57,821 nt of DNA, taken from contig JABITN010000161.1 of NCBI GenBank assembly GCA_018700525.1, positions 1 to 57,821 on the forward strand, read 5' to 3'. Position 1 is the stretch's first letter. The number at the start of each line of letters is the position of its first letter. This document shows positions 1-57,821 of this stretch, in pieces. The notes under the pieces were generated by a model. It did not search any database and had not been told where the DNA came from. It saw only the letters and a list, made by a program, of their open reading frames with translations. Both the position numbers and the translations under genes were made by a program. This stretch comes from Opitutales bacterium (GTDB taxonomy: Bacteria; Verrucomicrobiota; Verrucomicrobiia; Opitutales; Opitutaceae).

Positions 1-246
1 CTCAATACTGCCGGAACGCTTTTCTTCTGACCACAGACGCATGCCTGTGGCTGGAATGAAAAAGAGGAATGTCCAAGGGAGGAATGTCCATAGCGTATTC
101 AGATTAGCTTGATTGCTTTCGTAGTAGCCCGAGAAAACGGCCAGCGAGATTACAACGATATGGAAGACTGCAAGGAGCACGTATCCGACCGGAGATCGGA
201 AATAGCCGAGGAACTCTTTGTTGAATAAGGGAGCTATCTGGTTCAT
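1..246 (-). CDS. ABC-2 type permease, GldF-like (partial, cut by window edge)
   Basis: This is the N-terminal 82 codons of an integral membrane permease; the rest lies beyond the left edge. The start contains KEFLGYFRSPVGY, the form seen at the N terminus of GldF-type ABC-2 permeases (K-E-x-x-x-Y-F-x-S-P-x-x-Y). Two hydrophobic segments follow, roughly residues 20-40 and 54-68. Its ATG overlaps the stop of the upstream ATPase gene (ATGA), so the two are translationally coupled and form one exporter. In Bacteroidota this family is tied to gliding motility; in other phyla its substrate is usually unknown. The family call is good, the substrate cannot be told, and nothing here shows gliding. Confidence 0.75.
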   Translation of the reverse strand, partial: MNQIAPLFNKEFLGYFRSPVGYVLLAVFHIVVISLAVFSGYYESNQANLNTLWTFLPWTFLFFIPATGMRLWSEEKRSGSIE

Positions 247-971
247 GCGTATGATTTGCTGTTGGTCAATTCGCGGAAAATTTCGTCAATGGACGAGCCA
301 GGTTTACGAGCCTTGAATTCCTCTGGGGTTTCATTGACGCACACTTTGCCTTGGTCGATTACAATGATGCGGTTGCAGATCGCTTCGACCTCTTCGAGAA
401 TATGTGTGGAAAGGATGATAGCTTTGTCCTTGGACATCGCTTGAATGAGCTTGCGGACCTCGTGTTTCTGGTTGGGGTCCAGCCCATCGGTTGGCTCATC
501 GAGAATTAGCACAGGAGGGTCGTGCAAAATGGATTGAGCGACGCCGACACGTTGGCGGTAGCCTTTGGAGAGCGTTTCGATCGCTTGATTCTGTACCGTT
601 TGGAGGTGGCATTTGACGATGACGTCGGCCAAGCGGTCGTTGATTTCGTCACGTGAGCGAAAGCCTCGAGACTTGGCGATATAGCTCAGGAATTCGACGA
701 CCGTCATCTCTGGATATGCCGGGCTGCTCTCGGGCAGGTAGCCGACGCGACTCTTAACTTCCAGCGGGTGCGTTTGAACGTCGTATCCATCGACTGAAGC
801 GGTTCCTGACGTAGGCGACAGGTAGCCGGTGATCATTTTCATTGTGGTCGACTTGCCGGCTCCATTGGGTCCGAGAAAGCCGAGAATGTCGCCTTTTCGG
901 ACTTCGAAGGATACGCCGTCGACGGCACGCAAGTCTCCATAGTCTTTAACGAGTTTATCTACAAGAACCAT
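243..971 (-). CDS. ABC transporter ATP-binding protein, GldA/CcmA-like
   Basis: This is the cytoplasmic ATPase subunit that powers the adjacent permease. At 242 residues it is a single standard nucleotide-binding domain. Visible motifs are Walker A GPNGAGKS (residues 34-41), the signature LSKGYRQR (134-141), where K-G-Y replaces the canonical S-G-G, Walker B LILDEPT (155-161) followed by DGLD, and the H-loop histidine in LSTH (about 190). The [10 protein letters not shown] form is typical of the ABC-2/GldA/drug-export group. The gene overlaps the permease by four bases. No third component (a GldG-like protein) is visible, but it would lie beyond the left edge. Confidence 0.92.
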
Positions 972-1133
972 AGGTGGTAGGATTTTGTGTTAGAGAGAAA
1001 ATTAGACGAATTTTGAAAAAGGAAGTTCCCAGGAAAATTGAGAAAACGGTTAACGAAATTCAAGAGCGATGCGTTTAGAGAAGAGTTTTAAGGATTTCAA
1101 GAATTTCGTTTCTCGAATTTTGAAAATGACCGC

Positions 1134-2165
1134 TTATAGCTCCATCGTCTCCTGTTCGAGGCTGTTTTCGCCTTCGGTAGGCTCTTCGGTTTTGTTCTTC
1201 AAGTGTTGGGGCGGCTTGGAAATCCTTTGGGCGAAATTCGCTTCGCGGTCGGCCACGATGCGATCGCACATTTTTTGGACATGAAGCTTCAGCCACATGG
1301 ATGTGTTGGAGTCGCCCTGGTAGCGGGCGGGGCCGTAGGCATGGATGCGATTGGTTTGGAGGAGCAGATCGTTTTGGGCAAATTCGGCTTCATTACTCGG
1401 CTTGTACACTGCGTAGGTTTTGCCGCCAAATTTTCGGACGACGGAAAAACTAGGAACGTCGCTCGGGCCATCCGCGATGTAGATCATATTTTGAAATGGA
1501 ACGCGCCGATCTTCCTGGGCCAGTTTCGAATTCACGTCGATGGCATCGTCTTTGTTAGTGCCTTTATTAATTTCGAAGAGGGCTCGGGTTTTGGTCGTGT
1601 TGTCGACCATCATTCCGATCTGGCTGATTTCAGCATCAGTTTGCATTCCCAGTTCGTCTTGGTTCATGCAGCCGGGTAAGAGCGGGTTTTCGATAAATTC
1701 GCATCCCCAGATACCATCTACGTATGGGGCGATCTTGCTACCTCTGATCATCTCCGCCAAGCCGGTACTGACGATGTAGTGCTCGATCTCTATTTCATGT
1801 TTTACGTATTCCGGCTTTAAACGGGCTTCGTCGCGGAGTTCGCTGAAGAATTCGGGAAGCCCTTGGTAGAATTCGATCTCGGAGCCTAGTTCGCGGAGGA
1901 GTTTATTGTTGAGTCCTTTCATCTCCCCGTTGCGAACGTGGGTGAGAATGTGATTGAGGTATACGCTTTCGCCGGAGACTCGATATCCGCGATCCGTGTA
2001 GCGGGAGGCCAGGGTGTTGGTTTCTTCCCAGAAGCGTTCTTCGTCGATTTGGAATCGTTCGAAGATGGGTTGCTGCATGTAGCCGGGAATGAGCGTCTTG
2101 TCGAAATCCCAGATGAGCGCGATTTTGTTCTGGGTGAACAATCCTTGTGCCATATTCGCCAGCAA
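1134..2165 (-). CDS. HAD-superfamily hydrolase/phosphatase
   Basis: A cytoplasmic haloacid-dehalogenase-fold protein of 343 residues. The catalytic motif I is WDFDKTLI, with the nucleophile and acid aspartates at about residues 20 and 22. Motif IV appears as IADGPSDVPSF (D-x-x-x-D), the usual Mg2+-binding loop. A long insert between the motifs forms the cap, and the C-terminal tail is Glu-rich and polar. The start is uncertain: an ATG 12 bases downstream (2153) would give MAQGLFTQNK. It is transcribed divergently from prfA. The substrate cannot be inferred; it resembles the PF12710-type HAD group rather than a named enzyme. Confidence 0.8.
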   Translation of the reverse strand: MLANMAQGLFTQNKIALIWDFDKTLIPGYMQQPIFERFQIDEERFWEETNTLASRYTDRGYRVSGESVYLNHILTHVRNGEMKGLNNKLLRELGSEIEFYQGLPEFFSELRDEARLKPEYVKHEIEIEHYIVSTGLAEMIRGSKIAPYVDGIWGCEFIENPLLPGCMNQDELGMQTDAEISQIGMMVDNTTKTRALFEINKGTNKDDAIDVNSKLAQEDRRVPFQNMIYIADGPSDVPSFSVVRKFGGKTYAVYKPSNEAEFAQNDLLLQTNRIHAYGPARYQGDSNTSMWLKLHVQKMCDRIVADREANFAQRISKPPQHLKNKTEEPTEGENSLEQETMEL

Positions 2166-2375
2166 AGGGCTTGGCTGGGGGACTGCAATCGCGAATTTGA
2201 GAAAGATGAAGGTACGTTTGGAAAGCAGGGCTCATTCTTTCTCTAGGTGAGTGGTGAATACTGTCAGTTTGCCGCTTTTGAAATAAGGGAGGGACGAATC
2301 GCAGCGTCCATATCATCTTCGTGAAATTCGCAATTGCAGTTTAGCGATGGGATGGCCATTGGTCCTAGTTTTCCT

Positions 2376-3473
2376 ATGGCGATAAAGCTTCCAGAGATTA
2401 CACCGTTTCGAAAACGTGTCGAAGAAATCGATGAAATGATGAACCAGCCGGACTTCTTCAACGATGCTCGGCGTTCGGCGTCGATTTCCCGGGAGCAAAT
2501 GAAGTTACGGAAGCTGTTGGTGGACTACGAAGGGCTTGAAGCGGCGAAGGAGGCTGTGTTGGAGCACCGCGAATTGCTTGCGGATTCCGACTCGGATCCG
2601 GAGTTGAAAGAGCTTGCCGAAGAGGAATTGCCCGAACTCGTGGAAACGATTGATGCACTCGAAGAGAAGATTCTCGTATCGATGATTCCGCCCGAGGAAT
2701 CGGATTCTCGTAATACCATCGTCGAAATTCGCGCAGGAGCGGGCGGTGACGAAGCGTCTTTGTTCGCGGGAGATCTTTACCGAATGTATTCTCGGTTAGC
2801 GGAACGCAGAGGGTGGACGGTCGAGCCGATGAGCTCTAGCGAAAGTGGGATTAGCGGTTTTAAGGAAGTGGCATTTCTGATACGCGGGGAAGATGCCTAT
2901 AAGCAAATGAAGCTCGAAAGTGGCGTGCATCGTGTACAACGCGTCCCGGAAACCGAGTCACAGGGGCGGATTCATACATCGACGGTTACCGTAGCAGTTC
3001 TCCCGGAAGCGGAAGAGGTCGACATCGATATAGATCAACAGGATTTGGAAATTACTACGACTCGCGCGAGCGGTCCTGGTGGCCAAGGTGTCAATACGAC
3101 TGATTCGGCCATTCAGATTTTACACAAGCCGACAGGTATGATCGTGACTTGCGCGGACGAACGCTCTCAAATTAAGAATCGGGCCAAGGCGATGACTGTT
3201 CTGCGTTCGCGTTTGATGCAGGCGAAGGAAGAAGAGGAGCGCGTGAAGTATGCCGAGAATCGAAAGAAGCAGGTGGGAACGGGGGATCGAAGCGAGCGTA
3301 TCCGCACCTATAATTTTCCTCAAAGTCGCTTGACGGATCACCGGATTGGTTTGACGATTCACAGCTTGACTCAGGTCATGGAGGGCGAGTTGGACGAGGT
3401 GATCGATACGCTTCAATCCGAAGATCAGAAATTAAAAATCGAAGCATTGATAAACGCTCAATCGGGAGCATAG
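2376..3473 (+). CDS. prfA: Peptide chain release factor 1
   Basis: RF1 recognises UAA and UAG in the ribosomal A site and triggers peptide release. The catalytic GGQ loop is visible in [16 protein letters not shown], near residue 236 of the 365-residue form chosen here. The codon-recognition tripeptide is PET in [13 protein letters not shown], the RF1-type P-x-T and not the SPF of RF2. I chose the ATG at 2376 ([11 protein letters not shown]) because it gives the normal RF1 length; an in-frame ATG at 2334 would add 14 atypical residues. The gene lies 12 bases ahead of prmC, which methylates the GGQ glutamine, so the pair makes functional sense. It ends in TAG, so UAG is a normal stop here. Confidence 0.97.
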
Positions 3474-3485
3474 CCCGTTTATTTT

Positions 3486-4346
3486 ATGGCTGAGGAGCTT
3501 ACAGTGTTGGACGTGGTGCGCAAGAGCACTGATTTTCTCGATAAAAAGGGAGTCGAGAGTCCGAGACTAAATGCGGAATGGCTCATTGCTCACGCTTTGG
3601 GTCTCGGTCGGATGGATCTTTACCTTCAGTTCGATCGTCCATTGATCGGCGAAGAGTTGGAGCAGATGCGAGCATTGGTTGCTCGCCGCGGGAAGCGCGA
3701 GCCGTTGCAGTATATTCAGGGACAGGCTCAGTTTCACGATTTGATGCTTAAGTGCGATACGAGGGCCTTGATTCCTCGTCCTGAAACGGAACAGCTCGTT
3801 GAGTTTGTGAAAGATTCCGGTCTCGAGATTGATCAGAATTTGCGTATTCTTGATTTGGGTACGGGCACTGGAGCGATTGCATTGGCTCTGGCTATGAATT
3901 TTCCTCGGGCACGGATTGTCGCCACGGATGCTAGCCAGAACGCTTTGGATCTAGCTAGTGAAAATGCCTTGTTGTGCGGTTTGCAGAATCGTGTTGAGTT
4001 TCGCTTGTCCAACTGGTTCGGGAGTTTGGGAGGAGAAAAGCGATTTGATTTGATCGTGTCGAATCCGCCTTACTTGACGGATGAGGAATTCGCGGAGGCA
4101 GAGAGTGAGGTAAAGGACTTCGAGCCAGAATCCGCATTGGTTGCGAACGATGAAGGAATGGCCGATTTACGCGTCATTATCAGCGGGAGCTATCCTTTGC
4201 TGGAGAAAAGCGGAACGCTTTGGCTCGAAACGGGGATCGCTCAACGCGAAGCCCTATTAGGCTCGTGCCGAGAGGTTGGATATGCGGATAGTGAAGGGCT
4301 CGATGATTGGAGCGGTAGACCGCGATTCATTCGGGCAATCAAGTGA
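3486..4346 (+). CDS. prmC: Release factor glutamine N5-methyltransferase
   Basis: This SAM-dependent enzyme methylates the glutamine of the GGQ motif in RF1 and RF2. The diagnostic catalytic motif NPPY lies at residues 193-196 (VSNPPYL), the SAM-binding glycine-rich loop is DLGTGTGAIALA (123-134), and the N5-glutamine methyltransferase hallmark IPRPETE is at 96-102. At 286 residues the length is normal, with an N-terminal helical substrate-recognition domain (about 1-85) followed by the Rossmann methyltransferase domain. It is in an operon with prfA and convergent with the protease gene, 15 bases away. Confidence 0.96.
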   Translation: MAEELTVLDVVRKSTDFLDKKGVESPRLNAEWLIAHALGLGRMDLYLQFDRPLIGEELEQMRALVARRGKREPLQYIQGQAQFHDLMLKCDTRALIPRPETEQLVEFVKDSGLEIDQNLRILDLGTGTGAIALALAMNFPRARIVATDASQNALDLASENALLCGLQNRVEFRLSNWFGSLGGEKRFDLIVSNPPYLTDEEFAEAESEVKDFEPESALVANDEGMADLRVIISGSYPLLEKSGTLWLETGIAQREALLGSCREVGYADSEGLDDWSGRPRFIRAIK

Positions 4347-4361
4347 TCGCCCGAACGGTTA

Positions 4362-6689
4362 TTAGTTGATAAGCTTTTCGAAGCGTGACTTCGAAGCGAG
4401 CGGAAGCGCTGGTTGCTTCCAGTCATTGATGTTTGGAGACGCGTTAACAGCGTTGACCATGATACGGAGCGCCTCGCGCAACTGGATGTCGAAATCAGGA
4501 ACCGGTTCTTCGTCTTCTTCGTCCATGTTTTCAGATTCGGATTCGGCGATTTCGATGGCTTCTCCTTCAGTGGAAGTCTCGGCTTCTGGCTCTTCAGTTT
4601 CGACTTCAGCCTCAGCAACTTCAGGAGCTTCTTCTTCCTCTTCAGCCTCGTTTTCGGCCTCTTCTTTCAGAACGGCGTCTAACTTGATCTCGACTGCTTC
4701 GAAATTTACTTCGGCCAGCTTGCGTTGGCGATCTTTCATTGCGTCGATGAAATTTTTGTCTTCCTCCATCATTTGCTTGCGCGTTTCGAGATTGAGGGAG
4801 ATGGCTGTTTGGTCTTCGCGGTCTTGATACCAGTCGATTCGCTCTTTCAGGAAACCGAATTCCTCTAATTGTATTTGGCGCTGTTTGCTTTGGTTCTGGA
4901 GAGTTTCGACGAAGGACTTCTTAAGCGTCATTTCAATGAAGTAGCGGGCTGGTTTGATGTAATCCCATGGGAGCGCATTGTCCAAGTCCGCTTCGCCTAC
5001 TGCGGTTACGTCTGCAATTGAAGGTATTGAAATATCTGATACAACACCTTTTCGTTGAACTGAAAAACCGTTTGGCAGGTAGTATTTCTGAATAGTCAGT
5101 TTAGCGGCACCTGCTTTGCTTTTCGAGTTGTAGGCTCGCAGAACGTAATCTTCTAGAGGAAGCACTTGCTGTACGCTTCCTTTTCCGTGGGTGCTGTCAT
5201 TGCCGATAATGAGGGCGCGTCCATAGTTCTGGAGGGCTCCGGCTAGAATTTCCGATGCCGAGGCGCTATGCCGGGAAGTGAGTACTGCAAGTGGTCCATT
5301 GTAGACGACTTTTGGGTTGCGGTCGGATCTTGGAAGAATTTTGCCGTAGGAATCTTTTACTTGGACGACAGGTCCGCGGGAAATAAATAGGCCCGTAAGA
5401 TCGACGGCCTCGTTAAGCAGTCCGCCACCGTTGCGTCTTAGGTCCAGTACGATCGCTTGGACGCCGGCATCTTTCATCTTGATGACGAGTTCTTCTACGT
5501 CGGCTGTCACGCTGGTTACGAATCGTTTTCCTTCGCTGTCGATTTCTTCCGATCCATAAAAGCCGGGAATGTCGATGACGCCGATAGGCATTGTGGAGCC
5601 GTTATTTGTTGGTACGTCGATAATCTCGCCCTCGCAACGGCTGGAATTGATGCGGACGGTGTCGCGCACGATACTTACGATGCGGCGTTCGGATTCGTCG
5701 ACTGCGTCGGCCGGGATGATAGTCAGGTTGACTACGGTTCCTTTTTCGCCGCGAATCTGATCGACCACCTTGCGGAGTCCCATGTCGATAATGTCGACCG
5801 GCTCCCCATCGCCTTGGGCGACTGCTACGATACGGTCATCGGGCTTGAGATCGGTAGTGTTCTTGGCGGGTCCGCCAGGGATGAGTTCCTTGATGACGCA
5901 ATAGCCGTCGTCTTCGCTTAGGAGTGCTCCGATACCGACTAGCGATAGACGCATATGGATACTGAAATCTTCGAATGTGTCTGAAGAGAAGAAGGTCGAG
6001 TGCGGGTCGAATATGTGAGTGAGGCTGGTGAGGAATACTTCTTGAACATCGCTCGAGCCGAAATCTTTCAGGCTGCGGAGTTGGCGCTCGTAGCGTTTGA
6101 CGATGCGTTCTTTAGCTTCCTCGATCGTTTTGTCATTGAGGAGCTCTTGGAGCATTTCCTGTTTGAGTCGCTTGGTCCATAGTTTGTCGGCGTCCTCTTT
6201 GGAAGTGGCCCATGGGCTTTCGGTTCGGTCGTATTCGTATTCATCTTCGGCTTCGAAGGTCCACTCGCCTTTGAGGAGTTCGAGATTCGAATTGATTCGG
6301 TTGAGAGCGATTGTCCGGTAGGTCTCGTAGATGGCGAAGGCGGCATTGAGGTCGCCTTTGTGGCGAAGCTGCATGCTTAAGCGCGAACCGAATGTATCGA
6401 TGAATCGATCTTCGTCAGACTGGAGGAAGTAGAGCTTATTGTAGTCTAGACTCTCCATGAACTTGCGAATGAGGTCTATGAATACTTCGTCGGAGATTTC
6501 CTGATTGTTGAAGTGGAGGGTTTCCAACATCTCGATAACGCGCATCGTTTCCTGCGACATGAGGTCGGTCGGCGCCAGTACAGGGAAGTCGGCGGGCTCT
6601 ACGAGCGGCTCGGTCTCGGCCAAGCCGAAGCAATAGGAAACTGCGAGAAGAGGGATAAGGGACGAAAGAAGAACGATTCTATTTAGCAT
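4362..6689 (-). CDS. prc: Tail-specific (C-terminal processing) protease, S41 family
   Basis: A periplasmic serine protease that degrades or trims proteins from the C terminus. The N terminus is a signal peptide (hydrophobic residues 4-22, ending near FGLA). A PDZ domain lies at about 240-325 (ALLSEDDGYCVIKELIPGGP). The S41 catalytic core is SRHSASASEILAGAL, with the likely nucleophile Ser477, and the lysine of the dyad is Lys503 in THGKGSVQQ. DLRRNGGG (416-423) is the usual strand before the active site. At 775 residues it is longer than E. coli Prc because of a strongly acidic Glu/Ala/Val-rich stretch at about 680-735 before the last helical segment. It is probably monocistronic. Confidence 0.94.
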   Translation of the reverse strand: MLNRIVLLSSLIPLLAVSYCFGLAETEPLVEPADFPVLAPTDLMSQETMRVIEMLETLHFNNQEISDEVFIDLIRKFMESLDYNKLYFLQSDEDRFIDTFGSRLSMQLRHKGDLNAAFAIYETYRTIALNRINSNLELLKGEWTFEAEDEYEYDRTESPWATSKEDADKLWTKRLKQEMLQELLNDKTIEEAKERIVKRYERQLRSLKDFGSSDVQEVFLTSLTHIFDPHSTFFSSDTFEDFSIHMRLSLVGIGALLSEDDGYCVIKELIPGGPAKNTTDLKPDDRIVAVAQGDGEPVDIIDMGLRKVVDQIRGEKGTVVNLTIIPADAVDESERRIVSIVRDTVRINSSRCEGEIIDVPTNNGSTMPIGVIDIPGFYGSEEIDSEGKRFVTSVTADVEELVIKMKDAGVQAIVLDLRRNGGGLLNEAVDLTGLFISRGPVVQVKDSYGKILPRSDRNPKVVYNGPLAVLTSRHSASASEILAGALQNYGRALIIGNDSTHGKGSVQQVLPLEDYVLRAYNSKSKAGAAKLTIQKYYLPNGFSVQRKGVVSDISIPSIADVTAVGEADLDNALPWDYIKPARYFIEMTLKKSFVETLQNQSKQRQIQLEEFGFLKERIDWYQDREDQTAISLNLETRKQMMEEDKNFIDAMKDRQRKLAEVNFEAVEIKLDAVLKEEAENEAEEEEEAPEVAEAEVETEEPEAETSTEGEAIEIAESESENMDEEDEEPVPDFDIQLREALRIMVNAVNASPNINDWKQPALPLASKSRFEKLIN

Positions 6690-6831
6690 ATCGCGATTGA
6701 TTCTTATAAAAGTTTTTTTGGCGGTTGGTGCCAGGGAGTACGAAATTGTCAGAGAATTGAATGAAGTTCTAAGGGGAACGTCGTGTCGGTGATAATCGTT
6801 ACGGATGTTCTCGAGTTAGCCGCGAAAGGGT

Positions 6832-7686
6832 TCAGCGCTTTTTTAAAAGGTCGCCGGCTTCGTCCAGGATTTTCTTTTCCTCGGGAGTCAATGCTCCGAA
6901 TCCTTTACTGTTGATCTTGTCGAGAATGCGATCGACTTCCGCTTTAAGATTTTTTCCTGGTTTGATGTTAACCTTGTAGGGGTATGTTTTCGCCTTAGGC
7001 CTGATGTCTGCCTTAGGCCTTAGCCAATCGGGCATCTGAAAGGTAGCGCCTTTGCCATAGCCAGGGTTGCGTTGGTAGATGAATTTATAAAAAATGTAGC
7101 CTCCGAGCATTCCTCCAAGGTGAGCGGAATGGGCGGTACCTGTCCGATTTATGATTTCGAGGAAGATGAGGCCGAAAAGGGCGATGCCCAAGGAAACGTA
7201 CAGCAGCATCTTTCCTTTCATCCGGAGGACCATCATGAAATTGATGTCGGTCTCTGCGTAAATCAGGCCAAAGCAAGCAATAAGTCCGTATAGTGCTCCG
7301 GAGGCTCCTACAACGACTCCTCCGGCTGAGATGAAGCTGAAGAGGTACCAGATGATGCCCCCTCCAAGCGACGCGCCCAGATAAAGCTGTAAAAAACGTT
7401 TTTCACCTAATTCCGGTAAAAGAGCGCGCCCTAGGAAGAAGATGCCCAGCATGTTGAAGGCTATGTGGCCGAAGCCGGCCGGGTTGTGAAGGAATGCGTA
7501 TGTTAGGAAACTCCAAAAATGGGGTGCACTTGACGCCAGCGAGAACGTGTTGTAAAAACCGGTGCCCGCCACCAGTTGTATAGCATACACCATAACGTTG
7601 AAAACAATGATCCCCAACAGCAGGTTTCGAGACCTGAGGTTCTGGTTAGATTGCATGTATGGTCGATCGTACAGCATTGAGTCCAT
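6832..7686 (-). CDS. Rhomboid family intramembrane serine protease with DUF6576-like tail
   Basis: A six- or seven-helix membrane protease of 284 residues. The catalytic serine motif is GASGA (Ser129 in VVGASGALYG) and the catalytic histidine is His189 in SAHLGGMLGG, the expected dyad. The early HIAFNML stretch in the second helix supplies the usual His/Asn. The cytoplasmic C-terminal tail is charged and carries EVDRILDKINSKG followed by LTPEEKKILDEA, the short DUF6576-type module found on many rhomboids. An internal ATG at 7656 is an alternative start. Substrates are unknown. The serine and histidine are both present, so it should be active. Confidence 0.93.
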   Translation of the reverse strand: MDSMLYDRPYMQSNQNLRSRNLLLGIIVFNVMVYAIQLVAGTGFYNTFSLASSAPHFWSFLTYAFLHNPAGFGHIAFNMLGIFFLGRALLPELGEKRFLQLYLGASLGGGIIWYLFSFISAGGVVVGASGALYGLIACFGLIYAETDINFMMVLRMKGKMLLYVSLGIALFGLIFLEIINRTGTAHSAHLGGMLGGYIFYKFIYQRNPGYGKGATFQMPDWLRPKADIRPKAKTYPYKVNIKPGKNLKAEVDRILDKINSKGFGALTPEEKKILDEAGDLLKKR

Positions 7687-7957
7687 CTTAGGATCATGAA
7701 TTTAGGGCGAATTACAAGTAAGCTATCGGGTAATTAACGGATTAAATAGCCTAGGGTTTACGCGGTCCTACGCGATTGGGCGTAAATACAAGTCAAGGTA
7801 TAGCCTCATTTGGTTCCCGGTAATCGGTCGAAGATGTTTGAACGAGGGTAGTTAGATATTATCCGAGGCGCGTTTGATGGGGTTGAATCTCCTTTGCTGG
7901 GTGTCGCGAGCGGCTGCCCCGCGTTCTTTACGAGCCGTCTTGTGACTAACCTGCAGT

Positions 7958-9061
7958 TTAGTTGTTGAAGCGAAATAGTGCTACGTCGCCGTCCTTGAAA
8001 AGGTACTCTTTTCCTTCTAGGCGATATTTACCGGCTTCTCGAGCGGCAGAAACGCTTCCTAATGTCGTAAGATCATCGTAGGAAACGACTTCGGCTTTAA
8101 TGAAGCCTTTTTCGAAATCGGTATGGATGACTCCGGCGGCTTGCGGGGCTCGCATGCCGTGGGTGAATGTCCAGGCGCGGACTTCCTTCTCGCCAGCCGT
8201 GAAATAGGTTTCGAGGCCGAGTAGGGTATAGGTTCCTCTTATCAAAAGGGAGACTCCGCTGTCTTGGACGCCGAGGTCGGATAGAAATTCCGATGCCTCC
8301 TCTGCGCTAAGGTCGATGAGTTCGGATTCTATTTCGGCGCTGATGACGACGCAACCGGCGTTTTGGCTTTCCCTCGCGTAGGCTCGGACTTTTTGGACCA
8401 TCGGGTTGTTTTCCGAATCGGCGAGGTCGTCCTCCATCACGTTGGCTGCGTAGATGACGGACTTGGACGATAGGAGGCAGAGGCTTTTCATCACGATAGC
8501 TTCCTCATCGCTCACTTCCAGCAAATTGGCGGGATTCCCTTCATTAAGGTGTGGAAGAAGTTTCTCGATCAGGGCGCAGATGGCTTGAGCTTCCTTGTCG
8601 TTGCTGCGGGCCTTTTTTGCGGCCTTATCGCGCTGGCGCTCGATGGACTCCATATCGGCGAGCACGAGCTCGGTGTTGATGATCTCGATATCGCGAATCG
8701 GATCGACCGATCCCATATTGTGAATGATGTCTTCGTTTTCGAAGCAGCGGACTACCTGGACGATCGCATCGACTTCGCGGATGTTCGCTAAAAATTTATT
8801 TCCGAGGCCTTCTCCCTTGCTTGCGCCTTCTACTAGTCCGGCGATATCGACGAACTCTATAGCGGCGGGGATGACAACCTGGGTTTTCGCGATCGCTTGT
8901 AGGGCGGCGAGGCGGGAGTCCGGCACGCTAACGACGCCCACATTGGGGTCGATGGTGCAAAACGGATAGTTTGCGGATTCCGCATTGCGTGTCCGAGTCA
9001 ACGCATTGAAGAGAGTTGACTTGCCAACGTTAGGGAGACCGACGATACCTGCTTTAAGCAT
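7958..9061 (-). CDS. ychF: Redox-regulated ATPase YchF (OBG-type)
   Basis: A translation-associated P-loop protein of the Obg family that prefers ATP over GTP. Walker A is GLPNVGKST at residues 7-15. The NKxD specificity motif is replaced by NVME, which is diagnostic for YchF and explains ATP preference. [20 protein letters not shown] is the switch region, and the C terminus is a TGS domain ending [11 protein letters not shown] chose the ATG at 9061 ([10 protein letters not shown]), giving 367 residues, the family length; an ATG at 9106 would add 15 residues unlike homologues. It is divergent from rpsP across about 95 bases that must hold both promoters. Confidence 0.97.
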
Positions 9062-9156
9062 AGGCGAGGAACAACATTCGATTGGATGTTGCTTGACAAG
9101 ATCCAATTTTGGTAAATCTTCCTCCTCTTTTCCGAATTTACCAGGACACTCTAGAC

Positions 9157-9456
9157 ATGGCGTTAAAGATCAAACTTCAAAGAGGTGGAGCTACCCACAA
9201 TCCAATATACCGCGTAGTAGTCGCAGAAGCTCGTGGGCGTCGCGATGGTCGTTTCGTAGAGAAGCTCGGCACGTATATTCCAAGAGCGAAAGGGCAGCAA
9301 ATTGAGCTGACTTTGAATGTGGAGCGTGCGGACTACTGGACTTCGGTAGGAGCAATACCGACCGATACTACCAAGGCTTTGATAAAGCGAGCTCGCAAGG
9401 AAACGCCAGCAGCTGCTGAGACCGCAGCTGAAGCAGTTGCTGAAGCGACTGCGTAA
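9157..9456 (+). CDS. rpsP: 30S ribosomal protein S16
   Basis: Small ribosomal subunit protein S16, needed for 30S assembly. The start MALKIKLQRGGATHNPIYRV is the classic S16 N terminus, so the ATG at 9157 is preferred to an upstream in-frame one at 9109. It is 99 residues, with RRDGRFVEKLGTYIP in the core and an Ala/Glu-rich C-terminal extension typical of many phyla. It leads an rpsP-trmD-rplS cluster. The gene usually found second in this operon, rimM, is absent, and an intrinsic-terminator-like hairpin lies between rpsP and trmD. Confidence 0.97.
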   Translation: MALKIKLQRGGATHNPIYRVVVAEARGRRDGRFVEKLGTYIPRAKGQQIELTLNVERADYWTSVGAIPTDTTKALIKRARKETPAAAETAAEAVAEATA

Positions 9457-9490
9457 GTTCTCTATCCTATAACAGATAGAACGAATTTCT

Positions 9491-9517
9491 AACCCGGTTT
9501 CAAAGCCGGGTTTTTTC
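9491..9517 (+). terminator. Intrinsic terminator or attenuator after rpsP
   Basis: A 7-bp GC-rich stem, AACCCGG and CCGGGTT, with a short loop (tttcaaag) runs directly into a run of six T. It sits about 35 bases after the rpsP stop and about 30 bases before the trmD start. It would either end rpsP transcripts or lower trmD-rplS expression relative to rpsP. Confidence 0.85.
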
Positions 9518-9548
9518 GTCTCTGGATTGTTCGCGCATTCGAGTTTAC

Positions 9549-10220
9549 ATGCAAATCGACGTTCTCACGCTTTTCCCTCAAATGCTCGACGGTTTTCTGT
9601 CGGAAAGCATGATGGGGCGTGCCCAGGCGAATGGAGTTGTGGATGTGAATGTGCGTAACCTTCGCGATTGGGCGAAAGGCAAACACAAGCAAGTCGATGA
9701 TCGGCCATTTGGCGGAGGGGCGGGCATGGTTGTTATGCCCGAGCCCATTTTCGATGCGATCGAGGAGCTGCAGACACCGAAGACGCATCGTATTTATTTG
9801 GCCCCCGATGGGGACCGCCTTACTCCCGAGCTAGCCCAGTCGTTGGCTAAGAAGGAGCATTTGATCTTGTTGAGCGGCCATTACGAAGGAATCGACGAAC
9901 GGGCTCGTGAAAATATGATCGATCAGGAGATCAGTATTGGCGATTACGTATTGACGAATGGGACCCTGGCTGCGGCAGTTGTAATCGATTGTTTATGTCG
10001 ATTTTTGCCCGGATTTTTAGGCGAAGAAAAATCATTGACTAGCGAAAGTTTCCAGGGCAGTTTGCTCGACTTTCCTCAATTCACGCGTCCGTCCGTGTTT
10101 CGAGATATGCCGATTCCCGAGATTTTGCTATCCGGAAATCACGCGGAAATAGAGAAATGGAGACAGCGAGAAAGAGAAGAACGAACGCGAGAGCGGAGAC
10201 CAGATTTACTAGAGGATTAA
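9549..10220 (+). CDS. trmD: tRNA (guanine-N1)-methyltransferase
   Basis: This SPOUT-class enzyme makes m1G37 in tRNAs reading CNN and related codons, preventing +1 frameshifting. The protein begins MQIDVLTLFPQML, the standard TrmD start. It contains RPFGGGAGMVVMPEPI (SAM and tRNA contact), LLSGHYEGIDERARE (the trefoil-knot catalytic loop) and IGDYVLTNGTLAAAVVIDC. The usual GGE of the knot reads NGT here, a mild variation. Length is 223 residues, normal. It lies four bases before rplS (TAATATA ATG spacing), so the two are co-transcribed. Confidence 0.96.
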   Translation: MQIDVLTLFPQMLDGFLSESMMGRAQANGVVDVNVRNLRDWAKGKHKQVDDRPFGGGAGMVVMPEPIFDAIEELQTPKTHRIYLAPDGDRLTPELAQSLAKKEHLILLSGHYEGIDERARENMIDQEISIGDYVLTNGTLAAAVVIDCLCRFLPGFLGEEKSLTSESFQGSLLDFPQFTRPSVFRDMPIPEILLSGNHAEIEKWRQREREERTRERRPDLLED

Positions 10221-10224
10221 TATA

Positions 10225-10587
10225 ATGAACCAGATCGTAAACGAACTTTCTAAAGAACAACTCAAGACCGAAGTACCTCCTTTCAAGGTAGGGGACGGTG
10301 TCAAGGTCCACACCTTGGTAAGAGAAGGCGAGAAACGCCGTGTCCAGATGTTTTCTGGTGTTGTAATTGCTCGCAAGGGTTCGGGCATTCAAGAGTCATT
10401 CACGGTTCGCCGCATTTCCTATGGCGAAGGCGTTGAGAAGGTATTCCCGATTCACAGCCCAAACGTTTCCAAGATTGAGATCGAAAAGGAATCGAAGACG
10501 ATGCGTGCTCGCATGTACTATCTCCGCGGTCTGATCGGCAAGAAGGCGATGCAGGTTAAGGAAAAGCGTCTCGTCAAAGGCCATTAA
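10225..10587 (+). CDS. rplS: 50S ribosomal protein L19
   Basis: Large-subunit protein L19, located at the 30S-50S interface. The sequence has VPPFKVGDGVKVHTLV, RVQMFSGVVIARKGSG and ESFTVRRISYGEGVEKVFP, followed by HSPNVSKIEIEKES, all canonical. It is 120 residues, normal. A GAGG Shine-Dalgarno element lies upstream of ATG at the end of trmD. It is the last gene of the operon and is followed by a strong terminator. Confidence 0.97.
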   Translation: MNQIVNELSKEQLKTEVPPFKVGDGVKVHTLVREGEKRRVQMFSGVVIARKGSGIQESFTVRRISYGEGVEKVFPIHSPNVSKIEIEKESKTMRARMYYLRGLIGKKAMQVKEKRLVKGH

Positions 10588-10618
10588 GCCTTGAACCGAT
10601 TTCAAACCACTTTTTTTG

Positions 10619-10648
10619 AGACCGCTCGTTTGAGCGGTCTTTTTTTTC
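10619..10648 (+). terminator. Intrinsic terminator of the rpsP-trmD-rplS operon
   Basis: The stem AGACCGCTC and GAGCGGTCT (9 bp) with a short GTTT loop is followed by eight T. It begins about 32 bases after the rplS stop and ends the operon. Confidence 0.93.
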
Positions 10649-10871
10649 GGATAGTTGCCAAGAGGCGACGATGGCTCCGTTTCGATTCGGATTATACGAA
10701 TGGTTTTTATCAAAAAGAATCGATTCGTTTCCGTTCGAAACGCAAATGGCTTCAATTTCTTTATTAGAGGCATTTCATGGTGAATTTCCGCCTATTATGC
10801 TCTTGAGGCTTGCGACTGGCTAGATTGGGGTGTTCTCGTTGGAATAGTCGGTAAAAATTACGCAATACGAA

Positions 10872-12851
10872 ATGAATACAGAAATTCTTCAAAAAGCTGC
10901 CAATCAAGCCCGTGGGCTGGCAATTGATGCTGTTCACGCCTGCAAGTCGGGTCACGTGGGACTGCCGCTAGGCTCCGCTGAAATCGGCGCGGTCCTTTAC
11001 GGTCAGTCTTTGAACATCAATCCGGATGCGCCACGTTGGCTTAATCGCGATCGTTTCGTGCTTTCGGGCGGTCATGGTAGCATGTTTCTATACAGCTGGC
11101 TTCACTTGGCCGGTTTCGATTTGAGTTTGGAGGAGCTGAAGAATTTCCGCCAGCTTCATAGCAAGACTCCGGGTCATCCGGAGTTCAGGGAAACGCCAGG
11201 CGTGGAAAGCACGACCGGACCTCTCGGCCAAGGTATTGGCAACGCGGTCGGTTTTGCAGTCTCCCAAAAGATGGCCGAAGCCAAATTCAATACTGCCGAG
11301 CATACGATTCTCGATAATCACGTGATTGCTTTGGCTGGTGACGGCTGCATTCAAGAAGGCGTTGCTCAGGAAGCATCGGCTTTGGCGGGTCACCTTCACC
11401 TCGATAATTTGATCGTGTTCTACGATAGCAACGATGTGACGCTTGATGCGATGGCCGAAAAGTCGCAGAGCGAGGACACTGCCAAGCGCTACGAAGCGAT
11501 GGGTTGGGACGTTGTAACGATTGATGGGCACGATTTGGCAGCAGTATCCAAGGCGTTCGACGACGCGAAGGCAGCTGACGGCAAGCCTCAGTTGATTATC
11601 GCGAAGACCGAGATCGGTCGCGGTATCGCGGAAGTCGCTGGTACGGCTGCGGGTCACGGTGAAAGCGGAGCGATTAAACACTCCGAAGCTGCTCACGTAC
11701 TTTTGGGACTACCTGAAGAGCACTTTTTCGTTTCCGATGAAGTCCGTGCTTATTTCGCGGAACTTAAGGAAGCTCGGGTTCAGGCTTACAATGCGTGGAA
11801 GACGACATACGACGCATGGGCAGCAGCCAATGCGGACCTCGCGGCGTTATTGGAAACGGGCGCTTCGGCTCCGGTCGATGTGGATGATTTGTTCTCCAAG
11901 ATTCCCGTTGCAGCTGACGATGCAAAATTGGCGACTCGTGCGGCGGGTTCGAATGTATTGCAGCCGATTGCTGCGGCTCTTCCTGAATTTGTGAGCGGCT
12001 CGGCGGATCTTCATGGTTCTACCAAGAACTATATCAAGGATGGCGGCGATTTTCTTCCAGGAAACGAAAGCGGTCGAAATTTGCTTTTCGGCATTCGCGA
12101 GCATGCCATGGGCGCATTGCTCAACGGGATGGCTTATGATGGAATTTGGCGCGCATCTGGCGCGACTTTCATGGTATTCGCCGATTACCTAAGACCGTCG
12201 ATTCGTTTGGCTTCTTTGGCTGGCCTTCCAGTTACGTACATCTTCACGCACGACTCGGTTGGAGTTGGCGAGGATGGACCGACCCACCAACCGGTGGAGA
12301 CGGTTTCCGGACTGCGCGTGATTCCGAATCTCGACGTTATTCGCCCTTGCGATACGGAAGAGACTGCCGGCGCGTTCGTTGCGGCGATCGAACGTCAGGA
12401 TGGACCGACCGTTCTATCGCTCACGCGTCAAGGTGTTCCGAATATCAATACGTCGACTGCGGATGAGCGCCGTCATGGCGTTCTTAAGGGTGGCTACATT
12501 ATTAAGAAGGAAACGTCTGCTCTCGAAACGATCCTCATTGGTTCGGGTTCCGAAGTGCAGCACGCGATCGCGGCTTCTGAAGAGTTGGGGTCGGGGACGC
12601 GCGTCGTATCGATGCCATCCATGTTCCGTTTCGATACTCAGAGTGCGGAGTACAAGGAAAGCGTTCTTCCGGCGGCCTGCGTGAAGCGCATCGCTATCGA
12701 AGCGGGCGTATCGGCATTGTGGTACAAGTACGTGGGACTCGAGGGCAAGGTTATTGGAATCGATCGTTTCGGTATCAGCGCTCCGGGCGATACGGTAATG
12801 GCCGAACTGGGCATGACTGCTTCGAATGTGGTTTCCGTAGCTAGCGCCTAA
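10872..12851 (+). CDS. tkt: Transketolase
   Basis: A thiamine-diphosphate enzyme of the non-oxidative pentose phosphate pathway that transfers two-carbon ketol units between sugar phosphates. The TPP motif begins at GDGCIQEG (156-163) and ends at the asparagine of YDSNDVTLD (187). SGHVGLPLG (N-terminal His) and [18 protein letters not shown] (donor-substrate region) are characteristic. Length is 659 residues, the full three-domain form. It stands alone between the rplS terminator and a terminator-like hairpin after its stop. Pentose phosphates it produces fit with the nucleoside salvage genes further on, but there is no operon link. Confidence 0.97.
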
Positions 12852-12873
12852 GTCGGCTCTAATTAATATTTCT

Positions 12874-12915
12874 GGGCCTTTGTTACGGATTCGACCGTGG
12901 TAGAGGCCTTTTTTT
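12874..12915 (+). terminator. Probable intrinsic terminator after transketolase
   Basis: An interrupted hairpin: outer arms GGCCT and AGGCC, inner arms ACGG and CCGT, then a run of seven T. It lies about 22 bases after the tkt stop. The stem is not continuous, so strength is uncertain. Confidence 0.55.
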
Positions 12916-12922
12916 ACCCAAA

Positions 12923-13369
12923 ATGTTAATGCGAAAATTCTTGGAGATCGCTCATGATTCGAATCAGTATCGGCAGGCTTGCTTGCTGAGGAATGCTGTG
13001 CTTCGACAACCGCTCGGTTTGAGTCTCTATGATGAGGATTTAGATGCGGAAGCATCGTATCGGCATTTTGGAGTTTTCGTTGGCAATGAGCTAGCCGGTT
13101 GTTTGGTGATCATACCTTTAGAATCGAATAAGGTGCAACTAAAGCAGATGGCAGTCGAAGACGAATTTCGTGGTAAGGGATTCGGGCGTTTATTATTGGA
13201 GGAGGTCCAAGAGTGCTTGATCGCTTCGGGTGTGAAGGAGATTCGATTGCATGCTCGGGAAACGGCTCTAGGTTTCTACGAACGGCTTGGCTTTGTGGGT
13301 GAAGGAGCAAGGTTTCTGGAGGTTTCAATTCCCCATCAAGTAATGTGGAAGCGGATCAGGCAGGACTGA
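12923..13369 (+). CDS. GNAT family N-acetyltransferase
   Basis: A 148-residue single-domain acetyltransferase. The acetyl-CoA-binding motif A is visible as VQLKQMAVEDEFRGKGFGRLL, with R-G-K-G-F-G the Q/R-x-x-G-x-G/A signature (about residues 79-84). LHARETALGFYERLGF is the usual motif B, and the end is VGEGARFLEVSIPHQVMWK. This arrangement resembles the ElaA/PhnO-like small GNATs. The acceptor is unknown. The next gene, cutC, follows after 48 bases in the same direction, so co-transcription is possible. Confidence 0.88.
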   Translation: MLMRKFLEIAHDSNQYRQACLLRNAVLRQPLGLSLYDEDLDAEASYRHFGVFVGNELAGCLVIIPLESNKVQLKQMAVEDEFRGKGFGRLLLEEVQECLIASGVKEIRLHARETALGFYERLGFVGEGARFLEVSIPHQVMWKRIRQD

Positions 13370-13417
13370 AGGGAGGGCTCGACTAACGGCCGCGTCGCGA
13401 TAGTCTTTCCCAAGACG

Positions 13418-14191
13418 ATGGTAGACGTAGAAGTATGTATCAATGGGGACACGGTTGTGGAAACTCGAGCGAGTGTGACCGCAGCAAATACAGGAGGAGC
13501 GGCTAGGGTGGAATTGTGCGGAACTATGGAATTCGATGGTTTAACGCCACCCTTGGAGTGCATTAAGGCTGCACGGGCTGTTTTCGAACGGAAGGGACTC
13601 TTAGTTATGATTCGTCCGCGGGCTGGCGATTTTCATTACGCATCCGACGAAATTGAACTCATGAAATCGCAGATCGCTGAGGCGGCTCAAGCGGGAGCCG
13701 ATGGGGTAGTGATGGGGTTGCTGGACGAAGCGGGGCGTTTGAATCTCAAGCCACTGCGGGAGCTCGTCGAGTTAAGTAAATCGTTCGGGTTAGAGACGAC
13801 CTTTCATCGGGCGTTCGATGCGACTCGGGATCGGTTCGAGGCACTGGGTTCGTTGATTGAGCTTGGGGTAGACCGTATCCTTACCAGCGGTGTGCGCTGG
13901 GGTATGCCAGGGTCGGCTTTGGATGGAGTATTGGAATTGGATCGTGTAATCCAAGCAGCACAGGCTCGCTTGGAGATTGTGATAGCGGGCGGTGTTAATC
14001 CAGTGAATGCTCCGCAAGTGTTGCAAGGGCTGAGTCCATGGAATGGAAAGCTATCTGTGCATGCGTATTCGGGTGTTCAGGACAACGGGAATACAACGGA
14101 CGCAGGCGTGCGGGCTTTGGTGGAGGCTGTACAGGTTTTTAGAGAGCGATTTACTATCGCTGCGCGCCTCGAGCGCCGGCCCTACGATTGA
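13418..14191 (+). CDS. cutC: CutC family copper homeostasis-like protein
   Basis: A TIM-barrel protein of 257 residues. Family hallmarks are RVELCGTMEFDGLTP near residues 30-44, LLVMIRPRAGDFHY (60-73), GADGVVMGLLDEAGRLN, TFHRAFDATRD and RILTSG. The MIRPR-GDF and FHRAFD blocks are diagnostic for CutC. The family was named from a copper-sensitivity phenotype, but its biochemical role is still unsettled, so the name should not be taken as proof of copper binding. It is convergent with the DUF1080 gene, seven bases away. Confidence 0.9.
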   Translation: MVDVEVCINGDTVVETRASVTAANTGGAARVELCGTMEFDGLTPPLECIKAARAVFERKGLLVMIRPRAGDFHYASDEIELMKSQIAEAAQAGADGVVMGLLDEAGRLNLKPLRELVELSKSFGLETTFHRAFDATRDRFEALGSLIELGVDRILTSGVRWGMPGSALDGVLELDRVIQAAQARLEIVIAGGVNPVNAPQVLQGLSPWNGKLSVHAYSGVQDNGNTTDAGVRALVEAVQVFRERFTIAARLERRPYD

Positions 14192-14197
14192 TGCTGC

Positions 14198-15565
14198 TTA
14201 CAGCTCGCGGATTTTGATGCTGCGGTAACTAACGTGGTCGTGATGGTTTTGTAGTAGAATATGACCGGCTTCGGCTAGGCCAAATCCTTTGACATCCTTG
14301 TATTTGCTGCGAGCCACAAGGGCATTGAAAATATTGGAGCCGCGTTCGTATTCGACGACATTGAACCCATTGAGCCAGTGCTGAACCGTGCCGTCAGCTT
14401 GGACGACTATTCGTGCGTGGTTCCATTTGCCGATATTCAGCGGCACTTTGCGGGTGTGAACATTTCGGTAGGAGGGAATGAGATCGTAGAGGGAGGCGCT
14501 TGTCCGGTTTTCAACGACGCCCATTTTCGCGTCAGGGTGCTTGTTGTCGTCGAGTACTTGGTATTCAAGTCCTAGGTACTTAGCGTTCTTGCCTACTTCG
14601 GCGTGATTGTTAACGAAGTATTTGACGCCGCTGTTCGCTCCTTCGGTGAGCTTGAATTCGAAATCGAGCTTGAAGGCTCCGTAGGTTTTCTTGGTGATGA
14701 TGTCACCTGCTTCGGAACCGGCTTTGATTGTGAGCTCGCCGTTGCGAACGTCCCAGTCGTTCGCGGTAAATGGATTGCCGCCCTTTATCGACTTCCAGGC
14801 GCTGGTGTTGTGACCGTTGAAGAGAAAACTCCAACCTTGTCGTTTTTCGGATTTACTGAGCGTATTGGGGGCGATGTTACGAATGTAGATGCCAATATCG
14901 GGCGTGAGCTTAGGTGAATTGGTGTTGATGCGTAGATTGCGCCAGCGGACTTGGAAGCCAGCATGATCCAATTTGTCTCCGATGCCGTGAACTTGGAGTC
15001 CGATGAATCCGGTAATCGATTTTTCGTCGACGATATGGGAGACGGGTTGGCCGTTAAGGAAGGTTTGCACTTCATTGCCGACGCATTCGATTCGAGCCGT
15101 ATTCCACTGTTCGTGTTTGAAGAGGGCGCGTGCAGGCTCGTTGTAGTCGACTGGATAGAGCCAACCGCGATTAGCTTCGTCGTAGATACCGGCGGTCCAG
15201 GCGCGTTCGGCCGTGTCTAATTCGAACTGGTAGCCATAGACGCGTCCGCCGGGGAGGTCTGGGTTTGGCTTAGTGTTGCTTCGGAATTGAACTCCCGAGT
15301 TGAGACCGTCTTGGACCCAAACGTCGAATTCTAGAACAAAGTCGGTGTAGTTCTTCTCCGTCGTCATGAAGGAGTTTGGCGTTCCGGCAACGCTGCTGCC
15401 GATGATCTCGCCGTTCATGATTTCGTATTTGGCAACGCCGCCGAGCTGTTTCCAGCCGTTGAAATTCTTGCCATTGAAAAGCTGTTTCCAGTCGTCTGCG
15501 AAAGTGACTGAACAAAATAGCGCGGTTAGCGAGGTAGCGAGAATGCGTCGGGTAAGCTTATCCAT
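14198..15565 (-). CDS. Secreted protein with two DUF1080 (3-keto-disaccharide hydrolase) domains
   Basis: A 455-residue exported protein with a signal peptide (residues 1-23, ending TFADD). It contains two DUF1080 jelly-roll domains. The first, about 24-215, begins WKQLFNGKNFNGWKQLGG. The second, about 240-455, begins WSFLFNGHNTSAWKSIKGG and ends SYRSIKIREL. Both repeat F-N-G..W, SGVQFR or SGVKYF, and W-N-x-A-R-I. DUF1080 proteins are concanavalin-like, abundant in PVC bacteria and Bacteroidota, and some act on 3-keto-glycosides. A tandem pair in one chain implies duplication and possibly two binding sites. It is probably periplasmic and probably monocistronic. Confidence 0.9.
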   Translation of the reverse strand: MDKLTRRILATSLTALFCSVTFADDWKQLFNGKNFNGWKQLGGVAKYEIMNGEIIGSSVAGTPNSFMTTEKNYTDFVLEFDVWVQDGLNSGVQFRSNTKPNPDLPGGRVYGYQFELDTAERAWTAGIYDEANRGWLYPVDYNEPARALFKHEQWNTARIECVGNEVQTFLNGQPVSHIVDEKSITGFIGLQVHGIGDKLDHAGFQVRWRNLRINTNSPKLTPDIGIYIRNIAPNTLSKSEKRQGWSFLFNGHNTSAWKSIKGGNPFTANDWDVRNGELTIKAGSEAGDIITKKTYGAFKLDFEFKLTEGANSGVKYFVNNHAEVGKNAKYLGLEYQVLDDNKHPDAKMGVVENRTSASLYDLIPSYRNVHTRKVPLNIGKWNHARIVVQADGTVQHWLNGFNVVEYERGSNIFNALVARSKYKDVKGFGLAEAGHILLQNHHDHVSYRSIKIREL

Positions 15566-15758
15566 ACACGTGTTAGGTTGCTGGTGGTCGCGGAAGTTTC
15601 AAGCGTTAATGTAGGCGATGGGTGTGGTTTACAAAGTTCGAGAATCGAGTGATTCGAGTGCAATGGGAGTTGTCGCTGAATCTCTTGAGGGTTTCGGGTT
15701 GGTCGAGAGGCTTGCAACTGCTCGCGTGAAATTTAGCGTTTGAGAAGGATCTATATGT

Positions 15759-16108
15759 ATGAATCTCCTCAGGCCCCCAATACCGTATCGATTTATGGCA
15801 CCGAAGTATTCGCGTGCGTTTAGGCCAATACTGCACGCTCTTACCCGTTTATCGTTTAGGTTCGAGCATAAGGTCAGCGATATTCGTATCGTTGGGCAAG
15901 AAGGCTTGGAGCGATTGGTTCGCGATGGCCAATCGATTTTAGTAGCACCGAATCATGCGGATCACGCGGATCCAGCCTTGATGATCACGGCGGGGAGGCG
16001 GAAGTGATTCTCGTTAAGGCGAAAGCCGAGTTTCAGGCTTTGGCTCGAGCTGTGATGGAGTGCCATGGGTCGCCACTGGAGAGCTTAGGAGTTGCTTTTC
16101 GCACTTGA
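15759..16108 (+). pseudogene. Broken PlsC-like 1-acylglycerol-3-phosphate acyltransferase remnant
   Basis: The first reading frame (15759-16007) gives FEHKVSDIRIVGQEGLERLV then SILVAPNHADHADPALMITA, the N-H-x-x-H-x-D-P catalytic motif of PlsC-type acyltransferases. It ends at a TGA right after GRRK. In another frame, starting about 16001, the text continues VILVKAKAEFQALARAVM and stops at 16106-16108. A normal member has about 200 further residues, which are missing. So the gene is frameshifted and 3'-truncated, with NupC following directly. The call rests on the catalytic motif and its spacing from the N terminus. Confidence 0.7.
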
Positions 16109-16166
16109 GGGAAGTTGCGGGTGTTCCTGAGCGAAGGGGTTCGGTAGTCGATTTGTTGTAGACTCT

Positions 16167-16191
16167 TTGTGCATTTAAACGCACAAGGAGG
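16167..16191 (+). promoter_or_regulatory. Leader hairpin overlapping the nupC ribosome binding site
   Basis: A perfect 6-bp stem, TTGTGC (16167-16172) and GCACAA (16181-16186), flanks an 8-base AT-rich loop. Its 3' arm overlaps by two bases a near-perfect Shine-Dalgarno AAGGAGG (16185-16191), located two bases before the ATG at 16194. It could modulate initiation, but the stem alone is weak. Confidence 0.4.
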
Positions 16192-16193
16192 CC

Positions 16194-17492
16194 ATGGATT
16201 TAGCGATAACCGTATTCAGATCAATTCTTGGAATTGTACTGTTGTTGTTGATGTGTTGCGGGTTGAGTGAGAACCGGAAGCGAATTCGTTGGAAACTGGT
16301 AGGCTACGGGATCGGCTTACAGATCGTAATGGCGCTACTTATTTTGAAGGTAGCGTTTTTTCATGATGCAGTTCGAGGCGTTGCGGGCTTTTTCAATCGC
16401 CTGATTGGGTTTAGCAATGAGGCGGCATCGATGGTTTTTGGAAGGCTGGCCAGCGATACTGAGGGAACATTCGGATTCGCGTTTACAGTGTTGCCGACGA
16501 TTATTTTTTTCTCCGCATTTTCGGCGATCCTTTATTATTTGAGAGTATTGCCATGCATCGTGTACGCGTTTGCTTGGATGTTGAACAAGACCATGCGTTT
16601 GACGGGAGCGGAAAGTTTAGCTGCGGCAGCGAACGTTTTTATCGGCCAGACCGAGGCCCCATTGGTCGTGCGTCCCTATTTGAAGGGCATGACCCAATCG
16701 GAGGTGATGTCTTTGATGACAGGTGGTATGGCGACGATCGCTGGCGGAGTCTTGGTGATTTACATGAACGTTTTGGGAGGCGGTTCAGGGGAAAGCGCTA
16801 TAGCGTTTGGGCAACACCTGTTGACAGCTTCGATTCTGAGCGCACCAGCCGCTATGGTTGTATCTAAGATCCTGGTACCGCAATCGGAGTCGATTGACGG
16901 GCAATTGGCATTTCCGCGGGAGCGTTTCAACGATGGACTTTTGGATGCGGCTACTCAAGGGACGAGTGATGGGATTAAACTCGCGTTGAATGTAGGTGGA
17001 ATGCTGATTGCTTTTACTGCTTTGGCGACTCTGGCAAATTGGTTGGTCTCCGAAGGGCTGGGCACTTGGACGGGTTTGAATGACTGGGTATTCGGAGTCA
17101 CTGACGGTCGGTTCGAGGCGTTCAATGTTTCGTTTATCGTGGGTGCTTTAAGCGCGCCGTTTGCTTGGTTGATCGGGGTCGCTTGGAGTGATTGCCTAAT
17201 TGTCGGTCAATTACTGGGCGAGCGACTGGTACTCAATGAGTTTATCTCCTACCTGAATTTGGCTAAATTCCAGGAGGCGGGGGCCTTTAATGATCCCAAA
17301 TCGGTGACGATTGCGACTTACGCCCTATGCGGGTTTGCTAATTTGACGTCGGTTGGCATACAGATAGGAGGAATCGGTTCGCTCGAAAAATCTCAACGTC
17401 CGGCTCTTTTGAAATATGGCATAAAAGCGCTTCTTGGAGGAATGGTAGCTTGCTACCTTACTGCAATTATAGCGGTAAGTTTAACTCAGTGA
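16194..17492 (+). CDS. Concentrative nucleoside transporter, NupC/CNT family
   Basis: A cytoplasmic-membrane cation-coupled importer of nucleosides, 432 residues, with many hydrophobic helices. The CNT hallmarks are visible: GQTEAPLVVRPYLKGMTQSE (about 159-178), which holds the nucleoside-binding Gln/Glu, MTGGMATIAGGVLVIY, and a later FVVGALSAPFAW-like segment with GQLLGERLVLNEF. It has an unusually clear AAGGAGG ribosome binding site preceded by a small hairpin. The following gene is a nucleoside deoxyribosyltransferase-like protein beginning at the stop of this one, so import and salvage are coupled. Confidence 0.94.
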   Translation: MDLAITVFRSILGIVLLLLMCCGLSENRKRIRWKLVGYGIGLQIVMALLILKVAFFHDAVRGVAGFFNRLIGFSNEAASMVFGRLASDTEGTFGFAFTVLPTIIFFSAFSAILYYLRVLPCIVYAFAWMLNKTMRLTGAESLAAAANVFIGQTEAPLVVRPYLKGMTQSEVMSLMTGGMATIAGGVLVIYMNVLGGGSGESAIAFGQHLLTASILSAPAAMVVSKILVPQSESIDGQLAFPRERFNDGLLDAATQGTSDGIKLALNVGGMLIAFTALATLANWLVSEGLGTWTGLNDWVFGVTDGRFEAFNVSFIVGALSAPFAWLIGVAWSDCLIVGQLLGERLVLNEFISYLNLAKFQEAGAFNDPKSVTIATYALCGFANLTSVGIQIGGIGSLEKSQRPALLKYGIKALLGGMVACYLTAIIAVSLTQ

Positions 17493-17496
17493 GGAT

Positions 17497-18096
17497 TTGG
17501 AAGAAAACGTGAATAAAGAAAATGGATACACCGTTTACCTCGCGGGGGAATTGTTCGATCTTAAACATTTGGCAGGAAATGCGTTGCTCTCTGAGTCGCT
17601 TAGTGCGGTTTCGAATGGTCGATACCGCCCTGTCTTGCCCCAAGATATTGAGTTGCCGTCGTTAGAGCCAAAAGTTATTCGGGATATGGATTATGCGGCT
17701 TTGTTGGGATGCGATGCGGCTATTTTTCAATTTGATGGGAGCGATCTGGATTCAGGAACGGTGGCGGAGTTCATGACAGCAAAATTCGCGGATATTCCGT
17801 CGGTTCTTTTGAGGACTGACTTTAGACGTTCGGGTGATCGAAATTCGAATCCCTGGAATTTGATGTGCGATTCCTTCCCGCGAACGGAATCTGTGGTCGT
17901 CGACACAATGGTTCTGTATTCGAAGGAAATGGAGAAAGGATGGATGCTCGGTTCGGAGGTCACCAAGGTGGTCGCCTACCAAGTAGCTGCACAACTCGTT
18001 GAGAAATTGGATACCGCAATTGCTACTTCGGCGGTGTTAAATGAAAAGAAACAAGCAGAGACTCGTCGTTTGATTCGGAGGACCTACGATTTGTAG
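17497..18096 (+). CDS. Nucleoside 2-deoxyribosyltransferase-like protein
   Basis: A predicted cytoplasmic enzyme of 199 residues that would swap bases between deoxynucleosides or hydrolyse the N-glycosidic bond. It matches PF05014 features: YTVYLAGELFD at the start, MDYAALLGCDAAIFQFDGSD and DSGTVAEFMTAKFADIPSVL, where the Asp and the S-G-T-x-x-E (nucleophile Glu region) fit the family. Start choice is unclear: TTG at 17497 overlaps the upstream terminus closely, while GTG at 17509 has a GGAAG element in front; no ATG fits well. It is in an operon with the NupC-type transporter. Substrate range cannot be read from sequence. Confidence 0.8.
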   Translation: MEENVNKENGYTVYLAGELFDLKHLAGNALLSESLSAVSNGRYRPVLPQDIELPSLEPKVIRDMDYAALLGCDAAIFQFDGSDLDSGTVAEFMTAKFADIPSVLLRTDFRRSGDRNSNPWNLMCDSFPRTESVVVDTMVLYSKEMEKGWMLGSEVTKVVAYQVAAQLVEKLDTAIATSAVLNEKKQAETRRLIRRTYDL

Positions 18097-18288
18097 AGCT
18101 GAGATATTGGCCTGAATATTTTTCCGCTTAGCGTTAGCGATCCTAGGGAATTACTAGTTCGGAGAGGCTTAATAATCGGAGTCTTTTCATTGAAGGGTGG
18201 AGGGTTGTTCATTTAGGGCGCCCCGTTTAGTCGGGCAGCTTTAATTGGAGCTGCAGCTAGATGGGCCTGCACGGAAGGTTTTTCTAAT

Positions 18289-18988
18289 ATGGAACTCGGA
18301 ACGCATCAAGGCGAACTCTTGATGGTCGGGCGAATAACGACCGTCTTTTTCGGGATATTGGTTATCGGGATTTCGGTTTTCATTGTCGAGTGAGGCAATC
18401 TTTCGTTATTCGATATGTATTAGCAATTGAATGGCAGACTAACAGTTCCGATAGCTGTAACGGTTTTTTGGGGACTGTTTGCTCGTCGGGTCCCTAAGTG
18501 GGGACCGTGGGCTGCAATATTTTTCGGGATGCTTGTTTCGTTCGTGTTATTCGACGGGTTGGATACTGATGTTGGGGTGGTTTTCTAGCGAGCCGTCGAT
18601 TGAATATATTGTGACTCACCCGGTTACGTGGTCGTATTTGGTTAATATTCCGCTTACGTCGTTTGTGTTCTGGGGAACGAGTATTTTCTTTAAGGGTTGG
18701 GGTGATCGTTACAAGGCGGATGCAGATCACTTTTTCGAGGATCTTGAACGGCCTGTGGATTTCGAAAAAGAGGTGGGAAAAGACAATACAGTATTTCAAG
18801 CGAAAACGGTAGGGCGCTTAGCCTTGGTGTATGGAAGTTTCGTCTCAGTCCTGTTGTTCGTTCCCAACCCAATTGAAGGCGGAATAGCGATTGGGGGAGT
18901 TGCGGGAGTGATTCTATGCGTAGGCGCTGGATTGACATTCTACGCACGAAGGAGGCTGGTGAAGGAGAATAATGAGGGTCCAGCCTAA
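18289..18988 (+). pseudogene. Decayed sodium:solute symporter (SSF) remnant
   Basis: The C-terminal part of an SSF transporter is readable over two frames. Frame 1 gives LLMVGRITTVFFGILVIGI, an in-frame TGA (18391-18393), GNLSLFDMY, an in-frame TAG (18421-18423), then LTVPIAVTVFWGLFARR and VPKWGPWAAIFFGMLVSF. The text then shifts to another frame (between about 18540 and 18586) for VTWSYLVNIPLTSFVFWGTS and the cytoplasmic tail containing DLERPVDFEKEVG, then a last helix. Two nonsense codons, one frameshift and no N-terminal two-thirds make this a pseudogene. The intact symporter probably moved a sugar or a related solute, which is inference from family only. Confidence 0.85.
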
Positions 18989-19007
18989 GTTTGACCAATT
19001 GCAGGCT

Positions 19008-19067
19008 CCACGCTAGTCCCTCGCGTAGCTACGTCGCAGCGCGGCGTGGTTTTTAGAAGGTTTTCAG
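19008..19067. repeat. Dispersed palindromic repeat, family B, copy 1
   Basis: About 60 bases shared with 41986-42044. It contains the perfect palindrome CGTAGCTACG, flanking arms CCACGC and GGCGTGG, and a common tail TTTTAGAAGGTTTTCAG. It lies between the symporter remnant and the 3' end of the DUF1501 gene. No coding or transposase link is visible. Confidence 0.7.
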
Positions 19068-19144
19068 TTAAGCGACCGCGTTTGTCAAATTTTCGATTGC
19101 GTTTTGGGCTGAGGTTTTTATGTCTCAATTATCTGGATACGTTT

Positions 19145-20593
19145 CTACGCCAAGACTTCCTTGACGACATGGCCGTGCACATCGGTTAGGCGGAAGTGGC
19201 GGCCTTGGTACTTGTAGGTGAGGCGCTCGTGATCGATTCCTAGAAGATGCATCATTGTTGCATGAAAATCGTGTACATGCACTCCGCCCTGGTCGAGGTT
19301 GTAGCAGTATTCGTCGGTCACGCCATGGGTGTAGCCTGGTTTTATTCCACCGCCTGCCATCCATGTAGTAAAGCAACGGGGGTGATGATCGCGACCGAAA
19401 TTGGTCTTGGTCATCTTGCCCTGGCAGTAATTGGTACGACCGAATTCTCCGCCCCAAATAACCAATGTATCGTCTAGCATACCACGGGATTCCAGATCCT
19501 TGATCAGAGCAGTGGAGGCTTGGTCGGTTTTCTTTGAATTCGTCCTGACTTTTTCAGGACAGTTTCCGTGAGCGTCCCATCCGGTATGGAATACCTGAAC
19601 GAACGGCACATCTCGTTCCGCAAGTCTACGAGCCAATAAGCAATTGGCCGCGTAGGTGCCAGGTTCGGTCACGCCTTCACCGTAAAGCTCCAAGGTCGCT
19701 TTGCTTTCGCCACTAATATCCGAAACTTCGGGCACGGAAGCCTGCATGCGAAAGGCCATTTCGTATTGTTCGATTTGGGCTTCTAGGACAGGATCGCTTT
19801 GCTGGCTTACCTGGTATTCGTGAAACTCTTTTAAGTGGTTGATCGTCTTGCTGCGGCTAGAGCGGCTGACACCCTCTGGGTTGTTGAGATAGAGCACTGC
19901 GTCTTTGTCAGCCCTGAAGCTAACGCCGTCATGGCGACCTGGCAGAAATCCGCTTCCCCAGTAGCGGGATGTGAGCGGTTGTCCTTTGGCTACTTTCGGT
20001 GTGAGAACGACATATGAAGGGAGATTTTTGTTTGAGCTACCAAGACCGTAAGACAGCCAGGATCCAGCGGTAGGACGACCAGGTATCTGCGATCCGGATA
20101 GCATCATTGTAACGGCGGGACCATGATTGATGGCCTCTGTGTACATTGATTTCACAAAGCACAGCTTATCCGCGATCGATGCCATGTGCGGCAGGGTTTC
20201 GCTAAACCACGCCCCGCTTTCTCCATGTTGCTTAAATTCGAATGGAGATCCGGCTAAGGGGAAACTGGCTTGACTAGTGGACATGCCGGTGAGGCGCTGG
20301 CCTTTACGTATTGAGTCCGGTAGCTCCTGGCCGTGCTCGGTGTTCAATCGCGGTTTGTAGTCGAAGAGATCCATCTGGGAAGGCCCCCCGGATTGAAATA
20401 GATAGATGACGCGTTTCGCTTTCGCGGGGAAATGCGTACCCGACAGGGCAGGGCCATTGTTGGTGAGCGCCTGGAGGGGATTCATCATGCTGCCGAGCGC
20501 TAGTCCTCCTAGGCCCATTCCGACTTGATTAAGGAATGACCGACGGGACATCCCAAGTGGGTTTTCAAAACCTGTACAGAGTGGTTTTTTCAT
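19145..20593 (-). CDS. DUF1501 domain protein (Tat-exported, sulfatase-fold)
   Basis: A 482-residue exported protein with a twin-arginine signal, MSRRSFLNQVGMGLGGLALG near residues 14-33. The mature part has the DUF1501 pattern: AKRVIYLFQSGGPSQMDLFDYKP, then GPAVTMMLSG, VVLTPKVAKGQPL, DVPFVQVFHTGWDAHGNCP and TLVIWGGEFGRTNY, ending HDFHATMMHLLGIDHERLTY. These Asp/His blocks resemble the alkaline-phosphatase superfamily metal sites. Its ATG overlaps the stop of the upstream PSD1 gene by four bases. This two-gene pair is a PVC signature and is repeatedly linked with polysaccharide use, though its reaction is not established. Confidence 0.92.
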   Translation of the reverse strand: MKKPLCTGFENPLGMSRRSFLNQVGMGLGGLALGSMMNPLQALTNNGPALSGTHFPAKAKRVIYLFQSGGPSQMDLFDYKPRLNTEHGQELPDSIRKGQRLTGMSTSQASFPLAGSPFEFKQHGESGAWFSETLPHMASIADKLCFVKSMYTEAINHGPAVTMMLSGSQIPGRPTAGSWLSYGLGSSNKNLPSYVVLTPKVAKGQPLTSRYWGSGFLPGRHDGVSFRADKDAVLYLNNPEGVSRSSRSKTINHLKEFHEYQVSQQSDPVLEAQIEQYEMAFRMQASVPEVSDISGESKATLELYGEGVTEPGTYAANCLLARRLAERDVPFVQVFHTGWDAHGNCPEKVRTNSKKTDQASTALIKDLESRGMLDDTLVIWGGEFGRTNYCQGKMTKTNFGRDHHPRCFTTWMAGGGIKPGYTHGVTDEYCYNLDQGGVHVHDFHATMMHLLGIDHERLTYKYQGRHFRLTDVHGHVVKEVLA

Positions 20594-23500
20594 CGCTTTA
20601 TTAGAGATTCGTTTATGTTCATCATCGCATTGATCACGATGGTTGCGGCGGCGTGCTCCCTCGGGTTTTCGTAGAGCGAAACCGGTGAGGTTCCTACTTC
20701 TAGCAGAGCATTGGCTTCCGCAGGATTGGCATCGAATTCGGCTCGCTGGGCTTGGTAGAGATCGCCGAGGATTTTCGCCTCCATTTGATCAGGCTGTCGG
20801 CTAGTAAGCAGTGTAAATGCTTCTTCGATTACCGCTGTTCGATCACCTTGATGCTTTGCCAGTAGTTTTTCACCCAATACTCGGGCGGCTTCTACGAATT
20901 GCGGCCCGTTGAGGATTACCAATGGCTGAAGCGGCGACGTGGTAGGCTCGCGCCTTAAATTACATACATCGCGCTTAGGAGCGTCGAATGCCACCATCAT
21001 CGGAGCGGGGGCATTGCGCTTCCAAAGCGTGTAAAGACTTCTTCGGTACAACCCGTCGTCGTCGTCCGGTTTCATCGGTTTGAACGATACGGCGACCTCG
21101 TAAGGTTTTACTGGAGGTCCTCCAATTTTGTCTACGAGCAAGCCACTGACCGCAAGAGCGTTATCGCGAATCATTTCGGCAGCTAGTCTATTTGGGTTGC
21201 TGCGACAGAATGTTCGATTTTCAGGATCTTTAGCGATGCTCGATTTGTCGCCAAAGGTGCTTTGGCGATAGGTCGCCGAGAGCGTTATTTGGCGCAAAAG
21301 GTGGCGTAGATCCCAATTGTTTTCTATGAAATCGCGAGCCAGCCAATCGAGCAATTCGGGATGAGTCGGGTTACTACCTTGGCTACCAAAGTCTTCAGGG
21401 GTCCGAACAAGTCCGTCTCCAAAGATCATTTGCCAATAACGATTGACTGTAACCCGTGCAGTGAGTGGGTGGTCCGGATCCGTCAGCCACCGCGCTAGGC
21501 CAAGTCGATTGCGCGGTTGATCTTCAGGAAAGGGTGGTAGTGCTTCGGGCGTGTTCGCCGTGACCGCTTCGCCGTGCGCATCGTAGGCTCCACGAGTCAG
21601 TACGTAAGCGGGTTTTGGCTCTTCGAGCTCCCTCATTACACTAATGTCCTCCAAACTATCCATGACGTTATTCCAATCGGAACGCGCTGCTTGCAATTCC
21701 GATCTTAAGCTCATTGCGGGCAGATAGGATGTCGCGAGGAAGTGACTATATAGCTCTTCGGTTTTGTTCGATGTATCCAAAATTTGCGATTCGGATTCCA
21801 TCTTGTAGAGCAATCTGGCTTCGAGATCAGAAATCTCTCGATCGAACATTTGGAACTCATCAATCTGTCCCTTCACAAAACCGCGGTCGCGGTAGCGTTC
21901 GCCGAGAACCAAATGTTGGCGAACTAATCCTCCATTGGGAGTGTGCCAGTTGTCGACCTCTTTGGTTAGGTGGTCTTTGACGATTTCCAGCTCCATTGGT
22001 TTTCCGTTAAGAAGGATCTTAAGTCCGGACGCTTTACTAGAGCCATCGTAGGTCATTATTAGATGGGACCATTGGCCGGTCGGCACTGCTTCTTTCGCTT
22101 GAACGCGGGCTGCATTGCCGGGCCAAAAGTGGATCAACGAAGCGGTTGGCTTGCCATCCATTAGCATGAATTCGTAACCCATGCTCGCGGCATCATCCGC
22201 TCCTCCACCGCGGCTGAAAATGCTCTCGCGAGGCGCATGTTGATTCGGACGAACCCAGACAGATGCGGAAAACGGGTGTTCGCGCGGGAAGTGGCCTGTG
22301 TCGAAAACCTCCAACTTGTCGTCGCCTGTGAATTGTAGCGCTTTTCCGGTTACGCCGGGTACTAAGACATTCAGATCGGTCGTTTTAGCTGGAACGTCTG
22401 GGGCAGCGGCATTGGCGATGTTTCTGCCATCAAGCTCGTCGAATGAAATCCAGGCGACGCGCCCAGGCCAATCGAGGTTTGGTTTCGATTCCAGCCATTT
22501 ATCGAATGCGGTTTTGGCTCCGGGCGAGGTATTCGTAGCAGCAAGCTCGGCTGAAAGGGAATCGATTCTCTTCTGGGCTTTGGCCATTTCCTTATCGGCA
22601 TTCTCATTGGATAGGGTTAATGCGGGTGTTGGCACGGCATCCGAGAAAAAGGCGATTAGGCCTGACTCGTCGATATTGGCGAAAAACGAGCTGAGCGAGT
22701 AGTATTCGCTTGTCGATATGGGATCGTACTTGTGATCGTGGCAACGAGCGCATTCTGTGGTCAGTCCGAGGAATGCCGATCCAAAGGTCTGCGTGCGGTC
22801 TGCAACATATTCGACTCGATACTCTTCGAGTACGATTCCGCCCTCCATCAAATGTCCGTGTAGTCGATTGAACGCTGTAGCGAGAACGTCGTCTTGAGTC
22901 GCGTCCGGTAGCAGGTCGCCGGCTAGTTGGGTCGTGACGAATTCGTCGTAAGGCATGCCTTCCTGGAATGCTCTGATCACCCAGTCTCGCCATGGCCATA
23001 CGCGTCGTTCCGCGTCGCGTTGGTAGCCATTGGAATCCGAGTATCGCGCTACGTCAAGCCACTCGCTAGTCATTCGTTCAGCGTAAGCGTCGGATGCCAG
23101 AAGACGATCGACTACGGTTTCGTATTCTCGCTCTGATTTGTCCGCCAAAAAGTTTTCGATATCTTCAAGCGAAGGAGGTAATCCAGTGAGGTCAAAACTC
23201 GCTCGACGGAGCCATTTTTCCCGCGAGGATTCTTCAGCGGGGATCACTTCTCTGGCGGCGAATCCTTGTTCGATAAAGCGGTCGATATCATTGCGCACCC
23301 ATTTGGATTCACTAGTAGGTGCGTCTACTGTTTTCGGTAGTGCCTTTATTGACCAGTGTTCGTCGTAGGGCGCGCCTTCTGCAATCCACTGATCGAGCAG
23401 TTTCTTTTCATCATCCGAGAGTGAAAGATTCGAGTCCAAGGGCGGCATCATGTCTTCTTCGACGTCTTCCCAAATACGCCAATGGAGATCGCTCTCCTCT

Positions 23501-23736
23501 ATGTTGCCTGGGACGATTCCGAAGAATTGGTCTCCAAGGTCCGCCGTGGCTTGTTCGTGCGTGTCCAGTCGGAACTCCGATTCTTGGTTCTTTGCGTCAG
23601 GTCCGTGACACTTGAAGCAACGATCGGAGAGGATAGGCTTAATGTCTTGGTTGAAAGAGATTTCTTCGGCGGCGTGGAAGCTCGATAGAGCGATGAAAAT
23701 GAAAGCGATTGATGTTGGTTTGTTCTTAGGCAGCAT
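20590..23736 (-). CDS. PSD1/DUF1549/DUF1553 cytochrome c protein with LamG-type insert
   Basis: A large exported protein (1048 residues from the ATG at 23736; an upstream ATG at 23772 adds 12 residues without signal-peptide character). After a signal peptide it has the PSD1 c-type heme site CFKCH within SFNQDIKPILSDRCFKCHGP. DUF1549 follows (WLRRASFDLTGLPPSLEDIE; SDSNGYQRDAERRVWPWRDW). A concanavalin/LamG-like insert spans about 440-650 (ALQFTGDDKLEVF, FSASVWVRPNQ, WSHLIMTYDG). DUF1553 completes it (RLGLARWLTDPDHPLTARVTV; RNAPAPMMVAFDAPKRDVCN). A second CxxCH (CARCH) occurs in DUF1549. It is likely periplasmic and membrane-associated. It overlaps the DUF1501 gene by four bases. Confidence 0.93.
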   Translation of the reverse strand: MLPKNKPTSIAFIFIALSSFHAAEEISFNQDIKPILSDRCFKCHGPDAKNQESEFRLDTHEQATADLGDQFFGIVPGNIEESDLHWRIWEDVEEDMMPPLDSNLSLSDDEKKLLDQWIAEGAPYDEHWSIKALPKTVDAPTSESKWVRNDIDRFIEQGFAAREVIPAEESSREKWLRRASFDLTGLPPSLEDIENFLADKSEREYETVVDRLLASDAYAERMTSEWLDVARYSDSNGYQRDAERRVWPWRDWVIRAFQEGMPYDEFVTTQLAGDLLPDATQDDVLATAFNRLHGHLMEGGIVLEEYRVEYVADRTQTFGSAFLGLTTECARCHDHKYDPISTSEYYSLSSFFANIDESGLIAFFSDAVPTPALTLSNENADKEMAKAQKRIDSLSAELAATNTSPGAKTAFDKWLESKPNLDWPGRVAWISFDELDGRNIANAAAPDVPAKTTDLNVLVPGVTGKALQFTGDDKLEVFDTGHFPREHPFSASVWVRPNQHAPRESIFSRGGGADDAASMGYEFMLMDGKPTASLIHFWPGNAARVQAKEAVPTGQWSHLIMTYDGSSKASGLKILLNGKPMELEIVKDHLTKEVDNWHTPNGGLVRQHLVLGERYRDRGFVKGQIDEFQMFDREISDLEARLLYKMESESQILDTSNKTEELYSHFLATSYLPAMSLRSELQAARSDWNNVMDSLEDISVMRELEEPKPAYVLTRGAYDAHGEAVTANTPEALPPFPEDQPRNRLGLARWLTDPDHPLTARVTVNRYWQMIFGDGLVRTPEDFGSQGSNPTHPELLDWLARDFIENNWDLRHLLRQITLSATYRQSTFGDKSSIAKDPENRTFCRSNPNRLAAEMIRDNALAVSGLLVDKIGGPPVKPYEVAVSFKPMKPDDDDGLYRRSLYTLWKRNAPAPMMVAFDAPKRDVCNLRREPTTSPLQPLVILNGPQFVEAARVLGEKLLAKHQGDRTAVIEEAFTLLTSRQPDQMEAKILGDLYQAQRAEFDANPAEANALLEVGTSPVSLYENPREHAAATIVINAMMNINESLIKR

Positions 23737-24012
23737 GACTTGTAGCGGGAGTGATTGATTTCGTGCTATCAAGTTAGGGTATTTTTCAACGACGATTGGA
23801 AGCTTCGAATTGCTGTCGAGATTGCGGAGAGTTACAGCTAATCCACGGCTGACCTAGAGTGCAAGTTTGATATAGGACAAGGGTTTGAACTGCGGTGGAT
23901 CAATTGAACTCGGGGCGGATTAGCCGTTTCTCTCCACGCACTTGTTCGGCGTCTGAGAAATTAATCTCAACTTTTCTTACCTTCGCACAACCGGTAGGAA
24001 GTGCAGAAGGCG

Positions 24013-25575
24013 TCAAGGCGATAGTTGCCGATGCGTCTTGAACCGATAGAAAACTCGGTCGTGGTCGCTCAAAAAGGGGACAGAGATTGTTGAGTCGCTG
24101 ATAATCTTCCAGCCATGTACTTCTTTCCAAGAGCCGGGTGTCATGTCAAACGAGCACTCTAATAGTATCTGCGGTCCGTATTCTGCTCCCAGTTGCATTA
24201 TGAACAGTCCAGCCTCAATCGAGGCCTGTAGCGATGTAGCAATAAACTCGTAGGGAGTAAACACAGCTTCAATTGTATAGTTTTGATCCATCGCTAAAGA
24301 GTAGTCTTCGGCCGTTGACAAATAGAAGGGACTACCTTCAGTTGTAGTAGAGAGCCAGCCCTTAAAATTGGCGGTGTTTGACGAAGCTGCAACAAGTGGA
24401 ACATTAGTGTTTTTTATCACTACAAGATCTCCCGGAGGTGTTAACGTCTGGCCTCCTCCAGTAATATCCAATGATAGTTTCTGGTAATTTTGACCATAGG
24501 TATAAACTCCATTAGCCTCAACCTCCCAATTAAAGAAATCTCGATTATGGGCTGAGTGAATGATCATGTCGTTGTAGAGCATAATGAGATCTGTCATTCC
24601 GCCTTCGACGAGCTTTGTCAGTAGATCTTCCCCGGAGCTATAAACGGCATCAAGCGTGTATGCTTCGACAAACTCCTGAATGGCCTCACAGTCAAATAAG
24701 TAGTTCGCTTGCTCGACCTTGTTGGCGATCATGTTGCTGCTGCTCAGCTCATATCGCATTTGAGTGATGTCTATGCGCTTCCTAAGTATATTTTCTAGAG
24801 ATTCATCTCCATTCAATAAGATTGGGTATTGGCTGTTTTCATCCGTTGCCGTGAAGTCTTCTATGTTCCAATTGTCAAGACTATAGCCTCCATTTGGGAG
24901 GTCAGATGCGATATAATATGAGCAAAAAGGTGCGAAATTGACGAGGTCAGGTAAGGATGCCTTATCGCAAGGCCCTCCGAAATCAATGCAGTCAATTTTC
25001 CTTCCGGCTGTTCTTACCCAATTGTTTAGCATGATAAAGGAATCCTGTTGACTCAACAAACCTTCTATCATTCCACCGCCGCCGCCGCCGTGTCCACTAA
25101 ACATCAGCAAGATTCCCGAAGCCGGGTGCTGTAAGTAGATATCCTCAAACAAAGAGCTCAAGGAATCCCGCAGAAACCTACTCCGAGCCTCGACCATAGA
25201 GCTTTCCGGCATACCAGCGTAAGAACGAAACACGAAGCTCTCTCGGTGTTCGACCCATTCTTCTTGAGACATTCCCTCTTGGGTAATATGCGGGTTAAAC
25301 TTTTCACTGAAAGCATAGGCATGAACAGCTTGTCTTTCCTGCCAAACGATAACGTCATATACCTGTCCAGAGGATGTCGTTTTCGGCTCCATGGCCGAAG
25401 TTGCTCCCCCTCCATTATGCACAAACCCGTAGAAATTAGGTGTTACATTTGCTATCCGGATAATGACGTAGTGATCATTTCGGATAGGCTCCGCCGCCGC
25501 AGCCACGGCAGGAAACAAGAAAACAAGAAACAAATAGACAACACGTATTGCTATCACCCTTAATATCATGTTCAT
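24013..25575 (-). CDS. Secreted clostripain-like (C11, clan CD) peptidase candidate
   Basis: I recognise this only distantly. The ATG at 25575 gives a signal peptide (MNMILRVIAIRVVYLFLV... ending AAAAE) and 520 residues; it has TCTGGAGA upstream. In long-form numbering, His183 lies in MFSGHGGGGGG and Cys224 in DFGGPCDKASLPDL, followed by CSYYIASDLPNGGYSLD. This order resembles the His and Cys-containing blocks of clostripain-type peptidases (H-G-G-G; D-x-C; Y-x-x-A-S-x-x). The D-x-C block carries a three-residue insertion, so activity is uncertain. A bacterial-repeat-like segment follows (FKGWLSTTTEG...IEAVF), then a C-terminal sandwich module ending VFYRFKTHR. The gene is AT-richer than its neighbours, suggesting transfer. 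Confidence 0.55.
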   Translation of the reverse strand: MNMILRVIAIRVVYLFLVFLFPAVAAAAEPIRNDHYVIIRIANVTPNFYGFVHNGGGATSAMEPKTTSSGQVYDVIVWQERQAVHAYAFSEKFNPHITQEGMSQEEWVEHRESFVFRSYAGMPESSMVEARSRFLRDSLSSLFEDIYLQHPASGILLMFSGHGGGGGGMIEGLLSQQDSFIMLNNWVRTAGRKIDCIDFGGPCDKASLPDLVNFAPFCSYYIASDLPNGGYSLDNWNIEDFTATDENSQYPILLNGDESLENILRKRIDITQMRYELSSSNMIANKVEQANYLFDCEAIQEFVEAYTLDAVYSSGEDLLTKLVEGGMTDLIMLYNDMIIHSAHNRDFFNWEVEANGVYTYGQNYQKLSLDITGGGQTLTPPGDLVVIKNTNVPLVAASSNTANFKGWLSTTTEGSPFYLSTAEDYSLAMDQNYTIEAVFTPYEFIATSLQASIEAGLFIMQLGAEYGPQILLECSFDMTPGSWKEVHGWKIISDSTISVPFLSDHDRVFYRFKTHRQLSP

Positions 25576-26080
25576 AATAAAAAAAACTGAATTTCTCCAG
25601 AGAGACTTCTTAGTTGCGTACATCATTATTATAAACAAAAAATCGCTGTTCCTATGGGGCGATGGGGGTTCTCATCGGTTTAACTAATGATTCGTCGTTT
25701 CTTGATCTGCAAGTCCGTGAATGGTGCGAAGTATTTGTATCGGAGTATTCATTTCAGTCATTTATTTTGTGCCAAACGGCGAAGTCAGACGCGGCACTTG
25801 TCGCCGTTGTCTGAACTGCTTTAATATGCTTATTCATCCATCTGGAATCTTTTTTAGTTCAAGTCTTAGCTCTGTGACTTTGGGGCACATCAGTATCGTC
25901 TACGCGTCAAAATCGGCGGCATAAGAATTTTTTTAACGTTAATATCTGATAATCAGCATTACTTATTTCCCTGGGAGCCTGTCAATTTTGCATTTCCATT
26001 TACGACGTTAAATACTGGATCAAATTTCGGAGTTTAAGGTCTTTAATCATAGCATAACAGGAATCGGAGTTCTTTCTGAT
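25576..26080. other. AT-rich intergenic region with interleaved inverted repeats
   Basis: About 500 bases without a convincing gene. A 67-codon frame at 25721-25924 has no family resemblance. The only clear structure is at 25775-25817: arms AACGGCGA/TCGCCGTT and AGTCAGAC/GTCTGAACT are interleaved rather than nested, so only one of the two hairpins can form at a time. The AT-rich composition matches the peptidase gene next to it. Confidence 0.5.
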
Positions 26081-26467
26081 TTAGAGGGACTTCAGGAAAG
26101 CGACGATTGCGGCTTTGTCTTCGCTGTTGAGTTGAAGGCCTGCGGCCTAGTACTTGGCTAGACTTGGGTCGAGCGTGTCTGATTGCTTGATACCGGTGCT
26201 GTAGTGCTCTACAACCTCATCGAGAGTTGCAAATCGGCCGTCATGCATGAATGGGGCTGTTAGGGCTACGTTACGGAGAGACGGAGTTTAGAACTGGTTT
26301 TCGTCGGAAGCTTTGCCAGTGAACTCGCTACGGCCTTTGTCGGCGGTGGGAGCGAGGCCATCGGCGTAGCCTAAATCGTCGGCGACGATCACGATCACGT
26401 TCGGTTTGTCTTGAGCGACCGTTAAGGGTGTCGCCGCTAGGCAGATTGAAATAAGTATAGTTTTCAT
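26081..26467 (-). pseudogene. Chimeric remnant: sulfatase N terminus fused to cytochrome-c peroxidase C terminus
   Basis: A single frame of 129 codons starts with a signal peptide (MKTILISICLAATPLTVAQD) and the sulfatase opening KPNVIVIVADDLGYAD. Near codons 36-41 it changes to a MauG/CcpA-type di-heme peroxidase C terminus: RSEFTGKASDENQF, a TAA (26288-26290), [40 protein letters not shown], a TAG (26147-26149), then LNSEDKAAIVAFLKSL and the final stop. The heme-ligand region MHDGRF is intact. A deletion that joined two genes, followed by two nonsense mutations, explains it. It lies directly downstream of an intact sulfatase on the same strand. Confidence 0.85.
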
Positions 26468-26485
26468 TTGAAGAAAGTATCTTGT

Positions 26486-28027
26486 CTAAATGTCGGAACG
26501 TTCCGAATTGATTTGCTGTAGGAAGAGCTCTTTTAAGCGGGAAAGTCTTTCGGGGTGCTGGGCTGCGAGGTTGTGACGCTCTTCGTTGTCGTTCTTAATA
26601 TTGTAAAGCTGGAACCTGTCTTTCTTTCTATCGATTTCGACCAGCTTCCAACCGTCCTTCGAAATGAGAGCGCTGCTGCCCATCCGGTTGTTCAGGTTGT
26701 AGACGAAAACGAAGTCGTGGGATTCGTTTTGTGGTTTCTTCAAAAGCGTGGGCAGGTAGGAAATACTGTCTTTGCCGGTCGGCGGTTTCGTTCCAACCAA
26801 GTCGCCCAGTGTCGCCATGAAATCGTAGTGGGCACTAAGGATATTCGTTTCGGATCCAGGAGCAATGCGTCCCGGCCAGCGAACGATCATCGGGCACTGC
26901 ATGCCTCCCTGATAGCCAGAGCGCTTGAGACCGGCTCGTCCTCCGGCTCCATCGAACACGTCGCCGTTGTCCGAGGTGCGCCATTTTTTATCATCGAGAT
27001 TGGCCTTCTCGCCGTTGAACAAGATTTGTTTGTGGAAGGCCGGTTTCGGACCGTAGTACAATTCGTGTCCATTATCGGAAGTGAAAAATACAACCGTGTT
27101 GTCATCGATACCGAGCGACTTAAGTTCGGCGATGATAAGGCCAACGTGATCATCCAGCATTTTGACCATGGAACCGTACTTTTTCTCGGCTAGCGAGAGC
27201 GATTCGTTGTCCACGAAATCCGCGTGAATTTCAGGAATGGCGACTGGTCCGTGCGGTAGTTGAGTTGAGTGATAGATGAAGAACGGTTCGTCTTTGCTTT
27301 CGCGCATGTACTTCAGTATCCCATCTATAAATACATTTTGAGAATAGGTCTTTCCGCCAGAGCCAACGGGTTCGTCGCCTTTCTCGGACATTTTTCCGCA
27401 GCGCGGATCGTAGTTGCCTTCGAGTGCGAATTTCTCGCCATTGCGCCACAAATAGGGCGGGTAGAATCCATGGGCTCGTTGGTGGTCGTAGTAGCCTTCA
27501 TGGAATTCCCAACCGAAACGTTCAACGCGTTCGGCCCACGTTAGGAAACCACGATCTAGCTTTCCAAATTGAGCTGTGCGATAACCTACTTGTTGGGCGA
27601 TCTGTCCAAGGAATACTTCTTGTGGATGAATCGGATGAGCCCCGGCTTTGACCTTGGCCATTTCCTCTTGATATTCCACTTCGGTGATCTCCCCGGAGTC
27701 ACGCTTGATAGGGAGTCCGGCTTTGCTGTGCCTCCAGCCGCCCATTCGACCGTCGTGTAGTCCCGTCATGAGCGTCCAGCGAGCGGGAGCACAGAAGACG
27801 CCGCCGTAGTAGTTGTTGAACTTCATTCCCTCGGTCGCTAGGCGATCGATGTGCGGGGTCTTGATCAGTTGCTGACCGTAAGCGCCTAATAGGCCGGGGC
27901 CCAGGTCATCGGCTAAGATGAGAATGACGTTCGGCTTGGCGCTGACTTGCTTCGATTCGGTGGCCGCTACAAAAAGTGCCGCGACCGCTAGGATGAGGGA
28001 AGATGTTCTATTCAAGTGGAGGTTCAT
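26486..28027 (-). CDS. Secreted sulfatase (arylsulfatase type, S1 family)
   Basis: An exported sulfate-ester hydrolase of 513 residues. The formylglycine motif is CAPAR in GGVFCAPARWTLMTGLHDG (Cys79 in this numbering), the standard C-x-P-x-R needed for Cys-to-formylglycine conversion. Calcium ligands are in ILILADDLGPG and VFFTSDNGHE. A signal peptide is present when the ATG at 28027 is used; an upstream ATG at 28075 adds 16 non-hydrophobic residues. C-terminal features are WKLVEIDRKKDRFQLYN and NDNEERHNLAAQHPER. The substrate is probably a sulfated polysaccharide or oligosaccharide. It requires a sulfatase-maturing enzyme not seen in this window. Confidence 0.93.
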   Translation of the reverse strand: MNLHLNRTSSLILAVAALFVAATESKQVSAKPNVILILADDLGPGLLGAYGQQLIKTPHIDRLATEGMKFNNYYGGVFCAPARWTLMTGLHDGRMGGWRHSKAGLPIKRDSGEITEVEYQEEMAKVKAGAHPIHPQEVFLGQIAQQVGYRTAQFGKLDRGFLTWAERVERFGWEFHEGYYDHQRAHGFYPPYLWRNGEKFALEGNYDPRCGKMSEKGDEPVGSGGKTYSQNVFIDGILKYMRESKDEPFFIYHSTQLPHGPVAIPEIHADFVDNESLSLAEKKYGSMVKMLDDHVGLIIAELKSLGIDDNTVVFFTSDNGHELYYGPKPAFHKQILFNGEKANLDDKKWRTSDNGDVFDGAGGRAGLKRSGYQGGMQCPMIVRWPGRIAPGSETNILSAHYDFMATLGDLVGTKPPTGKDSISYLPTLLKKPQNESHDFVFVYNLNNRMGSSALISKDGWKLVEIDRKKDRFQLYNIKNDNEERHNLAAQHPERLSRLKELFLQQINSERSDI

Positions 28028-28385
28028 CGAGAAAAATTGGCTTTGCTTAGTCAGTGCTGACTCTGAAGAAAGCATTCATAGTCATTCAGCCACTGGGAAA
28101 CGTGCAAACGAAATGATGATCGCCCGGTTCTGAGGGAGCGGTAGAATGAAGTGTGTTCGAGCAAATGAAAGCGAGATCTCGGATCTGAACAACGCCTTTA
28201 GTAGTGAATACATGAGCTTTGTAGGGGGGCGTTGGCTATTGGGTAAGATTTTGACGAATAACGGAGAATTGGCGTGCTTTGAACGTCTACTCCACAACTC
28301 GATTCAAAGGTTGCATAATTTTCCTCGTGGGATGTTGGCCGCTCGGAGATTGGCAGATACCTTCTGAGTGATTGTTTAGACGGCG
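28028..28385. other. Intergenic region between two sulfatases with a REP-like copy
   Basis: About 360 bases separating two co-oriented sulfatase genes. A 73-codon plus-strand frame (28146-28367) has no recognised features. A degenerate family A repeat, GGCCGCTCGGAGATTGGCAG, lies at 28337-28356. Otherwise I see nothing definite. Confidence 0.4.
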
Positions 28386-29807
28386 TTATTGCAGGTGCCA
28401 GTCGGGGGCATCGGCCATAATGCTGGCATTGATTTCGAGGAGTTTGGTTTTGAGCGTTTCGACGGTTTCGGGCAGCACTTTGGCGAGATCGGTAGTTTGA
28501 TTGGGGTCTGAAATTAAGTCGTAGAGTTCGTAGTCCTTGTAGCCCCCTTCTTTGATCAAGGGAATCCATGCTTCATCGGTTTTGTTTGTAGAAGAAAGCT
28601 CTGGATTGTCCCGCTTGGCGACGAGGGAGTATTTGCCATCGCGTATCGCTACGATGGGTACGGATCGGTGAACGTGCCAGTAGAAGGGCTGTGAACGAGT
28701 GAACTCTGCAGGGTGACCCAGTAGCAATGGAGCGATGTTCGCGCCGTCGAGGTGACGATCGGTAGGGCGATCGAGATCGAGGAGGGAGCAGAGAGTGGGA
28801 AGGATATCGACTAGGCCAGTGGGTGTTTCAAGGGTTTTGCCTGCGGGAATGGTTCCGGGCCAATTGAAGATTCCAGGGACGCGCAGGCCGCCTTCCCAAT
28901 TGACGCCTTTTTGTCCGCGGAGGGAACTATTGCGGTTGCGCAGGTAAGAGCCGTTGTCGGAGGCATAGATGATGAGTGTATCTTCAGCGGGAGCTACCTC
29001 GTCGAGTTTCTGCTTTAGTCGAGCGATCGCTCGATCCGTGTTGTCGATGGTGGCCGAGTAAATGCTAGCGAGTTCCGTTTGGCCTTTAGGAAGGCCTTCG
29101 CTATGTTTTAGGTTTTGGTTGAATTCGACGATGTCATTTGGAGCAGCAACTTTTTGGTGAGGTTCGTGAAACCAGACATTGAGGAAAAAAGGGACGTCGG
29201 GGTCGCGATTGTTGTCGAGCCAGTCGATCGCTTCGTCGACCACGATTTGGCATGAATAGCCTTCGATCTCGCCGAGGGCTTTTCCATTACGAATGAAATT
29301 CGTCGGGTTGCGGTGACTGGGTTCAGCGTTGTTTGCTGTGGCGAACCAGTAGTCGAAACCATGCTGGGCAGGGGTTGGTTTATAATTGCTGTGTCCTTTG
29401 AAGGGCAGGCCTAGATGCCACTTTCCGATATGGGCGGTAGAGTAACCCGCTCCTTTGAGGATTTCGGCGATGGTAATTTCGCGTTCAAGCAGGTGCGATT
29501 TTTGGGTTTGGTCGAAAATCCAATTGTAAACGCCTGTCCGGATGTGTTGGCGCCCTGTTAGCAAGGTAGCACGAGAAGGGGAGCAGACTGCGCAACCTGA
29601 GTAGAAGACTTCGAACTTGGTGCCTTGCGCGGCGAGCGAATCGATGGCGGGAGTACGGACTGGACCGCCATAGCAACCGAGGTCGCCCGAGCCGAGGTCG
29701 TCGGCTAGCAAAATGACCACGTTAGGGCGGTCGGATTTCGCTTGGATGGAAGTCGCGAGTGTTGCGATTAGGAAGGCAGAAAGGGTAGTGAGGAGTTTGA
29801 TACGCAT
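28386..29807 (-). CDS. Secreted sulfatase (S1 family)
   Basis: A 473-residue exported sulfatase. The start MRIKLLTTLSAFLIATLATS (29807) gives a clear signal peptide; the open frame extends about 500 bases further upstream but that part encodes low-quality Arg/Ser-rich text over a stem-loop cluster and is not believed. The formylglycine motif is CSPSR in CAVCSPSRATLLTGRQHIR (Cys75), with metal ligands in VILLADDLGSGDLG and IIYASDNGSY. AHIGKWHLGLPFKGH carries the conserved active-site Lys/His. The C terminus has YSLVAKRDN and LYDLISDPNQTTDLAK. It follows the other sulfatase head-to-tail. Confidence 0.93.
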   Translation of the reverse strand: MRIKLLTTLSAFLIATLATSIQAKSDRPNVVILLADDLGSGDLGCYGGPVRTPAIDSLAAQGTKFEVFYSGCAVCSPSRATLLTGRQHIRTGVYNWIFDQTQKSHLLEREITIAEILKGAGYSTAHIGKWHLGLPFKGHSNYKPTPAQHGFDYWFATANNAEPSHRNPTNFIRNGKALGEIEGYSCQIVVDEAIDWLDNNRDPDVPFFLNVWFHEPHQKVAAPNDIVEFNQNLKHSEGLPKGQTELASIYSATIDNTDRAIARLKQKLDEVAPAEDTLIIYASDNGSYLRNRNSSLRGQKGVNWEGGLRVPGIFNWPGTIPAGKTLETPTGLVDILPTLCSLLDLDRPTDRHLDGANIAPLLLGHPAEFTRSQPFYWHVHRSVPIVAIRDGKYSLVAKRDNPELSSTNKTDEAWIPLIKEGGYKDYELYDLISDPNQTTDLAKVLPETVETLKTKLLEINASIMADAPDWHLQ

Positions 29808-30022
29808 TAGACTGGGATGTTCTTTGCGATCAAATTGAAGTAAATGAGGTCGAGGGCCAAGGGCTAAATTGGAGATGGTGTGGGAGGGCTGGGGTTTTGG
29901 GTTGGACAATCGAGTCCGGAGGCCTCGATCCATCTTCTGAAAATTGATCCAATTATTTTTTAAATCACGGAGTTCACAGAGGTACGGAGGAATTTGGTTT
30001 TGAGTTATAAAGAACCTTATTT

Positions 30023-30240
30023 GATCCCGCGCTCGTGGGATCATCCTAGCGTAGCGGTGACGTTTTAATAAAGGAATGACTGAGGATTTAGTCATTGAAC
30101 CCGCTGAGCGGGACCGAGGAGCCTTCCCGCCTTGGCGGGACGAGCCATTAAGGATCCGGCTACGCCGGAATAAAGGTTTTCGAAATGACTGGGACCTGCT
30201 CTGTAAGGACTTTCTTGATATGGCCGATCGGAAATCGGCC
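30023..30240. repeat. Array of six short stem-loops
   Basis: Six separate inverted repeats occur in 218 bases: GATCCC/GGGATC (30023-30042), AATGACT/AGTCATT (30075-30096), CCCGC/GCGGG (30100-30112), TCCCGCC/GGCGGGA (30125-30140), TCCGGC/GCCGGA (30155-30169) and GGCCGAT/ATCGGCC (30222-30240). The last belongs to repeat family A. The region lies between two co-directional minus-strand genes, after the 3' end of the DEAD-box gene and before the sulfatase start. Confidence 0.7.
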
Positions 30241-30271
30241 GCTACCATTTTGTTGACTTGGCTGGGTTTGG

Positions 30272-31756
30272 TTAATCGTTCCCTTTGAGTTTTTTGAGGG
30301 ATTGGGCCCATGGATTGGATGGGTCGAGTTCTGGGGCTTCTTCGGGCGGGCTTTCAATTGTAGCTGCGACCTTCTTTTCCGTTGGTTCTTCCTGAATTTC
30401 TGCAGGCTCGGGCTTGGGCTCTAGCGCTACTGTTACTGGAGCCGTTGGAGTCTCGTTAGTTTCGGCTACTTCGCTTTCTGGTAATTCTGCGGCGTTCTCT
30501 TGAGCGGCTTCGCGTTTGTTGTGGGCTTTTCGGGCGGCGGCTTCTCGGGATTTGTCCTTCTTGCTTTTGCGTTTGCCTTTGACGGGCGCAGTGGGGACAG
30601 GAATTGCGTCGGGGTCCCAGTTCTCAGGAATGAAGCCTTCGATGCGTTCGCGGTCGAGGGTTAGGTCGTGACGCTTTTCGATGAGCTGAAAGTGTCGATG
30701 TTCTTCGACGGTGACGAAGCTGATGGCGGTTCCTGGTTCGCCGGCGCGACCAGTGCGGCCGATGCGGTGAACGTAATCGGTCGGCGAACGGGGAAGGTCG
30801 TAGTTAATGACGCAGGGCAGTTGCTCGATATGTATTCCTCGGGCGGCGAGGTCGGTCGCCATGAGTACCTGTGTTTTGCCGTTCTTGAAGTTCTCCAATG
30901 CTCGAGTGCGCTGCTCTTGCTTGAGGTCGCCGTGCAGGACGGAGGCACGGATGCCTTGTTTTGTGAGCTTGGCGGTTACATTAGCGGCGCGGCGTTTGGT
31001 GGCGACGAATACGAGGACCCGCGACCACTCTTCGGTTTTCAACAAGTGGCGTAGAAGAGCGGTGCGTTTGTCTTGCTCTACTTCGATTGTTCGTTGGGCA
31101 ATATTCTCGGCAGGTTTCGATGCGACTTCGAGTTGGATCATTTCGGGGTTGTCGAGCAGTGTATCCGAAATTTGAATTACAGCCTCAGGAAAGGTCGCGG
31201 AGAATAGAAGGTTTTGTCGTTTTGCGGGAAGGAGCTTGAGGATGGCATTGAGCTCGTCGGCAAATCCGAGTGCGAGCAGGCGATCGGCTTCGTCGAGAAC
31301 GAGCATATTGATCTGGGAGATGCTAACGGCTTTCCGTTCGATCAAGTCCAGCAATCTTCCTGGAGTGGCTACGATGATGTCGCTTCCGCCCTGAGCTTTT
31401 TCGATTTGGGGGTCGATAGATATGCCACCGAATATGGTTAGGGTTTTGGGAGGCTGCGGCATCGCCTGACCATAATCTTGGATAGCTGCTCCAACCTGGT
31501 CGGCCAGTTCGCGTGTTGGGACGAGAATGAGGCTCTGCTCGGTTTGCTCGTTTTTCAGAGAGTTGGCGTATCGTTGGAGCATCGGGAGGACGAAAGCAGC
31601 GGTTTTACCTGATCCTGTCTGAGCTGCAGCCAATAGGTCTCTACCTTCTAGGACGAGGGGGATGGTTTTCTCCTGGATGGGCGTAGCGATGTCGTAGCTG
31701 AGATCTTCAAGTGAGCTTAGAAGGAATTCGGATAGTCCGAGTGAATCGAATGACAT
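30272..31756 (-). CDS. DEAD-box ATP-dependent RNA helicase (RhlE/DbpA-like)
   Basis: A 494-residue RNA helicase. Motifs in order are Q motif ATPIQ (24-28), Walker A AQTGSGKT (45-52), motif Ia PTRELA, GG, TPGR, DEAD (155-158), SAT (186-188), ATDLAARGIHI, and HRIGRTGRAG. The core ends near residue 370. The C-terminal 120 residues are Lys/Arg-rich, then Glu/Pro/Ala-rich low complexity, as in RhlE-type cold or ribosome-assembly helicases. The usual role is ribosome biogenesis or mRNA turnover. Its stop lies just beyond the stem-loop array. It sits beside recQ but its motifs are RNA-helicase type. Confidence 0.95.
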   Translation of the reverse strand: MSFDSLGLSEFLLSSLEDLSYDIATPIQEKTIPLVLEGRDLLAAAQTGSGKTAAFVLPMLQRYANSLKNEQTEQSLILVPTRELADQVGAAIQDYGQAMPQPPKTLTIFGGISIDPQIEKAQGGSDIIVATPGRLLDLIERKAVSISQINMLVLDEADRLLALGFADELNAILKLLPAKRQNLLFSATFPEAVIQISDTLLDNPEMIQLEVASKPAENIAQRTIEVEQDKRTALLRHLLKTEEWSRVLVFVATKRRAANVTAKLTKQGIRASVLHGDLKQEQRTRALENFKNGKTQVLMATDLAARGIHIEQLPCVINYDLPRSPTDYVHRIGRTGRAGEPGTAISFVTVEEHRHFQLIEKRHDLTLDRERIEGFIPENWDPDAIPVPTAPVKGKRKSKKDKSREAAARKAHNKREAAQENAAELPESEVAETNETPTAPVTVALEPKPEPAEIQEEPTEKKVAATIESPPEEAPELDPSNPWAQSLKKLKGND

Positions 31757-31910
31757 AAGAAGGGAGTGGTAGGGCGTTTAAGCTGTCGCAGCAACGGCAA
31801 ACTCTTGGAAAAGCGCGAGCCGAGACGTTTCGGAGCAACGTTGCGGGTTGAGAAGGGTGGATCTAGGTCTTCGGACTCGGTTGATTGAAGTTACCCGAGT
31901 TCTCTAAACC

Positions 31911-33824
31911 TTACTTGCCCTCGAGGGCTTTTAGTACGGCGTGGAATGGGCTTTGTTCGAGGGAGGCGAATAGCTCGTTTTGGGTTAGACGGCTTCGGCT
32001 GAGTTTTGGGGACGCGATACCGCAGAGGAATCGGGCGTTCTCGCGGGGTGTTTTAAAGCCGATTGGGCGCTCATCGAGGAATCGATTGATTTGATTTTGC
32101 TCGTTGGAATTTAGGTTGTGTTCGGCGCTACGGATTCTATCGGTCTTGCCGGTTTCGCAGTGACTGCAATGCCCGCATGGACTTCCGAGGTCTTCGCCGA
32201 AGTATTCAAGAACCGCTCGGGTTTTGCAGGAATCGGCATTGAGGAGCTCGATTACCATTTGGGTGCGTTCGATGTTGCGGGTTTCGTTGCGAAAGACCTT
32301 GTTGCTTAGGTTTTGGGCGACTCGGCTCGAGTCTGGATGCTGTAGCAATCGCATACCCTGCCGCAATCCGGTCACTCCGACTTCAAGTTTGCCGGTCTCT
32401 TCCAGATGATTGAAGGCTTTGACAATGCGGTTTCGGTCTTCGCCCAGATTGGAAGCGGCTGTATCCAGGTTAATGTAGCTCCATGTTTGTTTTTTGACGG
32501 CTTGGTCGAATAGCTTCCCGAGGAAAGCTTGGCGACTGGGATCGTATTGGGCGAGGATTTCGCTGCGGGAAACGAGATAGTTGAATTTGTATTCACTGTA
32601 GAACGGAGCGGTGAATTTGATGATTCCGTCGAGTTCTAGATAGGTGAGGAGTGTGCTCAATACGAGCGGTCGAATGTCAGTAAGGTGAGATAGTTGATAA
32701 ATCGAAATGTCGAATTCGGTTTCCTGGGAAAGGATGAACTCCACGAATGCATCGATGCTTTTTTCGGTGGGGGTGTCGCCGTAGATAAAGTTTTCCAGAA
32801 CGATTAGGTCTTCATTGGAACCAAGAATTTCGCAGTGGGAGGGCGAGCCATCACGCCCGGCCCGGCCGATCTCTTGCGAATAGTTTTCTAGGGTCTTGGG
32901 GAGATTAAAATGATAGATATGGCGTATATCCGATTTGTCGATACCCATTCCAAAAGCGATAGTCGCGACGACGATTCCGTTGGTTGAAGCCATGAACCAA
33001 TCTTGGATTTTACTTCGCGTCTCGCTTTTCATACCAGCGTGATATGCCTTCGCTGGTTGGTCAGCTTCGCGGAGGGCCTCGGCGACGCTTTCGGCGGTCT
33101 TTTGTAAAGTGACGTAAACGATGGTCGGACCGGCGGGCGATCCGGCGAGTTTTTTTTTGAGCGTCTCAATCCGGTCGAGAGCAGGGGTTGGCGAGAATTC
33201 GAGGAATAAGTTGGGGCGGTGAAAACCGGTATTGACGTAGGCTTCGGGAGGGATTGCAAATTCGCGGCGAATATCGTCGACGACGCTAGGGGTTGCCGTG
33301 GCGGTAAGGGCGAGGATGCGTCCAACTTTCAGTTTTTTGGCCGCGATGGAAAGCTTGAGGTACTCGGGACGGAAATTGTGTCCCCACTCGGAAATACAGT
33401 GGGCTTCGTCGATGACCATAAGCGAGATGGAGACATCTTCGATGGAAGCGAAAAAGCGCTCGTTTGAAATGCGCTCGGGGGCGACGTAGAGGAGCTTTAG
33501 GTGACCGTTGTTGAGGTTGGTGTAGACCTGGCGGGTTTCATCGGCAGTCAGGGACGAATCGAGTCGGGCGACAGGGATCGAGCGCTCCTGAAGGAAGTCG
33601 ACTTGATCTTTCATCAATGCGATCAGCGGGGAAATGACTATGGTTAGGCCGGGAAGCAACAGAGCTGGCAGTTGATAGCACAGGCTCTTGCCACTGCCGG
33701 TCGGGAAAACGGCGAGGGCTGAGTTTCCATTGAGGACTTGGTTGATGATACTCTCCTGCCCTTCGCGGAAAGCGTCGAAGCCGAAGGTGTTTTTGAGTGT
33801 ATCGAGTGGATTGGTAACAGACAT
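31911..33824 (-). CDS. recQ: RecQ-family ATP-dependent DNA helicase (variant architecture)
   Basis: A 3'-5' DNA helicase of 637 residues for repair and recombination. Walker A PTGSGKS is at 41-47, DEAH at 139-142, TATATP near 174-179, IAFGMGIDKSDIRHIYHFNL at about 299-318 and QEIGRAGRDG at about 327-336. The zinc cluster typical of RecQ, C-x16-C-x2-C-x2-C (533, 550, 553, 556; EYFGEDLGSPCGHCSHC), lies about 200 residues beyond the core rather than directly after it. A winged-helix-like region occupies the gap, and no HRDC domain is evident at the end. This matches a known subset of bacterial RecQ-like proteins. It is divergent from the pseudouridine synthase gene. Confidence 0.93.
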   Translation of the reverse strand: MSVTNPLDTLKNTFGFDAFREGQESIINQVLNGNSALAVFPTGSGKSLCYQLPALLLPGLTIVISPLIALMKDQVDFLQERSIPVARLDSSLTADETRQVYTNLNNGHLKLLYVAPERISNERFFASIEDVSISLMVIDEAHCISEWGHNFRPEYLKLSIAAKKLKVGRILALTATATPSVVDDIRREFAIPPEAYVNTGFHRPNLFLEFSPTPALDRIETLKKKLAGSPAGPTIVYVTLQKTAESVAEALREADQPAKAYHAGMKSETRSKIQDWFMASTNGIVVATIAFGMGIDKSDIRHIYHFNLPKTLENYSQEIGRAGRDGSPSHCEILGSNEDLIVLENFIYGDTPTEKSIDAFVEFILSQETEFDISIYQLSHLTDIRPLVLSTLLTYLELDGIIKFTAPFYSEYKFNYLVSRSEILAQYDPSRQAFLGKLFDQAVKKQTWSYINLDTAASNLGEDRNRIVKAFNHLEETGKLEVGVTGLRQGMRLLQHPDSSRVAQNLSNKVFRNETRNIERTQMVIELLNADSCKTRAVLEYFGEDLGSPCGHCSHCETGKTDRIRSAEHNLNSNEQNQINRFLDERPIGFKTPRENARFLCGIASPKLSRSRLTQNELFASLEQSPFHAVLKALEGK

Positions 33825-34021
33825 CTGGAGGACACTCGCAAAGGAAAGCGAGTAATGGAAGAGTGGAGTCGTTAAGAATGAAGGTAAGGCTGTTTTTGGG
33901 GATTACATGCGAGTCGCTCCCGTGGTTATGAGATGATTGAATAAGGCTAGGGTGGGCGAGGATTTCGGGAGTTAGGAACATTGCTGTTCTCGACAACGAG
34001 TCGGTTTAGCGCGTTAACGGT

Positions 34022-35035
34022 TTGATCGAAATGCAATCACAGTCTGAAAATGAAGAGGGGCCCGATCGGTTTATTTCAACCGAGCTTGATAAGGTGCGCT
34101 TAGACAAAGCGGTGAAACGCCACTTTGATTTGCCATGGATAAAGGCTCGAACGTGGATCGACACGGGGAAGGTCTTTCTTAACGGGACTCGTATTACCGC
34201 CCACGAATTTGTTGTTGCTGCGGGGGATCGCATTGAGTTGCGGATGAGTGCTCCGAAAACACAGCCCAAGTCGGCGCTCGATCGGAAAGAGATCGTGATG
34301 TTCGACGAGGATATCGTCGTGGTGAACAAGCCAGCGGGGATGATGACCGTCCCTCATCATTCGAGCGAGGAGACGGAAACGTTGGATCGTTTGGTTCTCG
34401 ATCACTTGCGGGTCCTCGATCCGAAAGGGCGTCGCAATAAGGTCAGCCTGAGGGTGGTTCACCGGATCGATAAGGAAACGAGCGGCTTGGTCGTGTTCGC
34501 TCGGACGTTCGCTGCGCAGCAGGCATTGTCCCAACAATTTAGAGCTCATAGCATCGAGCGGAAATACTATGCGATCGTGCATGGGAAAATAGCGGAGCAG
34601 ACCATTCGTTCGCGACTTGCGAGGGACGCGGGCAGCGGTATTCGCGGTTCGGTTCCGGAAGGGCGCGTAAACGCGGAAGGCGAGGAGCTCGGTCGGATAG
34701 CGGTAACGCATGTCGAAGGGGTCGAGCGTTTGGACAAGGCGAGTTTGGTGGCTTGCCGGATCGAAACGGGAAGGACGCATCAGATCCGTATTCATCTGAG
34801 CGAAGCGGGGCATCCGATCGTTGGCGAAAAGGTTTACATTCGAAATTTTATTGGCCCGCTCATTCCAGGTTATCGAGTCATGCTGCACGCGGCCGAGTTG
34901 GGATTCATTCATCCGAAGTCCGACGAAGCGGTTAGTTGGACCCAACCGCTGCCGAAGGATTTCAAGCAACGCCTAAAGTCGCTACAGCTTCGCTCGAAAG
35001 CATCACCGAAACAGGTCAAGCCAGCTCAGCAGTAA
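34022..35035 (+). CDS. RluA-family pseudouridine synthase
   Basis: An RNA-modifying enzyme of 337 residues. An N-terminal S4-like RNA-binding domain spans about 25-75 (VRLDKAVKRHFDLPWIKA). The catalytic domain carries HRIDKETSGLVVFA with catalytic Asp150. ARTFAAQQALSQQFRAH and ETGRTHQIRIHLSEAGHPI are further RluA-family blocks. The target (23S rRNA or tRNA position) cannot be assigned from sequence alone. It stands alone, divergent from recQ. Confidence 0.95.
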   Translation: MIEMQSQSENEEGPDRFISTELDKVRLDKAVKRHFDLPWIKARTWIDTGKVFLNGTRITAHEFVVAAGDRIELRMSAPKTQPKSALDRKEIVMFDEDIVVVNKPAGMMTVPHHSSEETETLDRLVLDHLRVLDPKGRRNKVSLRVVHRIDKETSGLVVFARTFAAQQALSQQFRAHSIERKYYAIVHGKIAEQTIRSRLARDAGSGIRGSVPEGRVNAEGEELGRIAVTHVEGVERLDKASLVACRIETGRTHQIRIHLSEAGHPIVGEKVYIRNFIGPLIPGYRVMLHAAELGFIHPKSDEAVSWTQPLPKDFKQRLKSLQLRSKASPKQVKPAQQ

Positions 35036-35103
35036 TTTGGGGTCCGATAGGCTACGGAGGATAAATCGTTGCCAGATTTGAGATTTCAATTTTGGCTGCA
35101 TGG

Positions 35104-35685
35104 ATGTCTTTTACACTGCCAGTCGGAGCGAGCGCTCCTGAATTCAATCTTCCAGCGACCGATGGACGAAACTATGCATTGGGCGACTTTGCGGACTCCC
35201 CGTTCTTGGTTATTTTCTTTACCTGCAATCACTGCCCTTTCGTAACCGGTTCGGATGAGGTCACACGTCAGACCGCCGATCGGTTCAAGAGCAGCGGAGT
35301 GGCATTTGTCGGGATCAATGCAAACAGCAAGAACACGTATGCAGAGGACGACTTTCCTCACATGGTTACGCGAATGGAAGAGCACGGTTTTCCCTGGACG
35401 TATCTGCATGACGAGTCTCAGGAAATTGCTTTAGCCTACGGGGCATTGCGTACACCGCATTTCTACGTTTTCGACAAGGAACGAAAGCTCATCTATACCG
35501 GACGCGCCATCGATACCCCGCGCGACGGTAGTGCATTGACCGTTAATGATCTCGAACGCGTTCTCGAAGAAGCGACCAGCGGCCAGCCTATAAGTATATC
35601 CGAAACGAATCCGGTTGGCTGTAACGTTAAATGGGATGGTAAAGGCGCCCACTGGATGCCAGCCGACGCGTGTGATTTAGTGTAG
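35104..35685 (+). CDS. Thioredoxin-like redoxin (AhpC/TSA-type)
   Basis: A 193-residue single-domain thioredoxin-fold protein. [21 protein letters not shown] opens the domain, and the redox motif is TCNHCPFV (C-x-x-C, in the place of the peroxiredoxin/thioredoxin active site). The remainder has [10 protein letters not shown] and [21 protein letters not shown], typical of this AhpC/TSA-related group. I prefer the ATG at 35104 (MSFTLPVG) over 35092. No signal peptide is visible, so it is probably cytoplasmic. Function is likely general thiol-disulfide reduction. Confidence 0.88.
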
Positions 35686-35721
35686 CCATAGTCATCCATG
35701 GCGTTGAGTTTTGTTTTAAGG

Positions 35722-35814
35722 GTAGCTGCCGATCTCCGAGCGGTCACGATGAACGAGGTAATCGCTCAGCAATCATTATGAATAATGGCCGCTCGGAGAT
35801 CGGCCGCTACCATT
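35722..35814. repeat. REP-like repeat family A, inverted pair
   Basis: Two inverted copies of a roughly 28-base unit occur together: CTGCCGATCTCCGAGCGGTC (35727-35746, reverse) and GGCCGCTCGGAGATCGGCC (35787-35805, forward), followed by GCTACCATT. Together they can form a long hairpin. Other copies are at 28337, 30222 and 44433. Confidence 0.75.
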
Positions 35815-36163
35815 AGGTTCTACTGTATCCAAAAAAGCCTCGGAAATTGATTTCCGAGGCTTGGTTCGCCGCATCGCTGCGCATCGAGACGTCGATTCCT
35901 GAACGATAGCCATGGAATACGCCGAGTTTGATCTCTTTTCCGTCGGCATCGTAGAATGCGCGTTCGAGCAAGTCTTCTCGTATCCATTCGGCGTCTATGT
36001 TGAATACTGTCCGTACATCGTCGATGTTGACGATAAGGCTATTCTCGACGTCTTCCTTTGTTGGCGGCGCTGATAGCGCGGTTGGCAAAGCGATGATAAT
36101 AGCCGCAAGGCAAGTGATTAGGTTTCTTAGTGGGATTCGTTTCCATGATTTGCGGTATTTCAT
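35813..36163 (-). CDS. Small secreted protein of unknown function
   Basis: 116 codons with a convincing signal peptide: MKYRKSWKRIPLRNLITCLA then IIIALPTALSA, cleavage near APP. The mature part (about 83 residues) has no family I recognise; it contains ENSLIVNIDDVRTVFNIDAE and Asp-rich turns. The last 16 codons are odd: they encode a perfect 13-bp hairpin with a following T tract (35835-35862), so the 3' end of the frame looks like a terminator and may not be translated in full. It sits between the redoxin and the propeller gene. I would call it a real but uncertain gene. Confidence 0.55.
   Translation of the reverse strand: MKYRKSWKRIPLRNLITCLAAIIIALPTALSAPPTKEDVENSLIVNIDDVRTVFNIDAEWIREDLLERAFYDADGKEIKLGVFHGYRSGIDVSMRSDAANQASEINFRGFFGYSRT
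35831..35862 (-). terminator. Intrinsic terminator embedded in the 3' end of a reading frame
   Basis: On the minus strand a perfect 13-bp stem (AAGCCTCGGAAAT with its complement, two-base loop) is followed by six T. This is a textbook intrinsic terminator, but it lies inside the last codons of the 116-aa frame (stop at 35813-35815). Confidence 0.85.
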
Positions 36164-36337
36164 TTTTTCTCCTCCTTGTTCTCGAATCGATTTACGACTC
36201 GTATTGGTTTACTAGCCTGTACGTTTCGGGTTGAGATACGGATTCAAACAATCGTTTGAATTTTTCGTTTTGGCTGTATTGTAAAACAAGGAAAACGTTG
36301 TCGGACAGTTCGTAGACGATTAGATATTCGCGTTCCA

Positions 36338-37783
36338 ATGAGCTCTTTAAAATGTACCCTCCTGACTTCGGTTGTATTGTCGCTTTTTGTTACTGTTTTG
36401 ATTGCTGAAGAGTCGGTTATCAACTTGGGGAATAGGCGGGAACTCTTTGTTGACAAATTCATTATCGAGTCGCTAGACGGACTTAAATTGCGACTCCATG
36501 AGCCCTTGCGGGAGGGGCCGGCGTTTGCGTTCGATAAACCTTGGGAAGGGCGGTTCTCGGCTTATCCGACGATTATCAAGGACGGTGATTTGTACCGGAT
36601 GTATTATCGCGGGTTGCCTGATGTGGAAGAGGGGACGGTTGCAGTCACCTGTTATGCGGAATCGAAGGACGGCATAGTTTGGACGAAACCTAATCTTGGG
36701 ATTTATGAGATAAATGGAACTAAGGATAACAACGTAGTCTTAGCTCTTCACGATAAGTATTCGCGCAGTTTTAGTCCGATGCTAGATACGCGACCGGGGG
36801 TTCCGGCGGAACGCCGGTTTAAGGCGATCACCGGTGTCGAGGGTAAGGGCTTGGCTGCGTTTATTTCGCCCGATGGAATACATTGGAAAATGTGGCAGAA
36901 GGAATTCATTTTTACGCAAGGATTGTTTGATTCGCATAACGTCGCGTTTTGGTCTGCTAGCGAAGGGCAGTACGTGTGTTATTTCCGTACGTGGACAGGA
37001 GAGGGTTTTAATGGATTTCGCACGATCAGCCGCACGACCTCGAAGGACTTTTTGAACTGGACCGATCCGGTGGCGATGGACTTTGGGGATACTCCGATGG
37101 AGCACTTGTACACGAATGGAACGCAGCCCTATTTCCGGGCGCCGCATATCTATTTGGCTTTAGCGAAACGCTTTTTCCCGAAGAAGGCTGCTCTGGATGA
37201 AAGCGTTTCGAGTGGATTGGTTGACAATCCCAAATACGCTATTGCTTCGAGCGATTCGATTTTCATGAGCACGCGCGGTGGCAAGGTTTACGATCGATCG
37301 TTTATGGAAGCGTTTATTCGCCCTGGGGATACGACTTTGGATTGGGTGGCTCGGGATAACACGCCTGCTCTTGGATTGGCGGAAGGCGATGGAAGGAGGT
37401 TGTATATCTATCGTATGTCGCACTATGCGCAGCCATCGGCTCATCTGGATCGCTATTCGTTGAGGCTTGATGGATTCGTATCGGTTAACGCGTCTTACGA
37501 AGGCGGCGAGCTGCTTTCGAAATCTTTCCGCTTTTCAGGTGGGGAATTGGAAATCAACTATGAGAGTTCCGCCGCGGGAGAGTTGAGGGTAGAATTGTTG
37601 GATTTGAATGGAGACCCAATTCTTGGATACGGGTTAGATGACTGCCTCCCCATTTTTGGAAATGAGATAGAGCGAGTCGTAAAATGGAAAGACGGATCGG
37701 ATGTTTCAGCTCTTGCGGGCAAGGCTGTGAAATTGCGCATCGCCTTAAATGATGCGGATTTGTATTCGTTTCGATTTAGATGA
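36338..37783 (+). CDS. Secreted propeller-type glycosidase-like protein
   Basis: A 481-residue exported protein (signal peptide MSSLKCTLLTSVVLSLFVTV... ending IAEES). It follows the pattern NLGNRRELFVDKFIIESLDG then PWEGRFSAYPTIIKDGDLYR, the recurrent PVC five-bladed beta-propeller family related to GH32/GH43-type folds. Acidic residues occur at VDKF, KDGD and ESKDGIVW, where retaining or inverting glycosidases place carboxylates, but I cannot assign the catalytic ones. Later blocks are FISPDGIHWK, RTTSKDFLNWTD and LYTNGTQPYFRAP. It is followed in the same direction by a heme protein and a sulfatase, suggesting a polysaccharide-use set. Confidence 0.7.
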   Translation: MSSLKCTLLTSVVLSLFVTVLIAEESVINLGNRRELFVDKFIIESLDGLKLRLHEPLREGPAFAFDKPWEGRFSAYPTIIKDGDLYRMYYRGLPDVEEGTVAVTCYAESKDGIVWTKPNLGIYEINGTKDNNVVLALHDKYSRSFSPMLDTRPGVPAERRFKAITGVEGKGLAAFISPDGIHWKMWQKEFIFTQGLFDSHNVAFWSASEGQYVCYFRTWTGEGFNGFRTISRTTSKDFLNWTDPVAMDFGDTPMEHLYTNGTQPYFRAPHIYLALAKRFFPKKAALDESVSSGLVDNPKYAIASSDSIFMSTRGGKVYDRSFMEAFIRPGDTTLDWVARDNTPALGLAEGDGRRLYIYRMSHYAQPSAHLDRYSLRLDGFVSVNASYEGGELLSKSFRFSGGELEINYESSAAGELRVELLDLNGDPILGYGLDDCLPIFGNEIERVVKWKDGSDVSALAGKAVKLRIALNDADLYSFRFR

Positions 37784-37998
37784 GTAATTTAGCATTGGGA
37801 ATTTGATTTCGTTTTTCAATATCGGGATCCAGGACGTCGCGGGCCACCTTAGGAGGTTGATGGGCTAATCGTGACCTGGAGGCTCGGTCTTTGGCCTCTT
37901 ATTCTGTGGATGTGCCTTTAGATTCTGGGAATCAAGCTTGAGGTACTGCTGATTGTGTGGGTATTTATTTCCTTATAAAACTTACCTCTTCGTTGTTT

Positions 37999-40191
37999 AT
38001 GAGTCCGCTTTCTTGTTTTTCCCTTACCTGTTCTCTATTCGGATTGGCGTCAGTCAGTCTTTTTGCAGCTGATCGAATACCAGCTTTGAGTCCTGAGGAA
38101 TCGATGAAGACGATCGAAGTTCCTGAGGGGTTCCATTTGGAGCTTGTTGCCAGTGAGCCGATGGTCGAGGAACCGGCCAGTTTCGTTTTCGATGGCAATG
38201 GAGCCATGTACGTATGCGAATGGCGCACTTACATGCAGGACGAACATGCGTCGGGGGCGAAAGATAGAGTTTCTAGAGTCGTTAAATTAGTGGATACGGA
38301 CGGGGATGGCAAAATGGATCGGCGTACGGTTTTCATCGATAATGTTCTGTTGCCTCGAACGGTTTTGCCATTGCATGATCGAGTCTTGGTGAATTTTACG
38401 GACGAGAATTCGGTCTGGTCGTATTTTGACGATGACGAGGATGGGGTCGCGGATCGGCGTGAAATTGCATATGAAGGCGATGCGAACAAAGGAAACATCG
38501 AGCATCAGTCAACGGGACTGATGTGGAATTTGGATAATCGAATCGATACGAATTATGCTCGATTGAAGTACGAAGACGGTCAGTTGTCCTCGTCCCCGCA
38601 TTCCGAGTCGCGCATCTCCCAATGGGGTATCGCGCGGGACGATGATGGGCGGATATATGGCACGTGGGCGGGCGGGGCGAATCCGGCTCATTCATTTCAA
38701 TTTCCAGCGGGCTATCCGATTGTATCGATCAATGAGCATGGGCCGGATTACCAGACTCCTTATTCGATTTGCGAAACCGAGGACCAGTCGTCTGGCGGAT
38801 ACGATGTTGGAAACAAACGGGTCCTTACTAATTTTTCGGCCAGCTCGGGTCAGACGATGATTCGATCTGGAATCATGGGGCCTTATGAAGGGCTTATGAC
38901 GACCTGCGAGCCTGTTGGGCGGTTTATTCGCGGTTCCCGTTTCGATTGGTCGAGCGGAAAGGGTGTAGCTTACAATGTGACCCCCGGGGCTGAGTTTATC
39001 CGCTCGACGGATACGTATTTTCGACCGGTATGGAGCGAGTCAGGACCGGATGGTACGCTTTACTTTGCAGATATGTACCGCGGGATTATTCAAGAGAAGA
39101 ATTGGTTTCCGACTGAAGGCAATCATCCATGGGTAAAGCGGTATCACCGAGTGAGAGACTGGGGAATGTTGGATGTGACGCGTCATGGACGGATCTATCG
39201 TTTGGTTCCCGATGACGTGAAGGTTTTCGAGCAACCGCGGATGCTCGACCAGTCAGGCGAGGAGCTTGTGGCGTATTTGGATCATCATAACGGTTGGTGG
39301 CGTGACCAAGCTCAGATGCAAATTGTATTGAGGGGCGGCGAAACAGCAGTGTTTGCGTTGAAAAAGATGGTTTGGGTAGGAAAATCGGATAATGCTCGGA
39401 TCAATGCATTATGGACTTTGGAAGGTTTGGGTAAGTTGAATCGAAAATTGGTGTTGGGTGCCCTTGAACATCGGTCGAATCGAGTGCGAATGACGGGCGT
39501 ACGTTTGTCTGAACCATGGTTGAAGGAGGGGGATCCGGCGTTTTCGAAAGCGATCGACAACCATTTGGCTGAAGAAAAAACGGATCCTCAGCTCGTAATT
39601 CAGATTTATAATTCGTTGGGTCGGCTTGGGACTAGGCAGAGTAGAGAGCTGCAAGAATTGATCTTCAAGTCGAATGGGGACCATCCGATTTTCGTCGGAC
39701 TTGCCGATGCGGAAAACGAGAAAAAACAGCTCGCGGCATTGGGCGCGTCGTCTAAGCGAGGACAGGTCGTTTACAAATCGATTTGCGTGACGTGTCATGG
39801 CGATCGCGGACTTGGTATTTACGAAGGGGATACGCTCCTGGCTCCGCCACTCGCGGAGAGCCCGCTTTTTATGCAAGGAAGCGAACAGGCTCCGTTGGTC
39901 GCTCGAATCTTGATCAATGGAATGACGGGACCTCTTCGCGGGCGTCATTATGGCGAAGGAGTGATGATTCCATTTGGCCAGACCTATAGCGATCAGCAGT
40001 TGGCGGATGTGATCAACTATATTGGCTACAAGTGGAACCGACGGTCTTGGGGCGAGCCGGTTGGTAAAGAAACGATTGTCGGGGCGCGCGAGGCGATGGT
40101 CGAACGATTGGGAATGTGGACTGATGACGAATTGCGTGAAGAAGCGGAAAAATTAGGGCTGAGCTATACGTTTAAGAAACGAGGGGACTGA
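37999..40191 (+). CDS. PVC-type heme-binding CxxCH protein (propeller plus cytochrome c)
   Basis: A 730-residue exported protein starting MSPLSCFSLTCSLFGLASVS, a signal peptide; an upstream ATG at 37957 is less plausible. The N-terminal 400 residues form a glucose-dehydrogenase-like beta-propeller (PEGFHLELVASEPMVEEPA; DTDGDGKMDRRTVF; GIARDDDGRIYGTW). Helical HEAT-like repeats follow. The C-terminal cytochrome c domain carries CVTCH (residues 596-600 here) and a possible distal methionine ligand in LINGMTGP or VMIPFG. This architecture is common in Verrucomicrobiota and Planctomycetota and may oxidise sugars or pass electrons. It is upstream of a sulfatase. Confidence 0.9.
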   Translation: MSPLSCFSLTCSLFGLASVSLFAADRIPALSPEESMKTIEVPEGFHLELVASEPMVEEPASFVFDGNGAMYVCEWRTYMQDEHASGAKDRVSRVVKLVDTDGDGKMDRRTVFIDNVLLPRTVLPLHDRVLVNFTDENSVWSYFDDDEDGVADRREIAYEGDANKGNIEHQSTGLMWNLDNRIDTNYARLKYEDGQLSSSPHSESRISQWGIARDDDGRIYGTWAGGANPAHSFQFPAGYPIVSINEHGPDYQTPYSICETEDQSSGGYDVGNKRVLTNFSASSGQTMIRSGIMGPYEGLMTTCEPVGRFIRGSRFDWSSGKGVAYNVTPGAEFIRSTDTYFRPVWSESGPDGTLYFADMYRGIIQEKNWFPTEGNHPWVKRYHRVRDWGMLDVTRHGRIYRLVPDDVKVFEQPRMLDQSGEELVAYLDHHNGWWRDQAQMQIVLRGGETAVFALKKMVWVGKSDNARINALWTLEGLGKLNRKLVLGALEHRSNRVRMTGVRLSEPWLKEGDPAFSKAIDNHLAEEKTDPQLVIQIYNSLGRLGTRQSRELQELIFKSNGDHPIFVGLADAENEKKQLAALGASSKRGQVVYKSICVTCHGDRGLGIYEGDTLLAPPLAESPLFMQGSEQAPLVARILINGMTGPLRGRHYGEGVMIPFGQTYSDQQLADVINYIGYKWNRRSWGEPVGKETIVGAREAMVERLGMWTDDELREEAEKLGLSYTFKKRGD

Positions 40192-40270
40192 GTTCGTTGC
40201 CGGGTCGGCAATGAGAAGCTAGATGCATTTCCCTATTGCTTTGGAGGTCTGGAATCGCGAGTTTTATCGT

Positions 40271-41860
40271 ATGCGAGTTTTCTTGAGTCTTCGTTTTATC
40301 CTATCGCTCTCTTTTGGTTTTTCGGCTGCTTTTGCGGCGGAAAAGGAGCGGCCGAATATTTTGTTCTGCATCATGGATGACGCGTCCTACATGCACATGA
40401 GCGCTTATGGTTGCGAATGGATGAATACTCCGGCTTTCGATCGTTTGGCAGCGGAGGGGATATTGTTTCAAAACGCTTACACGCCGAATGCCAAATGCGC
40501 TCCGTCTCGTTCGAGCATTCTCACTGGGCGGAATTCGTGGCAGCTCGAGGAAGCGGCGAACCACGTGGTTGAATTTCCTACGAAGTTCAAAACTTTTCCT
40601 GAAGCGCTCCGGGAGAACGGATATCAAGCGGGTAAGACCGGCAAAGGGTGGGGCCCAGGAACCGCAGTCACCGTTGATGGCGAGGTGCGAGAGTTGATTG
40701 CGAAGGCCTACCAGTCGGAGAATTTGGAATCGAGGCCGACAAATGGAATTTCGGGCGAAGATTACGCGGGCAATTTCGAAGTGTTTTTGGAGGAGATTAA
40801 TGGAAGCGATCCTTGGTTTTTTTGGTACGGAGCAAAAGAGCCGCATCGACGTTATGAATACGGAACTGGGCAGACTTTGGGTGGAAAGAGTATTGATGAT
40901 ATCAAGGAAGTCCCCGGTTTTTGGCCAGACAATGAAATTATTCGCAATGACATGTTGGACTATGGTTTGGAGATTGAGCATGCGGATAGTCACTTGGGGA
41001 AGATGATCGAGTCGCTGGAAAAACGCGATTTGATGGAAAATACTCTTATCGTAATGACCTCTGATAATGGAATGCCGTTTCCGCGCGGGAAAGCGCAGGA
41101 ATACGAGTATTCGAATCACATGCCGCTTGCTATGATGTGGCCGGCGGGGATTCGTAATCCGGGGCGGGTTGTCAAGGATATGGTGAGTTTTATCGATTTG
41201 GCCCCGACGTTTTTGGACGTAGCGGGTATTCGCTTTTCTGATTCAGGAATGTCGGATTCGCCCGGAAGAAGTTTGTCGGACATCTTCAGCTCTAAAAAGG
41301 GCGGGCAAGTCAACCCGAAGCGAGACTACGTAGTGATCGGCAAGGAGCGCCACGACTACAGCCGTCCCGGCAATCAAGGATTTCCGATTCGCGGAATCGT
41401 TGGTAAGGATTTTCTGTACTTGCGCAATTATAAGATCGGACTCTGGCCTGCAGGCAATCCGGAGCTCGGATATCTCGATGTGGATGGGTCGCCCACCAAG
41501 ACTCAGATCTTAGAACTCTATCGATCGGGTAAGGATGTGTCTTACTGGCAGTTGTCTTTTGGAAAGCGGACGATGGAGGAAGAGTTTTTCAATATCGCGA
41601 ATGATCCGGAGTGCTTGAATAATTTGACGAATGACGAGCGATTGAGCGATTTGAAGCGACAAATGAAAACGCGAATGGAGGCGACCTTGAAGGAGCAGGA
41701 GGATCCGCGCATACTTGGAAATGGAGACGTGTTCGATAATTACGGGTTTTCGCAAGAGCACGGGTGGAATTTCTACGAGCGTTTCATGAAAGGAGAGTTT
41801 ACTCCGAAAAAGACCGGTTGGGTGAACCCGTCTGACTACGAGCCAGATCCGATAGAGTGA
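40271..41860 (+). CDS. Secreted sulfatase (S1 family)
   Basis: A 529-residue exported sulfatase using the ATG at 40271 (MRVFLSLRFILSLSFGFSAA, signal peptide); the ATG at 40223 adds 16 residues. The formylglycine motif is CAPSR in NAKCAPSRSSILTGR (Cys76). NILFCIMDDASYMHMSAYG carries the first metal ligands, and LIVMTSDNGMPFPRGKAQEY the later ones. The second metal-ligand aspartate is in the TSDNG block. It lies about 80 bases after the PVC heme protein, probably in the same transcript. The substrate is unknown. Confidence 0.93.
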   Translation: MRVFLSLRFILSLSFGFSAAFAAEKERPNILFCIMDDASYMHMSAYGCEWMNTPAFDRLAAEGILFQNAYTPNAKCAPSRSSILTGRNSWQLEEAANHVVEFPTKFKTFPEALRENGYQAGKTGKGWGPGTAVTVDGEVRELIAKAYQSENLESRPTNGISGEDYAGNFEVFLEEINGSDPWFFWYGAKEPHRRYEYGTGQTLGGKSIDDIKEVPGFWPDNEIIRNDMLDYGLEIEHADSHLGKMIESLEKRDLMENTLIVMTSDNGMPFPRGKAQEYEYSNHMPLAMMWPAGIRNPGRVVKDMVSFIDLAPTFLDVAGIRFSDSGMSDSPGRSLSDIFSSKKGGQVNPKRDYVVIGKERHDYSRPGNQGFPIRGIVGKDFLYLRNYKIGLWPAGNPELGYLDVDGSPTKTQILELYRSGKDVSYWQLSFGKRTMEEEFFNIANDPECLNNLTNDERLSDLKRQMKTRMEATLKEQEDPRILGNGDVFDNYGFSQEHGWNFYERFMKGEFTPKKTGWVNPSDYEPDPIE

Positions 41861-42180
41861 ACTCGCTTATTTTTTGGTAAACTATCTCCGCAGTGCTTTG
41901 TTCCTGTTGTAGATCATCTCGTTGAGAATCCTGAGTAAAGTCGAAGGGTTTAGACGATATACGCTTGTCTTTTGGATATTGGAATCCACGCGATTCCGTC
42001 GCGTAGCTACGCTTAGCATTGGCGTGATTTTAGAGGGTTTTCAGACGTGCTGGCCCGTATGTCCTGGGCAGAAATAGGCAGGTGATAGCAGATATGAGGA
42101 GATTCCTTTGATGCCTCCCGTACGGATCCTTTTTAAACGGACGAGTTGACTTAGTCCGGTTTGGCGATTGATTACGAGGT
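41861..42180. other. Intergenic region with dispersed repeat family B, copy 2
   Basis: About 320 bases after the sulfatase. At 41986-42044 lies the second copy of family B, with CCACGC, CGTAGCTACG, GGCGTGA and the tail TTTTAGAGGGTTTTCAG. A TTGACT element occurs upstream of the next gene at about 42145-42150, but I see no matching -10. No other gene is visible. Confidence 0.5.
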
Positions 42181-42564
42181 ATGGGCAAAGCGTATATTGA
42201 AAATCGGGTAATCCAAGCGGGCAAGGAATTGTGCGAGCGGCGTATCGGACAGAAGGCTACGATGATTACGGCGGATGATATTCGCTCTTTGAAGGTGAAG
42301 ACCTTTTCGCCTGTCATGCAGTTGATTTACATCGTTCTAGGAGTTATGATCTTCGTATTGGGATTATGGGTGCAAATGACTCGTGGTATGATGGCGATTT
42401 CTATAGGTATGGTTTTGGTTGGGTTTTTGAATGTAGCGTTTGGCGTCAATGGTCGTCCTAGAGCGGTTTCGAGGATTGGAGGATTGGATTTAATGGCCTT
42501 GACGGATGAAGTCGTGGGGGCATTCGTGAAAAAGCAGGGCCAGGAAACTGCGGGTCGCGATTAG
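42181..42564 (+). CDS. Small membrane protein of unknown function
   Basis: 127 residues. An N-terminal soluble part (about 1-40; ENRVIQAGKELCERRIGQKA) is followed by two hydrophobic segments, QLIYIVLGVMIFVLGLWVQM and MMAISIGMVLVGFLNVAFGV (about 47-89), then a short charged tail. I do not recognise the family. A second protein of unknown function follows after about 85 bases in the same direction, so the two may be co-transcribed. Confidence 0.6.
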   Translation: MGKAYIENRVIQAGKELCERRIGQKATMITADDIRSLKVKTFSPVMQLIYIVLGVMIFVLGLWVQMTRGMMAISIGMVLVGFLNVAFGVNGRPRAVSRIGGLDLMALTDEVVGAFVKKQGQETAGRD

Positions 42565-42649
42565 AAATTCCTTTGCATGAGACCCGAATATTCTTAGAAG
42601 CTAGCAATATTGTAGCGGACTTGGTTTTGGCATAGCACCGTTTATCCTT

Positions 42650-43354
42650 ATGAAAGTAGTAGCGATTGAAGTAACGGAGGCTATCGAGAACGAGATCTCC
42701 AAGTTTCTCAAGGATTGGGGCGGCGGTTATATGGTGCGCTTTACTCGTTTTATCGATTTGGGCGGCAAGCAGACGGAGTTGTATTTGTATCCGGCGGAAG
42801 CAGGATCTTCGGCATGGTGTATCATTGGGGTGAGGTTGGTTTTCAAAAGCGATGAAGGCGAATGCATGCTCTACTCGATTAAGATTCCGTCTTCGGGCAA
42901 GCGATTTGAAGACGTTTTGGTTTCGCCTGAAATTTGGAAATTGCCGGCGCTAACCGATAAGATTCTGAAGTTTCTGAAAACGGATCTTCTATTGATGGTC
43001 AACGAAGGCGGAGCCGCATTGGAAGGTGGCAGCGGCACCTTGGATTCTGGTGAATCACCTCAGCACGAAGCGTTTGCTTCAGTGAGTTCGACCGATGATG
43101 AGGATGATCTAGATAAACTTGATACCGAGGGGATACACGCTTCAAGCGATGATGAAGGTGAATCGGGTTTCAACCCGATGAACATCATCGCTGCAGCTCA
43201 GGCGAATGCCGAGAAAGGGGATGAGGAGGAATCTGGTTTTGATCCGGAGTCCGTAGTTCAGGCCGCAAATGAGGAAATTTCCGAAGAAGTTTCTGAAGGC
43301 GATTCGGAAGCGACGGATTCGGGATCCAATCCTGAAGACGTGATCAAGGATTGA
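42650..43354 (+). CDS. Unknown acidic protein with three C-terminal SGFxPxxV motifs
   Basis: 234 residues, no signal peptide or membrane segment. The first 120 residues look like a folded alpha/beta domain (MKVVAIEVTEAIENEISKFL; ELYLYPAEAGSSAWCIIGVR). The rest is strongly acidic and Ser/Glu-rich. Three copies of one motif recur: GESGFNPMNIIAAAQ (about 165-179), ESGFDPESVVQAANEE (about 198-213) and DSGSNPEDVIKD at the very end. This looks like a repeated short binding motif on a disordered tail, a feature often used to recruit a partner. Function unknown. Its 3' end overlaps the HDOD remnant on the other strand. Confidence 0.6.
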   Translation: MKVVAIEVTEAIENEISKFLKDWGGGYMVRFTRFIDLGGKQTELYLYPAEAGSSAWCIIGVRLVFKSDEGECMLYSIKIPSSGKRFEDVLVSPEIWKLPALTDKILKFLKTDLLLMVNEGGAALEGGSGTLDSGESPQHEAFASVSSTDDEDDLDKLDTEGIHASSDDEGESGFNPMNIIAAAQANAEKGDEEESGFDPESVVQAANEEISEEVSEGDSEATDSGSNPEDVIKD

Positions 43355-43719
43355 TTGACGGCGATTTGCGTTTGGGTGTTCTCCCAAATAATCGTGCCTT
43401 CAACTCTACAGGTGACGTTACGATTGGAAAAGACTTCTGAAACTGCGGCTGCTCCGACGAGTTTGAACACTGCCCGGGACCCGACGCGATTGATCGCATC
43501 ATCGAGATTAGCTATGGGTATGCCATGTTCGTATAAGGCGTTGTTCCTAACCCGTAAGAGCTGGGCAGTCAGCGATGCGTCTGTATTGGCCCAATCGGTG
43601 ATGTTATTGAGCCCGGTAGACGGATCTCGGAGCAATTTACCGAGTTTTCCGAATACTTGTGGTGACGGCGGCAAGTGATTTACGGCATTCTTAAGATCAG
43701 CAGGAGTCATAGGTATCAT
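43258..43719 (-). pseudogene. Truncated HDOD-domain protein remnant
   Basis: Codons 1-95 read as the HDOD N terminus: NHLPPSPQVFGKLGKLLRDP, then TDASLTAQLLRVRNNALYEH and DAINRVGSRAVFKLVGAAAV. The text VEGTIIWENTQTQIA resembles the continuation (W-x-x-S-x-x-T-A). It then runs into the complement of the neighbouring gene (43258-43354) and stops at 153 residues, well short of the usual domain length of about 200. So the 3' end of the domain appears lost by deletion. HDOD domains are regulatory folds of the HD superfamily without the metal-binding HD residues. Confidence 0.65.
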
Positions 43720-43943
43720 TGATTAGTCGAAAATTGGTAATTTCGGTCTGATCCATCAATTGGAGTATTACTTTGTGACTCGGCTGACTAAACTCCCTTT
43801 TAAAAATAATTTGATAAATGGTTTTAGATTTTGGAGTTTCTATTCTCTCGTTTACAGGATCTGGAAGAGGCGTCAGTGGTAGTTAATATGCTTCAGTTGG
43901 CTTGGAATTATTCGGTTTTAAAGGTTAAAGATTGGAATGGAAA

Positions 43944-44411
43944 ATGAGCGGTTCTGGAAAACTATTTCGAATTGTCTCAGGGATCAACGGCTGGAGTTTG
44001 GTGGTCGTAGGCGGGCTTTCATTGTTGATATCGCTGATTTCGAGTGCTTGGGCGGGAGTGGCGATCTCGCTGGCCGCAGCTTTTCATGGGTTTGCCGAGC
44101 TCGTTTTGAGAAAGCGGGTATTACGTGGCGATAGTGGAGCCGCTCGATGGATGGCCCTGAATCAAATAGGCCTAGCGGCCAGTCTAAGCGTTTACTTTAC
44201 CTATCAGTTTGTAACGCTCGACGGCGAAGCACTTTCGGCCTCTATGAAGTCGCCGCCGTTGTCTGACTTGCTAATGCTATATTCCGAACCCACGCGAAGC
44301 CAACTTCTGGATACGCTGCCGCTTTTGGTCGGAGCGTTTTATGGAATAGTGGCAGGGGTCTCGTGGGTGGTCTGTGGAGGAACGGCGATCTTATACTGGA
44401 ATCAACGCTGA
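43944..44411 (+). CDS. Four-helix membrane protein of unknown function
   Basis: 155 residues from the ATG at 43944 (MSGSGKLFRI); the longer frame starts with a TTG at 43932. Hydrophobic segments are SLVVVGGLSLLISLISSAWA, GVAISLAAAFHGFAELVL, LNQIGLAASLSVYFTYQFV and LLVGAFYGIVAGVSWVVCGG, so it is a small integral membrane protein. I do not recognise the family. It is followed by a family A repeat copy (44433-44460). Confidence 0.65.
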   Translation: MSGSGKLFRIVSGINGWSLVVVGGLSLLISLISSAWAGVAISLAAAFHGFAELVLRKRVLRGDSGAARWMALNQIGLAASLSVYFTYQFVTLDGEALSASMKSPPLSDLLMLYSEPTRSQLLDTLPLLVGAFYGIVAGVSWVVCGGTAILYWNQR

Positions 44412-44432
44412 TGGAGGGGCTAAACTATGTTA

Positions 44433-44460
44433 GGGACGCTCGGAGATCGTCCGCGACCCT
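44433..44460. repeat. REP-like repeat family A copy
   Basis: GGGACGCTCGGAGATCGTCC followed by GCGACCCT matches the family A consensus GGcCGCTCGGAGATCGgCCGC at most positions, with the stem compensated (GGAC/GTCC). It lies in the short gap between a membrane protein and a convergent sulfatase. Confidence 0.65.
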
Positions 44461-44468
44461 TGAAAGGT

Positions 44469-45977
44469 CTATTCGTAATCCCATTTGCTGATCCAGGGAT
44501 CGTTGGTGGATTTTTGGAATTCTTTGATTTTCTTCTTCATCGATTCGAGGACTTCTGCGAACTCGGGGTTGCTCGCTAGGTTGACCGCTTCGTAGCGGTT
44601 TTCCCTAACGTTATAGAGCTCGAAGGCAGGGCGGTTAACGTAAGAGCCGACGCTCATGTAGCCGTAGAAAGCGTGGTCCCCCTTTTCCAATTGAGCCTGC
44701 CATGTGGAGGAAGCCCAGAGATCGGAGGCGAAGGGGTAGGGCAACCCGGAGGCGATGTTCCAAATCAATTTGAAATCCCCATCCCAAACGGCCCGCATGG
44801 GATAGTACATGGTGATTTCGTGAAAGGTGTGCGAAGCGAACATCGTTTTGCGATGGTTTGCTTCGGCATCGTCGAGTATGTCGATCCAGGATTGGCCGTG
44901 ATAGCTATTGAATGGCCGGTTTCCTCGGTTGTCACGTTTGACGTAATCCTTGTCGGACCAATAGTCATTGGCTTCCTGGAAATCTTTCGGTCGATTCTTT
45001 TTACGGTCTAATGCTTGCGCGAAATCTATGAAGGACGGAGCAATGTCGACGTGACTGATCATAGCGTCCGATTCGATTCCCCGACGTTTTTGATAGGGAT
45101 CTCGAACGATGAAAGGCACGTGTAACCCAGCTTCGAATACCGTGGTCTTAGCCCCGGCAAAAGCCATGCCATGGTCGGCAGTAAACACGATAAGCGTTTT
45201 GTCATAGAGGTTGGCTTCCTTGAGGGTTTCGACGAGTTTGGCCACGCCTTGGTCAATGCGAGCTCCGCTTTGATAATATTGGGCAAGTTCGCTGCGCGAT
45301 TCGGGTGTGTCGGGTAGGAAGGCAGGAACGGGTACGGTTTTCGGGTCGTAGAAGACTTCGTCGATGCCGTCGTACGAACCTTTTTCGGGTCGGTTCCCGA
45401 ATAGGTCAGGTTTGAGTTTGCCGGGATAAGTGTTGTCTTTGCCTCCGCCGCGGTGCGGGTCACTGGTGGCGAAATAGAGGAAGAAGGGCCGCGGGTCGTC
45501 GTCGGTTATGAAGTCTTTGGCTACTTCGGCCATTTGGACGGCGTTGCGTGCGTTGCCTTTTAGGTAGCTTTCGAAGCGGTAGACCTCTTCGGGCGAGACG
45601 TGGTATTTCCCGATTTGCCCTGTTCGGTATCCGGCGCGATTGAGAGCCAATGGCAAGGAGAGGCTAACGACATTGTGAAAACTGGAGAATTTATGGTAGG
45701 CGTGCTGGTGGCCGAATTGTCCGTTGAAGTGATTGTGCAGGCCGGAAAGAACCACTGATCGGCTTGCCGAGCAGCTTGCGGTAGTCGCGTAAGCCCTACG
45801 AAATAGCGTACCGTCTTCGGCAAGTTTGTCGACCGCTGGTGAATGGGCGACGGGATCGCCGTAGCAGCCGAGAGTAGGGCTTTGATCATCGGTGACAATG
45901 AAGATAATATTGCGCTCTGCAGCATGGACTGAGCCGATTGCCAAGGCGACGAGGGGGAGAAGGATGCGCATCATCAT
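44469..45977 (-). CDS. Secreted sulfatase, heparan N-sulfatase-like, with CSASR active site
   Basis: 502 residues, exported (signal peptide MMMRILLPLVALAIGSVHAA). The formylglycine motif reads CSASR in TTASCSASRSVVLSGLHNH (Cys69), so Ala replaces the usual Pro of C-x-P-x-R. The surrounding text GLHNHFNGQFGHQHAYHKFS and the TGQIGKYHVSPEEVY block resemble N-sulfoglucosamine sulfohydrolases, which cleave N-sulfate from glucosamine. IIFIVTDDQSPTLGCYG and LIVFTADHGMAF carry metal ligands. Ala at this position is known to be accepted by anaerobic-type maturases (C/S-x-A/P-x-R). It is not clustered with other sulfatases. Confidence 0.88.
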   Translation of the reverse strand: MMMRILLPLVALAIGSVHAAERNIIFIVTDDQSPTLGCYGDPVAHSPAVDKLAEDGTLFRRAYATTASCSASRSVVLSGLHNHFNGQFGHQHAYHKFSSFHNVVSLSLPLALNRAGYRTGQIGKYHVSPEEVYRFESYLKGNARNAVQMAEVAKDFITDDDPRPFFLYFATSDPHRGGGKDNTYPGKLKPDLFGNRPEKGSYDGIDEVFYDPKTVPVPAFLPDTPESRSELAQYYQSGARIDQGVAKLVETLKEANLYDKTLIVFTADHGMAFAGAKTTVFEAGLHVPFIVRDPYQKRRGIESDAMISHVDIAPSFIDFAQALDRKKNRPKDFQEANDYWSDKDYVKRDNRGNRPFNSYHGQSWIDILDDAEANHRKTMFASHTFHEITMYYPMRAVWDGDFKLIWNIASGLPYPFASDLWASSTWQAQLEKGDHAFYGYMSVGSYVNRPAFELYNVRENRYEAVNLASNPEFAEVLESMKKKIKEFQKSTNDPWISKWDYE

Positions 45978-46109
45978 TTAACGTAGACAATTCAGTATTG
46001 TATGTTTCAAGTCCAGTCGGGATCGCGTGCTGGGCGGACTTTCGATGTTCGTTGGGAAAAGTTCGTATTGATGCACAACTTGATCGGTACGAGGAGTGTA
46101 TTGTAGATA

Positions 46110-46457
46110 ATGGAACATGCGACTGATCGAGATACCCGAATGTGGGCGCCCTTTTGTCACCTTGCGGGTTTGTTGAGTTTGACAGGAATTTCCTTCGCGG
46201 GATTGCTTGGCCCGTTGGTGATATGGTTGGTGAAGAAGAAGCAGAGCTCTTTTATCGACGACCAGAGACGGGAAGCGGTTAACTTTCAGATTAGCATGGG
46301 CATCTAGACTATTGTGGCGGCGTTTTTGTGCATTATACTGATCGGTATTCCTGTTCTGGCAGGACTCGCTTTGGCTGAGATTGAGTTTTTTCTCGCATGC
46401 GTTCGCTCCAATGAATGCGAGCCGTACCGCTATTCGCTCAAAATCAGGATTTTTTAG
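46110..46457 (+). pseudogene. DUF4870-type membrane protein interrupted by an in-frame TAG
   Basis: One frame of 116 codons is interrupted by a single TAG at 46305-46307. Before it: WAPFCHLAGLLSLTGISFAG, LLGPLVIWLVKKKQSSFIDD and QRREAVNFQISMGI. After it: TIVAAFLCIILIGIPVLAGL and NECEPYRYSLKIRIF. Both halves match the DUF4870 order (first helices, then E-A-V-N-F-Q, then helix and E-P-Y-R-Y). The frame continues without a shift. A single nonsense mutation or a sequencing error would explain it. Confidence 0.8.
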
Positions 46458-46584
46458 ACGGCTTCCTAGATAGGATCGGGCTTCGAAATCGCTTCGAGGT
46501 TTTATGCTGTTGTATCTAAGGTGTTTCGAATCGTGTCCGCCAGAGCGCTTGCAATTGTCTGAAATCGCTTCATTGGATAGTGTT

Positions 46585-47787
46585 ATGAGCTTTCAGCCTT
46601 CGGAAGAAACTTTGGAGAAATACGCGGATGTGATGATCAACTTCGCTTTGAATAGTGGCGAAGGAGTTAAGCCGGGCGAAGTGGTGCAGATACGCGTTCC
46701 TGAAGTTGCGAAGCCGCTTTTGGTAACCTTGCGAAGAGCGGTTTTGAAAGCTGGGGCTCATCCGATTATTTTCTACACGCCAGATGATTTCGCTCGCGAG
46801 CACTACGAGTTAGCAAGCCTTGAGCAATTGAGCTTTTTTCCGGAAAAATATCTGAAGGGCCTGGTTGAGGAAGTTGACCATACTGTGGTCGTTCTCGCGG
46901 AAACGGATAAAAAGGAGCTCGATGGAATTGATAGCGGCAAGATTATGGCGGCTCAGAAGGCGTTAAAGCCATACATGGATTGGCGTCGAACGAAAGAAGG
47001 CGAGGGCAAGTATACGTGGACGCTTTGCATGTACGGAACCCAGGCTATGGCCGACGAAGTGGGAATGGGTTTGGAAGAATATTGGGAAGAGATCGCGAAT
47101 GCGTGTTATCTTGACGACCTGGATCCTGCGGGTAAGTGGAAGGCTTTGTACGAAGAGCTGTACGCGATTAAGGACAAATTGGACGCGATGCCGATCGAGA
47201 AGCTTCATGTTGAAGCGGCGGATACGGATCTTTGGGTAGCTCTCGGCGAGAATCGAAAATGGTTAGGCGGATCGGGACGCAATATTCCGAGTTTCGAACT
47301 ATTCATCTCGCCGGATTGGCGAGGAACTGAAGGGCGGATTCGTTTTACCGAACCGCTTTATCGTTATGGGAATTTGATCAAAGACGTGTACTTGGAATTC
47401 AATGATGGTAGAGTGACGAAGGCAACGGCCTCAGAGGGCGAAGCGGTTTTGAAAGAAATGATAGCGGTGGATAACGCAGACAAGGTAGGCGAGTTTTCGC
47501 TTACGGATCGCCGTTTTTCCAGGATTACGAAATTCATGGGCGAAACGCTGTTCGACGAGAATGTCGGCGGAAAAAACGGCAATACGCACATTGCGGTGGG
47601 AGCGGCCTACCGAGATTCCTTTACCGGCGATCAAGCGAACGTTTCGGAAAAAGAATGGGAGACGATGGGATACAACAATTCCGTGGTTCATACCGATATC
47701 GTTGCTACATCGGATCGAGTTGTGACCGCTCAGCTGAAGGATGGGTCGACGCAAGTAATATATAAGGACGGTGAGTTTCAAATTTGA
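46585..47787 (+). CDS. M29-family aminopeptidase (AmpS/AmpT-type)
   Basis: A cytoplasmic metallo-aminopeptidase of 400 residues. I prefer the ATG at 46585 (MSFQPSEETLEKYADVMINF), the usual start; the ATG at 46504 gives a 27-residue unlikely extension. M29 features: DLWVALGENRKWLGGSGRNI-PSFE, then GRIRFTEPLYRYG and DKVGEFSLTDRRFSRIT (metal-ligand Glu), GNTHIAVGAAY (His), NNSVVHTDIVATSDRVV (His, Asp). The family removes N-terminal residues from peptides using Co, Zn or Mn. It follows the broken DUF4870 gene, with no operon evident. Confidence 0.93.
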   Translation: MSFQPSEETLEKYADVMINFALNSGEGVKPGEVVQIRVPEVAKPLLVTLRRAVLKAGAHPIIFYTPDDFAREHYELASLEQLSFFPEKYLKGLVEEVDHTVVVLAETDKKELDGIDSGKIMAAQKALKPYMDWRRTKEGEGKYTWTLCMYGTQAMADEVGMGLEEYWEEIANACYLDDLDPAGKWKALYEELYAIKDKLDAMPIEKLHVEAADTDLWVALGENRKWLGGSGRNIPSFELFISPDWRGTEGRIRFTEPLYRYGNLIKDVYLEFNDGRVTKATASEGEAVLKEMIAVDNADKVGEFSLTDRRFSRITKFMGETLFDENVGGKNGNTHIAVGAAYRDSFTGDQANVSEKEWETMGYNNSVVHTDIVATSDRVVTAQLKDGSTQVIYKDGEFQI

Positions 47788-47898
47788 GGTTTCATCAAGA
47801 ATGCCACGAGTTTCCGCTTGACGAACTTTGGATCGCTCTTCTTGTTCTTCGCTTAATTCGAGGTAGATCCAACCGATAGACCTTTGACAAAACTCGAA

Positions 47899-48003
47899 AT
47901 GAACAATCGCAATTTCAACAAAGCGCTTTCGCTAGCGAGCCTCGTCACAGTCAATGTGGCAGTGGTCCTCGTGGTCGTCTCGATCGCGTCGTTGCGGAAA
48001 TAG
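47899..48003 (+). CDS. Candidate 34-residue single-helix membrane peptide
   Basis: ATG at 47899 opens a 34-codon frame: MNNRNFNKALSLASL, then a hydrophobic run VTVNVAVVLVVVSIASL and the end RK. It would be a polar N terminus with one membrane helix. It sits within 320 bases between M29 and ilvB and is followed about 25 bases later by a strong terminator. No clear Shine-Dalgarno is visible, so translation is unproven. Confidence 0.4.
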   Translation: MNNRNFNKALSLASLVTVNVAVVLVVVSIASLRK

Positions 48004-48027
48004 CGAAAACGTTCTAAACGAATTTCG

Positions 48028-48061
48028 AAAAAGCCCGCCGACGCGAATCGGCGGGTTTTTT
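48028..48061 (+). terminator. Intrinsic terminator upstream of ilvB
   Basis: Stem CCCGCCGA and TCGGCGGG (8 bp, six-base loop) followed by six T. It lies after the candidate small peptide frame and about 50 bases before ilvB. It either ends the upstream transcript or attenuates ilvBN. Confidence 0.9.
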
Positions 48062-48084
48062 GTGTTTAGAACCCTTCGATCTCA

Positions 48085-48098
48085 AGTCGGTGCCGACT
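48085..48098 (+). promoter_or_regulatory. Near-palindrome before the ilvB ribosome binding site
   Basis: AGTCGG TG CCGACT, a 6-bp inverted repeat with a two-base centre, lies 13 bases before the ilvB ATG, ahead of the A-rich AAGGAAAT ribosome binding site. It could be an operator or a small leader hairpin; no regulator is assigned. Confidence 0.35.
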
Positions 48099-48111
48099 AA
48101 AAAAAGGAAAT

Positions 48112-49815
48112 ATGAAATATACAGGCGCTGAAATTATCATTAAACTTCTGGAGCGACATGGCATCCGGCAGATTGCAGGGATCCCGGGTGGAGCCAATCT
48201 TCCGATGTACGATGCCCTCTCTCAGTCGGAGTGTATTCGCCATATTCTGGCTCGTCACGAGCAGGGAGCAGGATTTATCGCTCAGGGGCAGGCTCGGGTA
48301 ACGGGTCGCCCTGCGGTATTCTTTGCGACTTCGGGGCCGGGGGCGACGAACGCTATTTCCGCAGTTGCGGACGCCAAGTTGGATTCGATTCCGATCATAT
48401 GCATTACGGGCCAGGTTCCGCAGGATATGATCGGGACGGACGCGTTTCAGGAGATCGATACATACGGCTTGAGCGTTCCAATCACGAAGCACAACTATTT
48501 TGCCCGTTCGGCCAAAGAGCTTTTCGAAATCATACCGGATGCGTTTCGGGTGGCTATATCGGGCCGACCAGGACCGATCTGGATTGACGTTCCGAAGGAT
48601 GTTCAAATGGCTCTGGTCGAGTTTGACGAGTGGCCTAAGAATGGCGTTGCAGATAATAACTTTTCCTTGGATATGCAGAGTATCCAGGATGCGGCGACGA
48701 TAATCAACGAGGCGAAGCGTCCGATCGTTTACGTTGGCGGTGGAGCGATCCATTCGGAGGCATCGGAATCGGTTCAGGCATTGATAGAAAAATTGAATGC
48801 TCCTACAGTTATGACCTTGATGGGGCTGGGGGCGTTGCCGTCGCGGCATCCATTGTCCCTCGGTATGCTGGGTATGCATGCGGCCCCATTCACTAATCAC
48901 GCTTTGGAGGAGTGTGATGCGCTGATTGCTCTTGGTGCTCGGTTCGATGATCGAGCGACAGGGAAAGTCGCTCAGTTCTGTCCCGACGCGAAGATCGTTC
49001 ACGTAGATATCGATGCCAGCGAATTGAATAAGATCAAGAATGCTAAAATTGGAATCGTTGCGGATTTGGACGATGCGATCGAGGCTCTGTCTCCGCTTAT
49101 CGATTCAAAAGAAGCGGATGAGTGGAATGATCGCATCGAGCAATTGAAGGGCGAGTACCCAATGTATATGCCTGATTTGGTTGATCCCACCTCCGCTTAC
49201 GGCATCATCGATCATGTGGCCGGAATGCTGGAGGGAGAGACCTACATCACGACGGATGTAGGGCAGCATCAGATGCGCGTTGCACAGGCCTATCCGTTCG
49301 AGTATCCGCGGCAGTGGCTGACCTCCGGCGGTTTAGGAACGATGGGCTTCGGCTTGCCAGCGGCGATCGGGGCTGCCTTGGAGAAACCGGAGGCGACGGT
49401 TGTTTGCTTTACGGGAGACGGCAGTATCTTGATGAATATCCAAGAATTGATTACAGCCGTTGAAGAGAATCTGAATGTTAAGATTTTCGTTTGTAACAAT
49501 AATTCCTTGGGACTGGTTCATCAGCAGCAAGATTTGTTTTACGAGAAACGGATTTTCGCGGCCAACTATAGCCGTGCAGTTGATTTCGTGAAGATTGCGG
49601 AAGGTTTTCAAATGGATTCCTTCGATTTAGGAACCTGCGTGGACCCAATGAGCTTGATCGCGAACGCCTTGGCGAAACCAGGGCCGGCTCTAATCAATGT
49701 TCCGATTAATGTTTATCATAAAGTTTTCCCCATGGTTCCGCCCGGAGGAGCGAATAAGGAAATGCTGTTAAGGGATAGGGTTACGGCGCGAACGATGAAC
49801 CAGATAAAACAATGA
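48112..49815 (+). CDS. ilvB: Acetolactate synthase, large (catalytic) subunit
   Basis: A ThDP- and FAD-dependent enzyme of branched-chain amino acid synthesis that joins two pyruvates to acetolactate, or pyruvate and 2-ketobutyrate. It is 567 residues. Glu50 in ARHEQGAG is the ThDP-activating glutamate. ATSGPGATN, ITGQVPQDMIGTDAFQE and the C-terminal TGDGSILMNIQEL plus CNNNSLG (ThDP-Mg) are characteristic. The small-subunit gene starts within its stop (ATGA overlap). Together they look like an E. coli IlvBN-type isozyme. Confidence 0.96.
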   Translation: MKYTGAEIIIKLLERHGIRQIAGIPGGANLPMYDALSQSECIRHILARHEQGAGFIAQGQARVTGRPAVFFATSGPGATNAISAVADAKLDSIPIICITGQVPQDMIGTDAFQEIDTYGLSVPITKHNYFARSAKELFEIIPDAFRVAISGRPGPIWIDVPKDVQMALVEFDEWPKNGVADNNFSLDMQSIQDAATIINEAKRPIVYVGGGAIHSEASESVQALIEKLNAPTVMTLMGLGALPSRHPLSLGMLGMHAAPFTNHALEECDALIALGARFDDRATGKVAQFCPDAKIVHVDIDASELNKIKNAKIGIVADLDDAIEALSPLIDSKEADEWNDRIEQLKGEYPMYMPDLVDPTSAYGIIDHVAGMLEGETYITTDVGQHQMRVAQAYPFEYPRQWLTSGGLGTMGFGLPAAIGAALEKPEATVVCFTGDGSILMNIQELITAVEENLNVKIFVCNNNSLGLVHQQQDLFYEKRIFAANYSRAVDFVKIAEGFQMDSFDLGTCVDPMSLIANALAKPGPALINVPINVYHKVFPMVPPGGANKEMLLRDRVTARTMNQIKQ

Positions 49816-50093
49816 AAACGAATACGATATTGGAACTTACGGTTAAAAATCACTCGGGAGTGATGATGCATGTCTGCAGTTTATTCGCTCGGCGCGTGTT
49901 TAATGTAGATGGCGTCCTGTGTTTGCCGACGGGCGATGTAACGAAGAGTCGTTTGTGGCTTCGGGTGAAAGAGGATCTTCGATTAGAGCAGATGATCCTT
50001 CAATTGCAGAAACTCGAGGATGTATTGGCGGTTCGGAGACACGGGGCCAGTCATGCGGTATTCGAACGCATAGGAGAGTACTTTCGGGAATGA
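49812..50093 (+). CDS. ilvN: Acetolactate synthase, small regulatory subunit (IlvN type)
   Basis: A 93-residue ACT-domain protein that binds valine and activates or inhibits the large subunit. ILELTVKNHSGVMMHVCSLF, ARRVFNVDGVLCLPTGD and KLEDVLAVRRHGASHAV match the short IlvN form closely; the longer IlvH form has a second domain of about 80 residues. It overlaps ilvB by four bases, showing tight translational coupling. Confidence 0.95.
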   Translation: MKTNTILELTVKNHSGVMMHVCSLFARRVFNVDGVLCLPTGDVTKSRLWLRVKEDLRLEQMILQLQKLEDVLAVRRHGASHAVFERIGEYFRE

Positions 50094-50257
50094 AAAACCA
50101 CCTGTGCTTTTATTGACTCAAGCGAATGTCGCTCGGCTCCGCTATCCGCTTTCCGATGATTGGAAGGCGGGTATGGCTTTCTTCGGATAGTGATAGTTTG
50201 GTGCGAAGACCGAAAAGTGGGCCGGGGCGTCCCGCACGTGGGTTTTCTCCCGTCCTA

Positions 50258-50292
50258 GCAAAAAACAAGCCCAACCTCTCTAGGTTGGGCTT
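50258..50292 (-). terminator. Intrinsic terminator after the cyclophilin gene
   Basis: An 11-bp stem, AAGCCCAACCT and AGGTTGGGCTT, with a four-base loop. On the minus strand it is followed by a T-rich run, so it terminates the cyclophilin transcript. The stem may also serve the convergent ilvN transcript. Confidence 0.85.
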
Positions 50293-50321
50293 GGTGTTGA
50301 AATTCGTTTTAGAAATTCGCT

Positions 50322-50798
50322 CTATTCGACTACGGTTGCCTTGATGATCTTCTGTACTTCGATTGGTTTGTCGGCTCCGTCGGTGGCAACGCCTTCGATG
50401 GTTTGTACGATGTCATAGCCTTCGACGACTTCGCCGAAAATCGTGTGGCGCATATTGAGCCAGGGTGTTTTGGCGGTGGTTACGAAGAACTGGCTGCCGT
50501 TAGTGCCTGGACCAGAGTTTGCCATTGCAAGGATACCTGACTTGTCGAACCGAAGATCGGAGGTGCACTCGTCATCGAAGTTCTTGCCCCAGATGGACTC
50601 GCCACCGCGGCCGGTGCCGGTTGGGTCGCCGCACTGAACCATGAATTCAGGGATGACGCGGTGGAATACGATGCCATCGTAGTAACCGTTTTCCACGTGA
50701 GTGGTGAAGTTTTCACAAGCTTTAGGAGCGAATTCCGGATAGAGATTGAACTCAATAGTTCCTTGATTCGTTTCGAATTTAACGCGGGTTTTGCTCAT
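50322..50798 (-). CDS. Peptidyl-prolyl cis-trans isomerase, cyclophilin type
   Basis: A 158-residue cytoplasmic prolyl isomerase. I chose the ATG at 50798 (MSKTRVKFETNQGTIEFNLY); the longer frame upstream encodes a Ser/Pro/Ile repeat from a polypurine tract and is not credible. Conserved parts: KACENFTTHVENGYYDGIVF, FHRVIPEFMVQCGDPTGTG (catalytic Arg in F-H-R), GSQFFVT (Gln/Phe of the active site), and LNMRHTIFGEV. It resembles the PpiB-like short bacterial group. The start is divergent from the desaturase-like gene. Confidence 0.94.
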   Translation of the reverse strand: MSKTRVKFETNQGTIEFNLYPEFAPKACENFTTHVENGYYDGIVFHRVIPEFMVQCGDPTGTGRGGESIWGKNFDDECTSDLRFDKSGILAMANSGPGTNGSQFFVTTAKTPWLNMRHTIFGEVVEGYDIVQTIEGVATDGADKPIEVQKIIKATVVE

Positions 50799-50833
50799 AG
50801 GGGGGACGTTCTGGAGTCGCGGAAAGTTCGTGG

Positions 50834-50973
50834 CAAGGAGAAAAGAGATAGAGAGATAGAGGGGCGGAGAGATTGGGAGATCAGCAGACGGAGAGATCGA
50901 GGGACTGGGGGAAGGGGTGATCAAAGCTGGCATGCCAAATTTTCCTCTTCTCTGAGTCCTTACGTCTCTCTAT
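50834..50973. repeat. Polypurine low-complexity tract with inverted-repeat arm
   Basis: From 50834 to about 50919 the plus strand is almost all A and G in units like GAGAGATAGAGG and GGGAGATCAG. A downstream arm TCTCTCTATC (50964-50973) is the exact complement of GATAGAGAGA at 50847-50856. The tract lies between two divergent genes and could form a triplex or cruciform. Confidence 0.6.
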
Positions 50974-51090
50974 CTTTTCCCGTTATTTTGCGGGCTGTTG
51001 CCACTCTCTCGAAACCTGGAGGATTTACACCTTGGTTGGTCCAATTTGGGGATTGTCAACTCGGTCAAAGCTTCCTTCACTGCGCGGCTG

Positions 51091-52581
51091 ATGGGCAAAG
51101 ACTGGCTAGATGGAGTGAAGGACGAGTATGATGTCGTGGTAATCGGCAGCGGTTTAGGCGGTCTCACTAGTGCTAATGTCTTGGCGAAATGCGGTCATTC
51201 GGTATTGTTGTTGGAGCACCATTACCAGTATGGGGGCCTAGCGACCTGGTTCAAGCGTCCGGGCCGTCATATTTTCGATATTTCACTGCATGGATTTCCT
51301 TATGGAATGGTTAAGTCCTGCCGTAAGTACTGGACGAAGGAAATTGCCGATTCGATTCATCAGCTGAAGGACGTGCGTTTTATAAATCCGCAATTCGATG
51401 TGTGGACAACTTTTGACCGGGATGATTTTACAAATATCCTAGTCGAGAAATTCGAAGTCTCCCGCGAGCAGGTCGAGGCGTTTTACGTGCATCTGCGTCA
51501 GATGAATTTCTACGATGATGATCAGCGAACCACGGGCGAACTGTTCAATGAATTTTTTCCTGGCCGTGATGATATCCACCGCCTTTTGCTCGAACCGATC
51601 GCCTATGCGAATGGATCTACCTCAAATGATCCGGCGATTACATTCGGAATCGTTTTTTCGAATTTCATGAGCAAGGGTGTTTTCACTTTCCAAGGGGGGA
51701 CCGACGTTTTGGTCGGGAAGATGGTCGAGGAGATGGAGAAGAACGGAGTTGTTCACCGTCGTAATGTTCTCGTCGAGCAAGTCTTAACCGATTCCATCGG
51801 CGATATCCCAGCGGTAACGGGAGTTGTTGTGGCGGGTCGAACGCGCGATAGCGAGCCTGACAACCGGAAGACCATCTATTGCAAGGCTATCGTATCCAAT
51901 GCTAATGTGATCAGTACGGTGAAGCGATTGGTCGGCGAGGAGCGGTTTTCGAAAGCGTATATCGAAGAGCTCAATGCGGTTCGGGTGAATTCGAGCTCTT
52001 GCCAGGTTTATATGGGAATCAAGGAAGGCGAAAGCATTCCGAATATCGGCGATCTCGTTTTCACTTCCGATGCGGAGCATTTTTCTAGCGAAGAGCTAGT
52101 CGATTTCAAAACAACGAGCCGTACTTTTTCGGTTTACTACCCGGAGACGCGCCCTGGGTCTGGTCGCTATACGATCGTGGCATCGCTTAATGGGAAGTAT
52201 GGCGATTGGACGAAGCTGAGCGAGGAGGAGTACGAAGAGCACAAGCAGCGCTTGATCGAGGAATCTCTGGTTTCGCTCGAGCGGTACATACCGGACGTTC
52301 GCAGCAAGATCGATCACCTAGAAGCGGCTACTCCGAGAACGATTCATTATTATACGCGTCACCCTGGCGGCACTTCGTTCGGCACGAAATTCGAAGGGCT
52401 GAAATGTTCAATGGATTTGCCGAATCAGATCAGCGGACTGTATCATGCCGGATCGGTCGGCATTATCATGTCGGGCTGGTTAGGGACCATGAACTACGGA
52501 GTCATCACTTCGAACAAGGTAGACAAGCAATTGGCTGGGGCGAAGCGCAATCAAGGCGAAGCGAAAGCGCATGTTGCTTAA
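51091..52581 (+). CDS. CrtI-like FAD-dependent oxidoreductase (phytoene desaturase/carotenoid isomerase superfamily)
   Basis: 496 residues from the ATG at 51091 ([19 protein letters not shown]). The dinucleotide-binding motif is [15 protein letters not shown] with the acidic end in LLLEHH (G-x-G-x-x-G and Glu). [20 protein letters not shown] and [20 protein letters not shown] are family blocks, and the C terminus has [20 protein letters not shown]-type text. The family includes carotenoid desaturases, isomerases and saturases. It leads a five-gene operon (FabZ, FabI, OleA, OleB), so its likely substrate is a lipid rather than a carotene, but this is inference. No carotenoid genes are present nearby. 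Confidence 0.8.
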
Positions 52582-52598
52582 AATCTGACGAAACCTTT

Positions 52599-53051
52599 AT
52601 GGCAACTGACGAAATCCTCCAAGCGATCCCGCATCGCCCGCCGTTTCTCTTCGTCGACGAAGTCGTCGAGCAAAACGAAGAATCTCTTACTGCAAAACGA
52701 CACGTAAGCCCTGACGAAGCTTTTTTCGAAGGGCATTATCCAGGTAACCCGATAATGCCGGGCGTATTGATTTCCGAAGCGGTGTTTCAGACCGGAGCGA
52801 TCTTCCTCAACCACTTGCTCGCGGCTGAACTTGAAGCGGATCCGGAGATGGTTCCAGTATTGACTAAGATTTCCGACGCCCGTTTCAAGAGTATCGTGCG
52901 TCCGGGAGACGACCTTTTTATTACGGTAACGCTCAAAGAAAAAATGGGGCGATTCATTTTTATGAATGGCGCCGTGAAAAACGGTCAAGGCAAACGAGTC
53001 ATGACAGTGACCTTTAGTGTGGCCTTGGCCAAGGCTCCGCCGCAAGTTTAG
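52599..53051 (+). CDS. fabZ: 3-hydroxyacyl-ACP dehydratase, FabZ-like
   Basis: 150 residues from the ATG at 52599 ([20 protein letters not shown]). The longer open frame from 52206 is antisense-like coding over the previous gene. [12 protein letters not shown] and [20 protein letters not shown] are the FabZ active-site parts, with His in E-G-H-Y-P and Glu in L-I-S-E. It dehydrates beta-hydroxyacyl-ACP to trans-2-enoyl-ACP. It starts 17 bases after the CrtI-like gene and ends 4 bases before fabI. Whether it serves general fatty acid synthesis or only the lipid made by this operon is open. Confidence 0.93.
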
Positions 53052-53055
53052 AGCG

Positions 53056-53871
53056 ATGAGCTTTCTCGGTCTGGAAAACAAAACGATTTTGGTCATGGGT
53101 GTGGCCAATCGCAAAAGCGTTGCCTGGTTTGCGGCGAAAACCCTCGAGTCGGAAGGCGCGAAAGTCGTTTATTCGGTTCGTTCTGAAGCGCGCAGGGAAA
53201 CGACTGGAAAGCTTTTGCGCGACAAGCCGGTTTATATTTGCGACGTGGAAAACGTCGATGAAATCTCTCGTCTCGCCGAAGATGTTAGCCGCGATCATGG
53301 AACGATTCATGGGATTGTTCACTCGATTGCTTTCGCGAATTACGCGGATGGATTTAAGCCCTTTCACGAAACCAAGCGCGAAGACTATTTGCAAGCGACC
53401 GCGATATCCAGTTTTTCGTTGGTGGAAGTGGCAAACGCGTTTAAGCCTCACCTCGACGAGCGTGCGTCGGTGGTCGCTATCAGTATTTCGTCGCTCACGA
53501 TTGCGGCAGAGAATTATGGATACATGTCGCCGATCAAAGCGGCTCTGGATTCTTCGATTCGCTATTTGGCCAAGTCGTTCAGCGCGGATACCCAAGTGCG
53601 GTTCAATACCGTCAATCCCGGTACTCTGAAGACGAGCGCCTCGGCGGGTATCCCCGGTTATTTGGAAAGCTATTTGTATAGCGAGAAACTCACTTTTAGA
53701 AAACGTTCGCTGGATACTCAGGAAGTCGCTAATGCAGTGGTGTTCCTCTTGAGCGATCGCTCGAGCGGGATGAATGGCAATGGGCTCGTGCTTGACGCAG
53801 GAATGGGGATTAACTATTTCGACGGCGAGGTGGTTAAGCTGGCAATGAGAATGGAAGAGAAGAAGGGGTAA
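53056..53871 (+). CDS. fabI: Enoyl-ACP reductase, FabI type
   Basis: 271 residues from the ATG at 53056 ([20 protein letters not shown]). The cofactor motif is [10 protein letters not shown], the FabI hallmark G-x5-S-x-A/I-W. The catalytic Tyr and Lys are in [13 protein letters not shown], with Tyr and Lys separated by six residues. [14 protein letters not shown]-like text ([14 protein letters not shown]) and a C-terminal [13 protein letters not shown] complete the fold. It reduces the last double bond in the fatty acid cycle using NADH or NADPH. FabI is usually single in a genome; this location with FabZ and OleA suggests a pathway-linked role. Confidence 0.93.
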
Positions 53872-53921
53872 GGGTGAAAGATGAAGTATGAAATTAAAAT
53901 TTATACTTCAAAATTCATCCC
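53872..53921. repeat. Large AT-rich hairpin between fabI and oleA
   Basis: Nested complementary arms, outer GGGTGAA with TTCATCCC and inner GAAGTAT (53883-53889) with ATACTTC (53903-53909), occupy almost the whole 59-base gap. It may reduce or tune read-through inside the operon. Confidence 0.5.
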
Positions 53922-53930
53922 TTAAATACC

Positions 53931-54965
53931 GTGCGTATTCAATCAACAGTTATCGATTCGTTGGCCTATATTGCTCCTCCTAAGGTGTGGACGAGCGAGT
54001 ATGTCGAAGAGCAGCTTCGGCCGCTCTACGAACGTCTGCATTTGCCGGAAGGCCGCTTGGAGCTTATGACTGGAATTCGCGAGCGCCGTTTCTGGGATCA
54101 CGATATTCGTCCTTCCGAAGCGAGTGCGGAAGCTGGTCGGAAAGCGATCGAACGTAGCGGTATCGCTCCCGATCAGGTCGAAGTTTGTATTCATAGTTCG
54201 GTGAGTCGGGATATGCTAGAACCTGCGACGGCATCGTTCGCCCATCGATTAATGGGGTTGAGCGAGAATGTGCAGGTATTCGACGTATCTAATGCATGCT
54301 TGGGGTTTCTGAACTCGCTGACTATGCTTTCGGCTATGATCGATTCTGGGCAGGTGAAGAGCGGCATTGTCGTTTCCGGCGAGAATGGCAGGCCACTACT
54401 TGAACGCACGATTCAGCTTTTACTAGAGCGGGACCTCACTCGAAAGACGATCAAACCTTACTTTGCGAATTTGACGATTGGAGCTGGTGCAGTAGCGGCG
54501 GTGGTTTGCCATGAATCCTTGTCGTCGAATGGGCATCGATTGCTCGGCGGCGCTTGTTTGACGGATACGTCGAGCAATGACTTGTGCCAAGGCGGTTCAA
54601 GCGAATCGGGCCCGGGCTTGGAAATGCAAACCGATTCCGAGGAAATGCTGCATGCAGGAGTCGCTCTGGCTCGTAAGACTTGGGCTTCTTTCAAGGGCGA
54701 ATTGGCCTGGAAAGATGAAACTGCGGATCGAGTAATCTGTCATCAAGTCGGAAGCGCTCATCAAAAATTGCTTTTCGAAACCCTGGGCTTGGATAATGCC
54801 AAGGATTACTCGTCGTTTCAGAAATTTGGAAATACGGGCTCGGCAGCGTTGCCGCTAACCTTAGCGAAAGCGTCCGAGGAAGGGTTTATAAAAAAAGGCG
54901 ACAAGGTAGCTATGCTGGGAATTGGCAGTGGGCTGAATTGCATGATGCTTGGAGCGGAGTGGTAG
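53931..54965 (+). CDS. oleA: OleA-like 3-ketoacyl synthase (head-to-head condensing enzyme)
   Basis: 344 residues, thiolase superfamily. OleA condenses two fatty acyl-CoA/ACP units to a beta-ketoacid. The catalytic Cys123 is in VFDVSNACLGFLNSL, His271 in ICHQVGSAHQKL and Asn301 in KFGNTGSAALP, and the OleA-specific Glu97 is in SRDMLEPATA. Other OleA-type blocks are LMTGIRERRFW, EMQTDSEEMLHAG and GIGSGLNCMMLGAEW at the end, which distinguish it from FabH. It starts with GTG and is longer than FabH. It is followed by oleB. Activity needs the downstream OleC and OleD, which are not visible. Confidence 0.9.
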   Translation: MRIQSTVIDSLAYIAPPKVWTSEYVEEQLRPLYERLHLPEGRLELMTGIRERRFWDHDIRPSEASAEAGRKAIERSGIAPDQVEVCIHSSVSRDMLEPATASFAHRLMGLSENVQVFDVSNACLGFLNSLTMLSAMIDSGQVKSGIVVSGENGRPLLERTIQLLLERDLTRKTIKPYFANLTIGAGAVAAVVCHESLSSNGHRLLGGACLTDTSSNDLCQGGSSESGPGLEMQTDSEEMLHAGVALARKTWASFKGELAWKDETADRVICHQVGSAHQKLLFETLGLDNAKDYSSFQKFGNTGSAALPLTLAKASEEGFIKKGDKVAMLGIGSGLNCMMLGAEW

Positions 54966-54973
54966 ATTTTACA

Positions 54974-55897
54974 GTGAGCGATCTAGTAGCCAAATTACCG
55001 TCCGATATCACGGACCTTTACCCTTTTAAAACGCGCCGCAAGCGGCTGTCCTGTGGTTTCGAAATGAACTACATCGACGAAGGGGAAGGGCATCCTGTGA
55101 TAATGGTTCATGGGAATCCGACTTGGTCCTTTTATTACAGGAACGTCGTTCATACCTTGAAAGGTGGTTTTCGCTGCATCGTTCCAGATCATATCGGATG
55201 CGGTTTGTCCGAAAACCCAAAAGGCGGATACGCGTATACTTTGGATCAGCGGATCGAGGATCTCGGCGAGTTGATCGATAGCCTCGAGCTCGATCGGTTT
55301 GATCTGGTTGTCCACGACTGGGGTGGGGCGATCGGGATCGGTATGGCGGTTCAGCGTATTGCGAAGCTTCGCCGATTGGCTATTCTCAATACGGCGGCTT
55401 TCGTTGATTCTCGAATCCCTAAACGGATTTCAATTTGCCGAGCACCTGTGATCGGAAAGATTTTGGTTCAAGGGTTTAACGGTTTCGCTGGTCCTGCGGT
55501 TAAGATGGCAATTGCAAAAGAGTCGATGACCGCAGCGGTTAAGAAAGGGTTTCTTTATCCGTATCGCACTTGGTCATCTCGTAAGGCAGTGTACCAGTTC
55601 GTTAAGGACATTCCGATGCACATTACGCATCGTAGCTTTAGTCGTCTGATGGAAATCGAAAACGGACTGCTGAAATTGCGAAAAGTCCCGGTTGCCATTT
55701 TCTGGGGAGGTAAAGATTTTTGTTTCGATGACCATTTTATGGATCGCTGGAAACGCTTCATTCCGCAGGCGACCGTGATTCGTTATCCCGATGGTGGACA
55801 TTACATCTTGGAAGACGAACGAGAGAAGGTTTGTCAGGCTATTGAGCAATTCGTTTCGTACGACGAAGACGGCATTCCAGATACGGAACTTGTTTGA
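54974..55897 (+). CDS. oleB: OleB-like alpha/beta hydrolase (beta-lactone decarboxylase)
   Basis: Alpha/beta hydrolase of the haloalkane-dehalogenase/OleB group; I place the start at the GTG at 54974 (307 residues), although an ATG at 54938 inside oleA and a GTG at 54959 are also in frame. The oxyanion block is HGNPTWSFYYR, the nucleophile Asp is in VVHDWGGAIGIG (Asp127 in the long form), and the charge relay Asp and His are in WGGKDFCFDD and DGGHYILEDE. OleB decarboxylates a beta-lactone to a cis-olefin. The start overlaps or abuts the oleA stop. No oleC or oleD follows; malQ is convergent. Confidence 0.87.
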   Translation: MSDLVAKLPSDITDLYPFKTRRKRLSCGFEMNYIDEGEGHPVIMVHGNPTWSFYYRNVVHTLKGGFRCIVPDHIGCGLSENPKGGYAYTLDQRIEDLGELIDSLELDRFDLVVHDWGGAIGIGMAVQRIAKLRRLAILNTAAFVDSRIPKRISICRAPVIGKILVQGFNGFAGPAVKMAIAKESMTAAVKKGFLYPYRTWSSRKAVYQFVKDIPMHITHRSFSRLMEIENGLLKLRKVPVAIFWGGKDFCFDDHFMDRWKRFIPQATVIRYPDGGHYILEDEREKVCQAIEQFVSYDEDGIPDTELV

Positions 55898-55939
55898 TGA
55901 ATTTAGCTTCGCAGCAGATCTGTGGCGACGCTTTTCAGT

Positions 55940-57490
55940 CTAGATAACGTTGGCGACGGGTTGTCCTTCTCGGTAGCAGAGTTGGGCGAGTTTCTTGAGG
56001 TATTGCGTAGTGCCTCCTTTTAGACTGTTGAGTTGCTCCGGACTATAGCGCCATTGCCAATTGCCTTCGGCCTTTCCTGGTGTGTTGAAACGCCCTTCGC
56101 TGCCTAGACTGAGAATGTCTTGAAAGGGAATTATCGCGAGATTGGCGACGGATTTGTAGGAAGCGCGAATCATATCCCAACCAATGTTTTCACCACTAAT
56201 TTCGAAGTAACGCCGTACGTGATCTTGGGTTGTGGGGTCCATCGATCGGTACCAACCCAAACCCGTGTCATTGTCGTGGGTTCCTGGGTACAGGACTGTA
56301 TTTGATTGGATGTTGTGCGGTAGGTAGTAGTTGTCTGCTCCGCCACCAAAGGCGAATTGGAGGATTGCCATGCCTGGTAGACCACTATTTCGGCGCAGTT
56401 CTCGGACGCCGTCTGTGAGGTCGCCAAGATCTTCGGCGATGAGTTTGGTGCTTTTAAGTTTCTTTTTGATGGCCTTGAAGAAATCGAGGCCAGGACCTTT
56501 GGTCCATTTACCTGTCTTTGCGGTCTCGGCCGTGAAAGGGATTTCCCAATAGGCATCGAATCCGCGGAAGTGATCGATGCGAACCACATCATACATGTCT
56601 AGGTTGGCTTGGATTCGGTCAGCCCACCAGGAGTAATCGTTAGCTTTAAGAGCTTCCCAATCGTAGAGCGGGTTGCCCCAGAGTTGGCCGTTTTCGGAAA
56701 AGTAATCCGGGGGAGATCCTGCAACCGCGGTAGGTTGGGCTGTTTTCTTGTCGAATTGGAAGTATTGTTGATCTTGCCACACGTCAGCGCTGTCGAGCGC
56801 TACGAAGATCGGGATGTCGCCAATTATCTGTATTCCGCGTTGTTTGGCGTGAGTTCTGACTCCATTCCATTGGCCGAAGAAGAGGTATTGGAAGAATTTT
56901 TGGGCGTCGATGTCTCGTTCTAGAGTTTTTCGGAGTTTGCTTTTCTGGGCCTTTTGGAAAGAGAGGCATTCTGTTGGCCACTGGTACCAAGGAGCGCCGT
57001 TGAAATGATTTTTCAGAGCTTGGAAATAGGAGTATGCTTCGAGCCAGTGATCTTGGTCCTTTTTGAAATCGGCAAAGCTACCGTAGGGGCGGATTTTATT
57101 CGTTCCATGAACGCAGGTTTCGTATACCGCATCGAGGACGGGCCATTTCGCTTTGTAGAGAGCCCCGTAGTCGACAAACGACTCTGGGAGCGACGAGAGC
57201 TCATCGAGAATCTTATCGTCGATCAGATCGCGAGCGTGCAAGGCTCTGAGGGAAATGAGGTAAGGATTTCCAGCGTAGGAGGAAAAGGACTGATAGGGGG
57301 AGTCGCCGTAGCCAGTTGGTCCTAAGGGGCAGATTTGCCAATATTTGAAGCCTGCGTCGGCGAGGAAATCGATAAACTCGAAGCAGTGATCATTTAGGGT
57401 TCCAATGCCGAAGTCTCCTGGCAGTGACGTTGGATGCATGAGCACGCCAGCAGCGCGATGGTCTAACCAATTGAATAAAGGTGCTTTCAC
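55940..57490 (-). CDS. malQ: 4-alpha-glucanotransferase (amylomaltase)
   Basis: A cytoplasmic GH77 enzyme, 516 residues, that transfers maltodextrin units. Conserved blocks are GVLMHPTSLPGDFGIGTL, WQICPLGPTGYGDSPYQSFS, RIDHFRGF with nucleophile Asp306, LIAEDLG with acid/base Glu353, and TVLYPGTHDNDTG with the third carboxylate. The length fits the bacterial MalQ type without an extended N terminus. It lies between the ole operon (convergent) and a tRNA-His (same strand), probably a separate transcript. Confidence 0.95.
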   Translation of the reverse strand: MKAPLFNWLDHRAAGVLMHPTSLPGDFGIGTLNDHCFEFIDFLADAGFKYWQICPLGPTGYGDSPYQSFSSYAGNPYLISLRALHARDLIDDKILDELSSLPESFVDYGALYKAKWPVLDAVYETCVHGTNKIRPYGSFADFKKDQDHWLEAYSYFQALKNHFNGAPWYQWPTECLSFQKAQKSKLRKTLERDIDAQKFFQYLFFGQWNGVRTHAKQRGIQIIGDIPIFVALDSADVWQDQQYFQFDKKTAQPTAVAGSPPDYFSENGQLWGNPLYDWEALKANDYSWWADRIQANLDMYDVVRIDHFRGFDAYWEIPFTAETAKTGKWTKGPGLDFFKAIKKKLKSTKLIAEDLGDLTDGVRELRRNSGLPGMAILQFAFGGGADNYYLPHNIQSNTVLYPGTHDNDTGLGWYRSMDPTTQDHVRRYFEISGENIGWDMIRASYKSVANLAIIPFQDILSLGSEGRFNTPGKAEGNWQWRYSPEQLNSLKGGTTQYLKKLAQLCYREGQPVANVI

Positions 57491-57798
57491 GGTATGTCTA
57501 TCGATCTTGATTCAATACTCGTATCTGGCTAAGGTTTAGCCGAGAAATTTGCAAGAGCAGCTACAAAAGGGCTCAATCGAGAAACGGCAAGGGTTAGATG
57601 ACGTAATTTTCGTCAAAAGCATGCTGTATGGGACCAAGCTGCCTCATGTTAACGCTATTTGGGGCTTTGCCCTCATTGCTGTGCAATGCTCGTTCCGCTT
57701 CGCTTCATGAATCCTCTTTTCTCGGGTTCAAATCCCGTGGGGAGACATTGCCAGGCTTGGGGATCGTGATCTTTTTTTGGGACGATTTCCATTCAAGG
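57491..57798. other. Intergenic region between malQ and tRNA-His
   Basis: About 308 bases. A 60-codon plus-strand frame at 57628-57810 has no recognised features and overlaps the tRNA, so I do not call it. A T-arm-like sequence, CGGGTTCAAATCCCG, lies at 57723-57737 on the plus strand but no acceptor or D arm fits around it. Confidence 0.4.
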
Positions 57799-57821
57799 TG
57801 GGGTGGCTAACGGGATTCGAA
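57799..57821 (-). tRNA. tRNA-His (partial, 3' end only)
   Basis: On the minus strand the last 23 bases read TTCGAAT (T loop), CCCGT, TAGCCAC and C-CCA. The acceptor 3' half TAGCCAC with discriminator C and encoded CCA is the signature of bacterial tRNA-His, whose 5' end is GTGGCTA after the extra G-1. The window ends at the first T of the T loop, so the anticodon is not visible. Confidence 0.85.

Follow-up and report, generated by a model that had tools for sequence, protein, structure and literature searches.

The question raised by this locus is what may be represented by six consecutive stem-loops with differing arms, packed into positions 30023-30240 of the window (the whole stretch of 57,821 nucleotides analysed here, which is contig C124 of a 4.8-Mb genome in 268 contigs, referred to as the own genome or G000). 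The neighbouring genes code for a sulfatase and a DEAD-box helicase, both on the minus strand and named from translations read by eye. A sequence-only reading had regarded the stretch as intergenic and without coding function, and this appears to hold: a mechanical 641-aa frame (28386-30311, minus strand) crosses the whole of it, but the sulfatase probably starts near 29808 with the signal-peptide-like MRIKLL..., as judged from the translation, and thus outside the stretch. The start of the orthologous sulfatase in genome G003 resembles this start at about 29808. Two other dispersed repeats lie close by. The hairpin AATCGAGTCCGGAGGCCTCGATCCATCTT at 29908-29936 has an exact 29-base copy in the own genome (C173, 36001-36029), a relative at 31858-31883 of the window and another in G003, where it is located 5' of the orthologous sulfatase gene, and a CACGGAGTTCACAGAGGTACGGAGG-like repeat at 29956-29997 has other copies in contigs of the own genome and in G006.

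A scan for perfect stems (at least 6 pairs, loops of 1-9) yielded six non-overlapping hairpins:

30023-30042: first hairpin
30075-30096: second hairpin
30100-30112: third hairpin
30125-30140: fourth hairpin
30155-30169: fifth hairpin
30222-30240: sixth hairpin

The series of stem-loops with differing arms is thereby confirmed, and the hairpins are not a chance series: 500 dinucleotide-preserving shuffles contained 0.39 hairpins on average and three at most, as compared to the six observed in 30023-30240, and when the whole window was scanned every 10 positions, all 12 of the densest 218-base stretches were found here, with five hairpins each. Structure prediction, which had been recommended as a check, gave a z value of -3.0 for the RNA fold of 30015-30250 on either strand.

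The sequence-only reading had further assigned only the last stem-loop to a dispersed family. This is correct for a 317-kb sample of the own genome (20 fetched stretches, 7 of them chosen for earlier matches), in which plain dispersal is seen solely for the sixth arm sequence and each of the modules of hairpins 3-5 is found a single time, as counted on the given strand, but it does not apply overall, because hairpins 1 and 3-5 are parts of one dispersed element. In the relatives, the arms of hairpins 3 and 4 recur, with 30125-30140 being present exactly in at least seven places (G007, G009, G001). What had been overlooked is that the linkers, not the arms, are the conserved part. With positions 30060-30215 as query, mostly weak matches were obtained at E ≤ 10 in all 11 genomes of the genus, and the side-by-side reading of some of these showed that they have the linkers in common, but not the arms. 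The pattern GTCAYCGN{4,24}CTAGGA was found more often than its reversed control in G009 (71 vs. 5), G007 (26 vs. 2), G006 (26 vs. 7), and G003 (18 vs. 5); the own genome gave 4 vs. 4, and six other genomes of the genus were not clearly above the control.

The unit of about 75 nt follows the plan GTCAYC-hp1-TAGGA-hp2-AATAAGGA-hp3-AATAAGGTT (hp, hairpin), in which the linkers are conserved and the arms vary among copies, yet covary. It consists of three hairpins, whose order is fixed across species. Full copies in G009 read GTCAYC-hp1-TAGGA-hp2-AATAAGGA-hp3-AATAAAG...CCTTATT-hp3'-TCCTTATT-hp2'-TCCTA-hp1'-GRTGAC. Of 171 halves, 129 have GTCATC or GTCACC as their foot, and the flanks 5' of GTCAYC are T-rich, with T at positions -5 to -1 in 79-101 of the 171. 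A covariance model of one half (R1; 81 positions, 22 pairs, structure set by hand) was made from 30 halves of G009, G007, G006, and G003, that is, from other genomes only and with no sequence of the own genome. It recognized two significant matches in the window, 30091-30176 on the plus and 29992-30061 on the minus strand, which lie back to back, the next match having an E value of 0.25. The features of the locus are as follows:

30015-30061, minus strand: left half-element (R1 match 29992-30061, 25.7 bits, E 8.5e-6)
30061-30056, minus strand: GTCACC of the left half
30055-30049, minus strand: mini hp1 of the left half, GCTACGC
30048-30044, minus strand: linker TAGGA of the left half
30043-30022, minus strand: hp2 of the left half, TGATCCC..GGGATCA
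30021-30015, minus strand: linker AATAAGG of the left half
30062-30090, no strand: AT-rich spacer of the tail-to-tail pair, 29 nt
30091-30176, plus strand: right half-element (R1 match, 32.6 bits, E 6.1e-8)
30091-30096, plus strand: GTCATT of the right half
30100-30112, plus strand: hp1 of the right half, CCCGCTGAGCGGG
30116-30120, plus strand: linker GAGGA of the right half
30125-30140, plus strand: inner stem of hp2 of the right half
30145-30154, plus strand: linker CCATTAAGGA of the right half
30155-30169, plus strand: hp3 of the right half
30170-30176, plus strand: linker ATAAAGG of the right half
30220-30249, minus strand: GTAG-type REP of a separate repeat family (GGTAGCGGCCGATTTCCGATCGGCCAT on the minus strand; hairpin 30222-30240)

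The left half matches GTCAYCGN{4,24}CTAGGA exactly, but its hp3 is not recognizable and the corresponding part of the R1 match is unpaired. The right half has weak BLAST relatives in the own genome (C114), G006, G007, and G008. The hairpin at 30075-30096 (AATGACT..AGTCATT) is composed of the spacer and the start of the right half, and a similar spacer hairpin is present in G003 (C384). Six half-elements were folded as single-stranded DNA; three hairpins were obtained for the right half of the window (z -2.4), L102 (z -4.7), and L108 (z -2.8), whereas the minimum-energy folds of the other three differed, the left half of the window forming one hairpin at a non-significant z of -0.7 and L091 (z -2.7) and L196 (own genome, z -0.4) folding into structures other than three hairpins. 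It is scarcely credible that unrelated palindromes or REPs merely came to lie side by side by chance: the sixth hairpin does represent a separate REP and further dispersed repeats are located at 29908-29936 and 29956-29997, but both halves fit a model derived from other genomes and are adjacent in divergent orientation. Positions 30015-30176 therefore probably represent two half-elements in tail-to-tail arrangement, now decayed, of a non-autonomous mobile element that belongs to this Opitutaceae genus, accompanied by an unrelated GTAG REP at 30220-30249. With one half lacking hp3, the copy in the window is probably immobile.

As to the sixth hairpin, the REP carries GTAG at the 5' foot of its palindrome on the minus strand, and the palindrome falls into the 20-40-bp range of this class. 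The 317-kb sample contains 25 other matches, 16 of which form eight inverted (head-to-head) pairs, and the same REP occurs at one locus of G003 (L128 in C178), where it closely follows a RAYT-like frame (25.4 bits) that is truncated by the start of the contig. A composite of REP insertions, which had been named as an outcome speaking against a structured region, thus describes the stretch in so far as it is a composite of repeats; only one of these is a classical REP, the rest belonging to the three-hairpin element. A conserved copy of the locus in relatives, as had also been considered, was not observed: the locus is not conserved, and the helicase gene of G010, a genome with no R1 match at E ≤ 0.1, has an ABC-type ATPase gene as its neighbour (translation read by eye).

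The distribution of the element was assessed with R1 at E ≤ 0.1 and up to 150 scored candidates per genome, which makes all counts in the genus lower bounds. At least 108 halves were found in G009, at least 29 in G007, 23 in G006, 22 in G003, 13 in G001, 9 in the own genome, 4 in G008, and 1 in G004, and none in G010, G005, and G002, so the element is present in 8 of the 11 genomes of the genus, the own one included, with from 1 to at least 108 halves each. Among 200 genomes of the family, matches at E ≤ 0.001 were obtained in at least eight, namely seven of the genus and, weakly (30.3 bits), G086 of a sister genus, where the relative shows a similar plan with AACAGGA linkers; among 387 genomes of the phylum, at least the own genome and G009 matched, in addition to one weak match (25.9 bits) in G516 from another family. 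These family and phylum counts are lower bounds even more so than those of the genus, as they were obtained with stricter filters (23 and 11 candidates). A stricter pattern applied to a collection of named genomes, from which records of the own genome may be left out, retrieved only contigs of Opitutaceae bacterium IP29b_bin.87 and uncultured Opitutaceae OX638348.1. A further linker-like motif, AACAGGAT, was seen in L108 and in the G009 loci L089-L106; it is found 21 times against once for the reversed control in 159 kb of G009 and 8 times against none in 29 kb of G007, is not enriched in the own sample (9 vs. 8), and is also used as linker by the weak relative in G086.

Covariation against relatives had been proposed as a check, its absence being taken as an argument against a real structure, and strong covariation was found for the three-hairpin element. 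In a MAFFT alignment not fitted to the structure, 84.0% of the cells were paired as compared to 67.5% in shuffles, 100 cells were doubly changed vs. 31.8 ± 4.4, and the covariation score was 0.381 vs. 0.145 in shuffles and 0.164 for the best slid version; the weakest measure, further pair types, gave 36 vs. 31.1 and was attained by 15 of 500 shuffles. RNAalifold recovered only nine pairs from this alignment (A2), which is attributed to shifted gaps. The structure was for this reason defined manually, with one row and a scan of this alignment for pairs as the source, and the MAFFT test thus depends on that choice. In 150 copies aligned to the model, and thus fitted to the structure, 90.1% vs. 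62.4% of the cells were paired and 770 vs. 257 doubly changed, with a score of 0.520 vs. 0.147. That the element is a dispersed and structured one is firmly established. Searches of Rfam 15 gave no match at E ≤ 1 in 29500-30800 and none at E ≤ 0.5 at the elements of six loci; three microRNA matches at L091 (1528-1692) are below the gathering scores and not located at an element, and were discarded.

The covariation itself may be read in two ways. Among 39 row pairs of at least 85% identity, which share rows and are thus not independent and whose alignment is fitted to the structure, 33 of 718 ungapped cells were changed on both sides, 30 of them being paired in both rows, and 34 were changed on one side; by our own arithmetic, independent changes at the one-sided rate would lead to fewer than one two-sided cell in these row pairs. 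Such two-sided changes in near-identical copies can be due to selection, or to template switching or gene conversion at palindromes, which would rewrite both arms at once and maintain complementarity with no function behind it. This mutational origin is possible, if somewhat doubtful: the similar frequencies of two-sided and one-sided changes agree with it, as does L091, where a whole stem differs between copies otherwise about 90% identical, but it leaves the fixed linkers and the set order of three hairpins across species unexplained. Since it is compatible with mobility, it competes only with the selective part of the interpretation as a mobile element.

The arrangement of the copies was classified for 171 of 172 matches (150 aligned rows and 21 entered by hand), resulting in 40 head-to-head pairs, 17 tail-to-tail pairs, and 59 single halves, some halves being members of one pair of each kind; the match left out (L184, 657-738) would add one head-to-head pair and remove one single half. 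The loci were mostly fetched for their matches and therefore do not constitute a random sample. GTCAYC is intact at both ends in 24 of the 40 head-to-head pairs. The linkers of the two halves are complementary, as they must be in inverted halves, and this might be taken to indicate that paired halves form one long trunk helix with six side hairpins, the dimer being the functional structure. Such a "Christmas tree" is very unlikely and was rejected, as the Y base of GTCAYC does not covary: it matches in 12 of 24 usable head-to-head pairs as compared to 11.96 expected (a single position, the 16 of 40 pairs in which GTCAYC is not present at both ends being left out) and in 3 of 11 usable tail-to-tail pairs, and single halves as well as both pair orientations are common. 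Where tested, that is at this Y, the two halves behave independently.

Mobility of the three-hairpin element is well supported, since near-identical copies occur in unrelated flanks. L091 contains three copies of 89-95% identity within 1.6 kb, whose spacers and flanks share just a 15-base inverted match, and the two copies of L100 are 92% identical over 207 aligned bases, one of them carrying a 30-bp hairpin-bearing insert in the loop of hp1; comparable inserts can be seen in L160, L166, and L171. The most similar copies are often close together, so some could be local duplications. A putative orthologue in G003 and G007 (73-75% identical DNA) lacks the element that is found 3' of the gene in G009, but no base-exact empty site was obtained from these two, because homology ends with the gene and the junction is unreadable. 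Inspection of the flanks of the 40 head-to-head pairs by eye revealed no target-site duplication. Elements are also located 3' of a uronate isomerase gene (uxaC, translation read by eye) in G007, G003, and G006, where arrangement and distance differ; these copies are assumed to be separate insertions, with vertical inheritance as the alternative. Two further observations may be added. The half-elements of L210, L201, and L202 form a subfamily whose members share 94-96% identity, both within G006 and G003 and from one of these genomes to the other, at places where the upstream sequence is in part similar (TTGACTACGTTAAAAA-like); by comparison, genes of congeners examined at other loci are about 70-83% identical. 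In L094 (2265-2616), L206, L228, and L211, another palindromic element (GCGCATGCGCGTCAACTT...) is situated next to the three-hairpin element or within one of its hairpin loops.

With respect to the surrounding genes, 93 of 109 elements are free of overlap with ORFs of at least 100 aa; the one in the window is among the other 16, through an ORF whose 5' extension is probably spurious. Convergent genes flank 16 of 44 head-to-head pairs, two minus-strand genes 11, two plus-strand genes 6, and divergent genes 6, and 5 have no clear context. ORFs reading towards such a pair end at a median of 36 nt from it (49 distances, uncontrolled for intergenic length), and of the single halves flanked by co-directional genes, 16 share the orientation of the genes and 6 are opposed to it (p 0.052). 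The sequence-only reading had proposed a structured RNA 3' region, a series of transcription or decay barriers, or an insertion hot spot, which is correct in part: the stretch is made up of inserted repeats, and a role in 3'-UTRs is possible. The half-element would then act as an RNA which shields the ends of mRNAs or halts decay or transcription, with mobility being secondary and selection on the three hairpins keeping the element in place. As judged from the sequences, such an RNA role is rather unlikely as the main explanation. The short distance from stop codons, the 16 of 44 pairs between convergent genes, the 16 to 6 orientation, and the compensatory changes in the arms agree with it, and a similar placement of REPs was taken as a hint of RNA function in the part of PMC3733652 considered here. 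However, the orientation bias fell from 15:2 to 16:6 when more copies were included and the ORF rule was slightly altered, and was discarded as proof of RNA function; the same placement, for which intergenic length is uncontrolled, is expected if inserts into promoters are purged; 3 of the 11 genomes of the genus lack a match at E ≤ 0.1; and neither the element of the window nor the relatives tested match Rfam. A recurrent neighbour gene was considered as well: the largest cluster (26 of 109 elements) includes the frame of the sulfatase in the window and was not counted, as there was no control for the frequency of sulfatases.

A partner enzyme was sought among Y1 transposases (PF01797, Y1_Tnp), for which 30 matches were found in 8 of the 11 genomes of the genus. 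No R1 match was present within about 1.5 kb on either side of 20 of the 30 loci, and RAYT or other Y1 transposases were therefore rejected as neighbours of the element. Their presence does not track the element strictly either, as G008 has four halves and no Y1_Tnp match, and G004 five Y1_Tnp matches and one half. Two of the three matches in G009 are RAYTs with REPs of their own, and none of the 12 largest clusters of neighbouring genes looked transposase-like by eye. As separate observations, the RAYT genes of L116, L123, L117, L121, and L122 are each flanked by their own REP type, e.g., GTAGGGCCGGCGCTTGCGCC and GGTGGAACGCGACGTCCCGGCGCG in G009, and Y1 transposases of 331-341 aa in L109, L110, L112, L113, and L118 have short inverted GGGTCAG-like repeats in their flanks.

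A view on known systems shows both similarities and differences. The attC sites of integrons are folded single-strand hairpins with variable arms that are recognized by structure. The present element shares the hairpins with variable arms, and recognition by structure may apply to it as well, but it differs in lacking the R''/R' boxes (RYYYAAC / GTTRRRY), which are absent from 30012-30260 and from all of 40 full relatives; the earlier statement that no attC-like core is present thus stands, and identity with attC was rejected. MITEs are recognized by their conserved sequence, terminal inverted repeats, and target duplications, unlike the three-hairpin element, whose conservation is confined to the linkers and which shows no duplication by eye. 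O. terrae, from which REPs have been described, belongs to the Opitutaceae. In being non-autonomous, intergenic, and able to fold, the element resembles MITEs and other small bacterial repeats, as far as these are covered by the consulted part of PMC2229807.

The closest resemblance is to REPs, which, according to the portion of PMC3733652 used here, occur as singles and as head-to-head and tail-to-tail dimers near gene ends, and include GTAG REPs in the verrucomicrobium O. terrae. REPIN hairpins show compensatory changes (PMC3116915, in part), and TnpA-REP binds folded single-stranded REPs, reading GTAG and the palindrome to differing degrees (PMC8266576, in part). Like GTAG REPs and REPINs in the cited sections of these three papers, the present elements are short, multi-copy, mostly intergenic non-coding hairpin repeats, which occur as singlets and as dimers of both orientations, have a conserved foot 5' of a hairpin, and are often located near gene 3' ends. 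Unlike GTAG REPs as described there, the unit consists of three hairpins and four conserved linkers (about 75 nt) rather than one 20-40-bp palindrome, its foot is GTCAYC, its arms are freely replaced, and no copy lies beside the 20 Y1 transposase loci. Having no GTAG foot, no single palindrome, and no RAYT neighbour among these loci, it is not filed as a REP. The CGTC-tagged REP super-family, as treated in the excerpt of PMC3733652, also features GTC in the foot, predominantly head-to-head dimers, and no reported association with a transposase, but its members contain one stem of 8-9 bp instead of three, and the base before GTC in the present element is C in only 48 of 171 halves and T in 79. 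A literature search retrieved no description of a three-hairpin family in the partial texts covered, which is no proof of absence.

The element thus seems best interpreted as mobile but non-autonomous and similar to REPs, with three hairpins per unit. A trans-acting enzyme would recognize its folded single-stranded DNA and may read the linkers and the presence of hairpins instead of the letters of the arms, in the way in which TnpA-REP recognizes GTAG together with the palindrome, and inserts would be tolerated mostly behind stop codons. Tentatively, it may even represent a new class of bacterial mobile DNA recognized by shape, with three ordered hairpins, conserved single-stranded linkers, arms that are replaced wholesale, both at once, and loops accepting hairpin inserts, moved by a putative non-adjacent enzyme. 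Because shape and linkers are kept while the letters drift, and repeat finders look for conserved sequence, the family is nearly invisible to BLAST, and counterparts may exist elsewhere. The approximately one hundred natural variants in a single genome provide a data set on the bases needed by a hairpin-reading mobile system, and the same variants could inform whether compensatory changes stem from selection or from template switching.
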